NCBI RefSeq assembly: GCF_012971745.1
Contig: NZ_CP048834.1
Location: forward strand, 4,969,001 to 5,033,000
From: Starkeya sp. ORNL1
Lineage (GTDB): Bacteria; Pseudomonadota; Alphaproteobacteria; Rhizobiales; Xanthobacteraceae
Direction: 5' to 3'
DNA: 64,000 nt
The position numbers and the translations under genes are program-made. This document shows, piece by piece, positions 1 through 64,000 of this stretch (within the stretch, counting starts at the first letter, position 1; each line of letters begins with the position of its first letter). The notes below the pieces were generated by a model. That model had not been told where the DNA came from. It worked only from the letters and a program-made list of their open reading frames with translations, and ran no database searches.

Positions 1-96
1 GCCGAGCGTCTCGGCCTTGGCCACGGCGCCGGCGAGCGCCTTCAGCGCCGCGGCGTGGGTCAGCTTCAGGGCAGGGCGCGTGGTTGTCTCACTCAT
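1..96 (-). CDS. GlcG/HbpS-family heme-binding-like protein (5' part only)
   Basis: Only the first 32 codons lie in the window; the gene runs off the left edge. The N-terminus reads MSETTTRPALKLTHAAALKA and continues with an Ala/Leu-rich helix ending AKAETLG, which is the usual opening of the GlcG/HbpS (DUF336) family: small proteins often encoded beside catabolic oxidoreductases, some of which bind heme. The start overlaps the end of the DUF1028 gene by 8 bases, so it is the last visible member of the minus-strand operon. Family assignment rests on this short stretch alone. Confidence 0.6.
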   Translation of the reverse strand, partial: MSETTTRPALKLTHAAALKALAGAVAKAETLG

Positions 97-766
97 CGCC
101 GGGCACTCCATAGGAAGGCGCGGCCCGGGGATCGAGCGCGCGGGTGACATAGGCGTCCATTTGCGGCTGCCACAGCCGCCACAGTGCGGCGAGTTCACCG
201 ATCGGATCGGCCTCAGACCAGTCGATGCGCAGGTCCGCGACCGGCCAGCCGACGGTGTCGACCAGCAGCATGCCGGCCGAATGCACCGGACCCTCCTCGC
301 CGCCCGCCTCCAACGCCGCCAGCATGGCGGCGATGATGCGATTGCCGATGTGCTGGTCCGGACCGGCGAGGAAGGCTTCGACCATGCGCGCCGGCACGTC
401 CGGATTGGCGAGCAGATTGCCGGCCGCGGCGGCATCGGGCGCCAGCGCGATGCGGTGCGTGCCGAGCGTGTGGGCGCCGGAATGGCCGGCGGCACGGCCC
501 TGCCGGTCCAGCACCACCACTTGCCGGTAGTCGAAATGCGGCGCCTCGGTTGCGAACCGCGCCATCACCTCATCCGCCGACAATCCCTCAGTGAGCAGGG
601 CAAGGCCGCGCGGTCCCAGCATCGGATCGGTGATGTTCTGCGTCGCCACCACGCCGACGCCGGCGCGCGCATGGGCGCAGCGGGCGGCGACACACGGGCT
701 CGACGAGGAGACGGCGATGCCGAACATGCCGGTCCGGGAGCAGCGGGCGGAGATGGAGAAGGTCAT
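89..766 (-). CDS. DUF1028 family putative Ntn-hydrolase
   Basis: A 225-residue protein opening MTFSISARCSRTGMFGIAVS, with SSSPCVAARC and the block VGVVATQNITDP near the N-terminus, all typical of DUF1028. The family resembles N-terminal-nucleophile hydrolases and is often found beside RidA and amide-degrading genes; its substrate is not established. It starts 16 bases after the RidA stop and overlaps the next gene, so translation is probably coupled. Length is normal for the family. In this operon it may hydrolyse an amide or imine-derived product of the upstream hydroxylase; that role is inference. Confidence 0.85.
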   Translation of the reverse strand: MTFSISARCSRTGMFGIAVSSSSPCVAARCAHARAGVGVVATQNITDPMLGPRGLALLTEGLSADEVMARFATEAPHFDYRQVVVLDRQGRAAGHSGAHTLGTHRIALAPDAAAAGNLLANPDVPARMVEAFLAGPDQHIGNRIIAAMLAALEAGGEEGPVHSAGMLLVDTVGWPVADLRIDWSEADPIGELAALWRLWQPQMDAYVTRALDPRAAPSYGVPGDE

Positions 767-782
767 TCCGGCTTCCCGCGCT

Positions 783-1202
783 TCACGAGGGATCGGGGAT
801 GACGGCGGTCACCTCGATCTCGACCACCCATTCCGGGCGGGCGAGCGCGGGCACGACGAGGCCGGTGGAGCAGGGGAACACCCCCTTCAGCCACTTGCCC
901 ATTTCCTGGTAGACCGCCTCGCGGTAGCGGATGTCGGTGAGGTAGACGACGATCCGGCAGATGTGCGCCATCTCGCTGCCGGCCTCTTCGAGCAGCAGCT
1001 TGATATTGGCCATCGCCTTGGCGGTCTGCGCGCCGGCATCACCGACATGAAGGCTTTCGCGAGTGTCGAGGTCCTGCGCCACCTGGCCACGCAGGAACAC
1101 CATGGTGCCCCGCGCCACCACGCCCTGCGAGAGATCATTATCGAGCTTCTGCTCGGGATAGGTTTCCTTGGTGTTGAACGGGCGAAGGCGCTTGTGAGCC
1201 AT
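783..1202 (-). CDS. RidA family protein (YjgF/YER057c/UK114)
   Basis: A 139-residue protein starting MAHKRLRPFNTKETYPEQKL. RidA proteins deaminate reactive enamine/imine intermediates; several paralogous groups sit in specific catabolic operons. The family hallmarks are visible: FLRGQVAQDLDT, the helix with AKAMANIKLLLEEAGS, and the C-terminal block PEWVVEIEVTAVIP. The Arg of the conserved V-x-R-P area is replaced by ALARPEW, common in divergent RidA groups. A longer frame extends upstream to 1556, but it would overlap the flavin reductase gene heavily and lacks family similarity, so the ATG at 1202 is preferred. It lies between the HpaC-like and DUF1028 genes. Confidence 0.88.
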   Translation of the reverse strand: MAHKRLRPFNTKETYPEQKLDNDLSQGVVARGTMVFLRGQVAQDLDTRESLHVGDAGAQTAKAMANIKLLLEEAGSEMAHICRIVVYLTDIRYREAVYQEMGKWLKGVFPCSTGLVVPALARPEWVVEIEVTAVIPDPS

Positions 1203-1336
1203 GGGACGCGGTCTCTCTGCGGTAGGGGTCAAGGAGTGGTGCGGGCGGGCCGGCAGCAACGCAGAAGGCCCGCGACAGGTGCGGGCTTCCTCGGGTAACG
1301 ATCTAAAGTCGTCGGGCTGGTCATCCTTGCCCCATG

Positions 1337-1828
1337 TCAGGCTGCGTGCAGTCGTCGGTAGGCGCGGTCGGAATAGATCAGCGGCTCGCCGCTGCCGGTC
1401 TCGACGTCCAGCACTTCGCCGGCGACGATGCGGTGCGAGCCGAAATCGAACACACTGGCGATCCGGCAGTCGAAGCGGCAGAGCGCGCCGTGCAGCAGTG
1501 GCGCGCCGGTGATGCGCCGGTCCCAGGTCCCGGCCTGGAACCGGTCCTCGCGCCATTCCGGGATCAGACCGGCGAAGCTGTCGGCGACACGATGCTGGTC
1601 GGCGGCGAGTATGTTGGCCGCGAACACGTCATTGGCGATCAGGTACGGCAGCGCCCGGCTCTCGCGATGGATGCAGAACAGCACCGACGGCGGCTCCAGC
1701 GAGAGCGAGCAGAGCGTCGAGACGGTGACGCCGAAGCGCCCGGCCTCGCCGTCGGTCGTCACCACGGTGACCCCGGCGGCGGTGCGGCCCATGGCGGCGC
1801 GGAAATGGGTGGGATCAAGCGCGTTCAT
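1337..1828 (-). CDS. Flavin reductase family protein (HpaC-like)
   Basis: A 163-residue flavin reductase-like protein. The pattern GRTAAGVTVVTTDGEAGRFG, then STLCSLSLEPPSVLFCI, is the FMN-binding split-barrel motif of the HpaC/ActVB group; the C-terminus carries GSHRIVAGEV. Such enzymes use NAD(P)H to reduce FAD/FMN and feed FADH2 to a partner monooxygenase. The partner is the gene just upstream: its stop and this start share ATGA at 1825-1828, so the two are translationally coupled. Together they form a two-component flavin hydroxylase. The aromatic substrate cannot be read from sequence. Confidence 0.9.
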   Translation of the reverse strand: MNALDPTHFRAAMGRTAAGVTVVTTDGEAGRFGVTVSTLCSLSLEPPSVLFCIHRESRALPYLIANDVFAANILAADQHRVADSFAGLIPEWREDRFQAGTWDRRITGAPLLHGALCRFDCRIASVFDFGSHRIVAGEVLDVETGSGEPLIYSDRAYRRLHAA

Positions 1829-3294
1829 TTACCGGCTCCTCGCACCTTGTCGGAAAGGATCTTGTCGGAAAGTCCTGCGGACTTGCGGACGAAGTCGAGC
1901 GGGCCGTCGAAGTCGAAGCTGTTATAGACCGCGGCCAGGTGATTGAAGTGCGGCGCCTGCGCGAACTGCACGAAGGTCAGCCGGTGCCCGGCATAGTCGG
2001 AGTTGAGCAGGTCACGGGCGAACGCCAGCAGCTTGCGGCGGTCCTCCGCCTCCCACTGGTCGTTCAGCGTGTAGAACTTCTTCAGCCAGTCGCCGGAACC
2101 CTCGGCGTTGAAGGCGGCGGCGTTCGGCGTCACGCAGATCTGCCCGCCGCACAGTTCGCGGGCGATGTGCATCATCGCCGGCAGGTTGGCGCAGGCATGC
2201 ACCCGCCCGGCATAGAGCATCGACTGGTGCGGCATCAACAGCCCGCCGGGGCTCTTCTGCGCCATCGCGATCGAGGCGGTCAGGTGGGCGTTGATGCCCT
2301 CGCGGTAGCAGACGAGGTCCGCCAGCTTCTCGCGGACCGACTGCAGCTTGTCGAGACCGGTCTGCCTGGCGTTCCACATCGCCGCGCCGATCATCATGTC
2401 GGCGACATAGAGCAGGCGCTGCACGTAAGGAAACGCCGAATAGCGGTGCAGCGTGCCGCGCACATGCTGCGCCGCCTTGGTGTGGCGGTAGAAGAAGATG
2501 TCCTCCCAGGGGATCAGCACATTGTCGAAGATCACCATCGCCTCGACCTCGTCGAAGCGGTTGGCCAGCGGGTAGTCGGCCGGGTCGCTCCTGCCGGCAA
2601 AGCCGGAGCGGCAGATGTGCTTGACCCCCGGCGCGCCCATGCGGACGATGCCGCCGACCGCATAGTCCGACAGCGTCTCGTTGGTCCAGGCGCCGACGGT
2701 GGGCTTCAGGAAGGCCTGGTCGGCATAGGCCGCGGCGGTCTCGTACTTGGCGCCGCGGATGACGATGCCGGCATCGGTCTCCTTGACCACATGGACCATC
2801 ATGTCCGGGTCCTGGTCCTGCGGGGCGCGCGAGCGATCGCCCTTCGGATCGGTGTTGGCGGAAACGTGGAAGATGTCGTTGTCGAGGATGCTGGCGACGT
2901 GGCGGTCGACATTGTCGGCAAAGCGCGGGTCGTACTCGGCCAGCACGTCGCGCCCGTCGATCAGCGACCACACCTCGCCGATGGTCTCGTCGCCGACCCT
3001 CGTGACGACGCCGCCAATGTCCTTCATCACCGCATCGACCGCCTCGACCTTGTCGGTCCAGTCGCTGGTCTCGCGCGGCGGCTTGTAGAAGATGGTGTTG
3101 CGCTCATTGTCGGCGACATAAGTGAGGCGCTCCTGATAGGGCGCCTCGTGGGCCATGTCGTAGATCCGCGCCCGCACATCGACGATCGGCTTGAAGGCGG
3201 GGTGCTTCGTCACGTCGGCGACGCGCTCGCCATCGATCCAGACCTCGCGGCCGTCGCGCAGCCCCTGCCGATACTCCTCACCCGTGCGGATCAT
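1825..3294 (-). CDS. 4-hydroxyphenylacetate 3-hydroxylase family oxygenase (HpaB-like)
   Basis: The large FADH2-dependent component of a two-component hydroxylase, 489 residues from the ATG at 3294, the usual family length. The N-terminus MIRTGEEYRQGLRDGREVWI is characteristic. Further blocks include SRAPQDQDPDMMVHVVKETD, PWEDIFFYRHTKAA and CGGQICVTPNAAAF, all HpaB/PvcC-like. Two upstream in-frame starts exist (3333 and 3303), but an AAGG ribosome site lies 9 bases before 3294 and the family start matches it. The gene heads the operon HpaB, HpaC, RidA, DUF1028, GlcG-like. A phenolic or N-heteroaromatic substrate is likely; pairing with RidA favours a nitrogen-containing one, by inference. Confidence 0.9.
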   Translation of the reverse strand: MIRTGEEYRQGLRDGREVWIDGERVADVTKHPAFKPIVDVRARIYDMAHEAPYQERLTYVADNERNTIFYKPPRETSDWTDKVEAVDAVMKDIGGVVTRVGDETIGEVWSLIDGRDVLAEYDPRFADNVDRHVASILDNDIFHVSANTDPKGDRSRAPQDQDPDMMVHVVKETDAGIVIRGAKYETAAAYADQAFLKPTVGAWTNETLSDYAVGGIVRMGAPGVKHICRSGFAGRSDPADYPLANRFDEVEAMVIFDNVLIPWEDIFFYRHTKAAQHVRGTLHRYSAFPYVQRLLYVADMMIGAAMWNARQTGLDKLQSVREKLADLVCYREGINAHLTASIAMAQKSPGGLLMPHQSMLYAGRVHACANLPAMMHIARELCGGQICVTPNAAAFNAEGSGDWLKKFYTLNDQWEAEDRRKLLAFARDLLNSDYAGHRLTFVQFAQAPHFNHLAAVYNSFDFDGPLDFVRKSAGLSDKILSDKVRGAGK

Positions 3295-3323
3295 CCTGCC
3301 CATCCTTTTCTCGTGATCAAATC

Positions 3324-3336
3324 TTGTGCGCACGAA
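3324..3336. promoter_or_regulatory. Candidate LysR operator between divergent genes
   Basis: The 90-base divergent gap contains TTGTGCGCACGAA, a near-palindrome centred on GTGCGCAC, followed by an A/T-rich stretch (GGTAAAATATTTTTGG) leading to the LysR gene. This is where a LysR regulator would be expected to control both itself and the HpaB operon. Assignment is by position and symmetry only. Confidence 0.35.
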
Positions 3337-3384
3337 ATGGATCGGTAAAATATTTTTGGTTGTTCCTTGAGATAGATTTTTGTG

Positions 3385-4329
3385 ATGAACATCTCGCTCC
3401 GCGCCCTCCGCTACGTCGTCGCGACCGCCGAGTCCGGCAATCTGACCGAGGCGGCGCGGCGGCTGAACGTCTCGCAGCCGTCAATTTCTGCGGCCATCGC
3501 GCAGTTCGAGGCGGGATGCGGCGTGCAGATCTTCGTGCGCCACCACGCCAAGGGCGTCACTACCACCATCGCCGGCACCCGCATCATCAACGAGGCGCGC
3601 CTGCTGCTGAATCATGCGCGCGATTTCGGACAGAATGCGCGGGCCATGGCCGACGAGGTGCGCGGCGAGATCGCGGTCGGCTGCTTCTGGACCATCGCCA
3701 CGCACTTCATGCCGAGCCTGCTGTCCGGCTTTGCCGAGAGCCATCCCGGTATCACCGTCAGCCTCGACGAGGGCGACCAGCAACTGATCCTCGACGCACT
3801 GATTTCCGGCCGCACCGAGATCGCGCTGTCCTATGAGTTCGCCCGACCGGAGGAGATCGTTGCGGAGCCGCTGGCTGAATTGGCGCCCTATGCGGTGCTG
3901 CATGCCGAGCATCCGCTGGCCAGGCGCGACAGCGTCAGCCTGGCGGACCTGCGCGACGAGCCGTTCATCCTGCTCGACCTGCCGCATTCGCGCGACTACT
4001 TCATGAGCCTGTTCCGCTCGGTCGGCATCGAGCCGCACATCGCGTTCCGCTCGCGCGCCTATGAGCTGACCCGCGGCCTGGTGGGCCATGGCCGGGGCTA
4101 CACCATCCAGAACGTGCTGCCGCGCACCCAGACCACGCATGATGGCGGGCGCGTCGCCTCGGTGCCGATCACCGACAAGTTGGAGCCGGTGCGGGTGGTG
4201 AGCTTGCAACTGCGCCGCCAGGCGCCGCGTCCGGCAGTGGAGGTGTTCGCCCGCCACCTCAAATCGTCATTCTCGGCGGGCGGCGTGTTCGCGCCCGGCA
4301 CCCTGTCGCCGCGCCGCACGGTGCGCTGA
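3385..4329 (+). CDS. LysR family transcriptional regulator, divergent from HpaB operon
   Basis: A 314-residue LysR-type regulator. The N-terminal winged helix-turn-helix is clear: LRALRYVVATAESGNLTEAA and RRLNVSQPSISAAIAQFE. The substrate-binding domain follows from about residue 90 (GEIAVGCFWTIATHFMP). A GTG codon lies directly before the chosen ATG, so the start could be one codon earlier. It is transcribed away from the HpaB operon with 90 bases between them, the standard arrangement for a LysR activator and its target, so it probably controls that operon in response to the aromatic substrate. Confidence 0.92.
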   Translation: MNISLRALRYVVATAESGNLTEAARRLNVSQPSISAAIAQFEAGCGVQIFVRHHAKGVTTTIAGTRIINEARLLLNHARDFGQNARAMADEVRGEIAVGCFWTIATHFMPSLLSGFAESHPGITVSLDEGDQQLILDALISGRTEIALSYEFARPEEIVAEPLAELAPYAVLHAEHPLARRDSVSLADLRDEPFILLDLPHSRDYFMSLFRSVGIEPHIAFRSRAYELTRGLVGHGRGYTIQNVLPRTQTTHDGGRVASVPITDKLEPVRVVSLQLRRQAPRPAVEVFARHLKSSFSAGGVFAPGTLSPRRTVR

Positions 4330-4341
4330 GGCGTCCGCATC

Positions 4342-4354
4342 TGCTAGAGCATGT
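4342..4354. repeat. Short remnant of the interspersed CTAGAGCATG repeat
   Basis: CTAGAGCATGTTC matches the terminal segment of the two full repeat copies at 8511-8620 and 19349-19467. No second half or hairpin partner follows here, so this looks like a decayed or truncated copy. It may also be coincidence. Confidence 0.35.
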
Positions 4355-4408
4355 TCATGTGCCGCGGGCTCTGGCTCGCGGCAGACGCCGACAATAATCT
4401 CATTGACT

Positions 4409-4429
4409 CTATCCATACCAGGGGGATAG
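4409..4429 (+). promoter_or_regulatory. Candidate RcnR operator
   Basis: CTATCC (4409-4414) and GGATAG (4424-4429) form a perfect inverted repeat around ATACCAGGG, placing a G-tract between A/T-rich arms. This is the layout of CsoR/RcnR-family operators. It lies 8 bases before the rcnR start, suited to autorepression of the rcnR-rcnA operon with release on nickel or cobalt binding. Confidence 0.6.
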
Positions 4430-4437
4430 GACTCGAT

Positions 4438-4716
4438 ATGTCTGAAGCCAATCAACACGAGCACCATGCCGACATTGCCAAGCGCCTGAAGCGCGCGGAG
4501 GGACACCTGCGCAGCGTCGTGCAGATGATCGAGACCGGGCGACCGTGCCTCGACATCGCGCAGCAGCTTCACGCGGTCGAAAAGGCGATCGGCCAGGCGA
4601 AGAAAACGCTGATCCAGGACCATCTGGATCATTGCCTTGAAGAGACGGTGGGTTCCCTCGGCCGCGACCAGCGCCGCGCCATCGACGAGTTCAAGGAGAT
4701 CACCAAATATCTGTGA
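4438..4716 (+). CDS. rcnR: RcnR/FrmR-family metal- or formaldehyde-sensing repressor
   Basis: A 92-residue all-helical repressor of the CsoR/RcnR superfamily. Visible hallmarks are MSEANQHEHHADIAKRLKRA, then EGHLRSVVQMIETGRPCLDI and the C-terminal helix QAKKTLIQDHLDHCLEET. The conserved Cys in PCLDI and the N-terminal His residues are the positions used for Ni/Co coordination in RcnR; the next gene being RcnA-like favours metal over formaldehyde sensing. A longer frame opens at 4351, but the family N-terminus matches the ATG at 4438, and an operator-like repeat sits just before it. Six bases separate it from rcnA. Confidence 0.88.
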   Translation: MSEANQHEHHADIAKRLKRAEGHLRSVVQMIETGRPCLDIAQQLHAVEKAIGQAKKTLIQDHLDHCLEETVGSLGRDQRRAIDEFKEITKYL

Positions 4717-4722
4717 GGACCG

Positions 4723-5904
4723 ATGCCGTCGTTCGCCGAACTGATCCAGCAAAGCTCCGCCCATGCCTGGCTTTTCATTCCGAGCGCCGTGCTGCTCGGC
4801 GCCCTGCACGGACTGGAGCCGGGACATTCGAAGACAATGATGGCGGCCTTCATCGTCGCGGTGCGCGGGACGGTGGCGCAGGCGGTGATGCTGGGTCTGG
4901 CGGCGACGGTCTCGCACACGGCGGTGGTCTGGGCCATCGCGCTGGGCGGCATGTATCTGTGGCAAGGCCTCGATGCCGAACATGCCGAGCCCTATCTGCA
5001 GATCGCCTCGGCGATCATCATCATCGCCATCGCGCTGTGGATGCTGTGGCGCACCTGGCAGGAACAGCAGGAAGCCCGCGCTGCCGCCGGCCACAGCCAT
5101 GGCACTCATGACCACGATCGTCCCCACGATCATGATCATCCGCACGACCACGATCATCCGCACGCGAGCGCCGACGTGCGCCGGATCGACACCGGCCACG
5201 GGCTGCACCTGCTCGAACTGCGCGAGGATGCGAGCGGCGCGCACTGGCGCTTCCGGCCCGAGCGCGGCAAGCCGTGGGGCGCGGCCGAGGTCCGGCTGGA
5301 GACCGAACGTCCGGACGGGCGCCGGCAGGCCTTCACCTTCACGGAGCAGGACGGCTACATCGAATCCCGCGAGGCGGTGCCGGGCCCGCACGATTTCATG
5401 GTTCGGCTGAGCCTTGGCCACGGCAATCATTCGCATGATTTCGACGTGTCGTTCGTCGCCACAGCCAAAGGGCACGATCACCTGCATGAGGAGCTTCGCG
5501 GCCTCGACGTCGCCACCGACGGCTACCAGGACGCCCACGAACTGGCGCACGCCAACGACATCCGCCGCCGTTTCGCCGATCGCAACGTCACCACCGGGCA
5601 GATCCTCCTGTTCGGCCTGACCGGTGGGCTGATCCCGTGCCCGGCGGCGGTCACCGTGCTGCTGCTCTGCCTGCAACTGAAGGAGATCACGCTCGGCGCC
5701 GCCCTGGTGCTGTGCTTCAGCATCGGCCTCGCCGTCACGCTGGTGACGGTGGGCGCGGCGGCCGCGCTCAGCGTGCAGCATGCGACGAAGCGCTGGTCGT
5801 GGTTCTCGACGGCCGCCCGCCGCGCGCCCTATTTTTCGAGCGTGCTGATCATCCTTGTCGGAGTCTATGTCGGCATCCAGGGCTGGACGCATCTCGCTGC
5901 GTGA
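4723..5904 (+). CDS. rcnA: Nickel/cobalt efflux transporter (RcnA/NicO family)
   Basis: A 393-residue inner-membrane exporter of the NicO family. The first membrane helix ends in the metal-binding motif HGLEPGHSKTM (about residues 29-39), diagnostic for RcnA. A hydrophilic loop rich in His, Asp and Pro follows at about 124-147 (HSHGTHDHDRPHDHDHPH within it), a metal buffer typical of RcnA but long here. After an extended soluble insert of about 130 residues, the second half starts with GGLIPCPAAVTVLLLC. It probably pumps Ni or Co out of the cytoplasm. It is co-transcribed with rcnR, 6 bases upstream, and should be induced by metal. Confidence 0.92.
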   Translation: MPSFAELIQQSSAHAWLFIPSAVLLGALHGLEPGHSKTMMAAFIVAVRGTVAQAVMLGLAATVSHTAVVWAIALGGMYLWQGLDAEHAEPYLQIASAIIIIAIALWMLWRTWQEQQEARAAAGHSHGTHDHDRPHDHDHPHDHDHPHASADVRRIDTGHGLHLLELREDASGAHWRFRPERGKPWGAAEVRLETERPDGRRQAFTFTEQDGYIESREAVPGPHDFMVRLSLGHGNHSHDFDVSFVATAKGHDHLHEELRGLDVATDGYQDAHELAHANDIRRRFADRNVTTGQILLFGLTGGLIPCPAAVTVLLLCLQLKEITLGAALVLCFSIGLAVTLVTVGAAAALSVQHATKRWSWFSTAARRAPYFSSVLIILVGVYVGIQGWTHLAA

Positions 5905-6049
5905 GGCGACACGCCGGATAGGCACACCCTATGCCCTGCATCATTTATCTGTCTGCACCACGGGCGCCGCGTGCATTGCCGGAACGGGAACCCGGTCGCT
6001 AGGCTCAAGGGAGCTTCCGTTCCAACCGCAGATTTGAGACACCCCGCCT

Positions 6050-6823
6050 ATGACAGATCACCCGCCCTTCCACGCCGACGGCAGCGGCACCCACGCCAGG
6101 ATCGGCCTGATCTACATCGCCTCCAGCATCGTGATGGATGCCGAGATGGCCGCCATGGCGAGCGAGGGCGTCGCGGTCCATACCACGCGCATCAAGCTGC
6201 CCAAGGTCACGATCGAGGGCATCGAGGCGATGATGAACGCGCCGCAGCTCGAGGAGGCGGCCCGGCTGGTCGGTTCGGCACCGATCGACATATTGTGCTT
6301 CGGCGGCACCAGCGCCTCGTTCCTGCATGGCACCGCCTACGACCATGCGCTGATGGCCAAGCTGAAATCCTGGGTGCCGCACTGCCCCTCGACCACGGCG
6401 TCCACCGCGACGCTCGCGGCCTTGAGGGAGGTCGGCGCCGGCAAGGTGGCGCTCGCCACGCCCTATGTGACGCCGGTCCATGAGCGCGCCGTCCGCTTCC
6501 TCGCCGAGAACGGCCACGAGGTGGTGCGGCACGCCAATCTCGGCATCGACACCGATCATGCCCTCGCCGAGGTCCCGCTGGAGCAGGTCTATGATCTCGT
6601 CCGCTCGATCGATCATCCCGATGCCAGCGCGATCTTCATCAGCTGCACCAATTTCCGCTCGGTCGGCGCCATCGAGGCACTCGAGCAGGCGCTCGGCAAG
6701 CCGGTGGTGTCGGCGGTGCAGGCCTCGTTCTGGCATTGCCTGGAGGTGCTTGACGTCAATGGCGCGAAGCCCGGCTATGGCCGGCTGTTCGACCGCCGCA
6801 TCGCTGCCGGCGGGGCTGCCTGA
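6050..6823 (+). CDS. Maleate isomerase / arylmalonate decarboxylase-like Asp/Glu racemase superfamily enzyme
   Basis: A 257-residue protein of the Asp/Glu racemase superfamily. The nucleophile loops are visible as CFGGTSASF (about 83-91) and ISCTNFRS (C199). In two-cysteine members such as maleate isomerase the first loop carries Cys directly before Thr-Ser; here that position is Gly86, while C199 is kept, the pattern seen in arylmalonate decarboxylase. A single-cysteine decarboxylase or racemase is therefore as likely as a maleate isomerase. C83 lies nearby but is not at the usual position. The gene overlaps hutD by one base (TGATG), so they are coupled. Confidence 0.78.
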   Translation: MTDHPPFHADGSGTHARIGLIYIASSIVMDAEMAAMASEGVAVHTTRIKLPKVTIEGIEAMMNAPQLEEAARLVGSAPIDILCFGGTSASFLHGTAYDHALMAKLKSWVPHCPSTTASTATLAALREVGAGKVALATPYVTPVHERAVRFLAENGHEVVRHANLGIDTDHALAEVPLEQVYDLVRSIDHPDASAIFISCTNFRSVGAIEALEQALGKPVVSAVQASFWHCLEVLDVNGAKPGYGRLFDRRIAAGGAA

Positions 6824-7413
6824 TGTCTCGCTTCGAGGTGCTGCGCCCGGCCGATTACAAACTGACGCCCTGGAAGAACGGCGCCGGCGTGACCCAGGAT
6901 GTGCTTTTGCTTCCGCGAGGGGCGACGCAGGAGGATTTCGATATCCGCCTGAGCCTTGCTCCCATCGTGGAGGAGGGGCCGTTCTCTTCCTTTCCAGGCA
7001 TCGACCGGCACATCACGCTGATCAGCGACGGCCGGCTCGCGCTCGTGTTCGGTGGAGAGGAGCGCACGCTGGAACGGCTGAAGCCGCTTTATTTCGACAG
7101 TGTGCAGGCGCCGGTGTCCCGCCTCGGCGCGGGACCGGTGCGCGTCCTCAATGTGATGACGCGGAGGGGACGCTGGAATGCGCAGGTCATGGCGATCACC
7201 GGAGCGAGCGACCCGCTGCTCTCGCCGCCCGAAAGCGGCCATGTCGTGCTCTACGCCGTGACGGGGAAATGGCAGGTCAGCGATCGCGCCGGCACCGTCA
7301 TCGTCGAGCAGGGCGAGACCCTGATCACCCGTGAGGAGGGCACGCTGCGCGCCACGTGCGAGCGCGACGGCGAGGCTGTCGTGGCGTTCCTGTCCCCGAC
7401 CTCTCCACCGTGA
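6823..7413 (+). CDS. HutD family protein
   Basis: A 196-residue HutD-like cupin protein. The opening FEVLRPADYKLTPWKNGAG, then the block FSSFPGIDRHITLISD and later VLYAVTGKW match the family. HutD is linked with histidine utilisation in pseudomonads, where it is thought to bind a pathway intermediate and limit hut expression; no hut enzyme genes are seen here. Coupling to the decarboxylase-like gene suggests it serves that pathway instead. Its exact role is unknown. Confidence 0.85.
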   Translation: MSRFEVLRPADYKLTPWKNGAGVTQDVLLLPRGATQEDFDIRLSLAPIVEEGPFSSFPGIDRHITLISDGRLALVFGGEERTLERLKPLYFDSVQAPVSRLGAGPVRVLNVMTRRGRWNAQVMAITGASDPLLSPPESGHVVLYAVTGKWQVSDRAGTVIVEQGETLITREEGTLRATCERDGEAVVAFLSPTSPP

Positions 7414-7498
7414 GGCTTCGGCGAGGCCTGGATCATCAATTCCTATCTTGAGCAACAGTTAAAAGTATTTTTCGATCCACTTCGCACACGCAACATTT

Positions 7499-7521
7499 CC
7501 TCACAGGAAAGTCATGTGAGG
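7499..7521 (+). promoter_or_regulatory. Inverted repeat before the hydroxyacid dehydrogenase gene
   Basis: CCTCACA (7499-7505) and TGTGAGG (7515-7521) form a perfect 7-base inverted repeat with a 9-base spacer. An A/T-rich segment lies just upstream (AACAGTTAAAAGTATTTTTC), so this may be an operator in the promoter of the gene starting at 7577. The regulator is unknown. Confidence 0.4.
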
Positions 7522-7576
7522 TGGTGATGCGCCGGACCCTCTGTGGACGTCGAACAGCTCCGGGGCTGCTTTCCCG

Positions 7577-8512
7577 ATGACCCGCGATGCGCTCGTCTTC
7601 TACAGCCCGGTCGATGATCCGCGCGCGTGGAAAGAGGCGCTGACGTCCGAACTGCCCGATCTCGATTTCCGCGTCGACCCCGATGTCGGCGACCCCGCGA
7701 CCATCGATTACGCTTTGGTCTGGGTGCCGCCGACCGGCTTCTTCCAGCGCTTCCCCAATCTCAAGCTGGTCACCAATCTCGGTGCCGGCGTCGATCGGCT
7801 GGTCCGGCGCGACGATCTCGTGCCGGTGCCGATCTCCCGCCTGTCCGATCCCGGCATGGTCGCGCTGATGACCAGCTACGTGGTGTTCGCCGTCACCCGC
7901 TATGCCCGCGACATCCACATCTTCGAGCGGGCGCAGCGGCGCGGCGAATGGCACTATGTGCATCCGCGTCCGCTGTTCGAGATCAAGGTCGGGGTGCTCG
8001 GGCTCGGCGAACTCGGCGCGCCCGCCGCTCAGACGCTGGCCGGCATGGGTTTCGACGTGCGCGGCTGGTCGCGGACGCAGAAGGATTTGCCGGGCGTCGC
8101 CTGTTCAGCCGGCCCCGAGGCGCTCGATAACCTGCTCGCCAGTTGCGAGATCGTGGTCTCGCTGCTGCCGCTGACGCCGGAGTCGCGCGGCATGCTGGGC
8201 GCTCGCGAGCTCGCGCTGATGCCCAAGGGCGCCAAATTCATCAATGCCTCGCGCAGCGCGGTGGTGGACGAGGCAGCGCTGGTCGCGGCGCTGCGCTCCG
8301 GGGCGATCGGCGAAGCCACGCTCGACGTGTTCGATATCGAGCCGCTGCCCGCCGACCATCCCTACTGGACGCTCGATAACGTGCTGATCACGCCGCACCT
8401 CGCCAGCATCACCGTGCCGGCGCTGGCAGCGCGCGATGTCGCCGAAAGCATAAAGCGGGTGCGCCGGGGCGAGCCGCCTCTGCACGCCGTCGACGCGCAC
8501 CGCGGCTACTAG
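7577..8512 (+). CDS. D-2-hydroxyacid dehydrogenase (glyoxylate/hydroxypyruvate reductase A-like)
   Basis: A 311-residue NAD(P)H-dependent 2-hydroxyacid dehydrogenase. The Rossmann motif is VGVLGLGELGAPAAQTL, and the catalytic triad positions are visible: Arg in NASRSAVVDE, Glu in VFDIEPLP and His in LITPHLAS. The short N-terminal domain and the GhrA-like LVTNLGAGVDRLV block suggest glyoxylate, hydroxypyruvate or a related 2-oxoacid as substrate. Its stop codon TAG is part of the interspersed repeat that begins here. A 163-base gap with an inverted repeat separates it from hutD, so it probably has its own promoter. Confidence 0.9.
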   Translation: MTRDALVFYSPVDDPRAWKEALTSELPDLDFRVDPDVGDPATIDYALVWVPPTGFFQRFPNLKLVTNLGAGVDRLVRRDDLVPVPISRLSDPGMVALMTSYVVFAVTRYARDIHIFERAQRRGEWHYVHPRPLFEIKVGVLGLGELGAPAAQTLAGMGFDVRGWSRTQKDLPGVACSAGPEALDNLLASCEIVVSLLPLTPESRGMLGARELALMPKGAKFINASRSAVVDEAALVAALRSGAIGEATLDVFDIEPLPADHPYWTLDNVLITPHLASITVPALAARDVAESIKRVRRGEPPLHAVDAHRGY

Positions 8513-8620
8513 AGCGCTATCCGCTCGGATGAGAACATCCGAGCGGATAGCGCTCTAGAGTCAATGGTTTGGAGCATGTTCTGATCGCAAAAGTCTTCCA
8601 ACTTTTGCGGAACATGCTCT
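8511..8620. repeat. Interspersed two-hairpin repeat, copy 1
   Basis: The element has two palindromes. The first has perfect 21-base arms (8511-8531 and 8536-8556) around AGAA. The second (8573-8620) pairs AGCATGTT with AACATGCT outside and CGCAAAAGT with ACTTTTGCG inside. Read on the minus strand it matches, almost base for base, the copy at 19349-19467. It starts inside the stop codon of the dehydrogenase gene. The hairpin could slow transcription, but there is no T-run. Confidence 0.9.
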
Positions 8621-8724
8621 GGCCCGCCGGAGCGAGGCCGGCCGTCAAGAATTCGCTGCCCCTCGACGGGCGGCGTGCACGTGCCGGCGCGAAACGCGGC
8701 CGGCACCAACACAGAGGGTGAACG

Positions 8725-9753
8725 ATGAACAGGCAGCTATTGATTGGCCTTGCTGCGATGGTGGCCGCCATCGCAGCGACGCCCGCTTCCGCCCAGGAGA
8801 AGCTGGTCGTCAGCACCTGGGGCGGCAATTGGAAGGAAGGCGTCGAGATCATCGGCAAGGAATTCACCAAGCGCACCGGCGTCCAGGTGGAATACATCAC
8901 CGGCGGCACGCTGGATCGCCTCGCCAAGGCGAAGGTCGCGCGGGCGAACCCTGAGTCCGATCTCATCAATACGACCGCGCATGTCGGCTATCTCTACCAT
9001 TCCGACGGCCTGATGGAGAAACTCGACCTCTCCAAGATCCCGAACTCCAATGATCTCTATCCGGTGGCCAAGCGCAGCGACTACACCATCAGCGACTATG
9101 TCTATGTCTATGCGCCGGCTTTCCGCACCGATCTGATGCCCAAGGATTTCAAGATCGATTCCTGGGAAGTGCTGTGGGGCGAGGCGGTGAAGGGCAAGCT
9201 CGGCCTGCCCGACTTCGATCCGAGCCACATCATCATCGCCGCCACCAAGGTCGCGGGCGTCGCCCCGGCTGACTGGAAGAAGGTCGAGCCGAAGCTGCTG
9301 GCGCTGAAGCCGAGCATCAAGGCGTTCTACCAATCCGATGCCACCAGCCAGAACCTGATGCGCACCGGCGAGACCCCGGTGCAGGTGCTGCTCAACATCA
9401 ACGCCTATCACCTGATCAAGCAGGGGATGCCGGTGAAGATCGAGATCCCCAAGGAAGGCGCCGTGGTCGGCGTCGACGTCTGGGGCATCAATGCCGGCTC
9501 GAAGAACAAGGAACGGGCGCAGGAATTTATCAACCTCGCGCTCGATCCCGAGATGCAGCGCCAGCTGTGCGAGTTCCACAAATGCTCGCCGATGAACTCC
9601 AAGGCCAAGCTGTCGCCGGAACTGGCTGCCATGCCCGGCATCTTCACCAGCCAGGCGCAGATGGAGAAGGAAGCCATCATTCTCGACGACAAGACCTATG
9701 CGACGCTGCTTCCGGTGTGGAAGGCGTGGTTCACCGAGAACATGATGCACTGA
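8725..9753 (+). CDS. ABC transporter substrate-binding protein, polyamine-type (PotD-like)
   Basis: A 342-residue periplasmic binding protein. A Sec signal peptide is clear (MNRQLLIGLAAMVAAIAATP, cleaved after ASA before QEKLVV). The mature start VVSTWGGNWKEGVEIIGKEF is typical of the spermidine/putrescine-type (family 1) binding proteins. It heads a four-gene operon with two permeases and an ATPase. The ligand may be a polyamine, opine or other small amine or organic acid; sequence does not settle it. A GAGGG ribosome site precedes the ATG. Confidence 0.9.
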   Translation: MNRQLLIGLAAMVAAIAATPASAQEKLVVSTWGGNWKEGVEIIGKEFTKRTGVQVEYITGGTLDRLAKAKVARANPESDLINTTAHVGYLYHSDGLMEKLDLSKIPNSNDLYPVAKRSDYTISDYVYVYAPAFRTDLMPKDFKIDSWEVLWGEAVKGKLGLPDFDPSHIIIAATKVAGVAPADWKKVEPKLLALKPSIKAFYQSDATSQNLMRTGETPVQVLLNINAYHLIKQGMPVKIEIPKEGAVVGVDVWGINAGSKNKERAQEFINLALDPEMQRQLCEFHKCSPMNSKAKLSPELAAMPGIFTSQAQMEKEAIILDDKTYATLLPVWKAWFTENMMH

Positions 9754-9811
9754 TCTCGTTCAAGGAGAACTCGGCCGGCACCCACCCGGGCGCCGGCCGG
9801 TTGTTGTGCCG

Positions 9812-10669
9812 ATGACCCAACGCCGACCGTTCTTCATCACCTTCCTGGCGCCAGCCGTGGTTGCCGCTGTCATCCTGGCGGCGGCGATCTTCGAAGTGCT
9901 GCAATACAGCGTTCGGGAATTCATTCCCGGCTCGCTGAATGTCGGCGGCTTCACCTTCGAGAATTTCGTGCGGATCAACCGGCCGATCTATTGGTGGGTG
10001 CTGCTCGACACCTTCTATATCAGCCTGCTCACCGCAGTGTTCGCGCTGCTCGCGAGCTACCCCGTCGCCTATGCGCTGGTGCGGGCCGAGCGCGACTGGG
10101 TCCGTTCGCTGCTGGTCTCGCTCTCGATCACGCCGCTCTTCACCGGAGAGATCGTGCGCACCTATTCCTGGATGCTGGTGCTCGGCTCCGATGGCTTCAT
10201 CAACAGCCTGCTGCGCAAGCTGGGGCTGATCGATCTGCCGTTGCAGATCATGTACACCCGGGTCGGCGTGGTGATCGCGCTGGTGCAGTTCTCCATGCCG
10301 GTGATGATCATCCTGCTCGCCACCGCCATCAGCCATGTCGACCGCGATTGCGAGAAGGCCGCCGCCAATCTCGGCGCCAGCCCCGCTTCGGTGTTCTGGC
10401 GCATCACGCTGCCGCTTACGGTGCCCGGCATATTGTCGGGCTTCGTGGTGGTGTTCGCCTGGACCATGAGCGCCTTCTCGACGCCCCAACTGATCGGCGG
10501 CGGCAAGATACTGATGATCTCCAACCTCGCGTATCTGCAGGGTTTCTCGACCCTCAATCTGCCCTTCGCGGCAACGCTGAGCCTGATCGCTTTGATCGCC
10601 GCCCTCGGCAGCCTCGCCTTGATGAAGACCCTGACGGGCCGCATCGAGCGTCGCCTGTCCATCAATTAG
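9812..10669 (+). CDS. ABC transporter permease (PotB-like)
   Basis: An inner-membrane permease of about 285 residues with six predicted helices. The EAA loop that contacts the ATPase is seen as EKAAANLGASPASVFWRITL. A GTG two codons upstream (9806) is an alternative start. It follows the binding protein by 58 bases and is followed 7 bases later by the second permease, which implies co-transcription. It forms a heterodimeric channel with the next gene product. Confidence 0.9.
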   Translation: MTQRRPFFITFLAPAVVAAVILAAAIFEVLQYSVREFIPGSLNVGGFTFENFVRINRPIYWWVLLDTFYISLLTAVFALLASYPVAYALVRAERDWVRSLLVSLSITPLFTGEIVRTYSWMLVLGSDGFINSLLRKLGLIDLPLQIMYTRVGVVIALVQFSMPVMIILLATAISHVDRDCEKAAANLGASPASVFWRITLPLTVPGILSGFVVVFAWTMSAFSTPQLIGGGKILMISNLAYLQGFSTLNLPFAATLSLIALIAALGSLALMKTLTGRIERRLSIN

Positions 10670-10676
10670 AGCGGAG

Positions 10677-11480
10677 ATGCCGGTCATGCTGCGCCGTGTA
10701 TCGTTCTGGAGCCTGGTGGCGGTGATCCTCACCTACATGACGCTGCCGACCATTGTCGTGCTCATGACCTCGGTCAATCCGACCGAGATCCTCGCCTTCC
10801 CACCGCTCGGCTTCTCGCTGAAATGGTACGGCAAGGCGCTGACCTATCCGGATTTCCAGGTCGCGTTCAAGAACGGGCTGATCGTCACCGGCTTCGCCTC
10901 GACACTCGCCGTGGCGATCGGCTCCAGCTTCGCCTTCCTCATCTATCATTACGACTTCACCGGCCGGCGGCTGCTGGAAGGCGTGCTGTGGTCGCCGCTG
11001 ATCATCCCGCATTTCACACTCGGCTTCGGCTTCCTGCTGCTGGGGGGCATGCTCGATCTCAACCAGGGTTATGTGATGATCGTGGCGGCGCACACCGTGC
11101 TGGTGATGCCGTTCGTCACCCGCGCGGTCTATGTCAGCCTCGCCAATGTCGATCCCAATCTCGGGCGTGCGGCGGCCAACCTCGGGGCTTCGCCGCTCCA
11201 TGTGCTCACCCGCATCACCCTGCCGCTGATCGTGCCGGGCATGGCGGGCGGCTGGCTGGTGGCGGCGATCCTGTCGCTGACCGAATTCACCGCCTCGCTC
11301 TATGTGACCGGCAGCCGGACGCAGACGCTGCCGGTCTCGATGTACAACTACATCCGCGAATATGCCGACCCCACGGTCTCGGCCGTCTCGGCGATGCTGA
11401 TCATCGCCACCACTTTGATCATGCTGCTCGCGGACCGGCTGTTCGGCCTGCGGCGCGTGCTCGCCATCGACACGCATTGA
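10677..11480 (+). CDS. ABC transporter permease (PotC-like)
   Basis: A 267-residue permease with six hydrophobic segments and the EAA loop GRAAANLGASPLHVLTRITL. PotC-like features include the opening transmembrane segment followed by FPPLGFSLKWYGKALT, a periplasmic block common to this class. It pairs with the previous permease. The ATPase frame opens two bases after its stop, so the operon is tight. Confidence 0.9.
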   Translation: MPVMLRRVSFWSLVAVILTYMTLPTIVVLMTSVNPTEILAFPPLGFSLKWYGKALTYPDFQVAFKNGLIVTGFASTLAVAIGSSFAFLIYHYDFTGRRLLEGVLWSPLIIPHFTLGFGFLLLGGMLDLNQGYVMIVAAHTVLVMPFVTRAVYVSLANVDPNLGRAAANLGASPLHVLTRITLPLIVPGMAGGWLVAAILSLTEFTASLYVTGSRTQTLPVSMYNYIREYADPTVSAVSAMLIIATTLIMLLADRLFGLRRVLAIDTH

Positions 11481-11502
11481 GATGCTCTGGAGACCGGACG
11501 CA

Positions 11503-12624
11503 ATGAACGGGACGAACGCGCGCGCCGACATCTCTGGCCAGGCAAAGGCGGTCGAGATCGTCGGATTGAGCAAGGTGTTCGGCGGCGTCACCGGCGTCGC
11601 CAATGTGACGCTCGATATTCGCAAGGGCGAGTTCGTAACCTTGCTCGGGCCCAGCGGCTGCGGGAAATCGACTTTGCTCGGCATGATCGCCGGCTTTGTG
11701 GCGCCGAGCGAAGGCACCATCCGCGTCGACGGCGAGGACGTCACCGGCATCGAGCCGCACAAGCGCGACATCGGCATGGTGTTTCAGAGCTATGCGCTGT
11801 TCCCGCATATGAACGTGTTCGACAACATCGCCTTCGGCCTGAAGATGCGGAAGCTGCCGACGGCACGGGTCGAACAGGAGGTGCGGCGCGTCATCGCCAT
11901 GATGAAGCTGGAGGGCTTCGAGAGCCGCCGCGTGCGCCAGCTCTCCGGCGGGCAGCAGCAGCGCGTGGCGCTGGCGCGGGCCATCGTGATCCAGCCCAAG
12001 GTGCTGCTGCTGGATGAGCCGCTGTCCGCGCTCGACAAGAATCTGCGGGCGCAGATGCAGGTCGAGCTCTCCGAGCTGCACCGCGCCACCGGGCTGACGA
12101 CGATCTTCGTGACGCACGACCAGGGCGAGGCGCTGAGCCTGTCCGACCGCATCGTGGTGATGAACCGCGGCGAGGTGCAGCAGGTGGCGACACCGGTCGA
12201 GCTTTACCGGAACCCGGCCAATGGTTTCGTCGCCTCCTTCATCGGCGAGATCAATGCGCTGCCGCCCGCGCCGATCGAGATGGGCGAGGGCGATATTGCC
12301 CTTGCTTTGGGGGAGGGCATTCGCCTGGAGGCGCCGCGTCGTCCGGAATGGACATTCAGCTCCGGCCAACTCGTCCGCGCGTTCGTCCGGCCGGAACATG
12401 TTCGGCTTGCATCGCCCGGCGAGGACGGCGCAAACCTGATGCGAGGGCGCGTCGCCACCCACATCTATCAGGGCGCCCACACCATTACGCGGGTGGACGT
12501 GGAGAATGTCGGCCTCATCGAGTTGCGCACCGTGGGTTCCGACATCATCGGCGCATGGCCGGTCGACGCGGTGACGGGGCTGACGGTTGATCTTCGCCAC
12601 GCCATTCTACTTGCCGGCGAATAG
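11503..12624 (+). CDS. ABC transporter ATP-binding protein (PotA-like)
   Basis: The ATPase of the same importer, 373 residues. Walker A is GPSGCGKST, the Q-loop is GMVFQSYALFPH, the signature is LSGGQQQRVALARA, Walker B is VLLLDEPLSALD and the switch His is in FVTHDQGEAL. A C-terminal TOBE domain follows from about residue 280 (VRAFVRPEHVRLA). An upstream in-frame start exists at 11482; the ATG at 11503 is chosen as closer to the family start. Note the normal Gln in the Q-loop, in contrast with the ATPase at 62875. Confidence 0.9.
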   Translation: MNGTNARADISGQAKAVEIVGLSKVFGGVTGVANVTLDIRKGEFVTLLGPSGCGKSTLLGMIAGFVAPSEGTIRVDGEDVTGIEPHKRDIGMVFQSYALFPHMNVFDNIAFGLKMRKLPTARVEQEVRRVIAMMKLEGFESRRVRQLSGGQQQRVALARAIVIQPKVLLLDEPLSALDKNLRAQMQVELSELHRATGLTTIFVTHDQGEALSLSDRIVVMNRGEVQQVATPVELYRNPANGFVASFIGEINALPPAPIEMGEGDIALALGEGIRLEAPRRPEWTFSSGQLVRAFVRPEHVRLASPGEDGANLMRGRVATHIYQGAHTITRVDVENVGLIELRTVGSDIIGAWPVDAVTGLTVDLRHAILLAGE

Positions 12625-12971
12625 CCCGCGGTACGGTTCCGACAGCCGGCAAATTAACATGCGCCCTCGATGCCCTGGGCAAGGTCGGGGGATTGAATCG
12701 CGTCGGGACGGTGCTGTTGTCCGGCTCGGTGCAAACGACCCACACCCGGAGGTGGTTGCGCCCAGAATATTCCCTATAGTTTGTAGCCGTCTAAATCAAT
12801 ATACACAGTAAGAAAACTCGTCTATTCTATATAACGAATGTATAAATAATGTTCTTGTCACTGGTATGACAGTGTTACTTTACGCGCTGTTGCCGTAAGG
12901 ATACAGCCCGCCCTGATGAGTTAAGTTATGAACCCTTCCGGAAGGTTTTATCCGCTTCTGGAGGGTATTAA
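12625..12971 (+). other. A/T-rich regulatory gap before the porin gene
   Basis: 347 bases without a gene. From about 12770 it becomes clearly A/T-rich, unlike the surrounding DNA, as expected for a strong porin promoter. It contains an inverted TGTCA/TGACA pair near 12855-12872 and a CCTTCCGGAAGG palindrome at 12934-12945. A strong ribosome site, GGAGGG, lies 6 bases before the ATG. No convincing -35/-10 pair could be fixed. Confidence 0.5.
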
Positions 12972-13721
12972 ATGCATAAGCGACTGCTGGTTGCGAACGT
13001 TCTTGCGGCGGTGTTGTCCGTCGGTGCCGCACACGCGGCGGATCTGCCGCTCAAGGCGGCCCCGCCGGTTGTCGCGCCGGCCTTCAGCTGGACCGGCTTC
13101 TACATCGGCGCCCATGGCGGTTACGGCTGGGGCCGGAATGAATGGAGCAACTACGTCGACCCGATCAACGGCACGACCGTCGATGGGCCGGACGCGGAAT
13201 ATGACATCGAAGGCGGTCTCGCCGGTGGCCAGATCGGCTTCAACTGGCAGATCAACCAGTTCGTGCTCGGCGTTGAGGCCGATGCCTCCTGGGCTGACAT
13301 CAACGGTAAAGGCAAGTATTCCGACGATACCTGCCTGCTGAGCAACGATGCCTGCGAAACGAAAATCGACGCGCTCGGCACCATCACTGCCCGTCTTGGC
13401 GCCGCCTTCGACCGCGCCCTTTTCTACGTGAAGGGCGGCGCAGCCTGGGCCCACACGGAGTACCACGCCGGCTACACCCAACCCGACGATCCGGGCTTCA
13501 ACTTCAGCGACCAGCCCAACGAAACCCGCTGGGGCTGGACCATCGGTGCGGGCGCCGAATATGCGTTCGCCGACAACTGGTCGGTGAAGATCGAATACAA
13601 CTACATCGAGCTCGGCGACGACCGCATCGAGTTCGACTACAGCCCGCAGACCTTCGGCGCGAGCGGAGAAGCCGACCAGCACCTCAGCATCGTCAAGGCC
13701 GGCATCAACTATCGCTTCTGA
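12972..13721 (+). CDS. Outer membrane beta-barrel protein (Omp25/31-like porin family)
   Basis: A 249-residue outer-membrane protein. It has a Sec signal (MHKRLLVANVLAAVLSVGAA, cleaved after HAA or AHA) and the rhizobial Omp25/31 opening ADLPLKAAPP, then FSWTGFYIGAHGGYGWG. The barrel strands show alternating hydrophobic residues (GGLAGGQIGFNWQ, FYVKGGAAWAHTE, WSVKIEYNYIELG) and the protein ends in YRF, an aromatic C-terminus as needed for BAM insertion. It is monocistronic with a strong terminator 20 bases later. These proteins are abundant structural or adhesive barrels. Confidence 0.93.
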   Translation: MHKRLLVANVLAAVLSVGAAHAADLPLKAAPPVVAPAFSWTGFYIGAHGGYGWGRNEWSNYVDPINGTTVDGPDAEYDIEGGLAGGQIGFNWQINQFVLGVEADASWADINGKGKYSDDTCLLSNDACETKIDALGTITARLGAAFDRALFYVKGGAAWAHTEYHAGYTQPDDPGFNFSDQPNETRWGWTIGAGAEYAFADNWSVKIEYNYIELGDDRIEFDYSPQTFGASGEADQHLSIVKAGINYRF

Positions 13722-13743
13722 GATTACGCGACCAGGAATTGCA

Positions 13744-13774
13744 AAAGCCCCGGCTTCGCCGGGGCTTTCTTTTT
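13744..13774 (+). terminator. Rho-independent terminator of the porin gene
   Basis: A perfect 11-base stem (AAAGCCCCGGC and GCCGGGGCTTT) with loop TTC is followed by a run of T. It lies 22 bases after the porin stop codon. Confidence 0.93.
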
Positions 13775-13836
13775 GTCGGCGCAGTATCTGCGCACGAGAT
13801 GGAAAGAGGCGGCTCAATCCGCGTGGAACATCTCCC

Positions 13837-13921
13837 CGTCATGGCCGGGCTTGTCCCGGCCCTCTTGGCCTCTGACGCACTGTCGAGAATCGAGATCCCC
13901 GGCACAAGGCCGGGGATGACG
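13837..13921. repeat. Intergenic inverted repeat with CGTCATGGCCGGG ends
   Basis: The left end CGTCATGGCCGGGCTTGT and the right end ACAAGGCCGGGGATGACG are imperfect inverted repeats about 85 bases apart. Elements with CGTCATGGCCGGGCTTGTCCCGG ends are common between genes in Bradyrhizobium-like bacteria. It lies between the convergent porin and HupE-like genes. Confidence 0.7.
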
Positions 13922-13948
13922 ACTGTCTCGGAATTGAAGACCTGTCTC

Positions 13949-14581
13949 TCAACTGGCGGCCGGGGTCACCAGTTGCAGGCCGAGCACCATGATGCCCACC
14001 GCCGCGACCCAGCTGCCGCCGGCGCGTAGCGCGATCGGGCGCCAGCCGCCGGCACCGCGCAGGAAGGCGATGGCGGTGCCGGTCACCAGCGTCAGTACGG
14101 CATAGCCGATTGCGGTCACGCCGGAGAGGAACAGCAGCTGGTCGGTGCTCGCGACCATGGCTTCGCCGTTCTGATAGCCGTGCAGCAGCCCCATCACCGC
14201 GGCGATGGCGAGAAGCACGGGGAGCGGGAGGCGCACTGCCGCCGCCAGCGCCAGACCGGTGATCGCGACCAGGGAGATGCCGAGGATCGGAGCGAAAGGC
14301 GGGTTCGGCAGCGCCAGTGAAGCGGCGCCGCCGGCGAGCAAGGCCAGTGGGAACACCACGATCATCCAGCGGGCTCGCTGCGGACCCTGGAAGGCGGCCA
14401 GCGCGGCAAGCGCAACCCATGGCAGGATCTGCTCAAAATCGGTCAGCGGATGCAGCGCGCCGCCGTAGAAATCGCCGAGCCTTGTGTCGACCAGATGAGC
14501 TTGCGCGGCAGTCGGCATGCCGGCGATCATCATGATCGCCGGCAAACCAAATGTCGTGACGCGACGTGTCGCTGTCTTCAT
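13949..14581 (-). CDS. HupE/UreJ-like membrane protein 1
   Basis: A 210-residue integral membrane protein with signal-like start (MKTATRRVTTFGLPAIMMIA, then AQA before HLVDTRLGDF). The processed N-terminus starting with His and the block FYGGALHPLTDFEQILPW, then LLHGYQNGEA, are HupE/UreJ features; His residues in such membrane segments bind nickel in characterised relatives. The start overlaps the previous gene's stop as ATGA. A longer frame to 14836 runs antisense in the wrong register and is rejected. It is the last gene of a four-gene operon with two relatives and a parvulin. Confidence 0.85.
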   Translation of the reverse strand: MKTATRRVTTFGLPAIMMIAGMPTAAQAHLVDTRLGDFYGGALHPLTDFEQILPWVALAALAAFQGPQRARWMIVVFPLALLAGGAASLALPNPPFAPILGISLVAITGLALAAAVRLPLPVLLAIAAVMGLLHGYQNGEAMVASTDQLLFLSGVTAIGYAVLTLVTGTAIAFLRGAGGWRPIALRAGGSWVAAVGIMVLGLQLVTPAAS

Positions 14582-15189
14582 TCGATCACGCCGACCGACG
14601 CGAGGAGAAAATAGACGCCGACGCAGCCAATGGCGGCGCCACAGGCGCGCACCACTTTCGCACCCGACGGCCAGGCGATGAGGATGCCGATCAGGATGCC
14701 GGCCAGATGCAGCAGGCCGGTGGCGAGGACGAAACCGACCGCATAGGAAGTAGGGTCCGCGGCCTCCGGCAGCTCGCGGCCATGGGCATAGCCGTGGAAG
14801 ATCGCGAACACGCCGACGATCAGGGCGGCCAGCCACAGCGGCGGCCTGACTTGCAACGCCACCAGGAGCCCGAGCGCGATACCCGACAGGGCGATCACTG
14901 GTTCGACGAGGGGCAGCTCAAAGCCGGATATCCCGAGCAACCCGCCCAGCGCCATCACCAGCGGGAAGGTGATCGGCAGCACCCAGATCGCCGGATTGCC
15001 GAGCTGCGCGCCCCACAGGCCCACCGCAACCATCGCGACCAGGTGGTCAGGCCCCGTGAGAGGATGGAGGAAACCGCTCTCGAGCCCCGAGGCGAGGCCG
15101 GTGCCGGTGTGTGCCAGGGCCGGCACCAACGGTATGGCGGCGAGCAAGGCTGCAAGGTGGAGGCTCGCCTTCGACGGAACCATTTTCAT
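14578..15189 (-). CDS. HupE/UreJ family nickel/cobalt permease-like protein 2
   Basis: A 203-residue HupE-type membrane protein. A cleavable signal ends LVPALA, leaving His as first mature residue (HTGTGLASGLESGFLHPLTG). The motif HPLTGPDHLVAMVAVGLWG, with the later FAIFHGYAHGRELP, is the nickel-permease signature of HupE. It begins 40 bases after the larger HupE-like gene. HupE and UreJ bring Ni into cells for hydrogenase or urease; neither enzyme is encoded here, so the metal and client are open. Confidence 0.9.
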   Translation of the reverse strand: MKMVPSKASLHLAALLAAIPLVPALAHTGTGLASGLESGFLHPLTGPDHLVAMVAVGLWGAQLGNPAIWVLPITFPLVMALGGLLGISGFELPLVEPVIALSGIALGLLVALQVRPPLWLAALIVGVFAIFHGYAHGRELPEAADPTSYAVGFVLATGLLHLAGILIGILIAWPSGAKVVRACGAAIGCVGVYFLLASVGVIE

Positions 15190-15229
15190 GACATACTCTC
15201 TCGATGTGTCACAGGGAAAATCAGCCGGC

Positions 15230-16210
15230 TCATATCCGGATCAGGAACCAGAATGATGCGATGCCGCCGATGGCGTAGGCGGGCAGCGCCGCGCCCCATC
15301 GCGGCAGCTCCGCCTTGGCCTGCCGATGCGCCCAGATGAGCGCCAGCACCACCATTACGAAGCTGAGCTGGCCGATTTCGACGCCGACATTGAAGAACAG
15401 CAGCGCGATCGGCAGCGTCGCCTGCGGGATGCCGAGCGCGGTCAGCGCGGTGGCGAAGCCGAGGCCGTGCAACAGGCCGAAGGCGAAGGCCACGCTCCAC
15501 GGATAGCGTGCCGTCAGGCCGACCTCGCCGCGCTGCAGCTTCACGATCTCCACGCCGACGAAGACAATGCTCAGCGCGATGGTGGCATTGAGCGGGCGCT
15601 CGGGGATGCCGACCCAGCCGAAGGTTGCCGCGGCCAGCGACAGGCTGTGTCCGATGGTGAAAGCGGTGATGGTGCGCACCAGCATCCAGCCGCTGCGCAC
15701 CAGCCAGATCAGCCCGAGCACGAACAGCAGATGGTCGATGCCCCGCAAGATGTGGTCGATGCCGAGATTGACATAGGTCTCTGCGAGATCGAGCCAGACT
15801 GCGAGGTCGGTGCCCGGGTCGCGCGCCGCCGTCGCGAACGGCTTGGCGACGCTCACCGTATAGGCCTCCATCGGTCCGCCGTGCGGAACCACGCGGATCG
15901 TCGCCACCGACTGGTTCTTGCCGAGGCCCATGAAGCTGAGGCGCCCGACGAGGCCGCGCTCGCCGCAGATCAGTTCGGGCGGTTCCCATGTGCAGTGCGG
16001 CGGGAAGATCGGCTGCAGCGTCATATCGGCCGGCGGCATGGTCCATTGGCCGAGATAGCGCCCCGGCGCGATCTCGCGCAGCGTGATCACGGCCATCGAC
16101 GCCTCGTGGGCCGATGCGGACCATGTCGGCAGAACGAAGGTGCCAAGCAGGGCCAGGAGAGCGAGCAGCGCGCGCCCGCTCCGGGCGCGGTGGTGGCGTT
16201 TCCCGCTCAT
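15230..16210 (-). CDS. HupE/UreJ family protein 3, larger two-part type
   Basis: A 326-residue protein: signal peptide ending SASA, a periplasmic domain of about 125 residues (starting HEASMAVITLREIAPGRYLG), then a membrane half with IDHILRGIDHLLFVLGLIWL and IGHSLSLAAATFGW. This is the longer HupE/UreJ form, often found beside a peptidyl-prolyl isomerase. Its start overlaps the parvulin stop as ATGA, so the two are coupled. The His/Asp pairs in HxLRGIDHL resemble metal sites. Substrate unknown. Confidence 0.88.
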   Translation of the reverse strand: MSGKRHHRARSGRALLALLALLGTFVLPTWSASAHEASMAVITLREIAPGRYLGQWTMPPADMTLQPIFPPHCTWEPPELICGERGLVGRLSFMGLGKNQSVATIRVVPHGGPMEAYTVSVAKPFATAARDPGTDLAVWLDLAETYVNLGIDHILRGIDHLLFVLGLIWLVRSGWMLVRTITAFTIGHSLSLAAATFGWVGIPERPLNATIALSIVFVGVEIVKLQRGEVGLTARYPWSVAFAFGLLHGLGFATALTALGIPQATLPIALLFFNVGVEIGQLSFVMVVLALIWAHRQAKAELPRWGAALPAYAIGGIASFWFLIRI

Positions 16211-17091
16211 GGCTCGCCGCGCCGGATCACATAGGCCTTGCCGAGGTCACGCGTGGCGGCGATGGCCAGGATGCGTCGGCGCTCGTCCTTCCAGGTCTGC
16301 ACGGCCTGCGCCGACACTTCGCTCAGATCGACCTTGCGGCCCGGCACGAAGGTGTCGAGGCGCACGATGTGCCAGCCGTCCGACGCCTGAAGCGTCTGCC
16401 ACTGTCCGATCGGCAGCGCGACCAGCGCGTCCACGAAGTTCTGACCGAAGGAGGGCATCAGCGTATGGCGCGGCCGCTCGCCGAAGATGTGCGCGCGCAT
16501 CCTCACATCTTCGGGCTCGGTGCCGGACAGGATCTCCTGCAGCACCGCGCGGCTCTGCGTCTCGGCGTCCGCACCGGTGAAGGGCACCTCGATGAAGCTG
16601 ACCAGGTCCGGGATGTCGTACTGGATGCGGCGCTTCTCGTACCACTCCTGCAATTCCTGCGGCGTCGGCTCCTTCACATCGACGCCGCCGAAGATCAGCA
16701 GGCGCATCTTGTGGGTGATGCGGTCGCGGATCATCTCGTCGCCCTTGTCGAGGCCCTGCGCCAGCGCCTCGCGAAAGGTGATCTCGTTGAGGATCCACAG
16801 GTCGATCAGGGGAGCGAGTTCGTCGGGGGCAGGTTCGCGCTGCTCGTGGGCGCTCTTGAAGGTGTCGATGATCGACTGGCGCACCTCCGGCGTCACCTCG
16901 ATGAGCCGTTCCTTGCTGACCGACGGCGTGACGGCGGCATGGACCGCGAAGATCACCGCGCCGATCAGCATGAACTGAAGGAGCGGCTCGCGCAGCAAGC
17001 GCCAGACCGGATTCAGCCTGCCGCCACCTTGGGATTTCGCGCCATCGACGTCGACGGTGTCGACAGCCGGTTCTCCACCCGATGTAGTCAA
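16207..17091 (-). CDS. Peptidyl-prolyl cis-trans isomerase, parvulin (PpiC/SurA-like), membrane-anchored
   Basis: A 294-residue parvulin. After a 30-residue cytoplasmic segment, one membrane helix (LLQFMLIGAVIFAVHAAVTP) anchors it, with the rest in the periplasm. The N-terminal chaperone part includes LWILNEITFREALAQGLDKG, and the isomerase domain includes SFGQNFVDALVALPIGQWQ followed by GWHIVRLDTF. It heads the operon with three HupE/UreJ-like genes and may fold their periplasmic domains or the exported DUF3604 protein encoded divergently. The role in the cluster is inference. Confidence 0.88.
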   Translation of the reverse strand: MTTSGGEPAVDTVDVDGAKSQGGGRLNPVWRLLREPLLQFMLIGAVIFAVHAAVTPSVSKERLIEVTPEVRQSIIDTFKSAHEQREPAPDELAPLIDLWILNEITFREALAQGLDKGDEMIRDRITHKMRLLIFGGVDVKEPTPQELQEWYEKRRIQYDIPDLVSFIEVPFTGADAETQSRAVLQEILSGTEPEDVRMRAHIFGERPRHTLMPSFGQNFVDALVALPIGQWQTLQASDGWHIVRLDTFVPGRKVDLSEVSAQAVQTWKDERRRILAIAATRDLGKAYVIRRGEP

Positions 17092-17425
17092 TTCCGATTT
17101 CCCTGCCCGATTGGAAAAGAACGTTGCCGGACTTCCCTTTGCCGACTGCCGTAGCGTCTGACTAATGGAGCGGAGGTGTCGCGATCATGACAGTGTGCCG
17201 GGATTCATCGGCACAGGTACAAGGTCTCTCGCACTGCTGGCAGAGTACAATTTATACGCGCTGCGGTGGATAATTTATCTGGATACTTCGAAATATTACC
17301 TAAGTGCCGGCTAATCTATTACGTAACTGTCATCAAACTTTCATTGGCGGTTGAGGCGCCAGTCACAGAACACCGTTACGGAAGTGCTCCTCCAACGGAA
17401 TGTCCACCATCAAAGGGGCTACAGA
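17092..17425 (+). other. Divergent regulatory gap between parvulin operon and DUF3604 gene
   Basis: 334 bases without a gene. The half near the DUF3604 gene is A/T-rich (from about 17250) and holds the Pho-box-like repeat at 17327-17344. A single inverted half-site, ATGACAG, lies at 17187-17193 on the side of the parvulin operon. No other structure stands out. Confidence 0.6.
17327..17344 (+). promoter_or_regulatory. Candidate Pho box (PhoB site)
   Basis: CTGTCAT, then CAAA, then CTTTCAT: two 7-base repeats separated by 4 bases, giving the 11-base period of a PhoB-binding Pho box. The first repeat matches the consensus exactly and the second differs at one base. It lies 82 bases before the DUF3604 ATG. 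A good -10 is not obvious downstream, which lowers confidence. Confidence 0.6.
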
Positions 17426-19333
17426 ATGAAGAGCGGAGCGCTGTCGCAGCAGTTGATAGCGGGTGCATCGGTCCTGGCAGTGGCGACGGGGGCGGTGGTC
17501 CTGCCGTCGACGCCGTCGGTTGCCGACAGCTATATGGCAGGCGATTTCCATAACCACACGCCGTGCTCGGACGGCCGGTCGTCCATCGAGACGATGGTCA
17601 AGAAGGCGGTCCAGAGCTATGGCCTCGAGTGGCTCGGCGCTGCCGATCACGGCGGCAGCAGCCCGCGCGACTGCCGCATCGACGACCCCGAAGGCGACGG
17701 CTCCAACTCCGGCACCGGCAAGTTCTGGGATGTTGCCCCCGCGACGCCGATCAAGGGCGATCTCGCGACCTCGCAGGGCCACCGCGCGATGTGGCGCTGG
17801 CAGGCGGCCGAGGACATCATCTATCCGGAAGTGGCGCGCCTCGCCAAGCAGCTCAACAAGCCGATGCTCTATGCCGGCATCGAGACCAACGTCCCCGGCC
17901 ATGAGCACACCAGCATGGCGGTGATCGGCAACCAGAAGCCGCAGAATTTCGGGGGCGACATCGGCGACGCCAGTGGCGTTGCGGAATTCGAATACCGCTT
18001 CGACCGCAGCGACACCGACACCAGCAAGGGCGCGCCGACCCACAATTGGGAAGGCAAGGTCGCGAATGCTTCCGGCACCGGCTCGGGCACGACCAACCAC
18101 GCCAACAAGGCGGTTCCCAGCGTCAAGTGGCTGCAGAAGAATTACCCGCTCGAGAGCTATTATGTTCCGGCGCACGTCGAGCGTGCCGGCGTGTTCAATC
18201 CGAACGGCAATAACGGCTTCAACGTCGAGCACTTCCGCGACTTCAACAATGCCGGTCCCACCGTTGCGGTCGGTTTCGAGACCCAGCCCGGCCACCAGGC
18301 CAGCAATAATCGCGGCGAGTACCGGTTCAATTTTTGCGGCGACACCTGCCCCTCGGTCGGCGTGACGACCTATGGCGGCACCGGCGTCTACGGCGCCAAG
18401 ATCGGCGGCGTGTGGGACGCGCTGCTCGGCGAAGGCCGGAACTGGTTCTTCTATGCGAGCTCGGATTGGCACAATCGCGGCGAGTTCAGCATCTATGAGA
18501 CCGGCTCGACCAACGACTTCTATCCGGGCGAATACCAGAAGCTGTACATTCCGCGTCCGGCCGGCGGCACCACGCTGCGCCCCGAACTCGTCGTCGACGG
18601 CGTCCGCTCCGGCAATTCCTATTCGGTCATGGGCGACCTGATCACCAGCGAGCTGTCCTACAAGGCCGAGGTCATCGGCTACGCCGCGGCCGGCACCGCC
18701 AAGATGGGCCAGACCCTGGTGGTTCCGCGCGGCCGTTCGGTGCGCCTCACCCTCGAGGTCACCCTGCCGACCGGTACCAACCACTCGCCCTACAGCTTCA
18801 ACAACCCGTCGCTGGCCCAGCTCACCATCCAGGAGCCGCTCAACCGGCCGAAGCTGCGCAATGTCGACTTCATCCGCGGCAACGTCACCGGCGTCGTCTC
18901 GCCGAACAACGGCAACTATACCAACGGCACCAACCCGACGGCGCAGATCATCGGCTCGTTCAACCAGAACAGCTGGACGGTGAGCGGGCAGAAGCGCACG
19001 ATGGTCGTCAATATCCAGAACGTGCAGAACAACATGTACGTCCGGACCCGCGGCAGCAATCTGCCGCCCAGCACGCCGAACGAGACCGACGGGCAGGGCA
19101 ACCCGCTCAACGACTGGGATCCGGAGAACAGCGCTCAGGGTCCGTTCGTACTCTGCACGGACGCCGCTTGCCCGTCGCACATGGCCGAGCGTAACGGTCA
19201 GAAGTTGTCGAGCTACGACGTCGCCGCGTGGGCGGACCTGTGGTTCTACACCAACCCGATCTTCATCCGCGTCGCCGACCAGCCGAAGCTTCTGGTCGAG
19301 ACCAATGCCGCCATGGCGGTGTCGCTGAAGTGA
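17426..19333 (+). CDS. Exported DUF3604 protein with PHP-like metal motif
   Basis: A 635-residue protein with a signal peptide (to about residue 33, ending SVADS). The mature start has DFHNHTPCSDGRSS (D40, H42, H44) and then GAADHGG (D74, H75), the metal-binding pattern of PHP-type phosphoesterase folds; DUF3604 is a PHP-related family of unsettled function. Later blocks include ETNVPGHEHTS, NVEHFRDFN and YASSDWHNRGEFSIYE, which supply further His/Asp ligands. The ATG at 17426 has AAAGGGG 7 bases upstream; an earlier frame start (17351) has none. A Pho-box-like site precedes it and a terminator follows. It could be a secreted phosphoesterase and T2SS client; this is inference. Confidence 0.88.
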   Translation: MKSGALSQQLIAGASVLAVATGAVVLPSTPSVADSYMAGDFHNHTPCSDGRSSIETMVKKAVQSYGLEWLGAADHGGSSPRDCRIDDPEGDGSNSGTGKFWDVAPATPIKGDLATSQGHRAMWRWQAAEDIIYPEVARLAKQLNKPMLYAGIETNVPGHEHTSMAVIGNQKPQNFGGDIGDASGVAEFEYRFDRSDTDTSKGAPTHNWEGKVANASGTGSGTTNHANKAVPSVKWLQKNYPLESYYVPAHVERAGVFNPNGNNGFNVEHFRDFNNAGPTVAVGFETQPGHQASNNRGEYRFNFCGDTCPSVGVTTYGGTGVYGAKIGGVWDALLGEGRNWFFYASSDWHNRGEFSIYETGSTNDFYPGEYQKLYIPRPAGGTTLRPELVVDGVRSGNSYSVMGDLITSELSYKAEVIGYAAAGTAKMGQTLVVPRGRSVRLTLEVTLPTGTNHSPYSFNNPSLAQLTIQEPLNRPKLRNVDFIRGNVTGVVSPNNGNYTNGTNPTAQIIGSFNQNSWTVSGQKRTMVVNIQNVQNNMYVRTRGSNLPPSTPNETDGQGNPLNDWDPENSAQGPFVLCTDAACPSHMAERNGQKLSSYDVAAWADLWFYTNPIFIRVADQPKLLVETNAAMAVSLK

Positions 19334-19348
19334 GCGGATCGCCTGCGC

Positions 19349-19467
19349 CTAGAGCATGCTCCGCAAGAAGTTGGAAGACTTTTGCGATCAGAACATGCTC
19401 CAGCGTATTGAATCTAGAGCACTATCTTGTCGCTCGGATGATTCCATCCGAGCGGATAGGGCTCTAG
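19349..19467. repeat. Interspersed two-hairpin repeat, copy 2 (opposite orientation)
   Basis: This copy runs CTAGAGCATGCTCCGCAAG to GGATAGGGCTCTAG and aligns with the reverse complement of 8511-8620. Its second hairpin has drifted (CACTATCTTGTCGCTCGG against GGATAGGG), so pairing is imperfect. Both ends read CTAGAGC. It lies between the DUF3604 stop and its terminator. Confidence 0.88.
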
Positions 19468-19493
19468 CGCAGGCAAGCAACACTGATGGTGCG

Positions 19494-19528
19494 ACCGGGG
19501 GCCAAGGATGGCCCCCGGTTCGTTTTTT
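19494..19528 (+). terminator. Rho-independent terminator after DUF3604 gene
   Basis: ACCGGGGGCC and GGCCCCCGGT form a perfect 10-base stem with a 6-base loop, followed by TCG and six T. It lies about 160 bases after the DUF3604 stop, beyond the interspersed repeat. Confidence 0.88.
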
Positions 19529-19570
19529 CTGCACGTCCTAATTTCGCTGCACGTTCTGCCGGGTTCGTAC

Positions 19571-22177
19571 ATGTCCGAAATCAGCGCCGTCCCGACCGCT
19601 TTGCCAGCCGCGGCCGCGCCACACCGTATCCTCGCCATCACCGCGATTGCAGGCCTCTCCGGTTTCGCCGGGCTCGGCTACGAGATCGTCTGGAGCCGGA
19701 TGCTCGCGATCTCGCTCGGGCACGAGATCGTGGCGGTGCTCGGCGTCATCTCGGCGCTGTTCGCCGGCATCGCGCTCGGCAGCCTGATGCCGGGAAGGCG
19801 CATCGCCGGCAATCCACGCCCGGCCCTGTGGTACGCCGGGCTCGAGCTTGCGATCGGGCTGTGGGCGCTGGCCTTGATCCCGCTGCACCCGCTGGTCGGC
19901 GATCTCGTTCCCGCGCTGATGCCGATCGATGCAGCGCCGGCGCGGCAATGGCTGATCGCTTTCGCATTGCCCTTCGCGCTGCTGCTGCCGGCGACGCTGG
20001 CGATGGGCGCGACGCTGCCGGCGCTTGAGGCGGTGCTGGCCCGGCGGTTCGCGCTCGGCGGCGTGGTCGGGCGCGTCTATGCGGCGAACACCGCCGGGGC
20101 CGTCGCCGGCACGCTCGCCACCACCTTCCTGGTCATTCCGACCCTCGGCCTCTCGGCGACGCTGGCGCTGTGCGCCGCCCTCAATTTCATCTGCGCTGCT
20201 GCCATGTGGCGCTGCGGTGGGGGGATGCGCGACGAGCCTGTGGCTAGAAATAAGCTGGCTAGCGATTCGCGCGCGGTCGTGCTTGCCCCCTTGTTCGTCA
20301 CCGGGCTGCTCGGCATCGGCTATGAGGTGCTGACCATCCGGGTGGTCAGCCAGATCCTCGAGAACACGATCTACACATTCGCGATCCTGCTCGCGACCTA
20401 TCTGCTCGGCACCGCGCTCGGCGCGGCGATCCACAACCGGTTTGCCCGGATCCGCAACGCCGATGCACTGACCAGTACGCTCGTCGCGGTGACCTCGCTG
20501 GCCTGCATCGCCGGTGCAGTCGTGCTGGCGATGTCGGACGTCATTCTCGATACCCTGCGCAATATGCTGCCGCCGACCATGACGGGACGGCTCGGTGCCG
20601 AGCTCGGCATCGCGGCGCTTGCCTTCCTGCCGCCCACCGTCGCCATGGGCGCGCTGTTCACCCAGCTGGCGCAGGCCGCGAGTGATCGCATCGGCGGCGT
20701 CGGGGCGGCGCTCGCGGTCAACACGTTCGGCGCCGCGCTGGCGCCTATCCTGTTCGGGCCGGTGCTCGTCCCGCTGGTCGGCGCCAAGCTCGGCTTCATC
20801 CTGATCGCCGTCGCCTATGTGCTGGCACTGCCGAATCTGCGCCGGCCGGCTGTCGTTGCCAGCGCGCTGATATCGCTCGCAGCGCTGGCACTGCTGCTAT
20901 CCCCATTGTCGCTGCGCTTCGTGCAGATACCGCCCGGCGGCGCGCTGGTGTGGCATCGCGACGGTGTCATGGCGGCGGTGAGCGTGGTGCGCAATCGCGC
21001 CGGGGACCAGCATCTCCAGGTCAACAACCACTTCCGCATGGGTGGCAGCGCGTCGGAGCGCTCCGACCATCGCCAGGCGCACATCCCGCTGCTGCTTCAC
21101 CCGGACCCGAAGCGGGCGCTGTTCCTCGGGCTCGGCACCGGCGCTACGCTGTCGGCGGCGGGCGACCATCCCGGGCTGGTGACCGATGGCGTCGAACTGG
21201 TGCCCGAGGTCGTCGAATCGTTTCCGCTATTCGCAGGCTCGGCCCCGCAGCTCGGTCGCAATCCGGATATCAACATCCACGTCGCCGATGCACGCCGTTT
21301 CGTCCGTGCCCCCGGCGAGCGCTATGACGTGATCGTCGCCGACCTCTACCACCCTTCCGTCGACGGCTCCGGCGCGCTCTATGCCCGCGAGCACTTTGCC
21401 GCGATCCGGGATCGGTTGGCGCAGGACGGGGTGTTCTGCCAGTGGCTGCCGCTCCACCAGCTCGACATCGCGACGCTGCGCGTCATCGTCCGCACCTTCC
21501 TCGACGTGTTCCCGGATTCCAGTGCCTATCTGGCGCAGTTCAGCGTCGAGACCCCGCTGATCGCACTGATCGGGCGGCGGGCACCGAAGACCTATCCGGC
21601 CGACTGGCTGCAGCGCCGCGTCACCGATCACGGCCTCGCCACGCGGCTGGCAGCGCTCGATCTCAAGGACGAGCTGTCGCTGTTCGGGCTCTATCTCGCC
21701 GGCACCGACGAGCTACGCGCTTTCGCCGGGCCGGGCCGCCTGAACACCGACGACCAGCCATTGGTCACGGCCGAGGCGCCGCGCGTCGCCTACGCCATGG
21801 CCGACACACCGGGCGATCGGCTGGTCGCGCTGCTCGGTGCCTTGCACCCGCGCCCCGGCGAGGTCGTGAGCGACGAAGATACAAACCGCCGGCTCGCGGC
21901 GTATTGGAAGGCCCGCGACCGCTATCTGGAGATCGGCGTGCGCACCCTCGCAATGGCCGGGCCACGCAGCGTGATCGCCAATATCGCCCCCCAGCTCGTG
22001 GAACTGGTCCGCATCAGCCCGGACTTCGACGCCGCCTATCTTCCGGTGCTGGCCATGGCGCGGCAGCTCGCGGCCCGCGACCCTATTGCGGCGCGCGGGC
22101 TCCTAGAAACGCTCGATAGGGCGAACCCTGGGCGGCCCGAGGCGCGGCGCCTGTTGGCGAGCCTGCCGCCGGGCTAG
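19571..22177 (+). CDS. Fused MFS / spermidine synthase-like protein
   Basis: An 868-residue protein. The N-terminal half has about 12 hydrophobic segments, starting GLSGFAGLGYEIVWSRMLAI, the characteristic opening of fused MFS/spermidine synthase proteins. The C-terminal half has an aminopropyltransferase-like fold: LGLGTGATLSAAGDHP (SAM-type binding loop), DGVELVPEVVESFP and VIVADLYHPSVDGSGALYAR. The natural reaction of this membrane family is unproven; a true spermidine synthase is not implied. A further helical tail of about 150 residues follows. The ATG at 19571 is preferred over 19508, which lies in the terminator region. Its 3' end overlaps the convergent CopC-like gene by 95 bases. Confidence 0.85.
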   Translation: MSEISAVPTALPAAAAPHRILAITAIAGLSGFAGLGYEIVWSRMLAISLGHEIVAVLGVISALFAGIALGSLMPGRRIAGNPRPALWYAGLELAIGLWALALIPLHPLVGDLVPALMPIDAAPARQWLIAFALPFALLLPATLAMGATLPALEAVLARRFALGGVVGRVYAANTAGAVAGTLATTFLVIPTLGLSATLALCAALNFICAAAMWRCGGGMRDEPVARNKLASDSRAVVLAPLFVTGLLGIGYEVLTIRVVSQILENTIYTFAILLATYLLGTALGAAIHNRFARIRNADALTSTLVAVTSLACIAGAVVLAMSDVILDTLRNMLPPTMTGRLGAELGIAALAFLPPTVAMGALFTQLAQAASDRIGGVGAALAVNTFGAALAPILFGPVLVPLVGAKLGFILIAVAYVLALPNLRRPAVVASALISLAALALLLSPLSLRFVQIPPGGALVWHRDGVMAAVSVVRNRAGDQHLQVNNHFRMGGSASERSDHRQAHIPLLLHPDPKRALFLGLGTGATLSAAGDHPGLVTDGVELVPEVVESFPLFAGSAPQLGRNPDINIHVADARRFVRAPGERYDVIVADLYHPSVDGSGALYAREHFAAIRDRLAQDGVFCQWLPLHQLDIATLRVIVRTFLDVFPDSSAYLAQFSVETPLIALIGRRAPKTYPADWLQRRVTDHGLATRLAALDLKDELSLFGLYLAGTDELRAFAGPGRLNTDDQPLVTAEAPRVAYAMADTPGDRLVALLGALHPRPGEVVSDEDTNRRLAAYWKARDRYLEIGVRTLAMAGPRSVIANIAPQLVELVRISPDFDAAYLPVLAMARQLAARDPIAARGLLETLDRANPGRPEARRLLASLPPG

Positions 22178-22571
22178 CCGGCGCTGCGTCTGTCGCGTCG
22201 GCGCTGGCAATCGTGAACGGGATCGACCCGCCGTCCGGGTGATAGTGCCGGCGGAGATAGCCGTTCCACTCGATCAGATACTTGCCGGGCGGCAGCGCCT
22301 TGGTGGCACGAAACTCGGCGCTGCGGACTTCACCCGCGGTGCGGACCCAATCGATCGGCCATTCCGTCATGTTCTCGTCGATGATCCGGACCTGCTGCAG
22401 GTCCAGTTCGAGCATGAACTGGAGCGTCACCGTCGGCTGCGGATCGCGCAGCACGTCGCCCGCATTCGGCGACGACTGGTCGAAGGCGCACTGGGCCTGC
22501 GCCTGCGTGCCGGCCAACGTGGTCAAGCCGAGCAGCGCCAGCGCCGCGACCATCGATCGTGAGTGCATCAT
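22083..22571 (-). CDS. CopC-like domain periplasmic protein lacking the N-terminal copper His
   Basis: A 162-residue exported protein: signal peptide ending AQAQ, then CAFDQSSPNAGDVLRDPQPT and PPGKYLIEWNGYLRRHYHPD, matching the CopC/YobA beta-barrel. Canonical CopC starts its mature chain with a copper-binding His; here the equivalent position is Gln-Cys, so copper binding by the usual site is doubtful. The Pro/Ala-rich tail (about 35 residues) is low complexity. It follows the 2OG oxygenase by 23 bases and is probably co-transcribed. The last 95 bases overlap the convergent MFS fusion gene. Confidence 0.75.
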   Translation of the reverse strand: MMHSRSMVAALALLGLTTLAGTQAQAQCAFDQSSPNAGDVLRDPQPTVTLQFMLELDLQQVRIIDENMTEWPIDWVRTAGEVRSAEFRATKALPPGKYLIEWNGYLRRHYHPDGGSIPFTIASADATDAAPASPAAGSPTGAAPRAAQGSPYRAFLGARAPQ

Positions 22572-22594
22572 CGTCTCCTTGAGTCCGTGATCGA

Positions 22595-23215
22595 TCAGGC
22601 GAACCGGATGGCGTAGCCGAAATTGTCGAGCCGCTCGGGAATCGCGTTGAAGGCGATGGAGATGCGCTGTTCGCCCTGATTGGTCGGCACCTCGTGCAGC
22701 AGATAGCTCGGGAACATCACGAGATCGCCGGGCGTGATCTCCGGCATCATCCATTTGCTGCCGTTGTAGGCGTTGATGCGCGCGCCCTGGTGATGGTTGC
22801 TGAAGATGAAGTTGGTGCCGCCGAGGCTCTTGTGGAACACGAGGTTCGCGGATGGGTGCGGCTGCGTCAGATAGAGCACGCCGGAAATGAAGCTGTTGGC
22901 GTGGGTGTGAATGGACTGGCGCCCGCCGGGCTCCAGCACGTTCATCCAGATCTCCTTGATCTGCCAGCGCAGCGTCTCGCCGAACAGCACTTCGCCGAAT
23001 TGCACCACGCTCGGCATCACGATCTCGCCGAGTTGCGCATAGATTTCGTTGGCATCGACACTGGTAACCGGCGTGTGCGACAGCCGGTCGGAGAAGGCGT
23101 TGGTGTGCTTCTGCGAATTCTGGATTTCGCTGGTGATGGAGGCGATCAGCTCGCTGCTCAGCAATCTCTCCACCCGCACCACGGGTGTCGGGAACAATCC
23201 GATAACCTGACTCAC
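22595..23215 (-). CDS. Putative 2OG-Fe(II) oxygenase (TIGR02466-like)
   Basis: A protein of about 206 residues from the GTG at 23215. The opening SQVIGLFPTPVVRVERLL and the core HTHANSFISGVLYLTQPHPS, GDLVMFPSYLLHEV and GEQRISIAFNAI fit the 2OG-Fe(II) oxygenase family that starts with a Phe-Pro-Thr-Pro motif. The two core His and the C-terminal His in LLHEV are probable iron ligands. An ATG at 23257 would add 14 residues; GTG is preferred because the family begins at this point and GCAGG lies 7 bases upstream. It lies 143 bases after gspN, on the same strand. Substrate unknown; a protein hydroxylase is possible. Confidence 0.8.
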   Translation of the reverse strand: MSQVIGLFPTPVVRVERLLSSELIASITSEIQNSQKHTNAFSDRLSHTPVTSVDANEIYAQLGEIVMPSVVQFGEVLFGETLRWQIKEIWMNVLEPGGRQSIHTHANSFISGVLYLTQPHPSANLVFHKSLGGTNFIFSNHHQGARINAYNGSKWMMPEITPGDLVMFPSYLLHEVPTNQGEQRISIAFNAIPERLDNFGYAIRFA

Positions 23216-23358
23216 AATGGCGCCTGCCCGATTCAAGGAGGAGGGAGCGTGCCGCATCCGGCCTCGGCCGGAGGGCCGGGCGCCGCGACCCGCGCCGCGC
23301 ACTTTCCCTATCGTCCATGACCGCCGCATGACCGCAGGCGCGAGCGCCGCCGCCGGAT

Positions 23359-23940
23359 CTAGTGGTCCGGATAGGGTTCGAGCTTCGGCTCGGGAGGGCG
23401 CTTCGATCCGGCCGGCGGTGTGCCGGAGTTCGGTACGCTCGCCGCCCGCACGCCGGGGGACGGCGCCGATGCATCGGGCAGGCGTGGCGCTGGCTCGGAT
23501 TCATGTCCGGGCAGCGTCAGCACGGCAGTGCTGCGGTCCTTCTGCAGCATGGCGTCACGCATGCTGACCGTGCGCAGGATCCAGCCGTCGTGATCCTCGC
23601 CGGTCTTCAATCGCATCACGGTATTGGTCGCCTGGTCGAGGAAGATGCCGTACCCGCCGCTCACATTGACGATGGTGCCGATCAGCGTGAGCGGCGGCAG
23701 CACCGGGTCGCTCGGCGCGGCGGGCGGCGGGGGTGGCGGCGGCAAGGCCGCGACCTCGGTCGATGGCGGCGGACGCCGCGATGGCGAGAAGATCGGCCGC
23801 TCGCGCGTGGCAGCCAGCGTCTCGATCGGAATGGCCCACAGCGGATTGCCGCGCTGCTCCACAGGATTCCCGGCGGCCGGTGCCTCAGCCGCCCATCCGC
23901 ACAGGACCAGCCCGATCACTACCGTCGCGAGCGCTCTCAT
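23359..23940 (-). CDS. gspN: Type II secretion GspN-like protein
   Basis: A 193-residue protein with a signal peptide (MRALATVVIGLVLCGWAAEA), then RERPIFSPSRRPPP, a motif typical of alphaproteobacterial T2SS N-type proteins, a Pro run and one small domain (LTLIGTIVNVSGGYGIFLDQ). The rest is low complexity and Pro-rich. The domain resembles the HR region of GspC/PilP, and no separate gspC is seen, so this protein may link the inner-membrane platform to the secretin. ATGA overlap with gspM fixes the start at 23940. Confidence 0.75.
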   Translation of the reverse strand: MRALATVVIGLVLCGWAAEAPAAGNPVEQRGNPLWAIPIETLAATRERPIFSPSRRPPPSTEVAALPPPPPPPAAPSDPVLPPLTLIGTIVNVSGGYGIFLDQATNTVMRLKTGEDHDGWILRTVSMRDAMLQKDRSTAVLTLPGHESEPAPRLPDASAPSPGVRAASVPNSGTPPAGSKRPPEPKLEPYPDH

Positions 23941-24500
23941 CGCGCACCTTGCCATTGGCCGTACACGGTCAGCAGCACCTGCAGGCGCCCGTCCTGCGAA
24001 TCGGTGGACGCCGCCGTCGAACTCTGGGCGACGAGCTGGTCGACGAACAGGAACGGCATGCCCGCCTCCAGATCGTAGAGCAATGTCTGCAGCTCCGGCT
24101 GCGCGATCTCCAGGCTGGCCGTCACGCCGAGGAAGCCGGCGCCGAACTGGGTGTCCTGCAATTCCACCCGGGACGACATGATGCGGCCGTCCGCCCGCGC
24201 CACGGCGCTGGAAACGCGCTGCATCAAGGCGGCGCCGGCAACGGTCACGGTCGGTCCTTCGAGGAACGGCGATCCCGTCGGCACATTTGCCGGCACGCCG
24301 GTATCGGTGGGCGTTGCCCGGCGGCCTTGCAGCCGGTCGAGAATCTCGCTCGCTTCCGCGACGGCGGCGCGCTGTGCCAGCAGATCCGTGACCGTACCGC
24401 CGGCCGCAAGGACGATGGTCACTACCAGCCCGGCATAGAGGAGCACGGCGGCCGCGGCGCGCCAGTCGTATCGGCCACCGAGCGATCGGATGGGGCTCAT
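23937..24500 (-). CDS. gspM: Type II secretion GspM-like platform protein
   Basis: A 187-residue bitopic protein: about 15 cytoplasmic residues, one membrane helix (AAVLLYAGLVVTIVLAAGGT), a coiled-coil stretch and a ferredoxin-like periplasmic domain (ASLEIAQPELQTLLYDLEAG, then RLQVLLTVYGQW). This is the GspM layout of inner-membrane platform proteins that pair with GspL. Start and stop overlap gspL and gspN by 4 bases each, as in a coupled operon. Confidence 0.8.
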   Translation of the reverse strand: MSPIRSLGGRYDWRAAAAVLLYAGLVVTIVLAAGGTVTDLLAQRAAVAEASEILDRLQGRRATPTDTGVPANVPTGSPFLEGPTVTVAGAALMQRVSSAVARADGRIMSSRVELQDTQFGAGFLGVTASLEIAQPELQTLLYDLEAGMPFLFVDQLVAQSSTAASTDSQDGRLQVLLTVYGQWQGAR

Positions 24501-25561
24501 GGGTTCACCTCCACCGGAATCCTGATCCGTGCCTCGATGTGGAAGCGATCGCCGGGCTCCTGCGGAATGCGCGTGGTCGGTGCGAAGAACGTCGCCTGCG
24601 TGAAGTGCGAAGACTGCTCCAGAAGCCGGATCAGCGTCGGCGCTTCGGGCGAGATGCCGACCACCTGCAGCTTGTCGCCCTCGATGTGCATCTCGGTCAC
24701 AAAAGTGTGGTCGGGCAGTACCTTGGACAGCGTCTCCAGCACCAGCACGGTCGCCGCGCTGGCGTGCTTGCGCCGCTCTAACGCGCGTAGTGCCGATGTT
24801 TCGCCGCCCTGGTCTGCGCGGGCGAGGACGAGCCGCTGCGTAGCAATGCCGCGGTTCAGCTCCTCCAGCTGTGCGTCGAGGTCGCCACCGAAAATCTGGG
24901 ATGCCACCGTGGCGAGGGTCGCGACCACCGATACGCCCACCAATAAAGCGAGCACCAATTGTCGGACACGGGCAACGCCGAGCATGCCGGAGGCGGCGTG
25001 TTCGAGCACCTTGATCGGCAGGGCTTCCGCCCCTCCACCCGCCGCGCGGGTGGACACGACGATCGATTTCGCGCCGAGCGCCTTGAGCGCCTGCATGTGC
25101 GGCTCGATGCGGGCGCGCGCCGTTGCCGCGACGGTCAGGGTGATGCGGTCGTCATCCATCCCCGCCGGAGGCGTCCAGCCGAACACCGCCTCATTCGCAC
25201 TCCAGGGGGTCAGACGGTCGATCTGGGTGCGGACGATACCGTCGAGAAACTCGGCGGCGCGCTTCGGCAGTTCGAGCGGGCGAAACAGGAAATGCGTGGG
25301 TTGCAGCACCAGTTCGACGTCGCGGCCGTGCAGCTCGGCGGCCACAGCGCCGAGCAGTTCCGCGGCTGTTGCGTCAAGCCGAAATGGCGGGTGAGCGGGT
25401 GCCGCGCCGGCACCCATCGAGCGGAGCGAGAAGGCCCCGCCGTCCCCTTCGATCAGTTGCACGGATCGGACTTTGTGCAGCCGCGCCAGCGCGGCGACGA
25501 TCGTCGCCGCCACCAGATCGAGCCAGGCCGAGAAGCCGTCGATGATCCGGCTCAGGCTCAT
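24497..25561 (-). CDS. gspL: Type II secretion GspL-like platform protein (PilN-like)
   Basis: A 354-residue protein. The cytoplasmic actin-like half includes RAAEFLDGIVRTQIDRLTPW, the block found in GspL/PilM-like proteins that contact the ATPase, then one membrane helix (LVLALLVGVSVVATLATVAS) and a PilN-like periplasmic half (VLVLETLSKVLPDHTFVTEM). ATGA overlap with the gspK stop places the start at 25561; an upstream in-frame ATG at 25621 would lie deep in gspK. It links GspE to GspM and GspF. Confidence 0.83.
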   Translation of the reverse strand: MSLSRIIDGFSAWLDLVAATIVAALARLHKVRSVQLIEGDGGAFSLRSMGAGAAPAHPPFRLDATAAELLGAVAAELHGRDVELVLQPTHFLFRPLELPKRAAEFLDGIVRTQIDRLTPWSANEAVFGWTPPAGMDDDRITLTVAATARARIEPHMQALKALGAKSIVVSTRAAGGGAEALPIKVLEHAASGMLGVARVRQLVLALLVGVSVVATLATVASQIFGGDLDAQLEELNRGIATQRLVLARADQGGETSALRALERRKHASAATVLVLETLSKVLPDHTFVTEMHIEGDKLQVVGISPEAPTLIRLLEQSSHFTQATFFAPTTRIPQEPGDRFHIEARIRIPVEVNP

Positions 25562-26460
25562 CGCCCCGCCTCCGCTCTCGCGCGCGGCTCGGGTGCGCGC
25601 AGCTCGATGTCGTTGCGCCACGACAGCACCCGGTAGGGATCGTCGCCGAAGTCGCGCACCAAAATCACCGCCTCGGCGCCGTGGACCCCGCCATTGTCGA
25701 AGTCGATGCGCACCGTCACCCGCACCGCATCGCCGCCTTCCAGCGTGGTGCCGGGCCGTGCCACCGCGCGTACGTCGCCGGTCGATCCGTCTGCGGAGAG
25801 CGTCTCGGTCGGGCGCTCCGCCACGCCGGGCAGCGAGTCGAGCACCACCGGATCGGCGTCCACCGCATGGACCGCGGCTTCCCCGCTGAACACGGTGAGA
25901 TGGGGCAATGCCTGCTCAATCAGCGCGGGCGGCAGGCCCGCCACCAGCCAGAGCTCGTCGACATGCACGAACGGCGCGCCGCGCGGCTCATAGTCGAGGC
26001 CCGCTTCCGGATAGGCTGAAGCGTCCGGTGCGCCGGCGGACGCAGGCGTCCGCCAGGTGATGATCCGCGCCGCATACTGCTCGGCATCCTCCGCCTTCGC
26101 CCCGAGCGTGGTGAACAGGCCGGCCAGCAATTCCTGCGAGGCGGCATTGAGATCGATGCGCGCCGTCTCGCTCTGGAACACGGCGACGATGCGTGCCTTC
26201 GCCATGCGGAACGCGACCTCGCCGTGGGTCGGGCGCTTGTCCTTCGGCGCGGAGACAACGCGGTATGCGGCGAGCTCGACCGCCGCAGTGACCAGGCCCT
26301 GGGCGACGAGATCGTCATTCCGTGCGACGGCGGCCATGGCGGTGTTGGAGACATAGACGGCATAGACCGAGACCAGCGTGGCGAGCGCGGCGAGGATCCA
26401 CAGCACCGCGACCAGGATGAAGCCGTCTGTATTAGAAGCCGACCGCGCTATCAGAGCCAC
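25558..26460 (-). CDS. gspK: Type II secretion minor pseudopilin GspK, start supplied by a repeat
   Basis: A GspK-like minor pseudopilin of about 300 residues. The prepilin cleavage site is NTDG/FILVAVLWILAALATL; position 5 after cleavage lacks Glu, as is normal for GspK. Later blocks ARIDLNAASQELLAGLFTTL and VDELWLVAGLPPALI are typical. Between the gspJ stop and this helix lies a 122-base inverted repeat (26457-26578), and the only credible start is a GTG (26460) at the repeat's end, with AGGA of the same repeat 4 bases before it. Longer starts (26607 or 26511) would translate the repeat itself. GspK caps the pseudopilus tip with GspI and GspJ. Confidence 0.8.
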   Translation of the reverse strand: MALIARSASNTDGFILVAVLWILAALATLVSVYAVYVSNTAMAAVARNDDLVAQGLVTAAVELAAYRVVSAPKDKRPTHGEVAFRMAKARIVAVFQSETARIDLNAASQELLAGLFTTLGAKAEDAEQYAARIITWRTPASAGAPDASAYPEAGLDYEPRGAPFVHVDELWLVAGLPPALIEQALPHLTVFSGEAAVHAVDADPVVLDSLPGVAERPTETLSADGSTGDVRAVARPGTTLEGGDAVRVTVRIDFDNGGVHGAEAVILVRDFGDDPYRVLSWRNDIELRAPEPRARAEAGR

Positions 26461-26578
26461 GTCATCCTGAGGTGCTCGGGCGTCGCCCGAGCCTCGAAGG
26501 ATGCTCGTCATCCATGGCCGTCGCCCTGCTTCAGCATCCTTCGAGGCTCGCTGGCGCTCGCGCCTCAGGATGACGTGG
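26457..26578. repeat. 122-base repeat with 16-base terminal inverted repeats (CCACGTCATCCTGAGG)
   Basis: CCACGTCATCCTGAGG (26457-26472) and CCTCAGGATGACGTGG (26563-26578) are perfect inverted ends. Inside, CGAGCCTCGAAGGATGCTC and GCATCCTTCGAGGCTCG form a second, longer inverted pair, so the element folds as a large cruciform. The window ends inside another copy (63986-64000). It is a palindromic interspersed element of the Hyphomicrobiales type, sitting in the gspJ-gspK junction. Confidence 0.9.
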
Positions 26579-26603
26579 TTATTCCAGGAAGAGCCACGTG
26601 CCG

Positions 26604-27314
26604 TCATTGCGAACCTTTCCCGTCCGCCGCATCGCTGGGCGCCCCCTTGTTGGCGCCGCAGCCGCGTCGGGTCTCTTCAGTGACGCACTCCACCGGCAGT
26701 TCGGTGTGGATCACCGTCGCGGTGGAAGCGCCGAGCGCCCGGCCGCTCACAGTGTCGCGGATCACCAGGCGAACCGCTCGCGGCAACTCGTCGGCGTCGA
26801 TCCAGTCGGCGCGCCAGACGCCGTCGCGTCCGGCATAGGAGAAGGAGGCGCGATAGGGCGGGCTCAAGAGCACGATCGGCTCGCCGAAGCGCGGCGCTCC
26901 CGCATCAGGCGCGCGCGGCGCAAACAGTGCGGTGCTGCGCGCCAGCGCCGGTCCCTTGAGCTCGCGCGCCTGCCCCAGTTGGACGATTTCGAGGCCGGGC
27001 GCGGCATTCGGGCCGAGCGCGGTACGCACGAAGGTCACCGATGCCTCCGATCCCGCGAACAGCGGCTTCTTGGTCGCGCGGTTCGGCGGCACGAACTCGG
27101 CGCTGGCGAGATCGGCGACGATACGGTCGATCGCGAGGGCGACGAGTTCGCTGTTCTGCACCCGGGCCAGCCCGCGCTGCCAGTTCGGCAGCCATTGCGA
27201 GGTCACCATGGCGAGCCCGGTGAGGACGAGGCCCATCAGCGCCATCGCCACCAGCGCCTCGACCAGTGTGAAGCCGGCGAGGGCCGCGCGGTCGGGGCGT
27301 GCTGCCGGGCTCAC
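26604..27314 (-). CDS. gspJ: Type II secretion minor pseudopilin GspJ
   Basis: A 236-residue pseudopilin. The leader MSPAARPDRAALAG is followed by FTLVEALVAMALMGLVLTGL with the conserved Glu at position 5. The size and the region QWLPNWQRGLARVQNSELVA are as expected for GspJ. The start overlaps the gspI stop as ATGA. It forms the pseudopilus tip with GspI and GspK. Three Cys near the C-terminus (ELPVECVTEETRRGCGA) might form a disulfide, not a general family feature. Confidence 0.85.
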   Translation of the reverse strand: MSPAARPDRAALAGFTLVEALVAMALMGLVLTGLAMVTSQWLPNWQRGLARVQNSELVALAIDRIVADLASAEFVPPNRATKKPLFAGSEASVTFVRTALGPNAAPGLEIVQLGQARELKGPALARSTALFAPRAPDAGAPRFGEPIVLLSPPYRASFSYAGRDGVWRADWIDADELPRAVRLVIRDTVSGRALGASTATVIHTELPVECVTEETRRGCGANKGAPSDAADGKGSQ

Positions 27315-27712
27315 TCCGCGGCACTCCGGGTGAGACGGACGGTCTCCAGCTCGATGGTCGCGCCGGACGGGGCACGAACCCGGATCACGATATCCTTCGG
27401 CACCCAGGGCGAGTCGGGTACGCCGTCGACGGCGAGCGGGCGCACCACCATCTGCCAGCGATGGCCGGCGATCTCGCCCTCGGTCTCACCGAAGGCGAGA
27501 TCCCGCCGTTTCGGGATTCCCGTCTCCACGGCGCGCGCGGTCTGCAGCAGCGCCACCCGCTGGTCGAGGGCACGCGAGCCGCGCGCGCTCGACGCCGCAA
27601 CTGCCCCGATCGCGGCAAGCGACGTGGCCATCACGGCGAGCGCGACCAACACCTCGATGATGGTGAAGCCGGCGCGCGAGCGCCGCCGCTCACGAGCCGT
27701 TGCGCGGGACAA
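27311..27712 (-). CDS. gspI: Type II secretion minor pseudopilin GspI
   Basis: A 133-residue minor pseudopilin. The basic leader (MSRATARERRRSRAG) ends at the peptidase site before FTIIEVLVALAVMATSLAAI, with Glu at position 5. Family length is normal. It overlaps gspH by 23 bases and gspJ by 4, so the pseudopilin genes are translationally coupled. Confidence 0.85.
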   Translation of the reverse strand: MSRATARERRRSRAGFTIIEVLVALAVMATSLAAIGAVAASSARGSRALDQRVALLQTARAVETGIPKRRDLAFGETEGEIAGHRWQMVVRPLAVDGVPDSPWVPKDIVIRVRAPSGATIELETVRLTRSAAE

Positions 27713-28220
27713 TCTCGACCCCTCCGGTCAGCCAGTTCACCCGCACCTCGAAGCCGGCGCCGCCGCGCATAAGCATGACAGCACCGCCGCACGACATGCC
27801 GGACGGGAAGAAGCGGATGCTGGAGAGCGCCGGCTGGTTGTTGCAGCGCTGCGGCAGCGTCGCCCGCAACCGCACGTCGGCCGGCAGCCGCACGACACGC
27901 CCGTTGGCACCGGACCGGATCGAGCGTGACGTCGCGTTCACCTGCGTGTCGACCGGCGCCCGCCGCCGCATCGCAGCGGTGCGGTCCGCCTTCATGAGCG
28001 AAGCCGCCTCCACCGCGTAGGCCTGCAGCCGCGGGCGCGAGGTGCCGAGCGGCAGCCGCGGCAGCGCGAGCGCCGCGAGGGCGGCGACGATGGCGATCAC
28101 GCAGACCACCTCGAGCAGGCTGAAGCCGGCCTCGGGGTCGTCACCGCGACCAGCTCGTGATGTCGGCGGCCGTTCCGGTGCCGCCTTCCTGCCCGTCCGA
28201 ACCGAGAGAGATGATGTCAT
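27690..28220 (-). CDS. gspH: Type II secretion minor pseudopilin GspH
   Basis: A 176-residue pseudopilin with prepilin site EAG/FSLLEVVCVIAIVAALAAL and a soluble domain with Cys in QRCNNQPAL and SGMSCGGAV, a probable disulfide. The leader is unusually long at about 32 residues: no closer in-frame start exists, so the gene begins inside gspG and overlaps it by 80 bases in another frame. GspH sits beneath the tip complex in the pseudopilus. Confidence 0.82.
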   Translation of the reverse strand: MTSSLSVRTGRKAAPERPPTSRAGRGDDPEAGFSLLEVVCVIAIVAALAALALPRLPLGTSRPRLQAYAVEAASLMKADRTAAMRRRAPVDTQVNATSRSIRSGANGRVVRLPADVRLRATLPQRCNNQPALSSIRFFPSGMSCGGAVMLMRGGAGFEVRVNWLTGGVEIVPRNGS

Positions 28221-28605
28221 AGGGACCGTGGTCGCTTGGCGAGCGGTAGGTGTAGGGCTTGCCCCAGGGATCGGCGGGAACCGTGCCGCCCTTGAGATAC
28301 GGGCCGTTCCAGTTGGCGGCGCCGGCGGTGCGCTGCACCAGCGCGCCGAGCCCTTCCGAGCTCATCGGATAGCGGCCGGTGTCGAGATAGAACAGGTCGA
28401 GCGCGCTGGAGAAACCCTGGATCTGGATTCGGGCGGTCTTGACCTTGGACTCGCCAAGATAATTCAGCACCCGTGGTCCGACCAGAGCGACGATCAGCCC
28501 GATGATGGTGATCACCACCAGCAGTTCCACAAGAGTATAGCCGGCTTCGCTTTCGCAATGCTCCCGGCGGCGCCGGCGCGGTGGCCTCAACGTGGCAGCA
28601 CCCAT
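28141..28605 (-). CDS. gspG: Type II secretion major pseudopilin GspG
   Basis: The major pseudopilin, about 154 residues. The prepilin site is EAG/YTLVELLVVITIIGLIVALV, with Tyr rather than Phe at position 1 and Glu at position 5. Family blocks GRYPMSSEGLGALVQ and DPWGKPYTYRSPSDHGPYDI are present, the latter carrying the calcium-site region and the SLGSDGQEGG loop. The start at 28605 has AGAGG 7 bases before it; an upstream ATG at 28635 would overlap gspF. Confidence 0.92.
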   Translation of the reverse strand: MGAATLRPPRRRRREHCESEAGYTLVELLVVITIIGLIVALVGPRVLNYLGESKVKTARIQIQGFSSALDLFYLDTGRYPMSSEGLGALVQRTAGAANWNGPYLKGGTVPADPWGKPYTYRSPSDHGPYDIISLGSDGQEGGTGTAADITSWSR

Positions 28606-28627
28606 CACAAGACCTCTGTTCACTGTT

Positions 28628-29839
28628 CTATCCAATGCTTTGGCTGACCGACAGCAGCGCGGTCATGACCGAGACGATCAGGCCGCCCACCACGACGCTG
28701 ATCGTCACGATGGCGAGCGGGCCGATGATGGCGACCACCCGCGCGAGCGAGCGCTGCAGCTTGGCCTCGTAGAAATCGGCGACGCGCCCCGACAGCATGG
28801 CGAGCTGCCCGGTCTCCTCGCCGAGGCGCAGCATGCGGATCGCCATGGGGGGCAGGATGTCGCTCGCCGCGAAGGCTTCCGAGAGCCTGCCGCCATGGCG
28901 CACGCGATCGGCTGCCGCGGTCCATGCCACGGCGTCGTCGCCCACCGCCATGACGTCGACGATGATGCGCAGCGCCGACGTCAGCGTTACGCCATTGCCG
29001 AGCAGGATGCCGAGATTGCGGCAGAACACGGCGGCGCGCTGGAAGGTGAGGATGGTCCGCACAATGGGAAGGCGCGCCAGGCCGGCGACCACCGTGGCGC
29101 GGGCGCCGGGCCGGCGCAGCACCAGCCATGCCGCGAGTGGCAGCAGCGCGGCGGCCACAGCGACTTCCATCATGTGCGCCTGCATGAGGTCGGACAGATC
29201 GAGCAGCGCCTCCACGCCGGGATCGAGCTTGGCGCCCATGTCGCGCAGCACGTTGGAGAATTGCGGCAGCACGAACAACAGGAAGAAGACGAGGACGCCG
29301 CCGGCCGCCACCAGCACGAAAGCGGGATATTGCAATGCCTCGAGCAGCGTGCGCCGCAGCTCCTCGGCACGGGCCCGCTCGCCGGCGAGGAGTTCGAGCG
29401 TGCGATCGAGCGTGCCCGACGCTTCGCCGACCCGAACCAGCGCGACATAGACGGCGGGAAACAGCTTCGGATGGACGGCGATTGCGTCGGCGAAGCTTTC
29501 ACCCGCCATCACGTCCGCGCGGATCTTGCCGACCACCGGCCGCAGCCGTCCGAGATCGGCGTCGTCGGCGAGGAGCTCCAGACCGTCGTCGAGGCGGGCG
29601 CCGGCCCTGAGCAGCAAGGCGAGGTCGCGGGTGAAGATGGTAACGTCGGCCGGACGCGGCCGGGAGAACGACAGACTGAGGCGCGTCATGGCCGAGGCGT
29701 CGCCGGCCAGCACGGTCTCGACCGGCACCAGACCGAGGAATTCGATGCGCCGTGCCACCTCCGCCGCGCTGGAGGCGGCGATCGATCCGCTTACAAGCTC
29801 GCCATTCTGCGTCAGCGCCCGGTAGTTGAAATTCGCCAT
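28628..29839 (-). CDS. gspF: Type II secretion inner-membrane platform protein GspF
   Basis: A 403-residue GspF. MANFNYRALTQNGELVSGSI is the typical start; two homologous cytoplasmic domains (FTRDLALLLRAGARLDDGLE and FCRNLGILLGNGVTLTSALR) alternate with three membrane segments (including VLVFFLLFVLPQF). It forms the central membrane protein under the pseudopilus and contacts GspE. Six bases separate it from gspE. Confidence 0.93.
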   Translation of the reverse strand: MANFNYRALTQNGELVSGSIAASSAAEVARRIEFLGLVPVETVLAGDASAMTRLSLSFSRPRPADVTIFTRDLALLLRAGARLDDGLELLADDADLGRLRPVVGKIRADVMAGESFADAIAVHPKLFPAVYVALVRVGEASGTLDRTLELLAGERARAEELRRTLLEALQYPAFVLVAAGGVLVFFLLFVLPQFSNVLRDMGAKLDPGVEALLDLSDLMQAHMMEVAVAAALLPLAAWLVLRRPGARATVVAGLARLPIVRTILTFQRAAVFCRNLGILLGNGVTLTSALRIIVDVMAVGDDAVAWTAAADRVRHGGRLSEAFAASDILPPMAIRMLRLGEETGQLAMLSGRVADFYEAKLQRSLARVVAIIGPLAIVTISVVVGGLIVSVMTALLSVSQSIG

Positions 29840-29845
29840 CGGAAA

Positions 29846-31531
29846 TCAGCGCACGGTGGTGACGCGAAGGACTTCCGCGGCCGAGGTCATGCCGGCCCGG
29901 CACTTGGCGATGCCGTCATCGAGCATGGTGGTCATGCCGGCCGCGACCGCCGCCTTGTCGAGGGCGGTCGCCCCGGCATGGCGGTCGATCAGTTCGCGGA
30001 TCTCGTCAGAGAGCGTCAGTATCTCGAAGACGCCGATGCGCCCGCGATAGCCGGCGCCGCCGCAGCGCTCGCAGCCGCCGGGCTCATGCACGGTCTCGCC
30101 CGCGGCAAAGCCCAGCGCGGCATAGCGGGGCTCGGCGTCGATGTCGTCGCAGGTGAGCGTGCGCGTCCTCTTGCAGCGGTCGCACAGTTGGCGCACCAGG
30201 CGCTGGGCGATCACGGCGCGCAGCGTCGACTTCAGCAGGAAGCCTTCGACGCCGAGATCGAGCAGACGCGGCACCGAGGCGGCCGCCGTCTCTGTGTGCA
30301 GCGTCGTCAGCACCAGATGGCCGGTGAGGGAGGCGTGCACCGCGATGTGCGCGGTCTCGGGGTCGCGTACCTCGCCGACCATGATGACATCCGGATCCTG
30401 GCGCACGAAGGCGCGCAGCGCCGCCGCGAAGGTGAGGCCGATCGCCGGCTTGACCTGCGACTGGTAGATACCGCGGATCTCGTACTCGACCGGATCCTCG
30501 ATGGTGAGGATCTTGCGCGTCGGCTCGTTGAGGATCGACAGCATCGTCGCCAGCGTCGTGGTCTTGCCGCTGCCGGTCGGCCCGGTGACGATGATCATGC
30601 CGTGCGGCAAGCTCAGCAAATGGGTGAGGGTGGCGCGATCGCGGGCGCCGAGGCCGAGCTTTTCGATCGACAGCAGGCCGCGGTCCCTGGGCAGCAGTCG
30701 GATCACCGCCGCTTCGCCGTGCTGCGTCGGCATGATGGCGACGCGGACATCGAGTTCGGAGCGGCCGAGCCGCAGCCGCGCGGCGCCGTCCTGCGGCAGG
30801 CGGCGTTCGGCGATGTTGAGGCCGGCAAGGATCTTGATGCGCGAAATCACAGCCTGCGGCAGCACGCCGGCCGGCGCCGAAACCGGGCGCAGCAGGCCGT
30901 CGACGCGCATGCGCACCTCGAGCCCGTTGCGGAACGGCCCGATATGGATGTCGCTGGCGCGCAGCTCGATCGCCTTCTCCATGAGATCATTGACGGCGCG
31001 CACCACCGGCGCGCCGCTGGCGAGATCGCGCAGGCTGTCGACGTCGTCATGGGCGCGCTCGGAGGCGGGGTCCGCGGTCTCGGTGGGCGGCGCATCGTCG
31101 CCGCCGAGGCGCTCGGTCAGCGCCGTCGCTATATCCTCGAACGAAGCCACCATCAGCACCACTGGAGTGCCGAGCACGATCTCGGCGGCGCGCAGGCCCG
31201 CCGTATCGGTGGGGTCGCCGACCGCGAGGCACGCCGTGCCGTCGGCGGCGCGATAGGGCAACACCATCATCTCGCGCAGGAAGCGCGGCGAGAAGCGCTT
31301 TACCAGCGACGGCGCCGCCATCAGCTGCGGGAGGCCGATCCGCGTCAGTCGATAGAAGCGCGCCACCGCATCGGCAAAATCGCCCGCCGCGAGATCGGTC
31401 GATTCCCAGATCTTGCGTAGCGCGTTCGGGCCGGCGGGCACGCTCGGGGGAAGCGATGGGACGAGCCCCTGGCCGCCATGATTGCCCTGCGCCAGGTAGC
31501 TCACGAAGTCGCCGGTACTGTCGGCTGTCAT
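29846..31531 (-). CDS. gspE: Type II secretion ATPase GspE
   Basis: The assembly ATPase, 561 residues from the ATG at 31531. In this numbering the Walker A GPTGSGKT is at about 317-324, the Walker B region VIMVGEVRDPE at about 382-392, and the zinc tetracysteine (CDRC and CERC) at about 450-490. The His box is TTLHTETAA. The N-terminal domain that meets GspL starts near the first residues. Upstream starts at 31675 (GTG), 31570 and 31555 are possible; GGGGA 7 bases before 31531 and family length favour this one. It powers pseudopilus assembly. Confidence 0.9.
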   Translation of the reverse strand: MTADSTGDFVSYLAQGNHGGQGLVPSLPPSVPAGPNALRKIWESTDLAAGDFADAVARFYRLTRIGLPQLMAAPSLVKRFSPRFLREMMVLPYRAADGTACLAVGDPTDTAGLRAAEIVLGTPVVLMVASFEDIATALTERLGGDDAPPTETADPASERAHDDVDSLRDLASGAPVVRAVNDLMEKAIELRASDIHIGPFRNGLEVRMRVDGLLRPVSAPAGVLPQAVISRIKILAGLNIAERRLPQDGAARLRLGRSELDVRVAIMPTQHGEAAVIRLLPRDRGLLSIEKLGLGARDRATLTHLLSLPHGMIIVTGPTGSGKTTTLATMLSILNEPTRKILTIEDPVEYEIRGIYQSQVKPAIGLTFAAALRAFVRQDPDVIMVGEVRDPETAHIAVHASLTGHLVLTTLHTETAAASVPRLLDLGVEGFLLKSTLRAVIAQRLVRQLCDRCKRTRTLTCDDIDAEPRYAALGFAAGETVHEPGGCERCGGAGYRGRIGVFEILTLSDEIRELIDRHAGATALDKAAVAAGMTTMLDDGIAKCRAGMTSAAEVLRVTTVR

Positions 31532-31923
31532 CGTCGCGTCCCCGTCGTCGTCCATTGGTTCGCGCGCCATCCACACATTTCGTAGCCCGGGCCATGCGGC
31601 TCGGCCGAGCGAGAAGATCTGTTCGGTGTCGGAGCGACCGTCGCGACCGCCGGTGAGCACGGCTTTGCCATGCACGACACCGCAGGACAGCGAGCGGCAT
31701 ATTCGCCTCGCCCCGTGAAGCTTATGCGGCGGTTACATGACGCTGGTGCTACAGCGCATGACGTTACTGATACAGCCGGGAAGTTGAGAAGAGCCCGTGA
31801 TTACTCGCGCCGGCTCAGCCCAATATTTCTGTCATATGCGATCGATAACTAAGATTTTCCGGCGCGTGTCTGCCGGTGGCGACCTGCCTGGAGCGGCAGT
31901 CGATTTGAAAATCGAAACATCGG

Positions 31924-34239
31924 GTGGCGTGTGTGGAAAGAAAGGCCAGGCTCGTTCGGATCTTGTCCGGACAGTACTTTGCGGGCGCGATCCTGGTCGC
32001 CATGAGCCTGAGTGCGTGCAGCATGTTTCCGGACGACAAGCGTCCGCCCGACGTCATCGACCAGGTCAAGGCCATCGATCTCCTGCCGCGGCAGCCGGCG
32101 CCGGTCGCCGCGCCGGCGGCTATCCCCGATAATCGACAGGCGGCCGAATATTACGCCCCCGGCGCCCCCGCGGTCGGCGATCGCACCGGAACCGTCGCTG
32201 CGGGCCAGGCGAGCGCCAGCGGTGGCAGCGAAGGCTACGATCTGAATTTCGAGAATGCACCGCTGACCACCGTCGCAAAGGTGGTGCTCGGCGACATCAT
32301 GGGCGTCGGCTACACCATCGATCCGCGCGTGGAGGGCACGATCAGCCTCGCTTCGGCGCGCCCGGTGCCGAAGTCGGACATGCTCTATGTGCTGGAGAGC
32401 GCCTTGCGGACCAGCAATGTGGCGATGATCCGCGATGCCGTCGGCTATCGTCTCGTGCCGATTGCCGAGGCGGTCGGTTCCGGCAATGCGGATGTCGGCG
32501 TGGCGCGTGCCGAGCCCGGCTACGGTCTCTCGGTGGTGCCGCTGCGCTACGTGTCGGCGCAGACGCTGATGCCGCTGCTCGACAGCTTCGCCACCAAGAC
32601 CGGCGCGGTGCGCGCCGATCCCGGACGCAATATCCTGCTGATCCAGGGCAGCGGGGCCGAGCGACGGGCCGCCATCGACACTGTGCTCAAATTCGATGCC
32701 GACTGGATGCGGGGCCAGTCGGTCGGCGTCTATCCGGTCCGCAACAGCGCGCCGGAGCCGTTGGTCGCCGAGCTCGAGAATGTGATGGATGCGGGCGAAG
32801 GCGGGCTGAGCCACAACCTCGTCAAGTTCCAGGTCGTTAGTCGGCTGAACGCTATCCTCGTGGTGACCCGCAAGCCGGAGCTGCTGCGTACCGCGGCCAC
32901 CTGGATCAGCCGCCTTGACCGCGCCGACACGACGACCGGGGTGCGCGTCTATAATGTGCGCTACGGCGATGCGAAGCAGCTGGCAAAGGTTCTCAACGAA
33001 CTGTTCATGGGAGGCTCGTCGACCGGGCTCGACCAGACCGCCAGCCAGATCGCGCCCGGCTCCGGCGTGTCCGTCAGCTCAAGCGGCGATTCCGGCTCCG
33101 ACAACGGCCCCTCGGGCGGGGGGCTCAGCACGGCGCAGCGGCTCGGCGTCTCCTCGACCGGATCGGCCTCGGGAGGCCTGGGTGCCAAATCCGCCGCCTC
33201 GGACATGGATGCGCCGCCTCCGGCCGGCCCGCAGGGCTCGGCGGGGGCGCTGCTGCCGAGCGTGCGGATCACCGCGGACACCGTGAACAACACGCTGCTC
33301 ATCTATGCCAGCCAGGAGCACTACCGCATCATCGAGCGCACGCTGGTGCAGCTCGATCGGCAGCAGCTCCAGGTCGCCATCGAGGCGACGGTGGCGGAGG
33401 TCACGCTCAACGACACCCTCAATTACGGCGTGCAATTCTATCTCACCAGCCAGGACCTCGGCCTCGGCAAGAACAATGGTTCGATCGTGAACACGCTGTC
33501 GAGCGCCATCGCCGACGCCGCCATCAACCAGGTCCTGCCCGGCTTCAACCTGCTGGTCGGCCCGGAGGGCCAGCCGAAGTTCATTCTCGATGCGCTGCAC
33601 GCCGTCACCGACGTTAAGGTGCTGTCGAATCCGTCGCTGGTCGTGGTGGACAACCAGCCGGCGACACTGCAGGTTGGCGACGAGGTGCCGGTCTCGACCG
33701 GCAGCGCCACGGTGCTGACCGGCAACAACACCGTCGTCAACACCATCGAATACAAGAATACCGGAATCATCCTGCGCGTGGTGCCGCGGGTGAACGTCAA
33801 CGGCCAGGTCCGGCTCGATATCGAGCAGGAGATCAGCAATGTCAGCACCGAAGCGACGGGCGGCAGCAGCAGCGGCGGTGGTGGCGGCAATGGCAGCAGC
33901 AACAGCAGCAGCACGCTGACGCCGACTGTATCGCAACGCAAGGTGAAGAGCACGATCGCGGTGATGAGCGGGCAGACCGTGCTGCTCGCCGGCCTGATCA
34001 GCGAGCGTCATAACGGCGTGCGCACCGGCATCCCCATCCTCGACCAGCTTCCCGGTGTGGGCGACCTGTTCGCCCACACCAACCATACGGTCCGACGGAC
34101 CGAGCTCATCATCTTCATCCGGCCGCAAATCATCCGCGACAGCTTCGATGCGCATGCCGCTTCCGAGGAATTGCGCGCCAAGCTGCGCGGCGCGATCGGC
34201 TCGCCCCCCGGCGGCCCGGTGCCGCCGCGGTTCAACTGA
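31924..34239 (+). CDS. gspD: Type II secretion secretin GspD, lipoprotein type
   Basis: The outer-membrane channel, 771 residues from a GTG. A signal peptide ends in the lipobox LSACS (Cys at about residue 32), so the secretin is predicted to carry its own lipid anchor, as in HxcQ of Pseudomonas, and would need no separate pilotin. N-domains follow (YDLNFENAPLTTVAKVVLGD), with a Ser/Gly-rich insert near 380-430. The C-terminal secretin domain has VPVSTGSATVLTGNNTVVNT and VLLAGLISERHNGVRTGIPI with PGVGDLF. It is divergent from gspE with 248 to 392 bases between starts. Confidence 0.93.
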   Translation: MACVERKARLVRILSGQYFAGAILVAMSLSACSMFPDDKRPPDVIDQVKAIDLLPRQPAPVAAPAAIPDNRQAAEYYAPGAPAVGDRTGTVAAGQASASGGSEGYDLNFENAPLTTVAKVVLGDIMGVGYTIDPRVEGTISLASARPVPKSDMLYVLESALRTSNVAMIRDAVGYRLVPIAEAVGSGNADVGVARAEPGYGLSVVPLRYVSAQTLMPLLDSFATKTGAVRADPGRNILLIQGSGAERRAAIDTVLKFDADWMRGQSVGVYPVRNSAPEPLVAELENVMDAGEGGLSHNLVKFQVVSRLNAILVVTRKPELLRTAATWISRLDRADTTTGVRVYNVRYGDAKQLAKVLNELFMGGSSTGLDQTASQIAPGSGVSVSSSGDSGSDNGPSGGGLSTAQRLGVSSTGSASGGLGAKSAASDMDAPPPAGPQGSAGALLPSVRITADTVNNTLLIYASQEHYRIIERTLVQLDRQQLQVAIEATVAEVTLNDTLNYGVQFYLTSQDLGLGKNNGSIVNTLSSAIADAAINQVLPGFNLLVGPEGQPKFILDALHAVTDVKVLSNPSLVVVDNQPATLQVGDEVPVSTGSATVLTGNNTVVNTIEYKNTGIILRVVPRVNVNGQVRLDIEQEISNVSTEATGGSSSGGGGGNGSSNSSSTLTPTVSQRKVKSTIAVMSGQTVLLAGLISERHNGVRTGIPILDQLPGVGDLFAHTNHTVRRTELIIFIRPQIIRDSFDAHAASEELRAKLRGAIGSPPGGPVPPRFN

Positions 34240-34850
34240 TGGCCATGAGCATGCGCGCCACCCCGTTCAGGACGATCGTCACGCTCGCCCGGCATGAGAG
34301 CCGCGCCATGGCGGCGGTCGCGGTGATCGCCGCGGCGGGCGTGGTCGCGAGCCTCGCGATCGAGAGCGGACCCAGCGGCGTGCTGGCGGCCGACCTGCTG
34401 CTGGTGGTGACCGCGATTGCCGTCATCGATGGACGCAGCTTCATCATCCCCGACGAGCTGAACGCGGCGGGTATCGTTCTCGGCCTCGCTTATGCGGGGT
34501 TGACGGAACCGTCCGTCACCGACGGGCTCATGCTCGCGGCGCTGCGGGGCGGGATTGTCGCATTGGCGTTCCTCGCGATCCGCTCCTGCTATCGCCGGCT
34601 GCGTGGGCGGGACGGACTGGGGCTTGGCGACGTCAAGCTCGCCGCCATGGCCGGGGTCTGGCTCGACTGGACGATGATCCCCATCGCCATCGACATCGCC
34701 GCCGGCGCCGCGCTTGCCGCCTATGGCCTGCGGCAGCTGGCGGTGGGACGCGCGGTCCGATCGACCGGGCGGCTGCCGTTCGGCCTGTTCTTCGCACCGG
34801 CAATATGGCTCGGCTGGGCTCTCGGGCGTTGGCTCATGGTGGGGGGCTGA
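34239..34850 (+). CDS. Prepilin peptidase (A24 family), short form without methylase domain
   Basis: A 203-residue polytopic aspartic peptidase. The two active-site Asp motifs are seen: VIDGRSFIIPDELN and GLGLGDVKLAAMAG. The N-terminal methyltransferase/zinc domain of full-length PilD/GspO is missing, so this is the short CpaA-like form that cleaves leader peptides only or works without methylation. It shares one base with the gspD stop, and it probably processes GspG, H, I, J and K. Confidence 0.88.
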   Translation: MAMSMRATPFRTIVTLARHESRAMAAVAVIAAAGVVASLAIESGPSGVLAADLLLVVTAIAVIDGRSFIIPDELNAAGIVLGLAYAGLTEPSVTDGLMLAALRGGIVALAFLAIRSCYRRLRGRDGLGLGDVKLAAMAGVWLDWTMIPIAIDIAAGAALAAYGLRQLAVGRAVRSTGRLPFGLFFAPAIWLGWALGRWLMVGG

Positions 34851-34851
34851 C

Positions 34852-35370
34852 ATGAGACGCGTGGAGCGGAGCCGATTGAAGCTCGCCGCCATCGCCCTGG
34901 CAGTGGCGTTCGGGTTTGGCGGTCCAGCGCAGGCAAGGTCGTCGGCCGACCCCTTCGCGCTCTATGCGCGCGGCGACTATGCCGCCGCCGCGGCGCGCCT
35001 GACGCCGATGGCGGAGGCCGGCAATGCCCGCGCCCAGGGCCTGCTCGGTTTCCTCTATGAATATGGTCACGGCGTGCCGCAGGACTTTGTACGCGCAGGG
35101 ATGTGGTACGTTTGCGGTGCCGAGCAGGGCGATCCGATGGCGCAGTATCTGCTGGGCCTCCTCTACGACAAGGGCCGCGGCGTTCCCGAGGACGTCGTGC
35201 TGGCGCACAAATGGCTGATCCTTGCCGCCGCGCGGGCCGAGCGCCGCGATCGCGATGTGTACATGCGAGTGCGCGACGCCGTCGCCACCAAGATGAGCAT
35301 CGCGCAGATCGCCCTGGCGCAGCAGCTGGCGACGCAGTGGGTACCTGCCCCAAAGTTGCCGGTGCGCTAG
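34852..35370 (+). CDS. Exported SEL1-repeat protein in T2SS operon
   Basis: A 172-residue protein with a signal peptide (cleaved near QARSSADPF). Two SEL1-type repeats are visible: GNARAQGLLGFLYEYGHGVP and GDPMAQYLLGLLYDKGRGVP, each followed by a second helix (FVRAGMWYVCGA and VVLAHKWLILAAA). Such repeats mediate protein contacts. It begins one base after the peptidase stop, so it may assist the secretin or bind substrates in the periplasm. No named T2SS component matches. Confidence 0.82.
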   Translation: MRRVERSRLKLAAIALAVAFGFGGPAQARSSADPFALYARGDYAAAAARLTPMAEAGNARAQGLLGFLYEYGHGVPQDFVRAGMWYVCGAEQGDPMAQYLLGLLYDKGRGVPEDVVLAHKWLILAAARAERRDRDVYMRVRDAVATKMSIAQIALAQQLATQWVPAPKLPVR

Positions 35371-35710
35371 GTCCCGCTTCGCCAGCGCGTAAACACCCCG
35401 AATCGACCCGTCGCCGATCCGGTCGGCGCCTTTCGCCAGGCCCGCCGCTGACGCAAGAGCAGGCCTCCGCAGTCTTGTATTCCAACGATTCCTATAAGCA
35501 CCAACGAACGTGCGCGCAGTGCTGCACTGCTCGATAAGTAGGGTTTACCTATTTCGTTTCAGTTGGCGGTCAAGAAGCAAGCTGACACGGGGTGTCACTA
35601 GGCGTATACTATCTTTCCTACAGGTCGCGGCACGTCCGTGATTACTATTTCTCGGACGCGTCATCCTCGCGACGATGACTTCTCGAGCACTCGTTCGGGG
35701 GGGAGTGTCA
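35371..35710 (+). other. Gap between SEL1 gene and cox operon
   Basis: 340 bases without a gene. It contains the promoter and palindrome at 35582-35610, which should drive DUF2189 and the oxidase genes. A G-run (GGGGGGGAG) just before the DUF2189 start contains its ribosome site. Nothing else recognised. Confidence 0.6.
35582..35610 (+). promoter_or_regulatory. Sigma70-type promoter with overlapping operator for the cox operon
   Basis: CTGACA (35582-35587) and TATACT (35605-35610) are separated by exactly 17 bases, a good housekeeping promoter. TGACACGGGGTGTCA (35583-35597) is a perfect 6-base inverted repeat with a 3-base spacer that covers the -35 element, so a repressor or redox regulator could block it. 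The start codon of DUF2189 lies about 100 bases downstream. Confidence 0.6.
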
Positions 35711-36565
35711 ATGACGGTCAGAAATCCTGTCGAATGGGGCGTGGACGCGATCAAGCAGACATTCGGTGCTGTACGATCCGCGGAGCACGCTTTTCATCAC
35801 CCTGCGCAAGAAGTCCTGGTTCCGGTGGTCCGGAGGATCACCATTGCCGATCTTCGCGACGCCGTGGTCAAGGGGTTCGATGACTTCGGCGCCTACCGGA
35901 CCGACGTGATCTTCATCTGCCTGATCTATCCACTGGCCGGCCTTGTGATCGCCAGCGCGACTATGGGCAATGGTCTGCTGCCCTTGCTGTTTCCGCTGAT
36001 CTCCGGCTTCGCGCTCATCGGTCCGTTTGCCGCGGCCGGGCTTTATGAGATGAGCCGACGGCGGGAGCGGGGCGAATCGGCGACATGGACCGACGCCTTC
36101 GGCGTGCTCAGCTCGCCCTCGCTCGCAGCCATCATCGAGCTCGGTTTGCTGCTGGTCGGCATTTTCCTGGTCTGGCTGCTCACCGCGATGTTGATCTACC
36201 GCATGACGTTCGGCGCGGAACTGCCCGTGTCCTACGCGTCGTTCGCCCGGGAAGTCTTCACCACCGAGGCCGGCTGGACGCTGATCGTGCTGGGATGCGG
36301 GGCCGGCTTCCTGTTCGCCGTGCTGGTGCTGGCAATCAGCGTGGTTTCCTTCCCGCTGCTGCTCGATCACCGCGTCGGGGTGTCGCTCGCGGTACGTACC
36401 TCGGTCCGCGCCTTCATGGTCAATCCTGTTCCGATGCTCGCCTGGGGCCTCATCGTCGCTGGCGGGCTGGTGCTGGGGGCCATTCCACTGCTTGTCGGCC
36501 TGGTGGTGGTCATGCCGGTGCTCGGCCATGCCACCTGGCATCTCTATCGCAAGGTCATCGCCTAG
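35711..36565 (+). CDS. DUF2189 domain-containing membrane protein
   Basis: A 284-residue integral membrane protein with about six hydrophobic segments. RRITIADLRDAVVKGFDDFG, then YRTDVIFICLIYPLAGLVIA and FALIGPFAAAGLYEMSRRRE, match DUF2189, whose members are often linked to cytochrome oxidase genes. Function is unknown; a role in oxidase assembly is suggested by position, 53 bases before the subunit II gene and behind the only clear promoter. The ATG at 35711 is preferred over 35675. Confidence 0.85.
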   Translation: MTVRNPVEWGVDAIKQTFGAVRSAEHAFHHPAQEVLVPVVRRITIADLRDAVVKGFDDFGAYRTDVIFICLIYPLAGLVIASATMGNGLLPLLFPLISGFALIGPFAAAGLYEMSRRRERGESATWTDAFGVLSSPSLAAIIELGLLLVGIFLVWLLTAMLIYRMTFGAELPVSYASFAREVFTTEAGWTLIVLGCGAGFLFAVLVLAISVVSFPLLLDHRVGVSLAVRTSVRAFMVNPVPMLAWGLIVAGGLVLGAIPLLVGLVVVMPVLGHATWHLYRKVIA

Positions 36566-36618
36566 AATTGGAACTCGACAAGGACCGCGAGCAGGACCGA
36601 GGGTAAGGATTAAGTGCA

Positions 36619-37425
36619 ATGCATGTCGTCCTGATGCTGGTTCTGCTCGCCGTCGGCTCGGTCTTGTTTCATTTCGTAAGTCCGTGGTGGTGGACGCCGA
36701 TCGCCTCCAATTGGCAATATATCGACGACACCATCATCATCACCTTCTGGATCACCGGGGTCGTCTTCGTCGCGGTCCTGTTGTTCATGGCCTACTGCGT
36801 GCTGCGCTTCCGCCATCGGGAGGGACGCAAGGCCATCTTCGAGCCGGAGAACCGCAAGCTCGAAGGCTGGCTGACCGTGGTCACCGGCATCGGGGTGGCG
36901 GCGATGCTGGCGCCCGGCCTGTTCGTCTGGAACCACTTCATCACTGTTCCCTCCGATGCGACGACGGTCGAGATCGTCGGTCAGCAATGGCAGTGGAGCT
37001 TTCGGCTGCCCGGCAAGGACGGCAAGCTCGGCGCTACCGACATTGACAGCATCGCCGACGACAATCCGCTCGGGCTGAACAAGAACGATCCCAATGGCCG
37101 GGACGATGTCGTCGTCCAGGGCGCCGAGTTGCATCTGCCGGTGGGCAAGCCGGTGAAGGTGCTGATGCGCTCGACCGATGTGCTGCACGATTTCTACGTG
37201 CCGGAGTTCCGGGCCAAGATGGACATAATACCCGGCTCGAGCACCTATTTCTGGCTCACCCCGACCCGCACCGGCACGTTCGACATCCTCTGCGCCGAAC
37301 TCTGCGGCACCGGGCATCCCTATATGCGCGGATCGGTCGTGGTCGAGGAGGCCGTCGCCTATCAGGCGTGGCTGGAAGGCCAGCAGACCCGGGTGATGGC
37401 GCAGCAAAACGAAACGAAGAAATAG
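36619..37425 (+). CDS. coxB: Cytochrome c oxidase subunit II
   Basis: A 268-residue subunit II. Two N-terminal membrane helices are followed by a periplasmic cupredoxin domain. The CuA site is complete: His in STDVLHDFYVPEF, then CAELCGTGHPYM with two Cys, Glu, His and Met. The aromatic electron-entry stretch is GQQWQWSF. It accepts electrons from cytochrome c and passes them to subunit I. No fused cytochrome c domain is present. It resembles CoxM of the Bradyrhizobium coxMNOP operon, by layout. Confidence 0.93.
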   Translation: MHVVLMLVLLAVGSVLFHFVSPWWWTPIASNWQYIDDTIIITFWITGVVFVAVLLFMAYCVLRFRHREGRKAIFEPENRKLEGWLTVVTGIGVAAMLAPGLFVWNHFITVPSDATTVEIVGQQWQWSFRLPGKDGKLGATDIDSIADDNPLGLNKNDPNGRDDVVVQGAELHLPVGKPVKVLMRSTDVLHDFYVPEFRAKMDIIPGSSTYFWLTPTRTGTFDILCAELCGTGHPYMRGSVVVEEAVAYQAWLEGQQTRVMAQQNETKK

Positions 37426-37464
37426 AAAAGACGAGCAAAGAGAGAAGACGGGGAGGTCTTGCCG

Positions 37465-39237
37465 ATGGTCGATGTTCCGCTTGGCGCGGGTGCCGTGCCG
37501 CCGGCCGAAGTTGAAGATGTCGAGCTCTATCATCCGACGAGCTGGTGGACGCACTACGTCTTCAGCCAGGACGCCAAGATCATCGCCGTGCAGTATTCGA
37601 TCACCGCGCTGTCGATCGGCATGTTCGCACTGGCGCTGTCCTGGCTGATGCGGCTGCAGCTGGCGTTTCCCGGCCTGCTCTCCTTCATCGACGCCGATGC
37701 CTATTACCAGCTCATCACCATGCACGGCATGATGATGGTGGTCTATGTGCTCACCGCGCTGTTCCTCGGCGGCTTTGGCAACTACCTCATCCCCTTGATG
37801 GTCGGCGCGCGGGACATGGTTTTCCCCTATGCCAACATGCTGAGCTTCTGGCTCTATCTGCTGGCGGTGGTGGTACTGTTTTCCAGCTTCCTGGTGCCGG
37901 GCGGGCCGACGGGCGCCGGCTGGACGCTTTACCCGCCGCAGGCCATCACTGCCGGCACGCCCGGCCTCGCCTGGGGCATCGTGCTCATGCTGGCCTCGCT
38001 GATGATCTTCATCATCGGCTTCACCATGGGCGGCCTGAATTACGTCGTGACGGTGCTGCAGGCGCGCGCCCGCGGCATGACGCTGATGCGCATGCCGCTC
38101 ACCGTGTGGGGCATCTTCACCGCCAGCGTGATGGCGCTGCTCGCCTTCCCGGCCTTGTTCGTCGGCGCGGTGATGATGCTGTTCGACCGGCTGCTAGGCA
38201 CCAGCTTCTTCATGCCGGCCATCCTCGAGCAGGGCACCCGGCTGCCTTATGGCGGGGGCAGCCCCATCCTGTTCCAGCATCTGTTCTGGTTCTTCGGCCA
38301 CCCGGAGGTCTACATCGTCGCGCTGCCCGCCTTCGGCATCGTCTCGGACCTCATCAGCGTCCATGCGCGGCGCAACATCTTCGGCTACCGGATGATGGTG
38401 TGGGCGATCGTGGCGATCGGCGCGCTCAGCTTCGTGGTGTGGGCGCACCACATGTATGTCAGCGGCATGAACCCCTATTTCGGGTTCTTCTTCGCCACCA
38501 CCACCCTCATCATCGCCATACCCACCGCGATCAAGGTCTATAATTGGGTGCTGACGCTGTGGCGCGGCGACATCCACCTCACCGTGCCGATGCTGTTCGC
38601 GCTCGCCTTCATCGTCACCTTCGTCAATGGCGGGCTGACCGGGCTGTTCCTCGGCAATGTGGTGGTGGACGTGCCGCTCTCGGACACCATGTTCGTCGTC
38701 GCCCATTTCCACATGGTCATGGGCGTGGCGCCCATCCTGGTGATCTTCGGAGCGGTCTATCATTGGTATCCGAAGGTGACCGGGCGGCTGTTGAACGTGC
38801 CGCTCGGCCAGTTCCATTTCTGGGTCACCTTCCTCGGTGCCTACGCGATCTTCTTCCCGATGCATTATCTCGGGCTGATGGGCGTGCCGCGGCGCTATTA
38901 CGAGATGGGCGAGACCGCCATCTATCCGCAGTCGGCCCACGACCTGAACATCTTCATCACCTGCGTGGCGCTGGTGGTCGGCGCGGCGCAATTCGCCTTC
39001 GTGTTCAATCTGATCTGGAGCCTCAGGCACGGGCGGGACGCCGGCGGCAATCCGTGGCGCGCCTGCTCGCTGGAGTGGCAGACGCCCGAGACCCCGCCGC
39101 CGCACGGCAATTGGGGCAAGGAACTGCCATTGGTCTATCGCTGGGCCTATGACTACCACGTGCCCGGCGCGCCCGAGGACTTCATCCCGCAGAACCAGCC
39201 GCCCTTCGCCGGCGAGATGGCGGGCCGGATGCCATGA
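37465..39237 (+). CDS. ctaD: Cytochrome c oxidase subunit I
   Basis: A 590-residue heme-copper oxidase subunit I with about 12 helices. GHPEVYIVALPAFG carries the Glu of the D-channel and the His-Tyr pair of CuB; WAHHMYVSG gives two CuB His, and HFHMVMG gives the hemes a and a3 ligands. This is the A1-type aa3 pattern. The ATG at 37465 has GGGGAGG 8 bases upstream; a TTG at 37459 is less likely. Its stop overlaps the first subunit III gene by 4 bases. Confidence 0.95.
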   Translation: MVDVPLGAGAVPPAEVEDVELYHPTSWWTHYVFSQDAKIIAVQYSITALSIGMFALALSWLMRLQLAFPGLLSFIDADAYYQLITMHGMMMVVYVLTALFLGGFGNYLIPLMVGARDMVFPYANMLSFWLYLLAVVVLFSSFLVPGGPTGAGWTLYPPQAITAGTPGLAWGIVLMLASLMIFIIGFTMGGLNYVVTVLQARARGMTLMRMPLTVWGIFTASVMALLAFPALFVGAVMMLFDRLLGTSFFMPAILEQGTRLPYGGGSPILFQHLFWFFGHPEVYIVALPAFGIVSDLISVHARRNIFGYRMMVWAIVAIGALSFVVWAHHMYVSGMNPYFGFFFATTTLIIAIPTAIKVYNWVLTLWRGDIHLTVPMLFALAFIVTFVNGGLTGLFLGNVVVDVPLSDTMFVVAHFHMVMGVAPILVIFGAVYHWYPKVTGRLLNVPLGQFHFWVTFLGAYAIFFPMHYLGLMGVPRRYYEMGETAIYPQSAHDLNIFITCVALVVGAAQFAFVFNLIWSLRHGRDAGGNPWRACSLEWQTPETPPPHGNWGKELPLVYRWAYDYHVPGAPEDFIPQNQPPFAGEMAGRMP

Positions 39238-39935
39238 GCATCGTCATCGCCTTCCTCGCCATCGTCGGCGGCGTCGCGGCCTGGTGGCTGTCCTCGCAGC
39301 GGCTGATGTCCAAGCCCTGGCTGGAGATCGGCCTGATCGGCGAGGCGCCGCGTTCACATGCGCCGCTGCCGACGGCGAAGATCGGGCTCGGCATCTTCCT
39401 TGTCGTCGTCGGCGCGCTGTTCGCCTTGTCCATCAGCGCCTATTCGATGCGGCTGCAGGCGGCCGACTGGTGGCCGCTGCCGGTGCCGCGGCTCCTGTGG
39501 TTCAACACCGCGCTGCTCATCTTCGCCAGCGCCGCGCTCGAATGGGCGAAAGCCCGCTCGCGGCAGGCGGACATGGATGGCGTCCGCTTCGGGCTGCTTG
39601 GCGCCGGGGTCTTCACCATCGCCTTCGTCATCGGCCAACTGCTGGTCTGGCGAGAACTGAATGCGCTCGGCTACTACCTCGCGTCCAACCCGGCGAATGC
39701 GTTCTTCTATCTGATGACCGGATTGCACGGGTTGCATGTGCTGGGCGGCCTCATCGCGCTCGGACGCGTCACCGTGCGTGCGCAGCGCACCCGTGAGGTC
39801 GGCAAGGTGCGGCTCGGCCTCGAGCTGTGCGCCATCTATTGGCACTTCCTGCTCGTCGTCTGGCTGATCCTGTTCGCGCTGATTGCCGGCTGGGCCGGCG
39901 ATTTCCTTGAAATCTGCCGCCAAGTGTTGAGCTGA
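39234..39935 (+). CDS. Cytochrome c oxidase subunit III, first copy (CoxO-like)
   Basis: A 233-residue subunit III-like membrane protein with seven hydrophobic segments. FFYLMTGLHGLHVLGGLIAL and CAIYWHFLLVVWLILFALI are the subunit III signature blocks, with His and Glu residues retained. The N-terminus (LEIGLIGEAPRSHAPLPTAK) differs from classical CtaE. It overlaps ctaD as ATGA. The next gene is a second subunit III, the arrangement reported for CoxO and CoxP of the alternative Bradyrhizobium oxidase. Confidence 0.88.
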   Translation: MSIVIAFLAIVGGVAAWWLSSQRLMSKPWLEIGLIGEAPRSHAPLPTAKIGLGIFLVVVGALFALSISAYSMRLQAADWWPLPVPRLLWFNTALLIFASAALEWAKARSRQADMDGVRFGLLGAGVFTIAFVIGQLLVWRELNALGYYLASNPANAFFYLMTGLHGLHVLGGLIALGRVTVRAQRTREVGKVRLGLELCAIYWHFLLVVWLILFALIAGWAGDFLEICRQVLS

Positions 39936-39962
39936 AGATGTCCTGAGCCGAAGGAGTGATCG

Positions 39963-40685
39963 ATGGCGGAAATCTCGCTGAGGAACGAGGCTGAGGAGAT
40001 CGGGCAATCGTCCGGCCTCGCGAGCATCGCCGCGGACCTCTCGTCCGACCAGCGGGCGTTCAAGAACGTCTCCTGGGGGAAGGCCATGATGTGGATCTTC
40101 CTCCTGAGCGACACCTTCGTGTTCAGCTGCTTCCTGATCTCCTACATGACGGCGCGCATGTCGACGACGGTGCCCTGGCCGAACCCGAGCGAGGTGTTCT
40201 CGCTGGAGATCGGCGGCACGACGTTTCCATTGCTGCTGATCGCCATCATGACCTTCGTGCTGATCAGCAGCAGCGGCACCATGGCCATGGCGGTGAACTT
40301 CGGCTACCGGCGCGACCGCCGGACGACGGCGGTGCTGATGCTGTTGACCGCGGTGCTGGGCGCCACCTTCGTCGGCATGCAGGCCTTCGAATGGAGCAAG
40401 CTGATCCACGAAGGCGTCCGGCCGTGGGAGAATCCATGGGGCGCCGCGCAGTTCGGCTCCAGCTTCTTCATGATCACCGGCTTCCACGGCACCCATGTGA
40501 CCATCGGCGTGATCTTCCTGATCGCCATCGCCAGGAAGGTCTGGCGCGGCGATTACGATACCGGCCGGCGCGGTTTCTTCACCAGCCGAAGGGGAAATTA
40601 CGAATACGTCGAGATCATGGGCTTGTACTGGCACTTCGTCGATCTGGTCTGGGTGTTCATCTTCGCATTCTTCTATCTGTGGTGA
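39963..40685 (+). CDS. Cytochrome c oxidase subunit III, second copy (CoxP-like)
   Basis: A 240-residue subunit III. WIFLLSDTFVFSCFLISYMT is the usual first helix, FGSSFFMITGFHGTHVTIGV and YVEIMGLYWHFVDLVWVFIF the conserved end blocks. It lies 27 bases after the first copy. The two copies share the fold but differ clearly in sequence, so this is old divergence, not a recent duplication. The pair may form one larger or heteromeric module. Confidence 0.92.
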   Translation: MAEISLRNEAEEIGQSSGLASIAADLSSDQRAFKNVSWGKAMMWIFLLSDTFVFSCFLISYMTARMSTTVPWPNPSEVFSLEIGGTTFPLLLIAIMTFVLISSSGTMAMAVNFGYRRDRRTTAVLMLLTAVLGATFVGMQAFEWSKLIHEGVRPWENPWGAAQFGSSFFMITGFHGTHVTIGVIFLIAIARKVWRGDYDTGRRGFFTSRRGNYEYVEIMGLYWHFVDLVWVFIFAFFYLW

Positions 40686-40690
40686 GCAAA

Positions 40691-41059
40691 ATGACACATG
40701 CAGCCGCGCATGCAGGCACGACGGGTGAGACGACAACTCATGCGACGACAACGCATGAAGGCACCCAGCATCCGATCCGGCTCTATCTTGTGGTGTGGGG
40801 CTGGCTGTTCGTGCTCAGCACCTGCTCCTACCTGGTCGACTATTTCCACCTGCAGGGGCATCTGCGCTATTCGCTGATACTGCTGTTCATGGTGTTGAAG
40901 GCCGGCCTGATCGTCGCCGTCTTCATGCACATGGCGTGGGAGCGATTGGCGCTGGTCTACGCCATCCTGCTCCCCGTCGGCGCCGTGCTGGTGTTCGTCG
41001 CCATCATGGTGCTGGAGTCGGACTACACGCTGATGACCCGCATCCACCCGGGCCTTTGA
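40691..41059 (+). CDS. Cytochrome c oxidase subunit IV-like small protein
   Basis: A 122-residue protein with a Thr/His-rich N-terminus and three membrane helices (LYLVVWGWLFVLSTCSYLV, LILLFMVLKAGLIVAVFMHM, VYAILLPVGAVLVFVAIMVL). The FMVLKAGLIVAVFMHMAWE block is typical of prokaryotic subunit IV. It completes the oxidase operon; a GTG at 40682 is an alternative start. Confidence 0.88.
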   Translation: MTHAAAHAGTTGETTTHATTTHEGTQHPIRLYLVVWGWLFVLSTCSYLVDYFHLQGHLRYSLILLFMVLKAGLIVAVFMHMAWERLALVYAILLPVGAVLVFVAIMVLESDYTLMTRIHPGL

Positions 41060-41133
41060 GCGGCCGCGCAGATCGGGTTGAAGTTCCGGCCGCTGCCTAC
41101 GATCTTCACGGGGATACGAAACGTGAGGGCCGT

Positions 41134-41700
41134 ATGATGGGCCAGTCAGTGCAGCACTATCTCATCTTCGACACCGCGGGCGGCTTCTGCGGCATCGCCT
41201 GGAACGTTCTTGGCATCACCCGCTTCCAGCTGCCGACGCGAAGCGCCGAGGCCACCGAGCGCAACCTGCTGCGCCGGATCCCGGACGCCACGCCCGGCAC
41301 GCCGCCAGAAGAGATCGTCGAGGCCGTCGCCGCGGTGAAGCGCTATTTCGAGGGCGAGGAGATCGACTTCTCCGGCTTCACGCTCGATCTCAGCGACCAG
41401 GACGACTTCTTCAAGCAGATCTACGACGCCGCGCGGCAGGTCAGCTGGGGCCACACCACGACCTACGGGACGCTGGCGAAGCAACTCGGCGCCGGGCCGG
41501 AGGCGGCGCGCGATGTCGGCCAGGCCATGGCGAAGAATCCGGTCGCGCTGCTCATCCCCTGCCACCGGGTGCTGGCGGCGGGCGGCAAGGTCGGCGGCTT
41601 CTCCGCGCCGGGCGGCTCGTCCGCCAAGGTCCGCATGCTGGAACTGGAAGGCGTCAATGTCGCGCCCCCGCCGCCGAAGCAACAGTCGTTCGGGTTCTAG
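41134..41700 (+). CDS. Methylated-DNA-protein cysteine methyltransferase (Ogt/MGMT)
   Basis: A 188-residue O6-alkylguanine repair protein. The active-site motif IPCHRVLAAGGKVGGFSAP is intact, preceded by the helix-turn-helix DNA-binding region TTTYGTLAKQLGAGPEAARD. Two adjacent ATGs (41134 and 41137) are equivalent. It is transcribed alone, 74 bases after the oxidase operon, and its stop faces the flavin monooxygenase stop 4 bases away. Its stop (CTAGAGC) also resembles the end of the interspersed repeat, perhaps by chance. Confidence 0.93.
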   Translation: MMGQSVQHYLIFDTAGGFCGIAWNVLGITRFQLPTRSAEATERNLLRRIPDATPGTPPEEIVEAVAAVKRYFEGEEIDFSGFTLDLSDQDDFFKQIYDAARQVSWGHTTTYGTLAKQLGAGPEAARDVGQAMAKNPVALLIPCHRVLAAGGKVGGFSAPGGSSAKVRMLELEGVNVAPPPPKQQSFGF

Positions 41701-41704
41701 AGCT

Positions 41705-43078
41705 TCAGCGCGCCCCATGGCGATGAACCACACCCGGGTGCGGCGGTACGAGCCGCGCGCGGCCGTGGCCGAACAGTTTTTCGCGCAGCGTGCCGGGCTG
41801 GTAGTCGCTCTTGTAGCGGCCGCGGCGGGTCAGCTCCGGCACCAGCAGGTCGGCGACATCCTCGAAGCTCTCGGGGAGCACGGCGTAGCAGAGATTGAGG
41901 CCGTCGACGCCGGTCTCCTCGACCCAGGCCTCGATGCCATCGGCGACACGCTCCGGCCCGCCGACCAATAGCGGGCCGATGCCGCCAATGCCGACATGCT
42001 CGGCGACCTCGCGCACCGTCCAGATGCGGTCGGGATCGGCGCGGCTCACATTGTCCATGGCGGTGCGGCCGGCCTCGCTCTCGACGTGGCGGATCTGCTG
42101 GTCGAGGTCGTAGGTGGAGAAATCGACTCCGGTCCAGCCGGACATCAGCGCCAGCGCACCCTCATGGCTGACATGGCGGCGATACTCGGCGTGCTTCGCC
42201 TCGGCTTCAGTGTCGGTGCTGCCCAGGATCACTGTCATCATGCTGAAGATCAGCACATCGCCCGGATCGCGCCCGGCATCACGGATCGACGCGCGCAGCG
42301 CCGCGACACGTGGCGCGATCACCTTGGCCGAGGGCCCGGAGATGAAGACGCATTCGGCATGCTTTCCCGCGAAGGCACGGCCGCGCGGCGAGGTGCCGGC
42401 CTGGTAGAGCACCGGCGTGCGTTGCGGCGAGGGTTCGGCGAGGTGGATGGCGTCGAGCTTGAAATGCGGGCCGTCATGCTTCACCCGCCGCACCTTGGCG
42501 GGATCGGTGAAGATGCCGCGGGCGCGGTCGCGCAGCACCGCGTCATCGTCCCAGCTGCCTTCCCACAGCTTGTAGACCAGCTCCATATAATCGTCGGCTA
42601 CATCGTAGCGGTCGTCATGCGCCGTCTGCCGTTCGCGGCCGGCGGCGCGGGCGGCGCTGTCGAGATAGCCGGTGACGATATTCCAGCCGATGCGCCCATC
42701 GGTGAGATGGTCGAGCGTCGACATGCGCCGGGCGAAGGGGAAGGGCGGCTCGTAGGACAGCGTCGAGGTGACGCCGAAGCCGAGATGCGTCGTTACCGCC
42801 GCCATGGCCGGCACCAGCAGCAGCGGATCGTTTACCGGCACTTGCGTTGCATGGCGCAGCGCGGCGTCGGCGGTGCCGCCATGGACATCATAGACACCGA
42901 GCACATCGGCGAGGAACAGCCCGTCGAAGCGTCCGCGCTCCAGGGTGCGGGCGAGATCGAGCCAGTGGTCGAGCCGATTATAGTTGCTCGATCGGTCGCG
43001 CGGGTGGGTCCACAGCCCGGGCGACATGTGGCCGACGCAGTTCATGGCGAAGGCGTTGAGCCTGATCTCGCGGGCCAT
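41705..43078 (-). CDS. NtaA/SnaA/DszA-type FMN-dependent monooxygenase (LLM class)
   Basis: A 457-residue bacterial-luciferase-like monooxygenase. MAREIRLNAFAMNCVGHMSP, then RFDGLFLADVLGVYDVHGG and LTDGRIGWNIVTGYLDSAAR are NtaA/SnaA/DszA blocks. These enzymes use FMNH2 and O2 to cleave C-S, C-N or similar bonds. It follows metQ by 55 bases in the sulfur operon, so an organosulfur substrate is likely. The ATG at 43078 is used; 43120 would overlap the metQ end region without family match. Confidence 0.9.
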   Translation of the reverse strand: MAREIRLNAFAMNCVGHMSPGLWTHPRDRSSNYNRLDHWLDLARTLERGRFDGLFLADVLGVYDVHGGTADAALRHATQVPVNDPLLLVPAMAAVTTHLGFGVTSTLSYEPPFPFARRMSTLDHLTDGRIGWNIVTGYLDSAARAAGRERQTAHDDRYDVADDYMELVYKLWEGSWDDDAVLRDRARGIFTDPAKVRRVKHDGPHFKLDAIHLAEPSPQRTPVLYQAGTSPRGRAFAGKHAECVFISGPSAKVIAPRVAALRASIRDAGRDPGDVLIFSMMTVILGSTDTEAEAKHAEYRRHVSHEGALALMSGWTGVDFSTYDLDQQIRHVESEAGRTAMDNVSRADPDRIWTVREVAEHVGIGGIGPLLVGGPERVADGIEAWVEETGVDGLNLCYAVLPESFEDVADLLVPELTRRGRYKSDYQPGTLREKLFGHGRARLVPPHPGVVHRHGAR

Positions 43079-43133
43079 CCTGGCGTGCTCCCTCGGGCAT
43101 TGTCGGGCACCGTATCGCACCCGTCGCGCGGCT

Positions 43134-43916
43134 TCACCAGGCCGGCAACACCGAACCCTTGAACTTGTCCAGCACGAACGCCTTCACCTCCGGCGAGTGA
43201 TAGGCCTCGACCAGCGTCTTCACCCACGGCTTGTCCTTGTCGGCGGTGCGCACCACGATCAGATTGACGTAGGGCCCCTTGGCATCCTCCTTGAGGATGG
43301 GATCCCTGGTCGGGTCGAGGCCGGCGGAGACGGCGTAATTGGTGTTGATGCTGGCGGCGTCGACATCCTCCAGCGAGCGCGGCGTCTGCGCGGCGTCGAG
43401 CTCGACGAAGCGGAGCTTCTTCGGGTTGTCGACGATGTCGACGACCGTCGGCTTGAAGCCGGTGCCCTCGCGCAGCTTGATGACGCCGCGATCCTGCAGC
43501 AGCAGGAGCGCGCGCCCGCCATTGGTCGGGTCGTTCTGGATGGCGATGGTGGCGCGGTCGGGGATTTCCGCCCAGCTCTTCCACTTCTTCGAATAGACGC
43601 CGAGCGGGAAGTTCACGGTGGGCGCCGCGCTTTCGATCCTGTAGCCGCGATCGGCCTTCTGGTTGTCGAGATAAGGCTGGTTCTGGAACGAGTTGGCCTC
43701 GATCTCGCCGGCGTCGAGCGCCTGGTTCGGCACCACATAGTCGGAGAACTCGATGATCCTGATCTCCAGCCCCTTGGCGGCGGCGATCGGCTTCACCGCT
43801 TCCAGTATCTGGGCATGCGGGCCGGGAGTGACGCCGATCCGCACGACCTCCGCGGCCGGCGCCGGGGAGGCGGCCGCGAGCAGGCCCGCCAGCAGGAGGA
43901 GACCTTGGAGCTTCAT
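43134..43916 (-). CDS. metQ: MetQ/NlpA family substrate-binding protein, operon copy
   Basis: A 260-residue periplasmic binding protein. The signal peptide (MKLQGLLLLAGLLAAASPAP) lacks a lipobox Cys, so it is predicted soluble, unlike MetQ of enterobacteria. The MetQ core is plain: VRIGVTPGPHAQILEAVKPI, EFSDYVVPNQALDAGEIEAN and FQNQPYL. The ligand could be methionine or a related organosulfur compound. A stem-loop lies between it and metI (43980-44002). Confidence 0.9.
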   Translation of the reverse strand: MKLQGLLLLAGLLAAASPAPAAEVVRIGVTPGPHAQILEAVKPIAAAKGLEIRIIEFSDYVVPNQALDAGEIEANSFQNQPYLDNQKADRGYRIESAAPTVNFPLGVYSKKWKSWAEIPDRATIAIQNDPTNGGRALLLLQDRGVIKLREGTGFKPTVVDIVDNPKKLRFVELDAAQTPRSLEDVDAASINTNYAVSAGLDPTRDPILKEDAKGPYVNLIVVRTADKDKPWVKTLVEAYHSPEVKAFVLDKFKGSVLPAW

Positions 43917-43979
43917 GGGACCCGTGTCCTTGGAACCTGACTCGTGAGTTGCGAATGCACGTCGTGGCGGCGGGCTTCT

Positions 43980-44002
43980 CCCTCTCCCCGATGGGGAGAG
44001 GG
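43980..44002. repeat. Stem-loop between metI and metQ
   Basis: CCCTCTCCCC and GGGGAGAGGG form a perfect 10-base stem with a GAT loop. No T-run follows on the minus strand, so this is not a normal terminator; it may tune expression of metQ or protect the mRNA. Confidence 0.7.
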
Positions 44003-44028
44003 AAAATGTCGATCAGCTTCGGCCGATA

Positions 44029-44694
44029 TCAGTTGCGGCGCAGCCGCCGGTTCACCCGCCGCGCCAGCGTCTCGCCGAAGCTCTGCACCGCCTGCACCAG
44101 CACGATCAGCACGACGACGACGATCAGCATCACTTCCGGCATGAAGCGCTGATAGCCGTAGCGGATGCCGAGATCGCCGAGCCCGCCGCCGCCGACCGCG
44201 CCGACCATGGCGGAGTTGGACAACAGGCTGACAATGGCCAGCGTGATGCCCAGCACCAGCCCCGGCAGCGCTTCGGGAATCAGCACCTTGCGCACGATCT
44301 GCAGTGGCGTCGCGCCCATCGCCAGCGACGCCTCGACCAGGCCGTGGTCGACCTCGCGGACCGCGGCCTCGACGATGCGGGCGATGAAGGGCGTCGCGGC
44401 GAGGGTGAGTGGCACGATGGCGGCGGTGGTACCAATCGAGGTGCCGGCGATCAGCCGGGTGAAGGGGATGATGGCGACGACGAGAATGATGAAGGGCGTC
44501 GAGCGCGTCGCATTGACGATGACGCCGAGCGCCTTGTTGAGCGCGACGGCCTCGAACAATTCGCCCTTGCCGCTGGTGGCGAGGAAGATGCCGAGCGGCA
44601 GGCCCAGCACCGTGCCGAGCAGCGCGGCGATGCCGACCATATAGAGCGTCTCGAGGGTGGAATCGACGATGAGACCGATGAGCTCAGGCGACAT
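44029..44694 (-). CDS. metI: Methionine ABC transporter permease MetI
   Basis: A 221-residue permease with five predicted helices. The EAA loop is EVDHGLVEASLAMGATPLQI, and NATRSTPFIILVVAIIPFTR is a conserved MetI block. Its start lies 11 bases inside the metN end. It forms the MetNI membrane channel. Confidence 0.92.
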   Translation of the reverse strand: MSPELIGLIVDSTLETLYMVGIAALLGTVLGLPLGIFLATSGKGELFEAVALNKALGVIVNATRSTPFIILVVAIIPFTRLIAGTSIGTTAAIVPLTLAATPFIARIVEAAVREVDHGLVEASLAMGATPLQIVRKVLIPEALPGLVLGITLAIVSLLSNSAMVGAVGGGGLGDLGIRYGYQRFMPEVMLIVVVVLIVLVQAVQSFGETLARRVNRRLRRN

Positions 44695-45838
44695 GGCCGA
44701 TCACCTCCAGCACGATGTCGGGCGAGGCGAGGGCGGAGGCGACCGCGCCGCTCGACCAGTTCATAGTCGGTACGCCGACGAACAGCAGGGCGAAGGGCTC
44801 GCCCCCGATGCTGTCGATCTGCCCGCCGAGCAGCGTCACATCGATGCCGAGCCCGCGGCCGAGCTGCGTGACCACCGGACGCGTCGCCGCCTCGCCGGTC
44901 AGGGTCAGGCGCAGCACGGTCTGCGAGGCGCCTGCCTCCGGCGCACCGAGGCGCGCGGCGATGGCCGGCGGCAATTCGCGGCCGGGCAGGCTGCCGACAA
45001 AGGAGCGGGCGGTCGCGGTGCGCGGATGGGCGAACACCTCGTGCACCGGCCCTTCCTCGATGATGGCACCAGCATCGATCACCCCGACGCGGTGGCAGAT
45101 CTCCTTGATCACCGTCATCTCGTGGGTGATGAGCACGATGGTGACGCCCAACTCGGCATTCACGCGGGCGAGCAGAGCGAGGATGGAGCGCGTCGTCTCC
45201 GGATCGAGCGCCGAGGTCGCCTCGTCGGACAGCAGCACGTTGGGTTCGGTCGCCAGCGCGCGGGCAATGCCGACGCGCTGCTTCTGGCCGCCGGAGAGCT
45301 CGACCGGGTAGCGGTCGCGCTTGTCGGTGAGGCCGACGAGTTCCAGCAGCGGCGTCACCCGCCGGTCGATCTCACGGCGGGACAGGCCAAGGAGCTCGAG
45401 CGGCAGCGCGACATTGGCAAAGGCGGTGCGCGAGGAGAGCAGGTTGAAGTGCTGGAAGATCATGCCGATCTTTCGCCGCTCGGCACGCAGCGCGCTATCA
45501 TCGAGGCGGTTGACGGCGATGCCGTCGACCAGCACATCGCCCCGGCTCGGCTGTTCCAGCCCATTGATGGTGCGGATCAGCGTCGACTTGCCGGCGCCGG
45601 AGCGGCCGATCACGCCATAGATCTCGCCGCGGGGGATCGCCAGCGACACGCCCTTCAACGCGTCCACCGCCGGATCATCGCCGCGCGCCGGGAAGGTCTT
45701 CCAGACATCGTCGAGCACGATCATCGCGCGGTCGCCATTGGTGGCGCGGCGTGCGGCCGTTGTCGACGGCACCGCGGCGAATGGCGGGAGCAGCGTTGCC
45801 GGCGGGGCGGCGACGAAGGTGGCGGTGTGCTGGGACAT
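44684..45838 (-). CDS. metN: Methionine ABC transporter ATPase MetN
   Basis: A 384-residue ATPase from the longest start; a start at 45724 would give the usual N-terminus MIVLDDVWKTFPARGDDPA. Walker A is GRSGAGKST, signature LSGGQKQRVGIARAL, Walker B VLLSDEATSALD. The C-terminal regulatory NIL domain is present (VLRLTLTGEAATRPVVTQLG), which in MetN binds methionine and stops transport. The extra N-terminal 38 residues are Ala/Pro-rich and may be spurious. A LLSDEATSALD Walker B with Ser before Asp is normal for MetN. Confidence 0.92.
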   Translation of the reverse strand: MSQHTATFVAAPPATLLPPFAAVPSTTAARRATNGDRAMIVLDDVWKTFPARGDDPAVDALKGVSLAIPRGEIYGVIGRSGAGKSTLIRTINGLEQPSRGDVLVDGIAVNRLDDSALRAERRKIGMIFQHFNLLSSRTAFANVALPLELLGLSRREIDRRVTPLLELVGLTDKRDRYPVELSGGQKQRVGIARALATEPNVLLSDEATSALDPETTRSILALLARVNAELGVTIVLITHEMTVIKEICHRVGVIDAGAIIEEGPVHEVFAHPRTATARSFVGSLPGRELPPAIAARLGAPEAGASQTVLRLTLTGEAATRPVVTQLGRGLGIDVTLLGGQIDSIGGEPFALLFVGVPTMNWSSGAVASALASPDIVLEVIGHVA

Positions 45839-45873
45839 GGCATCAGCGACGAAGTCCGTTGCCGATCGTCATG

Positions 45874-46074
45874 TCAAGCCGCACGGCCGAGCTCCTGCGG
45901 CAGGAAACCGAGGCGCCGGCGTTCCTGGTCGAGGCGCGCCTTGACGGCGCCCGGCGTCAGGCCGTCGCGGCGCAGCACCAGATGGATGATGGGATCGGCC
46001 AGGATATCGTCGATCGAAGGCTCGACATGCGCGTCGGCCCACGCATGGCGCGCGTCAATGGAGAAAGAGGTCAT
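45874..46074 (-). CDS. Small conserved-looking protein ahead of metN
   Basis: A 66-residue protein between the leader region and metN: FSIDARHAWADAHVEPSIDD, then ILADPIIHLVLRRDGLTPGA and a charged tail. It has no signal or membrane helix. GGGA lies 8 bases before the ATG, and it ends 35 bases before metN, so it is probably translated as the first full gene of this operon. I do not recognise the family; the sequence is protein-like, with PSIDDILADPIIHLVLRRDG looking like a short helical motif. Confidence 0.7.
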   Translation of the reverse strand: MTSFSIDARHAWADAHVEPSIDDILADPIIHLVLRRDGLTPGAVKARLDQERRRLGFLPQELGRAA

Positions 46075-46090
46075 TGCATTCGTCCCGAAG

Positions 46091-46109
46091 GCCGGATGTG
46101 CGATCCGGC
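46091..46109 (-). promoter_or_regulatory. Stem-loop after the leader peptide
   Basis: GCCGGAT and ATCCGGC form a perfect 7-base stem with loop GTGCG. It lies 30 bases after the leader stop and 17 bases before the 66-residue gene. No T-run follows, so it would act by access to the ribosome site or as an anti-structure and not as an intrinsic terminator. Confidence 0.5.
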
Positions 46110-46138
46110 ACGGCTCTACATGGAAAGCGAGAGGCGGC

Positions 46139-46177
46139 TCAAGGCCGGCGGGGACGGGTACAACACGATTGAGTCAT
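46139..46177 (-). CDS. Candidate 12-residue Cys-Cys leader peptide
   Basis: MTQSCCTRPRRP and stop. An exact AGGAG ribosome site lies 7 bases before the ATG, one of the best in the window. The two adjacent Cys codons in a leader before sulfur transport genes fit attenuation by charged cysteinyl-tRNA: when Cys is short the ribosome would pause at Cys-Cys and change downstream folding. The hairpin at 46091-46109 lies just downstream. Confidence 0.6.
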   Translation of the reverse strand: MTQSCCTRPRRP

Positions 46178-46216
46178 GGTTCAGCTCCTGATTAGCCCGA
46201 CCACGACATCGCTCGT

Positions 46217-46271
46217 GGCGCTTTAGCAAGGGTGACGCGGTGCAAGCTGCCGGGTTTCAAATCCCGCGGTC
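46217..46271 (-). ncRNA. SAM-II-like riboswitch candidate
   Basis: On the minus strand the element reads, in pieces: CGCGG, then GATTTGAAACCCGG, CAGCTTGCA, then CCGCG, TCACCCTT and GCTAAAGC. CGCGG pairs perfectly with CCGCG (P1), and the loop holds the GATTTG and GCTTGCA blocks that characterise SAM-II, with GCTAAA in the tail. The A-rich stretch normally found after P1 is changed here, so a variant or related class is possible. The position, upstream of metN, I and Q, fits. Confidence 0.55.
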
Positions 46272-46346
46272 ATGGCGGCACCTACCGGCGCCACCATCGA
46301 CAGAACGAGCACTACAGGCGCTCTGGCGAAATGTCAACTGAATTAG

Positions 46347-46439
46347 TAGACTATTGGAATCGCACCAATCTGCCCATTGCCTGAGCGTGGCGCCCAACAA
46401 ATATGCATAGGTAGTATTCCATAAATTCAATAGACTATT
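46347..46439 (+). promoter_or_regulatory. Two TAGACTATT direct repeats before the second metQ
   Basis: TAGACTATT occurs at 46347-46355 and 46431-46439. The second copy is part of AATAGACTATT, palindromic around its centre. Both lie in an A/T-rich section upstream of the second metQ, spaced 84 bases (close to 8 helical turns), so they may be paired sites for a regulator such as a CysB-like protein. Identity of the regulator is a guess. Confidence 0.45.
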
Positions 46440-46502
46440 CTTCGTTCGCCGGTTGTGCTGGGTCGACGCAGCGCGATGCGCCGCACAATCGGGAGAGAAC
46501 AC

Positions 46503-47309
46503 ATGTCTGACATATCCCGGCGCTGGCTCGGCCTCGCCGCCGCCACCGCCTTTGCCACGCTTGCGGTCGCGCTGCCCGCGGCGGCCGCCGAAAAGGTCAA
46601 GCTCGGCGTCATCGGCGGCGAGGAGGAGGAGATCGCCGAGGTGGCGAAGAAGGTCGCGGCCAAGGACGGGCTCGAGATCCAGATCGTCACCTTCTCCGAC
46701 TACACGCTGCCCAATGAGGCACTGTCGCGCGGCGATCTCGACGCCAATGCCTTCCAGCACCAGCCCTATCTGAATGCGCAGATCGCGGCGCGGGGCTACA
46801 AGATCGTGCCTGCGGGCTTCACCATCGTCGAGCCGATCGGCTTCTATTCGCTGAAGCACAAGAGCTTCAAGGATCTGCCTGAAGGCGCGCAGATCGGCAT
46901 CCCGAACGATCCCTCGAATGGCGGGCGGGCGCTCAACCTCCTCGCCGCCAACGGCCTGATCAAGCTCGCTTCGGGCAAGGGCCTGCAGCCGACCGTGCTC
47001 GACGTCACCGACAATCCGAAGAAGGTGAAGTTCCGCGAACTCGACGCCGCGCTGCTGCCGAAACAGCTTCCCGATCTCGACGGCGCCGTGGTCAACACCA
47101 ATTACGCGCTCGGTGCCAAGCTCGATCCGCGCAAGGACGCGCTGGTGCAGGAGAGCCGCACCGAGAACCCGTACGGCAATTTCGTCGCGGTCCGCGCCGG
47201 TGACGAGAGCAAGCCCGCCATCCGCAAGCTGGTCGACGCCTATCAGTCGCCGGAGGTGAAGGCGTTCCTCGAGACCCGCTTCAAGGGCGCCATCCTGCCG
47301 GCCTGGTGA
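46503..47309 (+). CDS. MetQ/NlpA family substrate-binding protein, divergent copy
   Basis: A 268-residue binding protein with a Sec signal (cleaved after AAAA before EKVKLG). KLGVIGGEEEEIAEVAKKVA, FSDYTLPNEALSRGDLDANA and FQHQPYL are MetQ blocks. It is clearly different from the operon copy (43134-43916), so the two may widen ligand range with one MetNI channel. GGGAGAG lies 6 bases before the ATG at 46503; an upstream frame (46455) has no site. No permease or ATPase follows it. Confidence 0.9.
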   Translation: MSDISRRWLGLAAATAFATLAVALPAAAAEKVKLGVIGGEEEEIAEVAKKVAAKDGLEIQIVTFSDYTLPNEALSRGDLDANAFQHQPYLNAQIAARGYKIVPAGFTIVEPIGFYSLKHKSFKDLPEGAQIGIPNDPSNGGRALNLLAANGLIKLASGKGLQPTVLDVTDNPKKVKFRELDAALLPKQLPDLDGAVVNTNYALGAKLDPRKDALVQESRTENPYGNFVAVRAGDESKPAIRKLVDAYQSPEVKAFLETRFKGAILPAW

Positions 47310-47330
47310 GCCGCGGACTTCTTCATGAGA

Positions 47331-47363
47331 ATCTCATGGCCGGGACGAGCCCGGTCATGAGAT
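47331..47363. repeat. Hairpin between convergent metQ2 and ZIP genes
   Basis: ATCTCATG and CATGAGAT flank an inner CCGGG/CCCGG pair. The core resembles the CGTCATGGCCGGG repeat at 13837-13921, in a short form. It may be a bidirectional terminator, but no T-run is visible. Confidence 0.6.
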
Positions 47364-47412
47364 TATGACGTCACAGGTTCAAATCGCGGCCGCGCAACCA
47401 TTCCAACTGCGC

Positions 47413-48624
47413 TCAGATCTTGACGAGCATCGCCGTCACGTACATCAGCCCGACGCCTGCTGCGAGCCCGGTCATGGTGGCCGGCGTGAGGATGGAACCC
47501 GGCTTCTCGCCGCTGCCGCGCATGAGCAGCGATCCGACTTCGACGATCACCTGCAGGATGGCGCCGGCACCGATCGCCAGCGCAAGCGCCGACCATTGCG
47601 GCGCATAGGCGAGGCTGCCGACCCACAGGCCGGCGACCGCCGGCCCGCCTGCGAGCAGCGTGAGGCCCACGAAGGCCCAAAGCGGCGGGCGCACCTTCAG
47701 GATCGGAGCGGCAATGCCGATGCCTTCCGTGATGTTGTGCAGCGTGAAGCCGAGCACCAGGAAGATGCCGAGATCCGCTGCTCCCGAAGCAAAAGCCGCG
47801 CCGATCGCTAGCCCCTCGCCGAGATTGTGCAAGCCGATGCCGAGCGCGATGAAGGTCGAGAGCGCCAGCCCGGTCGGTGTGCCATGGCGACGGCCGACCG
47901 CCATCAGCAGGAGGAAACTGGCGGTCGCGGCGAGGACGACCATCACCGGCCCCTGGAACAGGGCCGCTGCCTCGCCGGCGAGTTCGAGAGCGTCCTCCAC
48001 GGCATCGACCAGCAGGAAGGCGAGAAGCCCCATCGTCAAAGCGAGCAGGAAGGCCATGCCATTCCGGCCGATGCCCCGGAGCGCGGGATAGAACATGAGG
48101 CCGATGGCGACGGGAAGGATGCCGACGAAGATACCAAGGGCAACCTGGGACAAGAGGCTCATCGAATCGGCGGTTGGCGTCGGGACGGCGACGGCAATCT
48201 CATGCTCGAACGTGGTGCCGGTGTTGGTGACGATCTTGACGGCATGCGCCTCGCCGACCACCCAGGGGAAGGGCAGCTGAATCCAGGCGGTGGCGCCACG
48301 GGCGATCGGCCCCGACGGGGCCTGTGTGAACTGCCAATAGGCATCGTCCACCTGGACCTGCGCGATCGTCATGGGTTGCGAGCCGCCGGCGCGGACCAGG
48401 AGGCGGATCCCATCCGCGCCCAGGATCGTGCGTTCGAAGGTCAGCTTCTCGACCGGCGGTGCGCCATTGCGGAAGCCCGACAACGGGTCGGCGGCGATCA
48501 GCCAGGCGACCGCCAGACTGAGCACAGCGAGCGGGACAATGATCCAGAACAACGCGGCTCGGCCGGAGCGGCCGATCGGAACCGTCGTCGTGGCGGCGGA
48601 GCCCGGCCGGACAGCTTCGTTCAC
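47413..48624 (-). CDS. ZIP-family metal transporter with N-terminal periplasmic domain
   Basis: A 403-residue protein. One N-terminal membrane helix (LFWIIVPLAVLSLAVAWLIA) and a beta-rich domain of about 100 residues precede eight ZIP helices. The metal motifs are HNLGEGLAIG (266-275) and HNITEGIGIA (296-305), as in ZIP zinc or iron importers. The periplasmic domain (EKLTFERTILGADGIRLLVR, VQVDDAYWQFTQAPS) is unusual for ZIP proteins. Its start overlaps the multicopper oxidase stop as ATGA, so the two are coupled. It may take up metal after oxidation or release by the oxidase. Confidence 0.88.
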   Translation of the reverse strand: MNEAVRPGSAATTTVPIGRSGRAALFWIIVPLAVLSLAVAWLIAADPLSGFRNGAPPVEKLTFERTILGADGIRLLVRAGGSQPMTIAQVQVDDAYWQFTQAPSGPIARGATAWIQLPFPWVVGEAHAVKIVTNTGTTFEHEIAVAVPTPTADSMSLLSQVALGIFVGILPVAIGLMFYPALRGIGRNGMAFLLALTMGLLAFLLVDAVEDALELAGEAAALFQGPVMVVLAATASFLLLMAVGRRHGTPTGLALSTFIALGIGLHNLGEGLAIGAAFASGAADLGIFLVLGFTLHNITEGIGIAAPILKVRPPLWAFVGLTLLAGGPAVAGLWVGSLAYAPQWSALALAIGAGAILQVIVEVGSLLMRGSGEKPGSILTPATMTGLAAGVGLMYVTAMLVKI

Positions 48625-49751
48625 GACACCGCCTCCACGACATCGAACATGCCGACCCAGCCGAGTTCGGTGAACTCGGACTGATGCGGGTGAAACATGT
48701 AGAGGCCGGGCTCGTGCTCCTTGAAGTGGAACTCAAGGATGCCGCGTTCGGCCTGACACTGGGTGATGAGGTCGACGGTCTTCAGCGTCGGCGTCAAGGT
48801 CGTGCCCTGATTGTAGTAGTCGAAGAAATTCGCATGAAGATGAAACGAGTTGATCGGATCGAACTCGATCACGTTGACGAGGTAGACGCGAACCGGCTTG
48901 TCCTTCAGAATCCTTATGGGCTTCTTGGCATAGGCGTGCGCCACCGTATTGACGGCGTAGACCTCGTTCTCGCCATCGAAATTGGTGTCGAAAGCATTCA
49001 TCACCATCACGAACTCCTGCCATCCGGCATTCTCCGGCGTGCCGAGCAGACGCGAACGGGCAACGGCCTCATGCTCGGGATGGCGGGCGGGATCGGGATC
49101 GATGACGAAGGCGCCATACATGCCCTTGTGAAGGTGCCGCTTCAGCGGCAGCGCGTGGCAATGATAGAGGTGGCAGCCAAAGGGCTTCGCGTCGAACTCG
49201 TAGACGAATTCCTCGCCCGGACCGATGAGGCCCGCGCCCGGAACGCCGTCCATGCGCGCCGCATGGATGCCGTGGAAATGCATGGAATGCGGATGCGAGC
49301 CGTGGTTCCTGAAGATGATCTTCAGCCGGTCGCCTTCGGTCGCCCGCAGCGAGGGCCCGGGCACCCGGCCATTATAGGTCCAGGCCGGGAACATCACGCC
49401 GGGGGCGATCTCGATCTCCTTGTCCTCGGCGACAATCTCGAAAGTTCTGAGCGTCCGCCCGTCCGGTAGCCGGGATACCGTGCCGGTGTCCCAGTCGGTC
49501 AGGAGCTTGGCCGGATCGAAGCCGTTGCGGGCATCGTCGACCTCGCCCACCGTGATCATTGCCCCGTGCGCTTCGAGATGAGCTGGGGCAGGTTTTGCAT
49601 CGGAGACCACGGCGCCTGCATGCATGGCGTGTTCCGATTGTCCGGAAGCACCGCTCGCACAGATCGCCGTGCTGCCAGCCGCCGCCAGCCCACCTGCCAG
49701 CACCACGCGTCGGCTTAGCCGTTCGCGCAACCAAGCTGCCGCTTCAACCAT
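48621..49751 (-). CDS. Two-domain multicopper oxidase, Tat-exported
   Basis: A 376-residue multicopper oxidase. The signal is twin-arginine (ERLSRRVVLAGGLAAAG), so it is exported folded. The first cupredoxin domain has HFHG (about 158-161), then HLYHCHALPLKRHLHKGMYG: His, Cys, His and Met suit a type 1 copper, with HCH and HLH for trinuclear copper. The second has SFHLHANFF and MFHPHQSEF, where HCH is replaced by HPH, so no second type 1 site is expected. This is the two-domain laccase or ferroxidase-like layout. AGGAG precedes the ATG. A Fur-like palindrome lies upstream. Confidence 0.87.
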   Translation of the reverse strand: MVEAAAWLRERLSRRVVLAGGLAAAGSTAICASGASGQSEHAMHAGAVVSDAKPAPAHLEAHGAMITVGEVDDARNGFDPAKLLTDWDTGTVSRLPDGRTLRTFEIVAEDKEIEIAPGVMFPAWTYNGRVPGPSLRATEGDRLKIIFRNHGSHPHSMHFHGIHAARMDGVPGAGLIGPGEEFVYEFDAKPFGCHLYHCHALPLKRHLHKGMYGAFVIDPDPARHPEHEAVARSRLLGTPENAGWQEFVMVMNAFDTNFDGENEVYAVNTVAHAYAKKPIRILKDKPVRVYLVNVIEFDPINSFHLHANFFDYYNQGTTLTPTLKTVDLITQCQAERGILEFHFKEHEPGLYMFHPHQSEFTELGWVGMFDVVEAVS

Positions 49752-49761
49752 AGGCGACTCC

Positions 49762-49782
49762 TGCAAATGCGAATGAGTTGCA
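49762..49782 (-). promoter_or_regulatory. Candidate Fur-family operator for MCO-ZIP operon
   Basis: A 21-base interrupted palindrome: TGCAA-T at one end and A-TTGCA at the other, with centre GCGAATGA. It resembles Fur/Mur boxes of alphaproteobacteria, and it begins 10 bases before the oxidase start, overlapping the ribosome site, where a repressor would be effective. Confidence 0.45.
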
Positions 49783-49951
49783 GTTACGTAGCATGGGCTG
49801 CGCCTGTTGACCATTGCTAAATGACGTAAGGACAAGGCTGGGGGCCGGCCGCGAGGTCCGGCGGGGTTTGCAGGCTGAGGCGCAGATCGGAGATCGCGTT
49901 CACGGGCCGCACTTGCTTGCGACACTGAGCGCGACCGTAGGTGTTCCCCCG

Positions 49952-52900
49952 CTACTCCCCAAGCCGGGACAGCATGCTCTTCAGGGTGCGGACCGCGCTC
50001 GCCCTGTCCAGCTTCTGCAGATCGAGAAAGATCCGCATCCCGGCCTGTTCCTCGCGGATCACCCTGTCCGGCTGCTGCACTTCGTCCGGCCGGTCGATGA
50101 CAGCGTAGTTGCGGACCGCCTCATTGAAGCCCTTGGCCTGTACGGGAGGCCGCTCCTCGGTCAGAAAGGCATCCCTGACCAGAGAATAGGTCTCGTGGCT
50201 CAGCAGTATGCCGCCGGGCTCGGCGAAGGACTGCAAGCGGGACGCCAGGTTCACCGGGCCGCCGATGATGGTGTAGTCCATGCGGTCCTCGCTGCCGAAA
50301 TTGCCGACCGTGCAGTAGCCGGTGCCGACGCCGATGCGCAGCTGGAACGGCTTTTCCAGGCCAGCATCGCGCCATTGGAACTGGAGATCCCGCATCTTGC
50401 GCTGCATGGCGACAGCCATGTTGACGCAAGCCAAAGCGTCTTCCCGGACGCCTCGCGTTTCCGGATCGCCGAAGAAGGCGAGGATCGCGTCGCCGATATA
50501 TTTATCGATGGTCGCGCCGTGTTCGAGCGCGATCCGCGACATCTCGGTCAGATAGTCATTGAGCAGGGACGTCAGTTCTTCGGATTCAAGGCTATCGGTG
50601 GTCGCGGTGAAGTCCGCGATGTCCGAAAAGAACACGGTCAGCTTCTTGCGGTTCGAGGCGATCTCGACGCTGCTCCGGCCGCTGAATATCGATGAATAGA
50701 CTTGCGGTGACAGGTATTTCGACAATTTGGTCGAGAGCACCTCCAGTTCCCGCTTCTGCTCGCTCACCAGCTGGTTGGCGAGCGCCGCCTTGCGATTGGC
50801 CTCGCGCAACTCCTCCTCGGCGCGCTTGATCTCGGTGATGTTGGTGTAGACGGCGACGGTGCCGCCCTCCGTCGTCTTGCGCTCGCTCACCTGGATCCAG
50901 CGGCCATCGGCGCGGCGCTGCGTATGCGGCTCGCCTGGCTCGCGGTGCCTCGCCAGGCGTTCGGCGATCCATTCCGGTTCCCGGCCCTTGGCATCTTCCA
51001 CGAGCCCCCGCTTCACCGCGTTGGAGATGAGCGCCTCGTACGAGGTGCCGGGCGTCGGTGTACCGAGGCCCGGATAAAGAAGCTCGCCATAGACATTGTT
51101 GCAGATGATCAGGCGATCCTGCGCGTCGTAGAGGGAAAAGCCCTCCGAAAGCGACTCGATGGCGTCGCTCAGGCGCTGCTCGCTCCTGCGGAACGCGATC
51201 TCTGCTTCCTTCGGCGCCGTGACGTCGCTCCACGAACCTACCACCTCGACCGGCTCTCCGTCCCGGTCGCGGATCAGATGCTGCTCGTCGATCACCCAGC
51301 AATAGGCCCCGTCCTTCCGGAGGAACCGGTACTCGATGGTGTGGCGACCTTTCTCGAACAGTGCGACCGACTTGGCCTCCACGCCCGGGAGGTCCTCCGG
51401 GTGCACGCAGCGTCGCCAGAAGTCGGGATGTTCGAGATACTCCTGCGGTGTGTAGCCGAGCCAGTCGCGGATGTTCTCGCTGATGAAGGTCGGTGCAAAG
51501 TCGCCACTTGCCTTGAAGCTGTAGATCACTGCCGGGGCGCAAGCCAGGAGGTGAACGAGGCGCTCCTGCGCCGCAGCCAGGGCTTCGCCGAGTTGCTTGC
51601 GCTGCGTGACGTCGCTCCAGGCGCCGACCACTTCGACCGGCTCGCCGTCCTCGGTCCGGATCACCTGCAGATCATCGCTGACCCAGCAATAGCTGCCATC
51701 CTTCTTGCGGAAACGATATTCGCTGCTGAGGCGTCCCTCTTCGAAGAGACGGGAATAGGCTTTGAGGATGCGCGGACGATCCTCCGGATGGATGCGGCTC
51801 TCCCAGAAGTCGGGATTGTTGAGGTATTCCTCACGCTCATAGCCGAGCAGATCCTTGACGTTCTGGCTGATGAAAGTGGGTGCGTAGTCGCCGGTTGCGT
51901 TGAAGCTGTAGATCACCGCCGGCGAACTCGAGAGCAAATGCTCGATCCGCTCGTGCGCCGCCTTCGCGGCTTCTTCCGCGCATTTGCGTTCGGTGATGTC
52001 GCTCCATGAACCGGCCACCTCGACCGGCTGCCCGCTCTCATCGCGGATCAGGCGCTGCTCGTCATTGACCCAGCAATAGGTGCCGTCCTTCTTGAGAAAC
52101 CGATATTCGGATGTATGGCGGCCGGTCTTGTTGAGCAGCACGGATTCCGCCTCGGTCGCGACGAGGTCGTCGGGGTGGACGCAGCGTCGCCAGAAATCGG
52201 CGTTCTCGAGATACTCACGCGGCTCATAGCCGAGCCATTCGCGGATATTCTGGCTGACGAAGGTGGGGGCGAAATCACCGCTCGCCCGGTAGCTGTAGAT
52301 CACCGAAGGTGCTGACGACAGCAGGCGGCCGATGCGATCCTGCGCGGCCACCAGCGCTTCGCCGATCTGCTTGCGCGCCGTGATGTCGTTCCACGAGCCC
52401 ACCACTTCCAGCGGATCGCCCGCCTCGTCGCGGATCAGCTGCAGTTCGTCGCTGATCCAGCAATAGGTGCCGTCCTTCTTGCGGAAGCGGTATTCGACGC
52501 TGAGGTGCCCCTCGGCAAACAGCCGCTCATACTCGCCGAGGATGCGCTCGCTGTCCTCGGGATGCACGCGGGCGCGCCAGAAGTCGGCTGTGGCGAGATA
52601 CTCCTCGCGGTCGTATCCGAGGAGATCCTTCAGGTTCCGGCTGATGAAGCTCGGCGCATAGTCGCCGAATGCCTTGAAGCTGTAGATCACCGCGGGGGAG
52701 CGCGCGAGCAGATGCTCGATCCGCTGGTGGGCGGCCGCTACGGCGGCTTCCGCGTCCTTGCGCTCGGTGATGTCGGCCCAGGAGCCGACCACCTCGACCG
52801 GCTGGCGGGCTGCGTCGCGAATGAGGCGCTGCTCGTCGACCACCCAGCAATAGGCGCCGTTCCTCTTCCGGAACCGGTACTCGAAGGTGCAGCGGCCGTT

Positions 52901-53686
52901 CTTGAACAGCAGGAAGGAGGTCGCCTCGGCATCCGCCAGATCGTCGGGGTGCACGCAGCGTCGCCAGAAGTCCGGATCTTCCAGATATTCCCGCGGCTCG
53001 TAGCCGAGCCAGTCCTTTATATTCTCGCTGATGAAGGTGGGGGCGAAATCGCCTGCCGCCTTGTAGCTGTAGACCACCGCCGGCGAGCTCGCGAGCAACT
53101 GGGCGAGGCGGGCATGCGCGGCCTGCCTCGCCTCGTCGGCGAGCTTTCGCGCGCTGATGTCGCTCCAGGATCCGACGATCTCCGGCGGCTTGCCGTTCCG
53201 GCCATGGATCAGTTGCTGCTCATCGCTCACCCAGCAATAGGTGCCGTCCTTGCGGCGGAAGCGATATTCCACGGCGTGGACGCCGTTCTGGAAGAATTTC
53301 GCGACCGCCTCCTCGACCCGGGCGAGGTCGTCCGGATGGACGCGGTCGCTCCAGAAGGAGGCGTCCTCGAGATATTCGGCCGGCTCGTAGCCGAATACAT
53401 TCCGGATGTTGTCGCTGACGAAGGTCGGGGCGAAATCGTCGGCGGCCTTGAAGCTGTAGATCACCGCGGGCGATGAGCTAAGCAGCTGCGCCAGGCGTTC
53501 CGAGGCTGCGGCCTCGGCCTCCTTCAGCTGCCGGCGCGCCTTGTCTTCCTGCGCACGGGCGGCGCCCCTCAGCGCCTTCTCGATGATCGCCGCAGCGCCC
53601 TCGGCGTCGAACGTGCCCGGCTCGCCCTGTAGCGCCTGATCCAGCGCCACGGTGACATTCCTGGCCTGTTCCCGCAGCGTCGTCAT
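49952..53686 (-). CDS. Multi-PAS adenylate/guanylate cyclase
   Basis: A soluble protein of about 1244 residues. Six near-identical PAS/PAC modules repeat with a period of exactly 129 residues (the Pro of SPAVIYSF recurs at 73, 202, 331, 460, 589 and 718 in this numbering), then a different PAS (about 835-950), a short coiled coil and a class III cyclase domain (about 1014-1196). Cyclase residues are present: Asp in FFSDIADF, Lys-Asp in IDKYIGD, Asp in MDYTIIG, and Asn/Arg in VNLASRL. It should make cAMP, judged from the Lys and Asp, in response to a signal. The start (M20 of the longest frame) has GGGGA upstream; 53698 and 53743 are alternatives. Confidence 0.9.
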   Translation of the reverse strand: MTTLREQARNVTVALDQALQGEPGTFDAEGAAAIIEKALRGAARAQEDKARRQLKEAEAAASERLAQLLSSSPAVIYSFKAADDFAPTFVSDNIRNVFGYEPAEYLEDASFWSDRVHPDDLARVEEAVAKFFQNGVHAVEYRFRRKDGTYCWVSDEQQLIHGRNGKPPEIVGSWSDISARKLADEARQAAHARLAQLLASSPAVVYSYKAAGDFAPTFISENIKDWLGYEPREYLEDPDFWRRCVHPDDLADAEATSFLLFKNGRCTFEYRFRKRNGAYCWVVDEQRLIRDAARQPVEVVGSWADITERKDAEAAVAAAHQRIEHLLARSPAVIYSFKAFGDYAPSFISRNLKDLLGYDREEYLATADFWRARVHPEDSERILGEYERLFAEGHLSVEYRFRKKDGTYCWISDELQLIRDEAGDPLEVVGSWNDITARKQIGEALVAAQDRIGRLLSSAPSVIYSYRASGDFAPTFVSQNIREWLGYEPREYLENADFWRRCVHPDDLVATEAESVLLNKTGRHTSEYRFLKKDGTYCWVNDEQRLIRDESGQPVEVAGSWSDITERKCAEEAAKAAHERIEHLLSSSPAVIYSFNATGDYAPTFISQNVKDLLGYEREEYLNNPDFWESRIHPEDRPRILKAYSRLFEEGRLSSEYRFRKKDGSYCWVSDDLQVIRTEDGEPVEVVGAWSDVTQRKQLGEALAAAQERLVHLLACAPAVIYSFKASGDFAPTFISENIRDWLGYTPQEYLEHPDFWRRCVHPEDLPGVEAKSVALFEKGRHTIEYRFLRKDGAYCWVIDEQHLIRDRDGEPVEVVGSWSDVTAPKEAEIAFRRSEQRLSDAIESLSEGFSLYDAQDRLIICNNVYGELLYPGLGTPTPGTSYEALISNAVKRGLVEDAKGREPEWIAERLARHREPGEPHTQRRADGRWIQVSERKTTEGGTVAVYTNITEIKRAEEELREANRKAALANQLVSEQKRELEVLSTKLSKYLSPQVYSSIFSGRSSVEIASNRKKLTVFFSDIADFTATTDSLESEELTSLLNDYLTEMSRIALEHGATIDKYIGDAILAFFGDPETRGVREDALACVNMAVAMQRKMRDLQFQWRDAGLEKPFQLRIGVGTGYCTVGNFGSEDRMDYTIIGGPVNLASRLQSFAEPGGILLSHETYSLVRDAFLTEERPPVQAKGFNEAVRNYAVIDRPDEVQQPDRVIREEQAGMRIFLDLQKLDRASAVRTLKSMLSRLGE
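51188..53509 (-). repeat. Six tandem 387-base repeats coding for PAS modules
   Basis: The coding sequence of the six PAS/PAC modules repeats every 387 bases without insertions or deletions. Modules 2, 4 and 6 share WLGYEPREYLE and FWRRCVHPDD types, modules 3 and 5 share DLLGYxREEYL and HPED types, so a two-module unit seems to have duplicated. The exact spacing suggests recent or conversion-maintained amplification. Confidence 0.85.
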
Positions 53687-53857
53687 GGCATTCCCCATCA
53701 CGCGGCAGCGCAGTATTGGCCGGATGCTAGCACAACCGGCCATCGAATGGCGGCTGCCAAGTGGTTGAGCTATTGAGCCGACTTCTGCCGCCGTTGCCAG
53801 GGTCGAGGGGAGCGGCTCCGATCTCTACTGGCGCCGCTCGCGCGTTAAGGTGCGGCT

Positions 53858-55003
53858 CTAGGGGTAATTCTGGATGCCGCCATAGAGCGGATATGCGGAC
53901 CGAACCTGCCGCGAACCCGGCGAGATCACCAGTCGATCGCCCTCTGAGGCGGCCATATCCACCGTGCCGACCAATGTGAAATTGTCGAAGACGAACGGCA
54001 GGCTTCGCCCAGTGAAGAAATCGGGCTTGTCCGCGAGACCGAAATGCAGATGCGGGCCTTCGGAGGGGCCGGTGTTCCCTATCCTTGCGATGGGCGCCCC
54101 GGCCTTCACCGCGTCGCCGACCTTCACCGTGAGGCTGCCCGGATGCAGATGCGCATAGAGCGCGAAGACATTCGGGGCGATCTGGAGGATCACATGATTG
54201 CCGCCATAGTCCGAGATCCTTTTCGGGATCATCGACTGGAACGGCGCCTCGTCGGTCATGCCGTCCTGGACCGATACGACAGTCCCGTCGGCAACCGCGA
54301 GGACGTCCGCTCCGAAGGCATAATGCTGCTCGACCTTCTTGCCGTCGCCATCGAAGATTCTGCCGTCCCTGACCCGGGCCCAGTCGACTGCGAAGGTTTC
54401 GGCGGTCTCGATGCGGCGGCCGTCTATCGAGATTCGAAGATCCCTGTGGACGTTGGGCTTGCAGCAACCGCTGGTGGCGAACCAGCCGTTCCCGGCAAGG
54501 GGCGGCTTGATCACGATGGCCGGTTGGCGGTTGATCGCGACGTCTGGGCCATCGACCTCAGGGTTGCCGATCATCAGAGCGAGCTGTGAGTCCGCCGCGA
54601 GCGTGTACGCGATCCGGTGGCTGACCTTTGCCGGCGCCGTGTCGGGCGGCAGGATCAGGTCTACGTCGACCGAGACCGCGGCAGAGGCGGGAATGACCGG
54701 CGTCGCCGTCTTCGCGAACAGGGTCTGGGTCGCGGCGGCAAGGCCATTCCCTTCGATCCGCATCAGTTCCTTGCCGGCGGGATCGAGCACGGTAACGCTC
54801 GACAATGTCACCGGCTCAGGGAACACGCTGACGACGAGAAGTTCGTATTCGACGTGGTCCATGCCATCGTCGCCGCGGACGGTCTGGGCCTCGTGAATCG
54901 GACTGACCAGGATCGCAGCCGGCCGGCCGTACTCCGCGGCCGAGGCGCCGGACGCGAGGACCAAGACAGCTGCCAATGCGAGACAAATGCGCATCTGTTG
55001 CAC
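53858..55003 (-). CDS. M23 family (LytM-type) zinc metallopeptidase
   Basis: A 381-residue exported protein, signal peptide ending GASA. The C-terminal LytM domain has all zinc residues: HYAFGAD (H227, D233), YAHLH and PHLHFGL (H318, H320). The first 170 residues form an unassigned beta-rich domain (HVEYELLVVSVFPEPVTLSS). NGWFATSGCCKPNVHRDL between them has adjacent Cys. Such enzymes cleave peptidoglycan peptides or other peptide links in the periplasm. It is transcribed alone. Confidence 0.88.
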   Translation of the reverse strand: MQQMRICLALAAVLVLASGASAAEYGRPAAILVSPIHEAQTVRGDDGMDHVEYELLVVSVFPEPVTLSSVTVLDPAGKELMRIEGNGLAAATQTLFAKTATPVIPASAAVSVDVDLILPPDTAPAKVSHRIAYTLAADSQLALMIGNPEVDGPDVAINRQPAIVIKPPLAGNGWFATSGCCKPNVHRDLRISIDGRRIETAETFAVDWARVRDGRIFDGDGKKVEQHYAFGADVLAVADGTVVSVQDGMTDEAPFQSMIPKRISDYGGNHVILQIAPNVFALYAHLHPGSLTVKVGDAVKAGAPIARIGNTGPSEGPHLHFGLADKPDFFTGRSLPFVFDNFTLVGTVDMAASEGDRLVISPGSRQVRSAYPLYGGIQNYP

Positions 55004-55115
55004 CCGGCTGCCAGATGGAGATCCGCCGAACCATCCACTGATCCTTCACTAAGTACCACACAACTTAATAAAGCGGCTGAATGGAGCGCGGCTTGCCCGC
55101 CCGACCAGCCTGCCG

Positions 55116-55538
55116 CTAAGCGTGGCAACTCGGTGCATCGCCGCCCTTCACATAGGCTGCGAAGTCCGGTTCCGGTCCCTTCTCGCCTCCGTTCAGCCAG
55201 GCCAGCTTGGCGCGCAGATAACCGGCCATCGCGTCCAGCTCGGCGGCCTTGCGCTCCAGCCGGGCGAGCTGGTCGCTCATGATTTCGATGCTGCGCTCGC
55301 GGCTGATGCCGCCGGTGCGGTGCTCCTCACCGATCAGGGCGATCTCCTTCAGCGACATGCCGAGCGACTGCGCCATGCGGATCAGCCGCGCCGTCTGCAC
55401 GTGCTCTGCGGTGAAGATCTGGTACGGATTGCGCCCGCCCTTGCCATTGCAGTCCGGCGCCAACAGGCCGCGGCGAATATAGAAGCGCACCGTGTCCGTG
55501 CTCAGCCCGGTCGCGCGTGCGAACTCCGAGATCAGCAT
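55116..55538 (-). CDS. MerR family transcriptional regulator
   Basis: A 140-residue MerR-type regulator: MLISEFARATGLSTDTVRFY, then IRRGLLAPDCNGKGGRNPYQ is the winged helix, followed by a dimer helix (SDQLARLERKAAELDAMAGY). Effector ligands near the C-terminus are not obvious; the single Cys in PSCHA does not match metal-sensing members. It is divergent from the SDR gene, with a 19-base-spacer promoter in between, and probably activates that gene. Confidence 0.9.
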   Translation of the reverse strand: MLISEFARATGLSTDTVRFYIRRGLLAPDCNGKGGRNPYQIFTAEHVQTARLIRMAQSLGMSLKEIALIGEEHRTGGISRERSIEIMSDQLARLERKAAELDAMAGYLRAKLAWLNGGEKGPEPDFAAYVKGGDAPSCHA

Positions 55539-55562
55539 GCCGTCATCTCCCTCACCGCATCC

Positions 55563-55593
55563 TTGACCATGGACCTTGGTCCAGACTTATAGA
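55563..55593 (+). promoter_or_regulatory. MerR-type promoter with 19-base spacer
   Basis: TTGACC (55563-55568) and TATAGA (55588-55593) are 19 bases apart, the long spacer typical of MerR-activated promoters. TGGACC and GGTCCA form a perfect inverted repeat (55570-55583) within the spacer, where MerR proteins bind. It points at the SDR gene, 32 bases downstream. Confidence 0.75.
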
Positions 55594-55624
55594 ACCTGCT
55601 CCCTCTTATGTGGAGCGTGCGTGA

Positions 55625-56452
55625 ATGGACAGGACGGCATTGGTGACGGGGGCCTCGTCGGGCATTGGCGAGGCGACCGTGAAGCGTTTGATGGCGGATG
55701 GCTATATCGTCTATGCGGCGGCGCGCCGGATCGACCGCATGGCGGGCCTCGCGAGCGCCGGGGCGCGGCTGATCACGCTCGATCTCACCGACGACGCCTC
55801 GATCGTCGCCGCGGCGGAGCGCATCCAAAGCGAGACCGGCCGGCTCGACGTGCTGGTCAATAATGCCGGCTATGGCTCCTATGGCGCGCTGGAAGATGTG
55901 CCGCTCGAGGAAGGTCGCCGCCAGTTCGAGGTCAATCTGTTCGGCGCCGCCCGCCTGATCCAGCTGACGCTGCCGATGATGCGGTCACAGAAATCCGGCA
56001 AGATCGTCAATGTCACCTCGATCGGCGGCAAGAGCGGCGAGCCGTTCGGCGCCTGGTATCACGCCACGAAATACGCACTGGAAGGCCTGAGCGACTGCCT
56101 GCGCATGGAGCTGATCCCGTTCGGCATCGACGTCATCGTCATCGAGCCGGGCGCCATCCGCACCGAATGGGGCGGCATTGCCCATGAAAGCCTGCTGCGC
56201 ATGTCGGGCGAGAGCGCTTATGCCCCCTATGCCCGCCGTCATGCGAAGATGCACGAATGGGCGGGCACATCCAATCTCGCCTCGGAGCCGGTCGTGGTCG
56301 CCGATATCATCGCCACATCGGTGACGGCCCGGCGGCCGCGCACGCGCTATCCGGCCGGCGGCGGAGCGCGCTGGTTCCTGCTGATCGGCCGCCTGCTCCC
56401 TGATCGCATGCAGGACCGGCTGATGTGGCGCATGTCACAACAGGAACGGTGA
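55625..56452 (+). CDS. SDR family oxidoreductase
   Basis: A 275-residue short-chain dehydrogenase. NAD(P) motif TGASSGIGEATV, NNAGYGSYG, and the active site Ser in NVTSIGGKSGEP with YHATKYALEG (Tyr, Lys). AARRIDRM after the second strand favours NADPH. The substrate is unknown; relatives act on lipophilic alcohols or ketones. It is probably driven by the MerR promoter. Confidence 0.9.
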   Translation: MDRTALVTGASSGIGEATVKRLMADGYIVYAAARRIDRMAGLASAGARLITLDLTDDASIVAAAERIQSETGRLDVLVNNAGYGSYGALEDVPLEEGRRQFEVNLFGAARLIQLTLPMMRSQKSGKIVNVTSIGGKSGEPFGAWYHATKYALEGLSDCLRMELIPFGIDVIVIEPGAIRTEWGGIAHESLLRMSGESAYAPYARRHAKMHEWAGTSNLASEPVVVADIIATSVTARRPRTRYPAGGGARWFLLIGRLLPDRMQDRLMWRMSQQER

Positions 56453-56461
56453 GGCCGCCCT

Positions 56462-57358
56462 TCAGCGCATCGCCGTGCAGGCATCGCGAACGCACCCGCG
56501 CAGCCAGCGATGCGCGGGATCGGCATCCAGCCGGGGGTGCCAGAGCATCGACACGGTGTGGTCCGGTATTGCGACCGGCAGCGGGAAACTGTGCAGTCCA
56601 TCGCGCAGGTTTCCCGTGTAGCGTTCCGGAACGCTGGCGATCAGGTCGGAGGCACGCGCCAGGGCCAGGGCTTCGGAAAAGCTGCCGACCACCGTCACGA
56701 TCTCCCGCTTCAGCCCAGAAGGTTCCATAGCCTCGTCGATCGGTCCCTTGTCGAGGCCGCGCCGCGAAACGCTGATGTGCCGACCGGTCGCATAGCGCGA
56801 GAGCGTGATCTCGCCCTCGCTCAGCGCGTGCCCGATGCGCACGACCCCGACGAACCGATCACGGAACAGTGCCTGCGCACGCACCTCCGGACCCGTCGTC
56901 TTTCCCACGACGCCGGTTTCCAGGTCGACGCTGCCGTCGCGCAGTGACGTGCTGTTCTTGTCCAGCTTCGGCACGAAGCGCAGCCGCACGCGTGGTGCCT
57001 GTTCGCTGACGCGGGCAATGAGGTCCGGCCCGAAATTCTCGACAAAGCCGTCGCGGTTCCTGAGCGTGAATGTCCGCACCAGCCGTGTCAGGTCGAGCGT
57101 CGTGGCCGGACGCAGCGCGGCTCTCGCGTCCTCGACGATTTGGCCCACGCGCTCGCGCAGTTCCAGCGCACGAGGTGTCGGCACCAGGCTGCGCCCGGCC
57201 CGGACCAGGAGCGGATCGCCGGTCGCTTCCCGCAAGCGCGCCAGGGCGCGGCTCATCGCCGACGGACTCAGCCGTAGCCTTGTCGCGGCGCGCGCCACGC
57301 TGCCTTCGGTGAGCAGCACATCGAGGGTGACCAGCAGATTGAGATCGGGATGCGACAT
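56462..57358 (-). CDS. LysR family transcriptional regulator, divergent from MFS gene
   Basis: A 298-residue LysR protein. HPDLNLLVTLDVLLTEGSVA, then RAATRLRLSPSAMSRALARL is the HTH; RFVPKLDKNSTSLRDGSVDL belongs to the NodD/SyrM-like effector domain. It faces away from the MFS gene with 138 bases between starts, and probably represses or activates it in response to a drug-like compound. It ends 9 bases after the convergent SDR stop. Confidence 0.9.
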   Translation of the reverse strand: MSHPDLNLLVTLDVLLTEGSVARAATRLRLSPSAMSRALARLREATGDPLLVRAGRSLVPTPRALELRERVGQIVEDARAALRPATTLDLTRLVRTFTLRNRDGFVENFGPDLIARVSEQAPRVRLRFVPKLDKNSTSLRDGSVDLETGVVGKTTGPEVRAQALFRDRFVGVVRIGHALSEGEITLSRYATGRHISVSRRGLDKGPIDEAMEPSGLKREIVTVVGSFSEALALARASDLIASVPERYTGNLRDGLHSFPLPVAIPDHTVSMLWHPRLDADPAHRWLRGCVRDACTAMR

Positions 57359-57496
57359 GCGTCGACCATAGGACAGTTTGATCGTGATGTGGCGTCAGAC
57401 GCACGAATAAGCTGCAAATGCTGCGCGTTCCGCCATGTCTGGTGCAGGACTAGGTTTCCGGCAGCTCCATTTCGGGGGCGCCGGCGAACGGAGTTC

Positions 57497-58933
57497 ATGT
57501 TGAAGCCGATCAATGCAGTGCCGCACGAAGCCACGGCGGAAAGTGCGGAACGCACGCCTGCTGTCCGGTGGGCGCTCGCCAGCCTTGCGCTCGCCATGCT
57601 GCTGGCCTCGCTCGGCACCAGCATCGCCAATGTCGGCCTGCCGACCATGGCACTGGCGTTCGACGCCTCGTTCCAGCAGGTGCAGTGGATCGTGCTGGCG
57701 TATCTCCTCGCCATCACCACGCTGATCGTCAGCGTCGGACGGCTCGGCGATCTCATCGGCCGCCGCCGGCTGCTGCTTGTCGGAATTGCCCTGTTTACCA
57801 TGGCCTCGGTGCTGTGCGGCCTCGCGCCCTCGCTCGGGCTGCTGATCGCCGCGAGGGCCGTGCAGGGCCTCGGCGCGGCCATCATGATGGCGCTCGCCAT
57901 CGCTTTGGTCGGCGAGACGGTTCCGAAGGCCAGGCTGGGGAGCGCCATGGGGCTGCTCGGGACGATGTCGGCGATCGGCACCGCGCTCGGACCATCGCTT
58001 GGCGGCGTGCTGATCGCTGGCCTCGGCTGGCGGGCGATCTTCCTCGTCAATGTCCCGCTGGGTCTCCTGGGCTTGCTGCTCGCCGATCGCTATCTGCCGC
58101 TCGATCGGCGGGGGCCGAAGACCGATCGGGCCGGCTTCGATCACGTGGGCACGCTGCTGCTGGCGCTCACGCTTGCGGCCTATGCACTCGCCATGACGAT
58201 CGGGCGCGGCAGTTTCGGCCTGCTCAATGTCGGCCTGCTGGTGGCCGCCGGCTGCGGAACAGCCCTCTTCGTGTTTGCCGAGGCGAGAGCCCCGTCGCCC
58301 TTGATCCGATTGACGATGTTCCGCGATCCGGCACTGCGCGCGAGCCTCGCGATGAGCGCGCTGGTCTCGACCGTGATGATGGCGACGCTCGTGGTCGGGC
58401 CATTCTATCTCTCGCGTGCGCTCGGGCTCGACGCGGCGCTTGTCGGCATCGTCATGTCGATCGGCCCGATCATATCGGTACTGAGCGGTGTGCCGGCGGG
58501 TCGCATCGTCGACCGTTCGGGCGCGCCGTTCGTGGTCGTCGTCGGGCTCACCGCGATGGCGGCCGGCTCCGTTGCCCTATCGGTGCTCCCGGCGATGTTC
58601 GGCGTCGCCGGCTATGTTGCCGCCATCGCGGTCCTGACCCCCGGCTATCAGCTGTTTCAGGCCGCAAACAACACCGCCGTCATGATGGATGTGCAAGCGG
58701 ACCAGCGGGGTGTCATGTCCGGCATGCTCAGCCTGTCGCGCAATCTCGGGCTGATCACCGGTGCATCGCTCATGGGCGCGGTGTTCGCGCTCGCCTCGAT
58801 GACCGCCGACATCACGACGGCTGGTCCGGAAGCGGTTGCCTCCGGCATGCAGGTGACGTTCGCTCTCGCGGCGGCGCTGATCGTCGTCGCGCTCGGCATC
58901 GCGGCCGGAATCTACCGCCGCGCGTTCTTGTAA
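57497..58933 (+). CDS. MFS drug efflux transporter, DHA2-like (14-helix)
   Basis: A 478-residue exporter. VGRLGDLIGRRRLLLVGIAL is motif A, VQGLGAAIMMALAIALVGET the start of the fourth and fifth helices, and ALGPSLGGVLIAGLGWRAIF motif C-like (GPxxGG). Length and a central helix pair fit DHA2-type exporters. GGAG precedes the ATG at 57497. Efflux of hydrophobic compounds is likely; substrate not defined. Confidence 0.9.
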   Translation: MLKPINAVPHEATAESAERTPAVRWALASLALAMLLASLGTSIANVGLPTMALAFDASFQQVQWIVLAYLLAITTLIVSVGRLGDLIGRRRLLLVGIALFTMASVLCGLAPSLGLLIAARAVQGLGAAIMMALAIALVGETVPKARLGSAMGLLGTMSAIGTALGPSLGGVLIAGLGWRAIFLVNVPLGLLGLLLADRYLPLDRRGPKTDRAGFDHVGTLLLALTLAAYALAMTIGRGSFGLLNVGLLVAAGCGTALFVFAEARAPSPLIRLTMFRDPALRASLAMSALVSTVMMATLVVGPFYLSRALGLDAALVGIVMSIGPIISVLSGVPAGRIVDRSGAPFVVVVGLTAMAAGSVALSVLPAMFGVAGYVAAIAVLTPGYQLFQAANNTAVMMDVQADQRGVMSGMLSLSRNLGLITGASLMGAVFALASMTADITTAGPEAVASGMQVTFALAAALIVVALGIAAGIYRRAFL

Positions 58934-59276
58934 GAGATTTCCAAAGACGGCGTCCCTTTGCCGAAATATGCGCCGGACCAAGCGACTGAAAACTTGATCC
59001 AGACAAAAGACAAGCAATATCAATGCTGCGGAATCTGGCCTGTATAAGGTCGACCACGATAAGTCGTTTCGAGAAAAAAATAATTTACAAAACCTCCGCC
59101 CTGCGGCTATGGTTTCTCCAACACGCGCGGACCGCTGCATAACAAAAACCGCAGTCGCCCCAGTTGAAAATCGCGTCGTTCCCGGGAGGCGACGGCGCGC
59201 TCGCCTGTGCCGAAGTAGAGGAAACAAGAGCGATAATCCGGAGCGGGCGACAGACCCGTCCGGTGGGGAGGAATGA
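58934..59276 (+). other. Regulatory gap before the carbohydrate-type ABC operon
   Basis: 343 bases without a gene. An A/T-rich patch (GAAAAAAATAATTTACAAAA, about 59071-59093) may hold the promoter of the downstream operon. GGGGAGG just before the ATG is a strong ribosome site. No hairpin or repeat recognised. Confidence 0.5.
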
Positions 59277-60803
59277 ATGTTCTATACGCCAAAGAACGCC
59301 CTTTATACGCGCATCAACCGTCGTAAATTCCTTGAGCTCGGCGGCGGCGCGGCCTCACTGCTCGGCGCTGGGTCGCTGGGTGTCGGCCTCAACTCCGTCA
59401 TCATGCGCACGCCGGTCCAGGCGGCCTCGTCCGACGACGCCAAGTGGAAGCAGTATTCCGGCTCGAAGCTGGTGTTCATGTCGGAGAACACCCCGCCATC
59501 CTTCGCCATCCGCGACAAGATCAAGGAATTCTACGATCTCACCGGCATCACCGTGGAGATCATGACCGACGACCTGCCGGTGGTGCAGCAGAAGGTCGGC
59601 ATCGATCTGCGCGGCGGCAAGGCGGACTATGTGCTGAACTACGTACAGGACAAGCCGATCGGCGCACCGTTCGCGGATTATTACGTCGACCTCTCGCCGA
59701 TGTTCGGCGATGCGACGCTGCCGCAGGACCCGGAAGGCTACAAGGACGACGTCTGGTTCGAGAATTTCCTCACCGCCTGCGGGCGCTATTACAGCGCCGA
59801 CAAGGTGGTGGCGCTGCCCTATGACGCTGCGGTGGCGCTGACCTTCTACCGGCAGGACCTGTTCGAGCAGCACGGCAAGGATTTCGAGGCCGAATACAAG
59901 TATCGGCTGGAATTCACCAAGGACACGACCTGGAAGAACGTCCTCGACATCGCCACCTTCTTCAAGAAGCTGAAGGAGAGCGGCAAGGACGTGCCCTATG
60001 GCTACGCCCAGCACCAGGGCACCTTCGCCTGGACGACGCAGCTCGACATCCAGCGGGTGATGTTCGCCCATGGCCGCTGGATCGACTTCCCGATCGACGA
60101 CAAGATCGGCAGCAAGACCCCCGGCAAGACCAATTGGGGCGACAAGCAGTCGATCCTGATGCTGCAGAAGTTCAAGGATCTCGCCGACGTCTCGCACCCG
60201 GACAACCTCGCCAACGGCACGCTGGAACTGAACAGCGTCTACCAGTCCGGCAACATCGCGATGCAGGTGCAGTATCACGAGTTTGCTGCGTCGATCGAGG
60301 ATCCGACCAAGTCGCGCGCCTCGGGCGGCAAGACCGGCTATGCGCCCTGCCCGAAAGGGGAGGCGAGCTGGATCACCAATGGCGGGCCGGCAGTCAATGG
60401 CTGCAATTGCGGCATTGGCGGCATCGGCATCAACAAGAACGCCTCGAAGGACCTGCAGCGCGCGGCCTATATCTTCGCCATCTGGTCGACCTCGAAGAAC
60501 ATCCAGTACGACGTGCTCAAGGGCCTCGGCGGCACGCCGACCCGCAAGTCGGTGGTCGCGCTGCCCGACGTCAAGGCGGCGCGCCAGCGCCCGACCAAGA
60601 TGCCGAACGCGCTGACCTTCGACGCCGTCTATGATTACGGCATCAAGGACCCGCATTTCGTGCTTGGCCCAAAGATCCCCGAAGCGAACGAGTACCACAC
60701 GCTCATCGCCTCGGAGACGCAGAAGCTGCTCTCCAACTCGCAGTCGGCGGAGGAGACGGCCAAATCGCTCCAGTCGCAGCTCAATAATCTGAACAGGGTC
60801 TGA
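59277..60803 (+). CDS. ABC transporter substrate-binding protein, Tat-type signal
   Basis: A 508-residue family 1 binding protein. The N-terminus contains INRRKFLELGGGAASLLGAG, a twin-arginine signal, with cleavage near VQAASS. The mature chain (KLVFMSENTPPSFAIRDKIK) fits carbohydrate-type binding proteins. Two Cys pairs (APCPKG and NGCNCGIGG) are unusual and could bind metal or form disulfides, which may explain export in the folded state. It heads the operon with two permeases and an ATPase; substrate unknown, perhaps a sugar or polyol. Confidence 0.88.
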   Translation: MFYTPKNALYTRINRRKFLELGGGAASLLGAGSLGVGLNSVIMRTPVQAASSDDAKWKQYSGSKLVFMSENTPPSFAIRDKIKEFYDLTGITVEIMTDDLPVVQQKVGIDLRGGKADYVLNYVQDKPIGAPFADYYVDLSPMFGDATLPQDPEGYKDDVWFENFLTACGRYYSADKVVALPYDAAVALTFYRQDLFEQHGKDFEAEYKYRLEFTKDTTWKNVLDIATFFKKLKESGKDVPYGYAQHQGTFAWTTQLDIQRVMFAHGRWIDFPIDDKIGSKTPGKTNWGDKQSILMLQKFKDLADVSHPDNLANGTLELNSVYQSGNIAMQVQYHEFAASIEDPTKSRASGGKTGYAPCPKGEASWITNGGPAVNGCNCGIGGIGINKNASKDLQRAAYIFAIWSTSKNIQYDVLKGLGGTPTRKSVVALPDVKAARQRPTKMPNALTFDAVYDYGIKDPHFVLGPKIPEANEYHTLIASETQKLLSNSQSAEETAKSLQSQLNNLNRV

Positions 60804-60922
60804 CCCGCTCTTCCCATCCTGTTCAGCGACGCCGGCGGCACCCGTTCGCGCCGCCGGCGTCATAGTCTCCGAAGGGTGCCGTGCGCGGCATCTTCAAGTC
60901 GGCTCAGGAGTGCGCAATCATC

Positions 60923-61948
60923 ATGGTGGAGATGACAGCGGTGCAGATGGCGACCCGCCGCGCAGAGGGCGTTCCGGTCCCCACCGACAAGGCGGACAAG
61001 CTGTTCCGGGTCCGCGCGGTGTCCACCGAGGTCGAAGCGCGGCCGCTCGAAGCCACCGCCACGGCGCCGACGAAGCTCAATCCAACCGCCTCCAAGCGCT
61101 ATTATTTCTATCTGATGGCGCCGGCGATCATCATCCTCGCCTTCATCTCGCTCTATCCGTTCTTCTGGCTCATCATCATGAGCCTGCAGGATGCCGATAT
61201 CGGCACCTCGGAGTGGAACGACTTCGCCAATTACACCCGGCTGTTCACCGACTCGCGCTATCTCGACGGCTGGGTGCTGCTGATGAAATACAGCGCCATG
61301 TGCCTGTCGCTGCAGCTCGGCATCGGCATCTTCCTGGCGGTGATCATCAATAATTCGCGGTTCGAGAAATTCCTCGTCACCGCCTTCCTGATGCCGATGA
61401 TGATGGCGCCCGCGGTCGCCGGCCTGGTCTGGCTGTTCCTCTATAATGGCACGTTCGGCTGGTACCACTGGCTGTTCCAGAGCCTCGGCTTCCTCGGCGG
61501 CGCTTCGATCCTTGCCAGCACCAGCACCGCCATGCTTGGCATCGTCATCGTCGATGTCTGGCAATGGACGCCGCTGATCACGCTGATCACGCTCGCCGGC
61601 CTCAAGCGCGTGCCGCAGGATCAGCTGGAGGCCAACATGGTCGACGGCGCCTCGCCGTTCCGCAACTTCATCTCGGTGACGCTGCCGAACCTCTACCCCG
61701 TCCTGCTGATCGCTTTCCTGCTGCGCTTCATGGACAATTTCCGCTTCATCGATTCCGCGCTGGTGCTCACCGGTGGCGGGCCGGCGAACTCGACCAAGAT
61801 CCTGCCGATCTATCTGTTCGAGGTGTCGTTCAAATTCTTCAAGCTCGGCCGCGGCGCAGCGATCGCGCTCACGCTGCTGGTGGTGACCATCATCCTCGGC
61901 ATGATCCTGGTCCGCGTATTCGACCGGCCGCAAGTGAAGAAGGGCTGA
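60923..61948 (+). CDS. Sugar-type ABC transporter permease 1 (MalF-like)
   Basis: A permease of about 341 residues with six main helices. The EAA loop is DQLEANMVDGASPFRNFISV. The N-terminal 55 residues are cytoplasmic and charged. AGGAG lies upstream of the ATG; an in-frame GTG at 60881 and an ATG at 60932 are alternatives. It pairs with the next permease. Confidence 0.9.
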   Translation: MVEMTAVQMATRRAEGVPVPTDKADKLFRVRAVSTEVEARPLEATATAPTKLNPTASKRYYFYLMAPAIIILAFISLYPFFWLIIMSLQDADIGTSEWNDFANYTRLFTDSRYLDGWVLLMKYSAMCLSLQLGIGIFLAVIINNSRFEKFLVTAFLMPMMMAPAVAGLVWLFLYNGTFGWYHWLFQSLGFLGGASILASTSTAMLGIVIVDVWQWTPLITLITLAGLKRVPQDQLEANMVDGASPFRNFISVTLPNLYPVLLIAFLLRFMDNFRFIDSALVLTGGGPANSTKILPIYLFEVSFKFFKLGRGAAIALTLLVVTIILGMILVRVFDRPQVKKG

Positions 61949-61951
61949 GCC

Positions 61952-62830
61952 ATGGCCTCGCGCGAAGTCGTTCGCTACGAATCCGGATTCACCAAGGCTT
62001 TCAACATCTTCTCGGCGGTGTTCATCGGGCTCTATCTGGTCTGGACGCTGCTGCCGATCTTCATCATGTTCATGTCCTCCTTCAAGGATCTGCTGGAGGC
62101 GTTCAAGATACCGGCGGTCGGCGACTGGGCCGGGGTGTCGGTGTTCTTCCAATTCACCCCGACGCTGAAGCACTATGTCAGCCTGTTCGTCGACGGCAAT
62201 TTCAGCCAATACATGCTGAACAGCCTGATGGCGGCCGGCGGCTCGGCCATCGTCTCGGTGATTTTCGGCTCGATGGCGGCCTATAGCCTGTCGCGCATCG
62301 ATTTCCGCGGCAAGAGTGACCTGTTCTTCTGGATCATCTCCACCCGCATGGCCCCGGTGGTCGCGGTGATGGTGCCGCTCTATGCGATCTTCCGCTCGCT
62401 GGAACTGGTGGGCACGCTGCCCGGGCTGATCCTCGCCTATTCGACCTTCAATCTGCCCTTCGCCATATGGATCCTGAAGGGCTTCTTCGACAATGTGCCC
62501 TACGCCATCGAGGAAGCGCAGATGGTGGATGGCGCAACCCGCTTCCAGGCGTTCCGCTCCATCCTGCCGCTGGTGGCACCCGGCATCGGCGCCTTCGTGG
62601 TGCTGTGCATCCTGTTCGCCTGGAACGACTTCCTGTTCGCCGCCATCATCGGCTCGGGCGGAGCGAAGACGCTTCCCGTGGCGACGCGCGAACTGGTGCA
62701 GCCGCAGAACATCCAGTGGGGCGCGATCATGGCCGCCGGTGTCGTCACCACGCTGCCGATGATGCTGCTCGGCCTTGTCATCCGCCGCTATCTAGTGACG
62801 GGCCTGACCATGGGCGCGGTGAAGGAATAA
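61952..62830 (+). CDS. Sugar-type ABC transporter permease 2 (MalG-like)
   Basis: A 292-residue permease with six helices; the EAA loop is EEAQMVDGATRFQAFRSILP. The opening YESGFTKAFNIFSAVFIGLY is followed by a MalG-like periplasmic loop. It starts 3 bases after permease 1 ends, so it is coupled. Confidence 0.92.
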   Translation: MASREVVRYESGFTKAFNIFSAVFIGLYLVWTLLPIFIMFMSSFKDLLEAFKIPAVGDWAGVSVFFQFTPTLKHYVSLFVDGNFSQYMLNSLMAAGGSAIVSVIFGSMAAYSLSRIDFRGKSDLFFWIISTRMAPVVAVMVPLYAIFRSLELVGTLPGLILAYSTFNLPFAIWILKGFFDNVPYAIEEAQMVDGATRFQAFRSILPLVAPGIGAFVVLCILFAWNDFLFAAIIGSGGAKTLPVATRELVQPQNIQWGAIMAAGVVTTLPMMLLGLVIRRYLVTGLTMGAVKE

Positions 62831-62874
62831 CAGCCGGCGGTTCGCCCGCCGCTCAGGAACACTCCGGAGGAACC

Positions 62875-63969
62875 ATGGCGTCGATATCGATCAACAATGT
62901 CTGGAAATATTACGGCCAGACGCCCGCCGTGAAGGACCTCAATATCGAATGCGCCGACGGCAGTTTCGTCAGCATCCTCGGCCCCTCCGGCTGCGGCAAG
63001 TCCTCGACCATGCGCATGCTCGCCGGGCTCGAGCACATCAGCGCCGGCGACATCTTGTTCGACGGCCACCGGGTGAACGATCTCGCGCCGAAGGATCGCG
63101 ACATCGCCATGGTGTTCGAGAATTACGCGCTCTATCCGCACAAGAGCGTATTCGACAACATCGCCAATCCGCTCAGGCTGCGGGGCATGGATGCCGCGAC
63201 CATCAAGGAGCGCGTCATCGGCGCGGCGCGGTTGCTGGAGATCGACCATCTGCTCGATCGCCGCCCGCAGGAATTGTCCGGCGGGCAGAAGCAGCGCGTC
63301 GCCATTGGCCGCGCCATCGTGCGCGAGCCGAAACTGTTCCTGTTCGACGAGCCGATCGCCCATCTCGACGCCAAGCTGCGCGCCCATATGCGCGGCGAGA
63401 TCAAGCACCTGCAGCGCTCGCTCGGCACCACCATGATCTATGTCACTCACGACCAGCTGGAAGCGCTGTCGATGGCCGACAAGATCGCGGTGATGTATGA
63501 GGGCGAGCTCCAGCAATGGGGCACGCCGCGCGACATTTTCAACACCCCGGTCAATGCCTGGGTGGCGGGCTTTGTCGGCGAGCCGGCGATGAATTTCCTC
63601 ACCTGTCAGGTGAGGCGTGAGAACGACGCGCTGGTGTTCGCGCATCCGAATTTCACCATTCCGGTCACCGCGGCGCAGACGGCCACGCTCGATGCCGCCG
63701 GCCATGCCGGCACGGTGCGCATGGGCGTGCGGCCGGATGCCCTGGCCATCACTTTGGTGAAGCCGGAAGGCCCGAGCATCGAGGGCAGCATCTTCATCAC
63801 CGAACTGCTCGGCGGCGACATGCTGGTCGACGTCCAGCTCTCCGATGCGCGGGTGCGGGTGAAGACCTCCACCGAATTCGCCGGCGCGCCGGGGGATGCC
63901 TGCTATCTCACCGTGAACCGCGAGAAGTGGCACGCCTTCTCGGTGGAGACGGGGCGGGCTTATTTCTGA
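62875..63969 (+). CDS. ABC transporter ATPase (UgpC/MsmX-like) with Glu in the Q-loop
   Basis: A 364-residue ATPase. Walker A GPSGCGKS (36-43), signature LSGGQKQRVAIGRAI, Walker B LFLFDEPIAHLD, switch His in YVTHDQLEAL, and a C-terminal TOBE/OB domain (MGVRPDALAI). At the Q-loop the usual Gln is Glu: MVFENYALYPH, E82. Gln there senses magnesium and links ATP to the permease, so this change is uncommon. GGAGG lies before the ATG at 62875. Other motifs are intact, so it is likely active. Confidence 0.9.
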   Translation: MASISINNVWKYYGQTPAVKDLNIECADGSFVSILGPSGCGKSSTMRMLAGLEHISAGDILFDGHRVNDLAPKDRDIAMVFENYALYPHKSVFDNIANPLRLRGMDAATIKERVIGAARLLEIDHLLDRRPQELSGGQKQRVAIGRAIVREPKLFLFDEPIAHLDAKLRAHMRGEIKHLQRSLGTTMIYVTHDQLEALSMADKIAVMYEGELQQWGTPRDIFNTPVNAWVAGFVGEPAMNFLTCQVRRENDALVFAHPNFTIPVTAAQTATLDAAGHAGTVRMGVRPDALAITLVKPEGPSIEGSIFITELLGGDMLVDVQLSDARVRVKTSTEFAGAPGDACYLTVNREKWHAFSVETGRAYF

Positions 63970-63985
63970 GGTCGTGCGAATGCCA

Positions 63986-64000
63986 ACGTCATCCTGAGGT
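63986..64000. repeat. Start of another copy of the 122-base repeat
   Basis: ACGTCATCCTGAGGT matches the end of the repeat at 26457-26578 exactly (its first 15 bases after CC). The window stops here, 17 bases after the ATPase gene, so most of this copy lies outside. Confidence 0.8.

Follow-up and report, generated by a model that had tools for sequence, protein, structure and literature searches.

Short frames that place cysteine codons before sulfur genes are known as the polycysteine leader ORFs of mycobacteria, in which the frames are leaderless and are not known to be accompanied by a riboswitch. The locus described here, from a window of 64,000 nucleotides (the whole stretch of DNA analyzed) of Starkeya sp. 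ORNL1, has in common with them a Cys-codon leader before sulfur genes, but its frame is led by a Shine-Dalgarno (SD) sequence and stands behind a SAM-II-like element. A tandem-Cys uORF before cysS in the Rhodobacterales (uORFC-8-2), for which attenuation has been proposed (PMC8632094), likewise places tandem Cys codons in a short SD-led alphaproteobacterial frame; in the available text of that source no aptamer is described, the gene downstream is cysS rather than the uptake genes seen here, and UGC is dominant, compared to TGT here.

With respect to the aptamer, a 2014 survey reports, in its available text, SAM_alpha (SAM-II, RF00521) only in the Rhizobiales and Rhodobacterales, before metY, metA, metX, hom, metC, and metW (PMC4239095). 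The present element shares with SAM-II the P1 stem, the H-type pseudoknot, the SAM-contact bases, and a methionine/SAM-cycle gene context, and differs in an additional hairpin (P3), a score below the gathering cut-off, a position before uptake operons, and an occurrence in Rhodospirillales and Geminicoccales. The pocket of SAM-V is closely similar to that of SAM-II, according to the accessible portion of PMC6061858, but the P3 of SAM-V directly follows P1, whereas the extra hairpin here follows GCTAAA. A precedent for a leader that combines a riboswitch with a codon-sensing ORF is mgtA, where a Mg2+ riboswitch and the ORF mgtL share one leader (PMC6460261, available text); Mg2+ and proline are the signals there, and here a SAM-II-like pseudoknot stands in series before a cysteine leader. 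For the combination of a SAM-II-like aptamer with a Cys leader, a stacked arrangement that the preliminary description took to be new, no earlier account was found in the openly licensed literature.

The leader region and its SAM-II-like element

Read 5' to 3' on the minus strand, the region consists of the SAM-II-like element, AGGAG, the leader frame, a 7-bp hairpin, GGGACG, a 66-aa ORF, genes of the metN, metI, and metQ types, and a luciferase-like monooxygenase gene. A second metQ-type gene (46503-47309) is divergent from this operon. The features are:

46196..46270, minus strand: SAM-II-like aptamer with extra hairpin P3 (RF00521 at 18 bits, E 0.16; R1 match, locus in the seed; P2a swap test)
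46236..46268, minus strand: P1 stem, CGCGG (46268-46264) with CCGCG (46240-46236) (sequence and RF00521 alignment)
46201..46218, minus strand: inserted hairpin P3, CCACG (46218-46214) with CGTGG (46205-46201) (sequence)
46185..46189, minus strand: SD of the leader frame, AGGAG (sequence; each of the 15 same-genus frames has an SD-like site ahead of it)
46139..46177, minus strand: leader frame of 12 codons, MTQSCCTRPRRP and stop (sequence and relatives)
46165-46160, minus strand: tandem Cys codons TGT TGT of the leader frame (sequence)
46151..46156, minus strand: predicted anti-SD CGTCCC within the leader frame, just past the Cys codons (RNA folds; duplex test)
46091..46109, minus strand: 7-bp hairpin GCCGGAT-CGCAC-ATCCGGC (sequence; inner hairpin of a larger predicted fold)
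46072..46086, minus strand: initiation site of the 66-aa ORF, with SD-like GGGACG at 46086-46081 and the start codon at 46074-46072 (predicted pairing with the leader)
45874..46074, minus strand: 66-aa ORF, first of the operon, 35 nt before metN, with no Pfam or NCBIfam match
44684..45838, minus strand: metN-type ABC ATPase (Pfam ABC_tran and NIL)
44029..44694, minus strand: metI-type permease (Pfam BPD_transp_1)
43134..43916, minus strand: metQ-type binding protein (Pfam Lipoprotein_9)

The 12-codon frame with a ribosome site and adjacent Cys codons, from which the preliminary description started, is present on the minus strand with its ATG from 46177, a TGA stop at 46141-46139, and a spacing of 7 nt between AGGAG and ATG. 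The aptamer ends 6 nt before the leader SD and 18 nt before the leader ATG.

Rfam at its gathering cut-off has no match within the window, and RF00521 scores the element at 18.0 bits against a cut-off of 36. Among 10 further loci RF00521 is present in four (19-29.7 bits) and it is found at the element in eight of 12 class loci (24.2-32.4 bits), such that no variant element tested, from the window or from either group, exceeds the cut-off, and the element is therefore named SAM-II-like rather than a member of RF00521. Several features nonetheless bear out the earlier identification of a SAM-II-like element. The contact bases of SAM-V and SAM-II (available text of PMC6061858), once mapped to the motif here, correspond to UUU, UUG, and UAAA, and all three are intact in the window and in 88 of 94 elements. 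The P1 stem and P2/P2a pseudoknot of SAM-II are recognizable from the sequence and a swap test, in which the two P2a strands (e.g., CCCGGC/GTCGGG, GGAGC/GCTCC, GGGC/GCCC, CGGAA/TTCCG, and GGATTC/GAATTC) co-vary across 92 distinct elements, with a mean helix score of 8.95 compared to 6.52 +/- 0.35 (maximum 7.49) in 500 swaps. That score derives from a free register; a fixed-register test was mildly positive (2.45 vs 2.20 +/- 0.06), with the P3 boundary probably set too far out. The new feature of the aptamer is the extra hairpin of ~5 bp, inserted after GCTAAA and ahead of the 3' strand of P2a; its stem varies in relatives, with forms such as CCATGC/GCATGG and TCACG/CGTGA. Together with the gene context, the sequence indicates that the aptamer probably binds S-adenosylmethionine.

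A canonical SAM-II element that scores 53 bits is also present in the source genome, upstream of a metZ-like gene, and canonical elements provide a control for the leader. Among 31 canonical loci (the 30 best-scoring plus L001, from few genera) none is followed by a short frame with SD and ATG, compared to 69 of 91 variant elements, and all 69 of these frames contain Cys. Allowing GTG and TTG starts, 10 of the 31 controls have a short frame (Cys in seven, CC in none), apparently as read-outs of terminator sequence.

Two further observations concern the operon and its surroundings. The small proteins encoded by the first ORFs of these operons match neither Pfam nor NCBIfam and are of two kinds, the first with the motif DDILADP..LVLRRDGL and the second, at many other loci, with YVIEVG..AG..VR..FHA...LEG..F. 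Two minus-strand copies of AATAGTCTAY with an A/T-rich tail (46439-46424 and 46355-46340) lie in the stretch that separates the operon from the divergent metQ-type gene; two matches were observed and none expected in shuffles, similar sites are visible in relatives, and the copies are possibly a transcription factor site that would constitute a third input.

Conservation of the cysteine leader

With the 66-aa ORF as query, matches at E <= 0.01 were obtained in 27 of 198 genomes of the family, six of them from the same genus and distinct from that of the window. All six same-genus loci have an SD and a frame with CC, encoding MTMCCRRPKRA (two loci), MTMCCRHLVRP, MTKMCCPCCV (two loci), and MTATRLKPMCCPCC. 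Thirteen named loci share the 66-aa ORF; eight are from Ancylobacter species, two are Xanthobacteraceae with the same arrangement, and three (L042-L044) have no such leader frame. A covariance model of the aptamer element (R1), seeded with seven loci including that of the window, identified the element in half of the 30 genomes of the genus (15, with that of the window counted) and in none of the other 15. At all 15 same-genus places outside the window, six of them already found through the 66-aa ORF, the element is followed by an SD-preceded CC or CCC frame, further examples being MSASCCCRPRP (L165) and MTMCCCRRPKRP (L161), and length differences ahead of the Cys codons within the genus amount to whole codons. 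The alignment among relatives that had been proposed as a check thus retains the frame, the Cys pair, and the ribosome site, and the leader is confirmed by this conservation as a genuine tiny gene with adjacent cysteines, ahead of a sulfur-nutrient uptake operon.

Across the order, R1 identified the element in 75 of 397 genomes and 23 of 141 genera. The order-level set comprises 81 places outside the window and 13 genus loci that include it, for 94 loci studied and 91 distinct. At 79 of the 91 distinct loci, the frame that begins at the first start codon with an SD, looked for within 80 nt, is no longer than 45 aa; Cys is present in 78 of these frames and CC in 37. Cys accounts for 173 of 1636 codons in the leader frames, whereas the two alternative reading frames have 68 and 40 and the shuffled expectation is 55.2 +/- 6.9 (maximum 77 in 1000 shuffles), an enrichment of ~3x; CC peptides number 37 compared to 14.0 +/- 2.7 when residues are shuffled inside peptides, though the loci are kin, such that the counts are not independent and the significance values are overstated. 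The leader Cys codons are TGT in 123 cases and TGC in 50, compared to one TGT and 20 TGC in 22 downstream or window genes. Short SD-led frames with enriched and often tandem Cys are what a Cys attenuator would look like, and as a putative sensor of Cys-tRNA the leader frame is well supported by its codon content.

The 12 loci lacking a short frame include L058, where the element directly precedes a MetN-type gene, L053, where a small ORF resembling the 66-aa one and then a solute-binding protein follow it, and two loci (L107 and L112) where it is followed by an ORF and then a homocysteine S-methyltransferase. As an additional feature of the leader peptides, Cys-Arg-Arg is common at the end (L055, L085, L110, L114, L118, L121, and others), and 19 of 44 CRR sites are written TGT CGA CGC or CGT.

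Proposed read-out of the leader and its coupling to the aptamer

The 7-bp stem-loop of the preliminary description exists in the sequence, but the main regulatory pairing is probably a different one. In the minimum-energy and centroid folds of the window, the Cys codons and CGTCCC pair with the ribosome site (GGGACG) and the start-codon segment (TGCAAT) of the ORF that follows, and this longer predicted pairing of the Cys codons and adjacent anti-SD is the better candidate. The leader/ribosome-site duplex of the window is equalled by one of 500 shuffles and one of 22 swaps, and the fold as a whole has only a small margin over shuffled sequences (z -1.5; 20 of 200 were as good). Among Ancylobacter-type loci, the pairing between leader and downstream site is above the shuffled-leader average in 11 of 11, with p <= 0.05 in seven; outside of this type it reaches p <= 0.05 in one of 20. 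Swapping leaders and ribosome sites between loci gave means of -16.4 vs -15.2, a weak test because GGGA and TCCC are shared by all loci. In another genus, an intrinsic terminator with a 5' arm starting 1 nt before a Cys codon occurs at five of eight scanned loci; overall, a terminator arm lies inside the leader at seven of 79 loci, and any terminator-like site occurs in 3.3% of shuffles. With the pairing in Ancylobacter-type loci and the terminator in another genus, the read-out seems to vary among lineages, with the Cys frame as the constant part. An intrinsic terminator was also considered for the window's leader and was rejected after a scan found no terminator-like site there; the same scan found no sigma-70-type promoter.

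The preferred interpretation, which agrees with the two-input control proposed in the preliminary description and to which a probability of roughly 55% is assigned, is a two-stage sensor in which SAM controls the loading of the leader and stalling at the Cys codons opens the operon. In the first stage the SAM-II-type aptamer with its added hairpin would bind SAM and reduce ribosome loading on the leader frame, and in the second the frame would read Cys-tRNA. For Ancylobacter-type loci, the predicted partners of the Cys codons and anti-SD are the SD and the start codon belonging to the next ORF, a pairing that would keep the operon shut in its default state. A ribosome paused on the Cys codons would mask that strand of the leader and free the downstream site (translational attenuation); with the usual ribosome footprint sizes, the anti-SD would be covered when the second Cys codon occupies the A site. 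An untranslated leader would keep the next ribosome site shut, fast translation would permit refolding, and a stall at Cys would open it, while in the genus with a terminator arm at the Cys codon the equivalent would be transcriptional attenuation. The operon would be fully on only when both SAM is low, with the leader loaded, and Cys-tRNA is low, with the ribosome stalled. SAM binding, the sign of its effect, the stalling, and the coupling with its AND logic are what we infer from sequence comparisons.

The strongest competitor, though an unlikely one, is that SAM control and the Cys attenuator are both real and act separately, with SAM affecting transcription or RNA stability in an OR/additive manner and no gate on leader initiation. 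A pairing linking the aptamer to the leader's SD that looks obvious by eye failed the swap test (11.34 vs 11.00 +/- 0.25, maximum 11.83), so such a link could not be demonstrated, terminator-like sequence lies behind the canonical SAM-II controls, and SAM-II is reported to alter RNA stability in Sinorhizobium (available text of PMC9373788). Separate action is at odds with the lack of a terminator-like site in the window's leader and with the leader SD at 6 nt past the aptamer, the position of the translational SAM-II platform. An improbable alternative has SAM promote leader translation, in that P2a formation would take up an anti-SD (CTCC) otherwise paired with the leader SD (GGAG). The 3' strand of P2a at L046-like loci (GCTCC) is indeed complementary to the leader SD, but the corresponding strand of the window (TCGGG) is not complementary to AGGAG, so the relationship is not general; the same swap test was not significant, and where this aptamer stands immediately in front of metZ/metY-type genes it would be expected to act as an OFF switch.

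It is quite improbable that the aptamer-like element has another ligand or is no longer functional, leaving the Cys attenuator to work alone. The low RF00521 score of the window (18 bits) and the change in geometry introduced by the inserted hairpin would be compatible with this, but not the retention of the pocket motifs in 88 of 94 elements, the P2a co-variation, or the association with methionine and SAM-cycle genes. A very improbable role for the Cys-Arg-Arg peptide would be nascent-chain arrest or metal/redox sensing in place of Cys-tRNA sensing; CR occurs in 60 of 79 leader peptides and CRR or CCR in 45 of 79, often near the stop, but MTKMCCPCCV, MTCCCP, and MTSHYCCP have no Arg pair and the downstream genes are sulfur genes. 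Conservation of the TGTCGACGC stretch as RNA only, with an incidental frame, is scarcely credible, since the shared spelling at 19 of 44 CRR sites and the predicted pairing of the strand are set against 12 different codon triplets encoding CRR, the frame-0 enrichment of Cys (173 vs 68 and 40), and the whole-codon length changes within the genus.

Distribution and gene context across the class

A broader covariance model (R2) applied to 385 genomes of the class identified the element in 79 genomes and 54 of 277 genera, at 105 places. Canonical SAM-II reaches up to 34 bits with R2, so the 11 class matches below 40 bits may be canonical, and without them the element is present in 73 of 385 genomes. 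The element also occurs in Rhodospirillales and Geminicoccales records. Cys leader frames are present in all five plasmid records named here, which were chosen among the best-scoring matches listed: Azospirillum brasilense Sp7 (...QCCQMRNACCRR), Niveispirillum cyanobacteriorum (MTCCCP), Microvirga ossetica, Tistrella mobilis, and A. lipoferum 4B, in which a hypothetical protein and then an annotated methionine ABC transporter come after a leader ending ...LCCR. A separate observation is a possible tandem riboswitch at L197, where the variant element (1494-1567) is immediately preceded by a SAM-II-like element (1355-1433, 34.4 bits); such pairs are found in two class genomes (G932 and G759).

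For gene context, 89 of the 105 places were taken, omitting the 14 lowest-scoring and two already in the order set (the window and G311), and 75 were parsed after 14 that did not fit the search expression were dropped. Forty of the 75 loci start with a short frame (<=50 aa), 31 with Cys and 13 with CC, and at many of the remaining loci the element directly precedes a sulfur gene. Nine of 27 automatically picked downstream ORFs had no Pfam family at E <= 1e-8; some of these are probably wrong frames and they were excluded from the gene calls. Downstream profile matches include MetN with the NIL domain and binding proteins of the NMT1 and SBP_bac_11 types, and the leader-bearing L172 and L177 precede MetN-type genes by profile; some leaders precede genes to which no identity could be assigned, for example at L252, where the downstream protein has no profile match. 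These profiles identify sulfur-supply genes, the targets expected of a Cys attenuator. Directly after the aptamer, profiles identify Cys_Met_Meta_PP (metZ/metY-type; L183 and L218), MTHFR (L232), and siroheme synthase (L214), a placement that fits SAM feedback, as well as an alpha/beta hydrolase interpreted as metX (L178); other metZ/metY, metX, and siroheme-synthase labels at class loci were assigned by eye and motif rather than by profile.

These gene calls suggest a tendency for uptake genes to have a leader and synthesis genes to have none. There are exceptions in both directions. The MetN gene of L058 and the SBP_bac_11 gene of L203 (profile match, directly after the aptamer) have no leader frame, and the siroheme-synthase-like L217 and L236 have a short frame holding one Cys. 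The variant aptamer lies directly before siroheme synthase at L214, L216, and L219 (L214 profile-checked) and directly before sulfate-type binding protein genes at L203 and L204 (L203 profile-checked), which suggests SAM control of sulfate assimilation.

It is possible, at somewhat less than even odds, that these loci represent a module widespread in the Alphaproteobacteria, with translation of a Cys leader gated by a distinct SAM-II subtype to form an AND gate for uptake, while the leaderless aptamer serves methionine synthesis through SAM alone. A candidate SAM-II subtype missed by Rfam at its cut-off occurs in 54 of the 277 sampled genera of the class. Should the two-stage interpretation be correct, the locus would be a natural two-metabolite logic gate, built from a leader peptide placed in series behind a riboswitch, and would account for the coupling of sulfur uptake to both SAM and cysteine in the Alphaproteobacteria.
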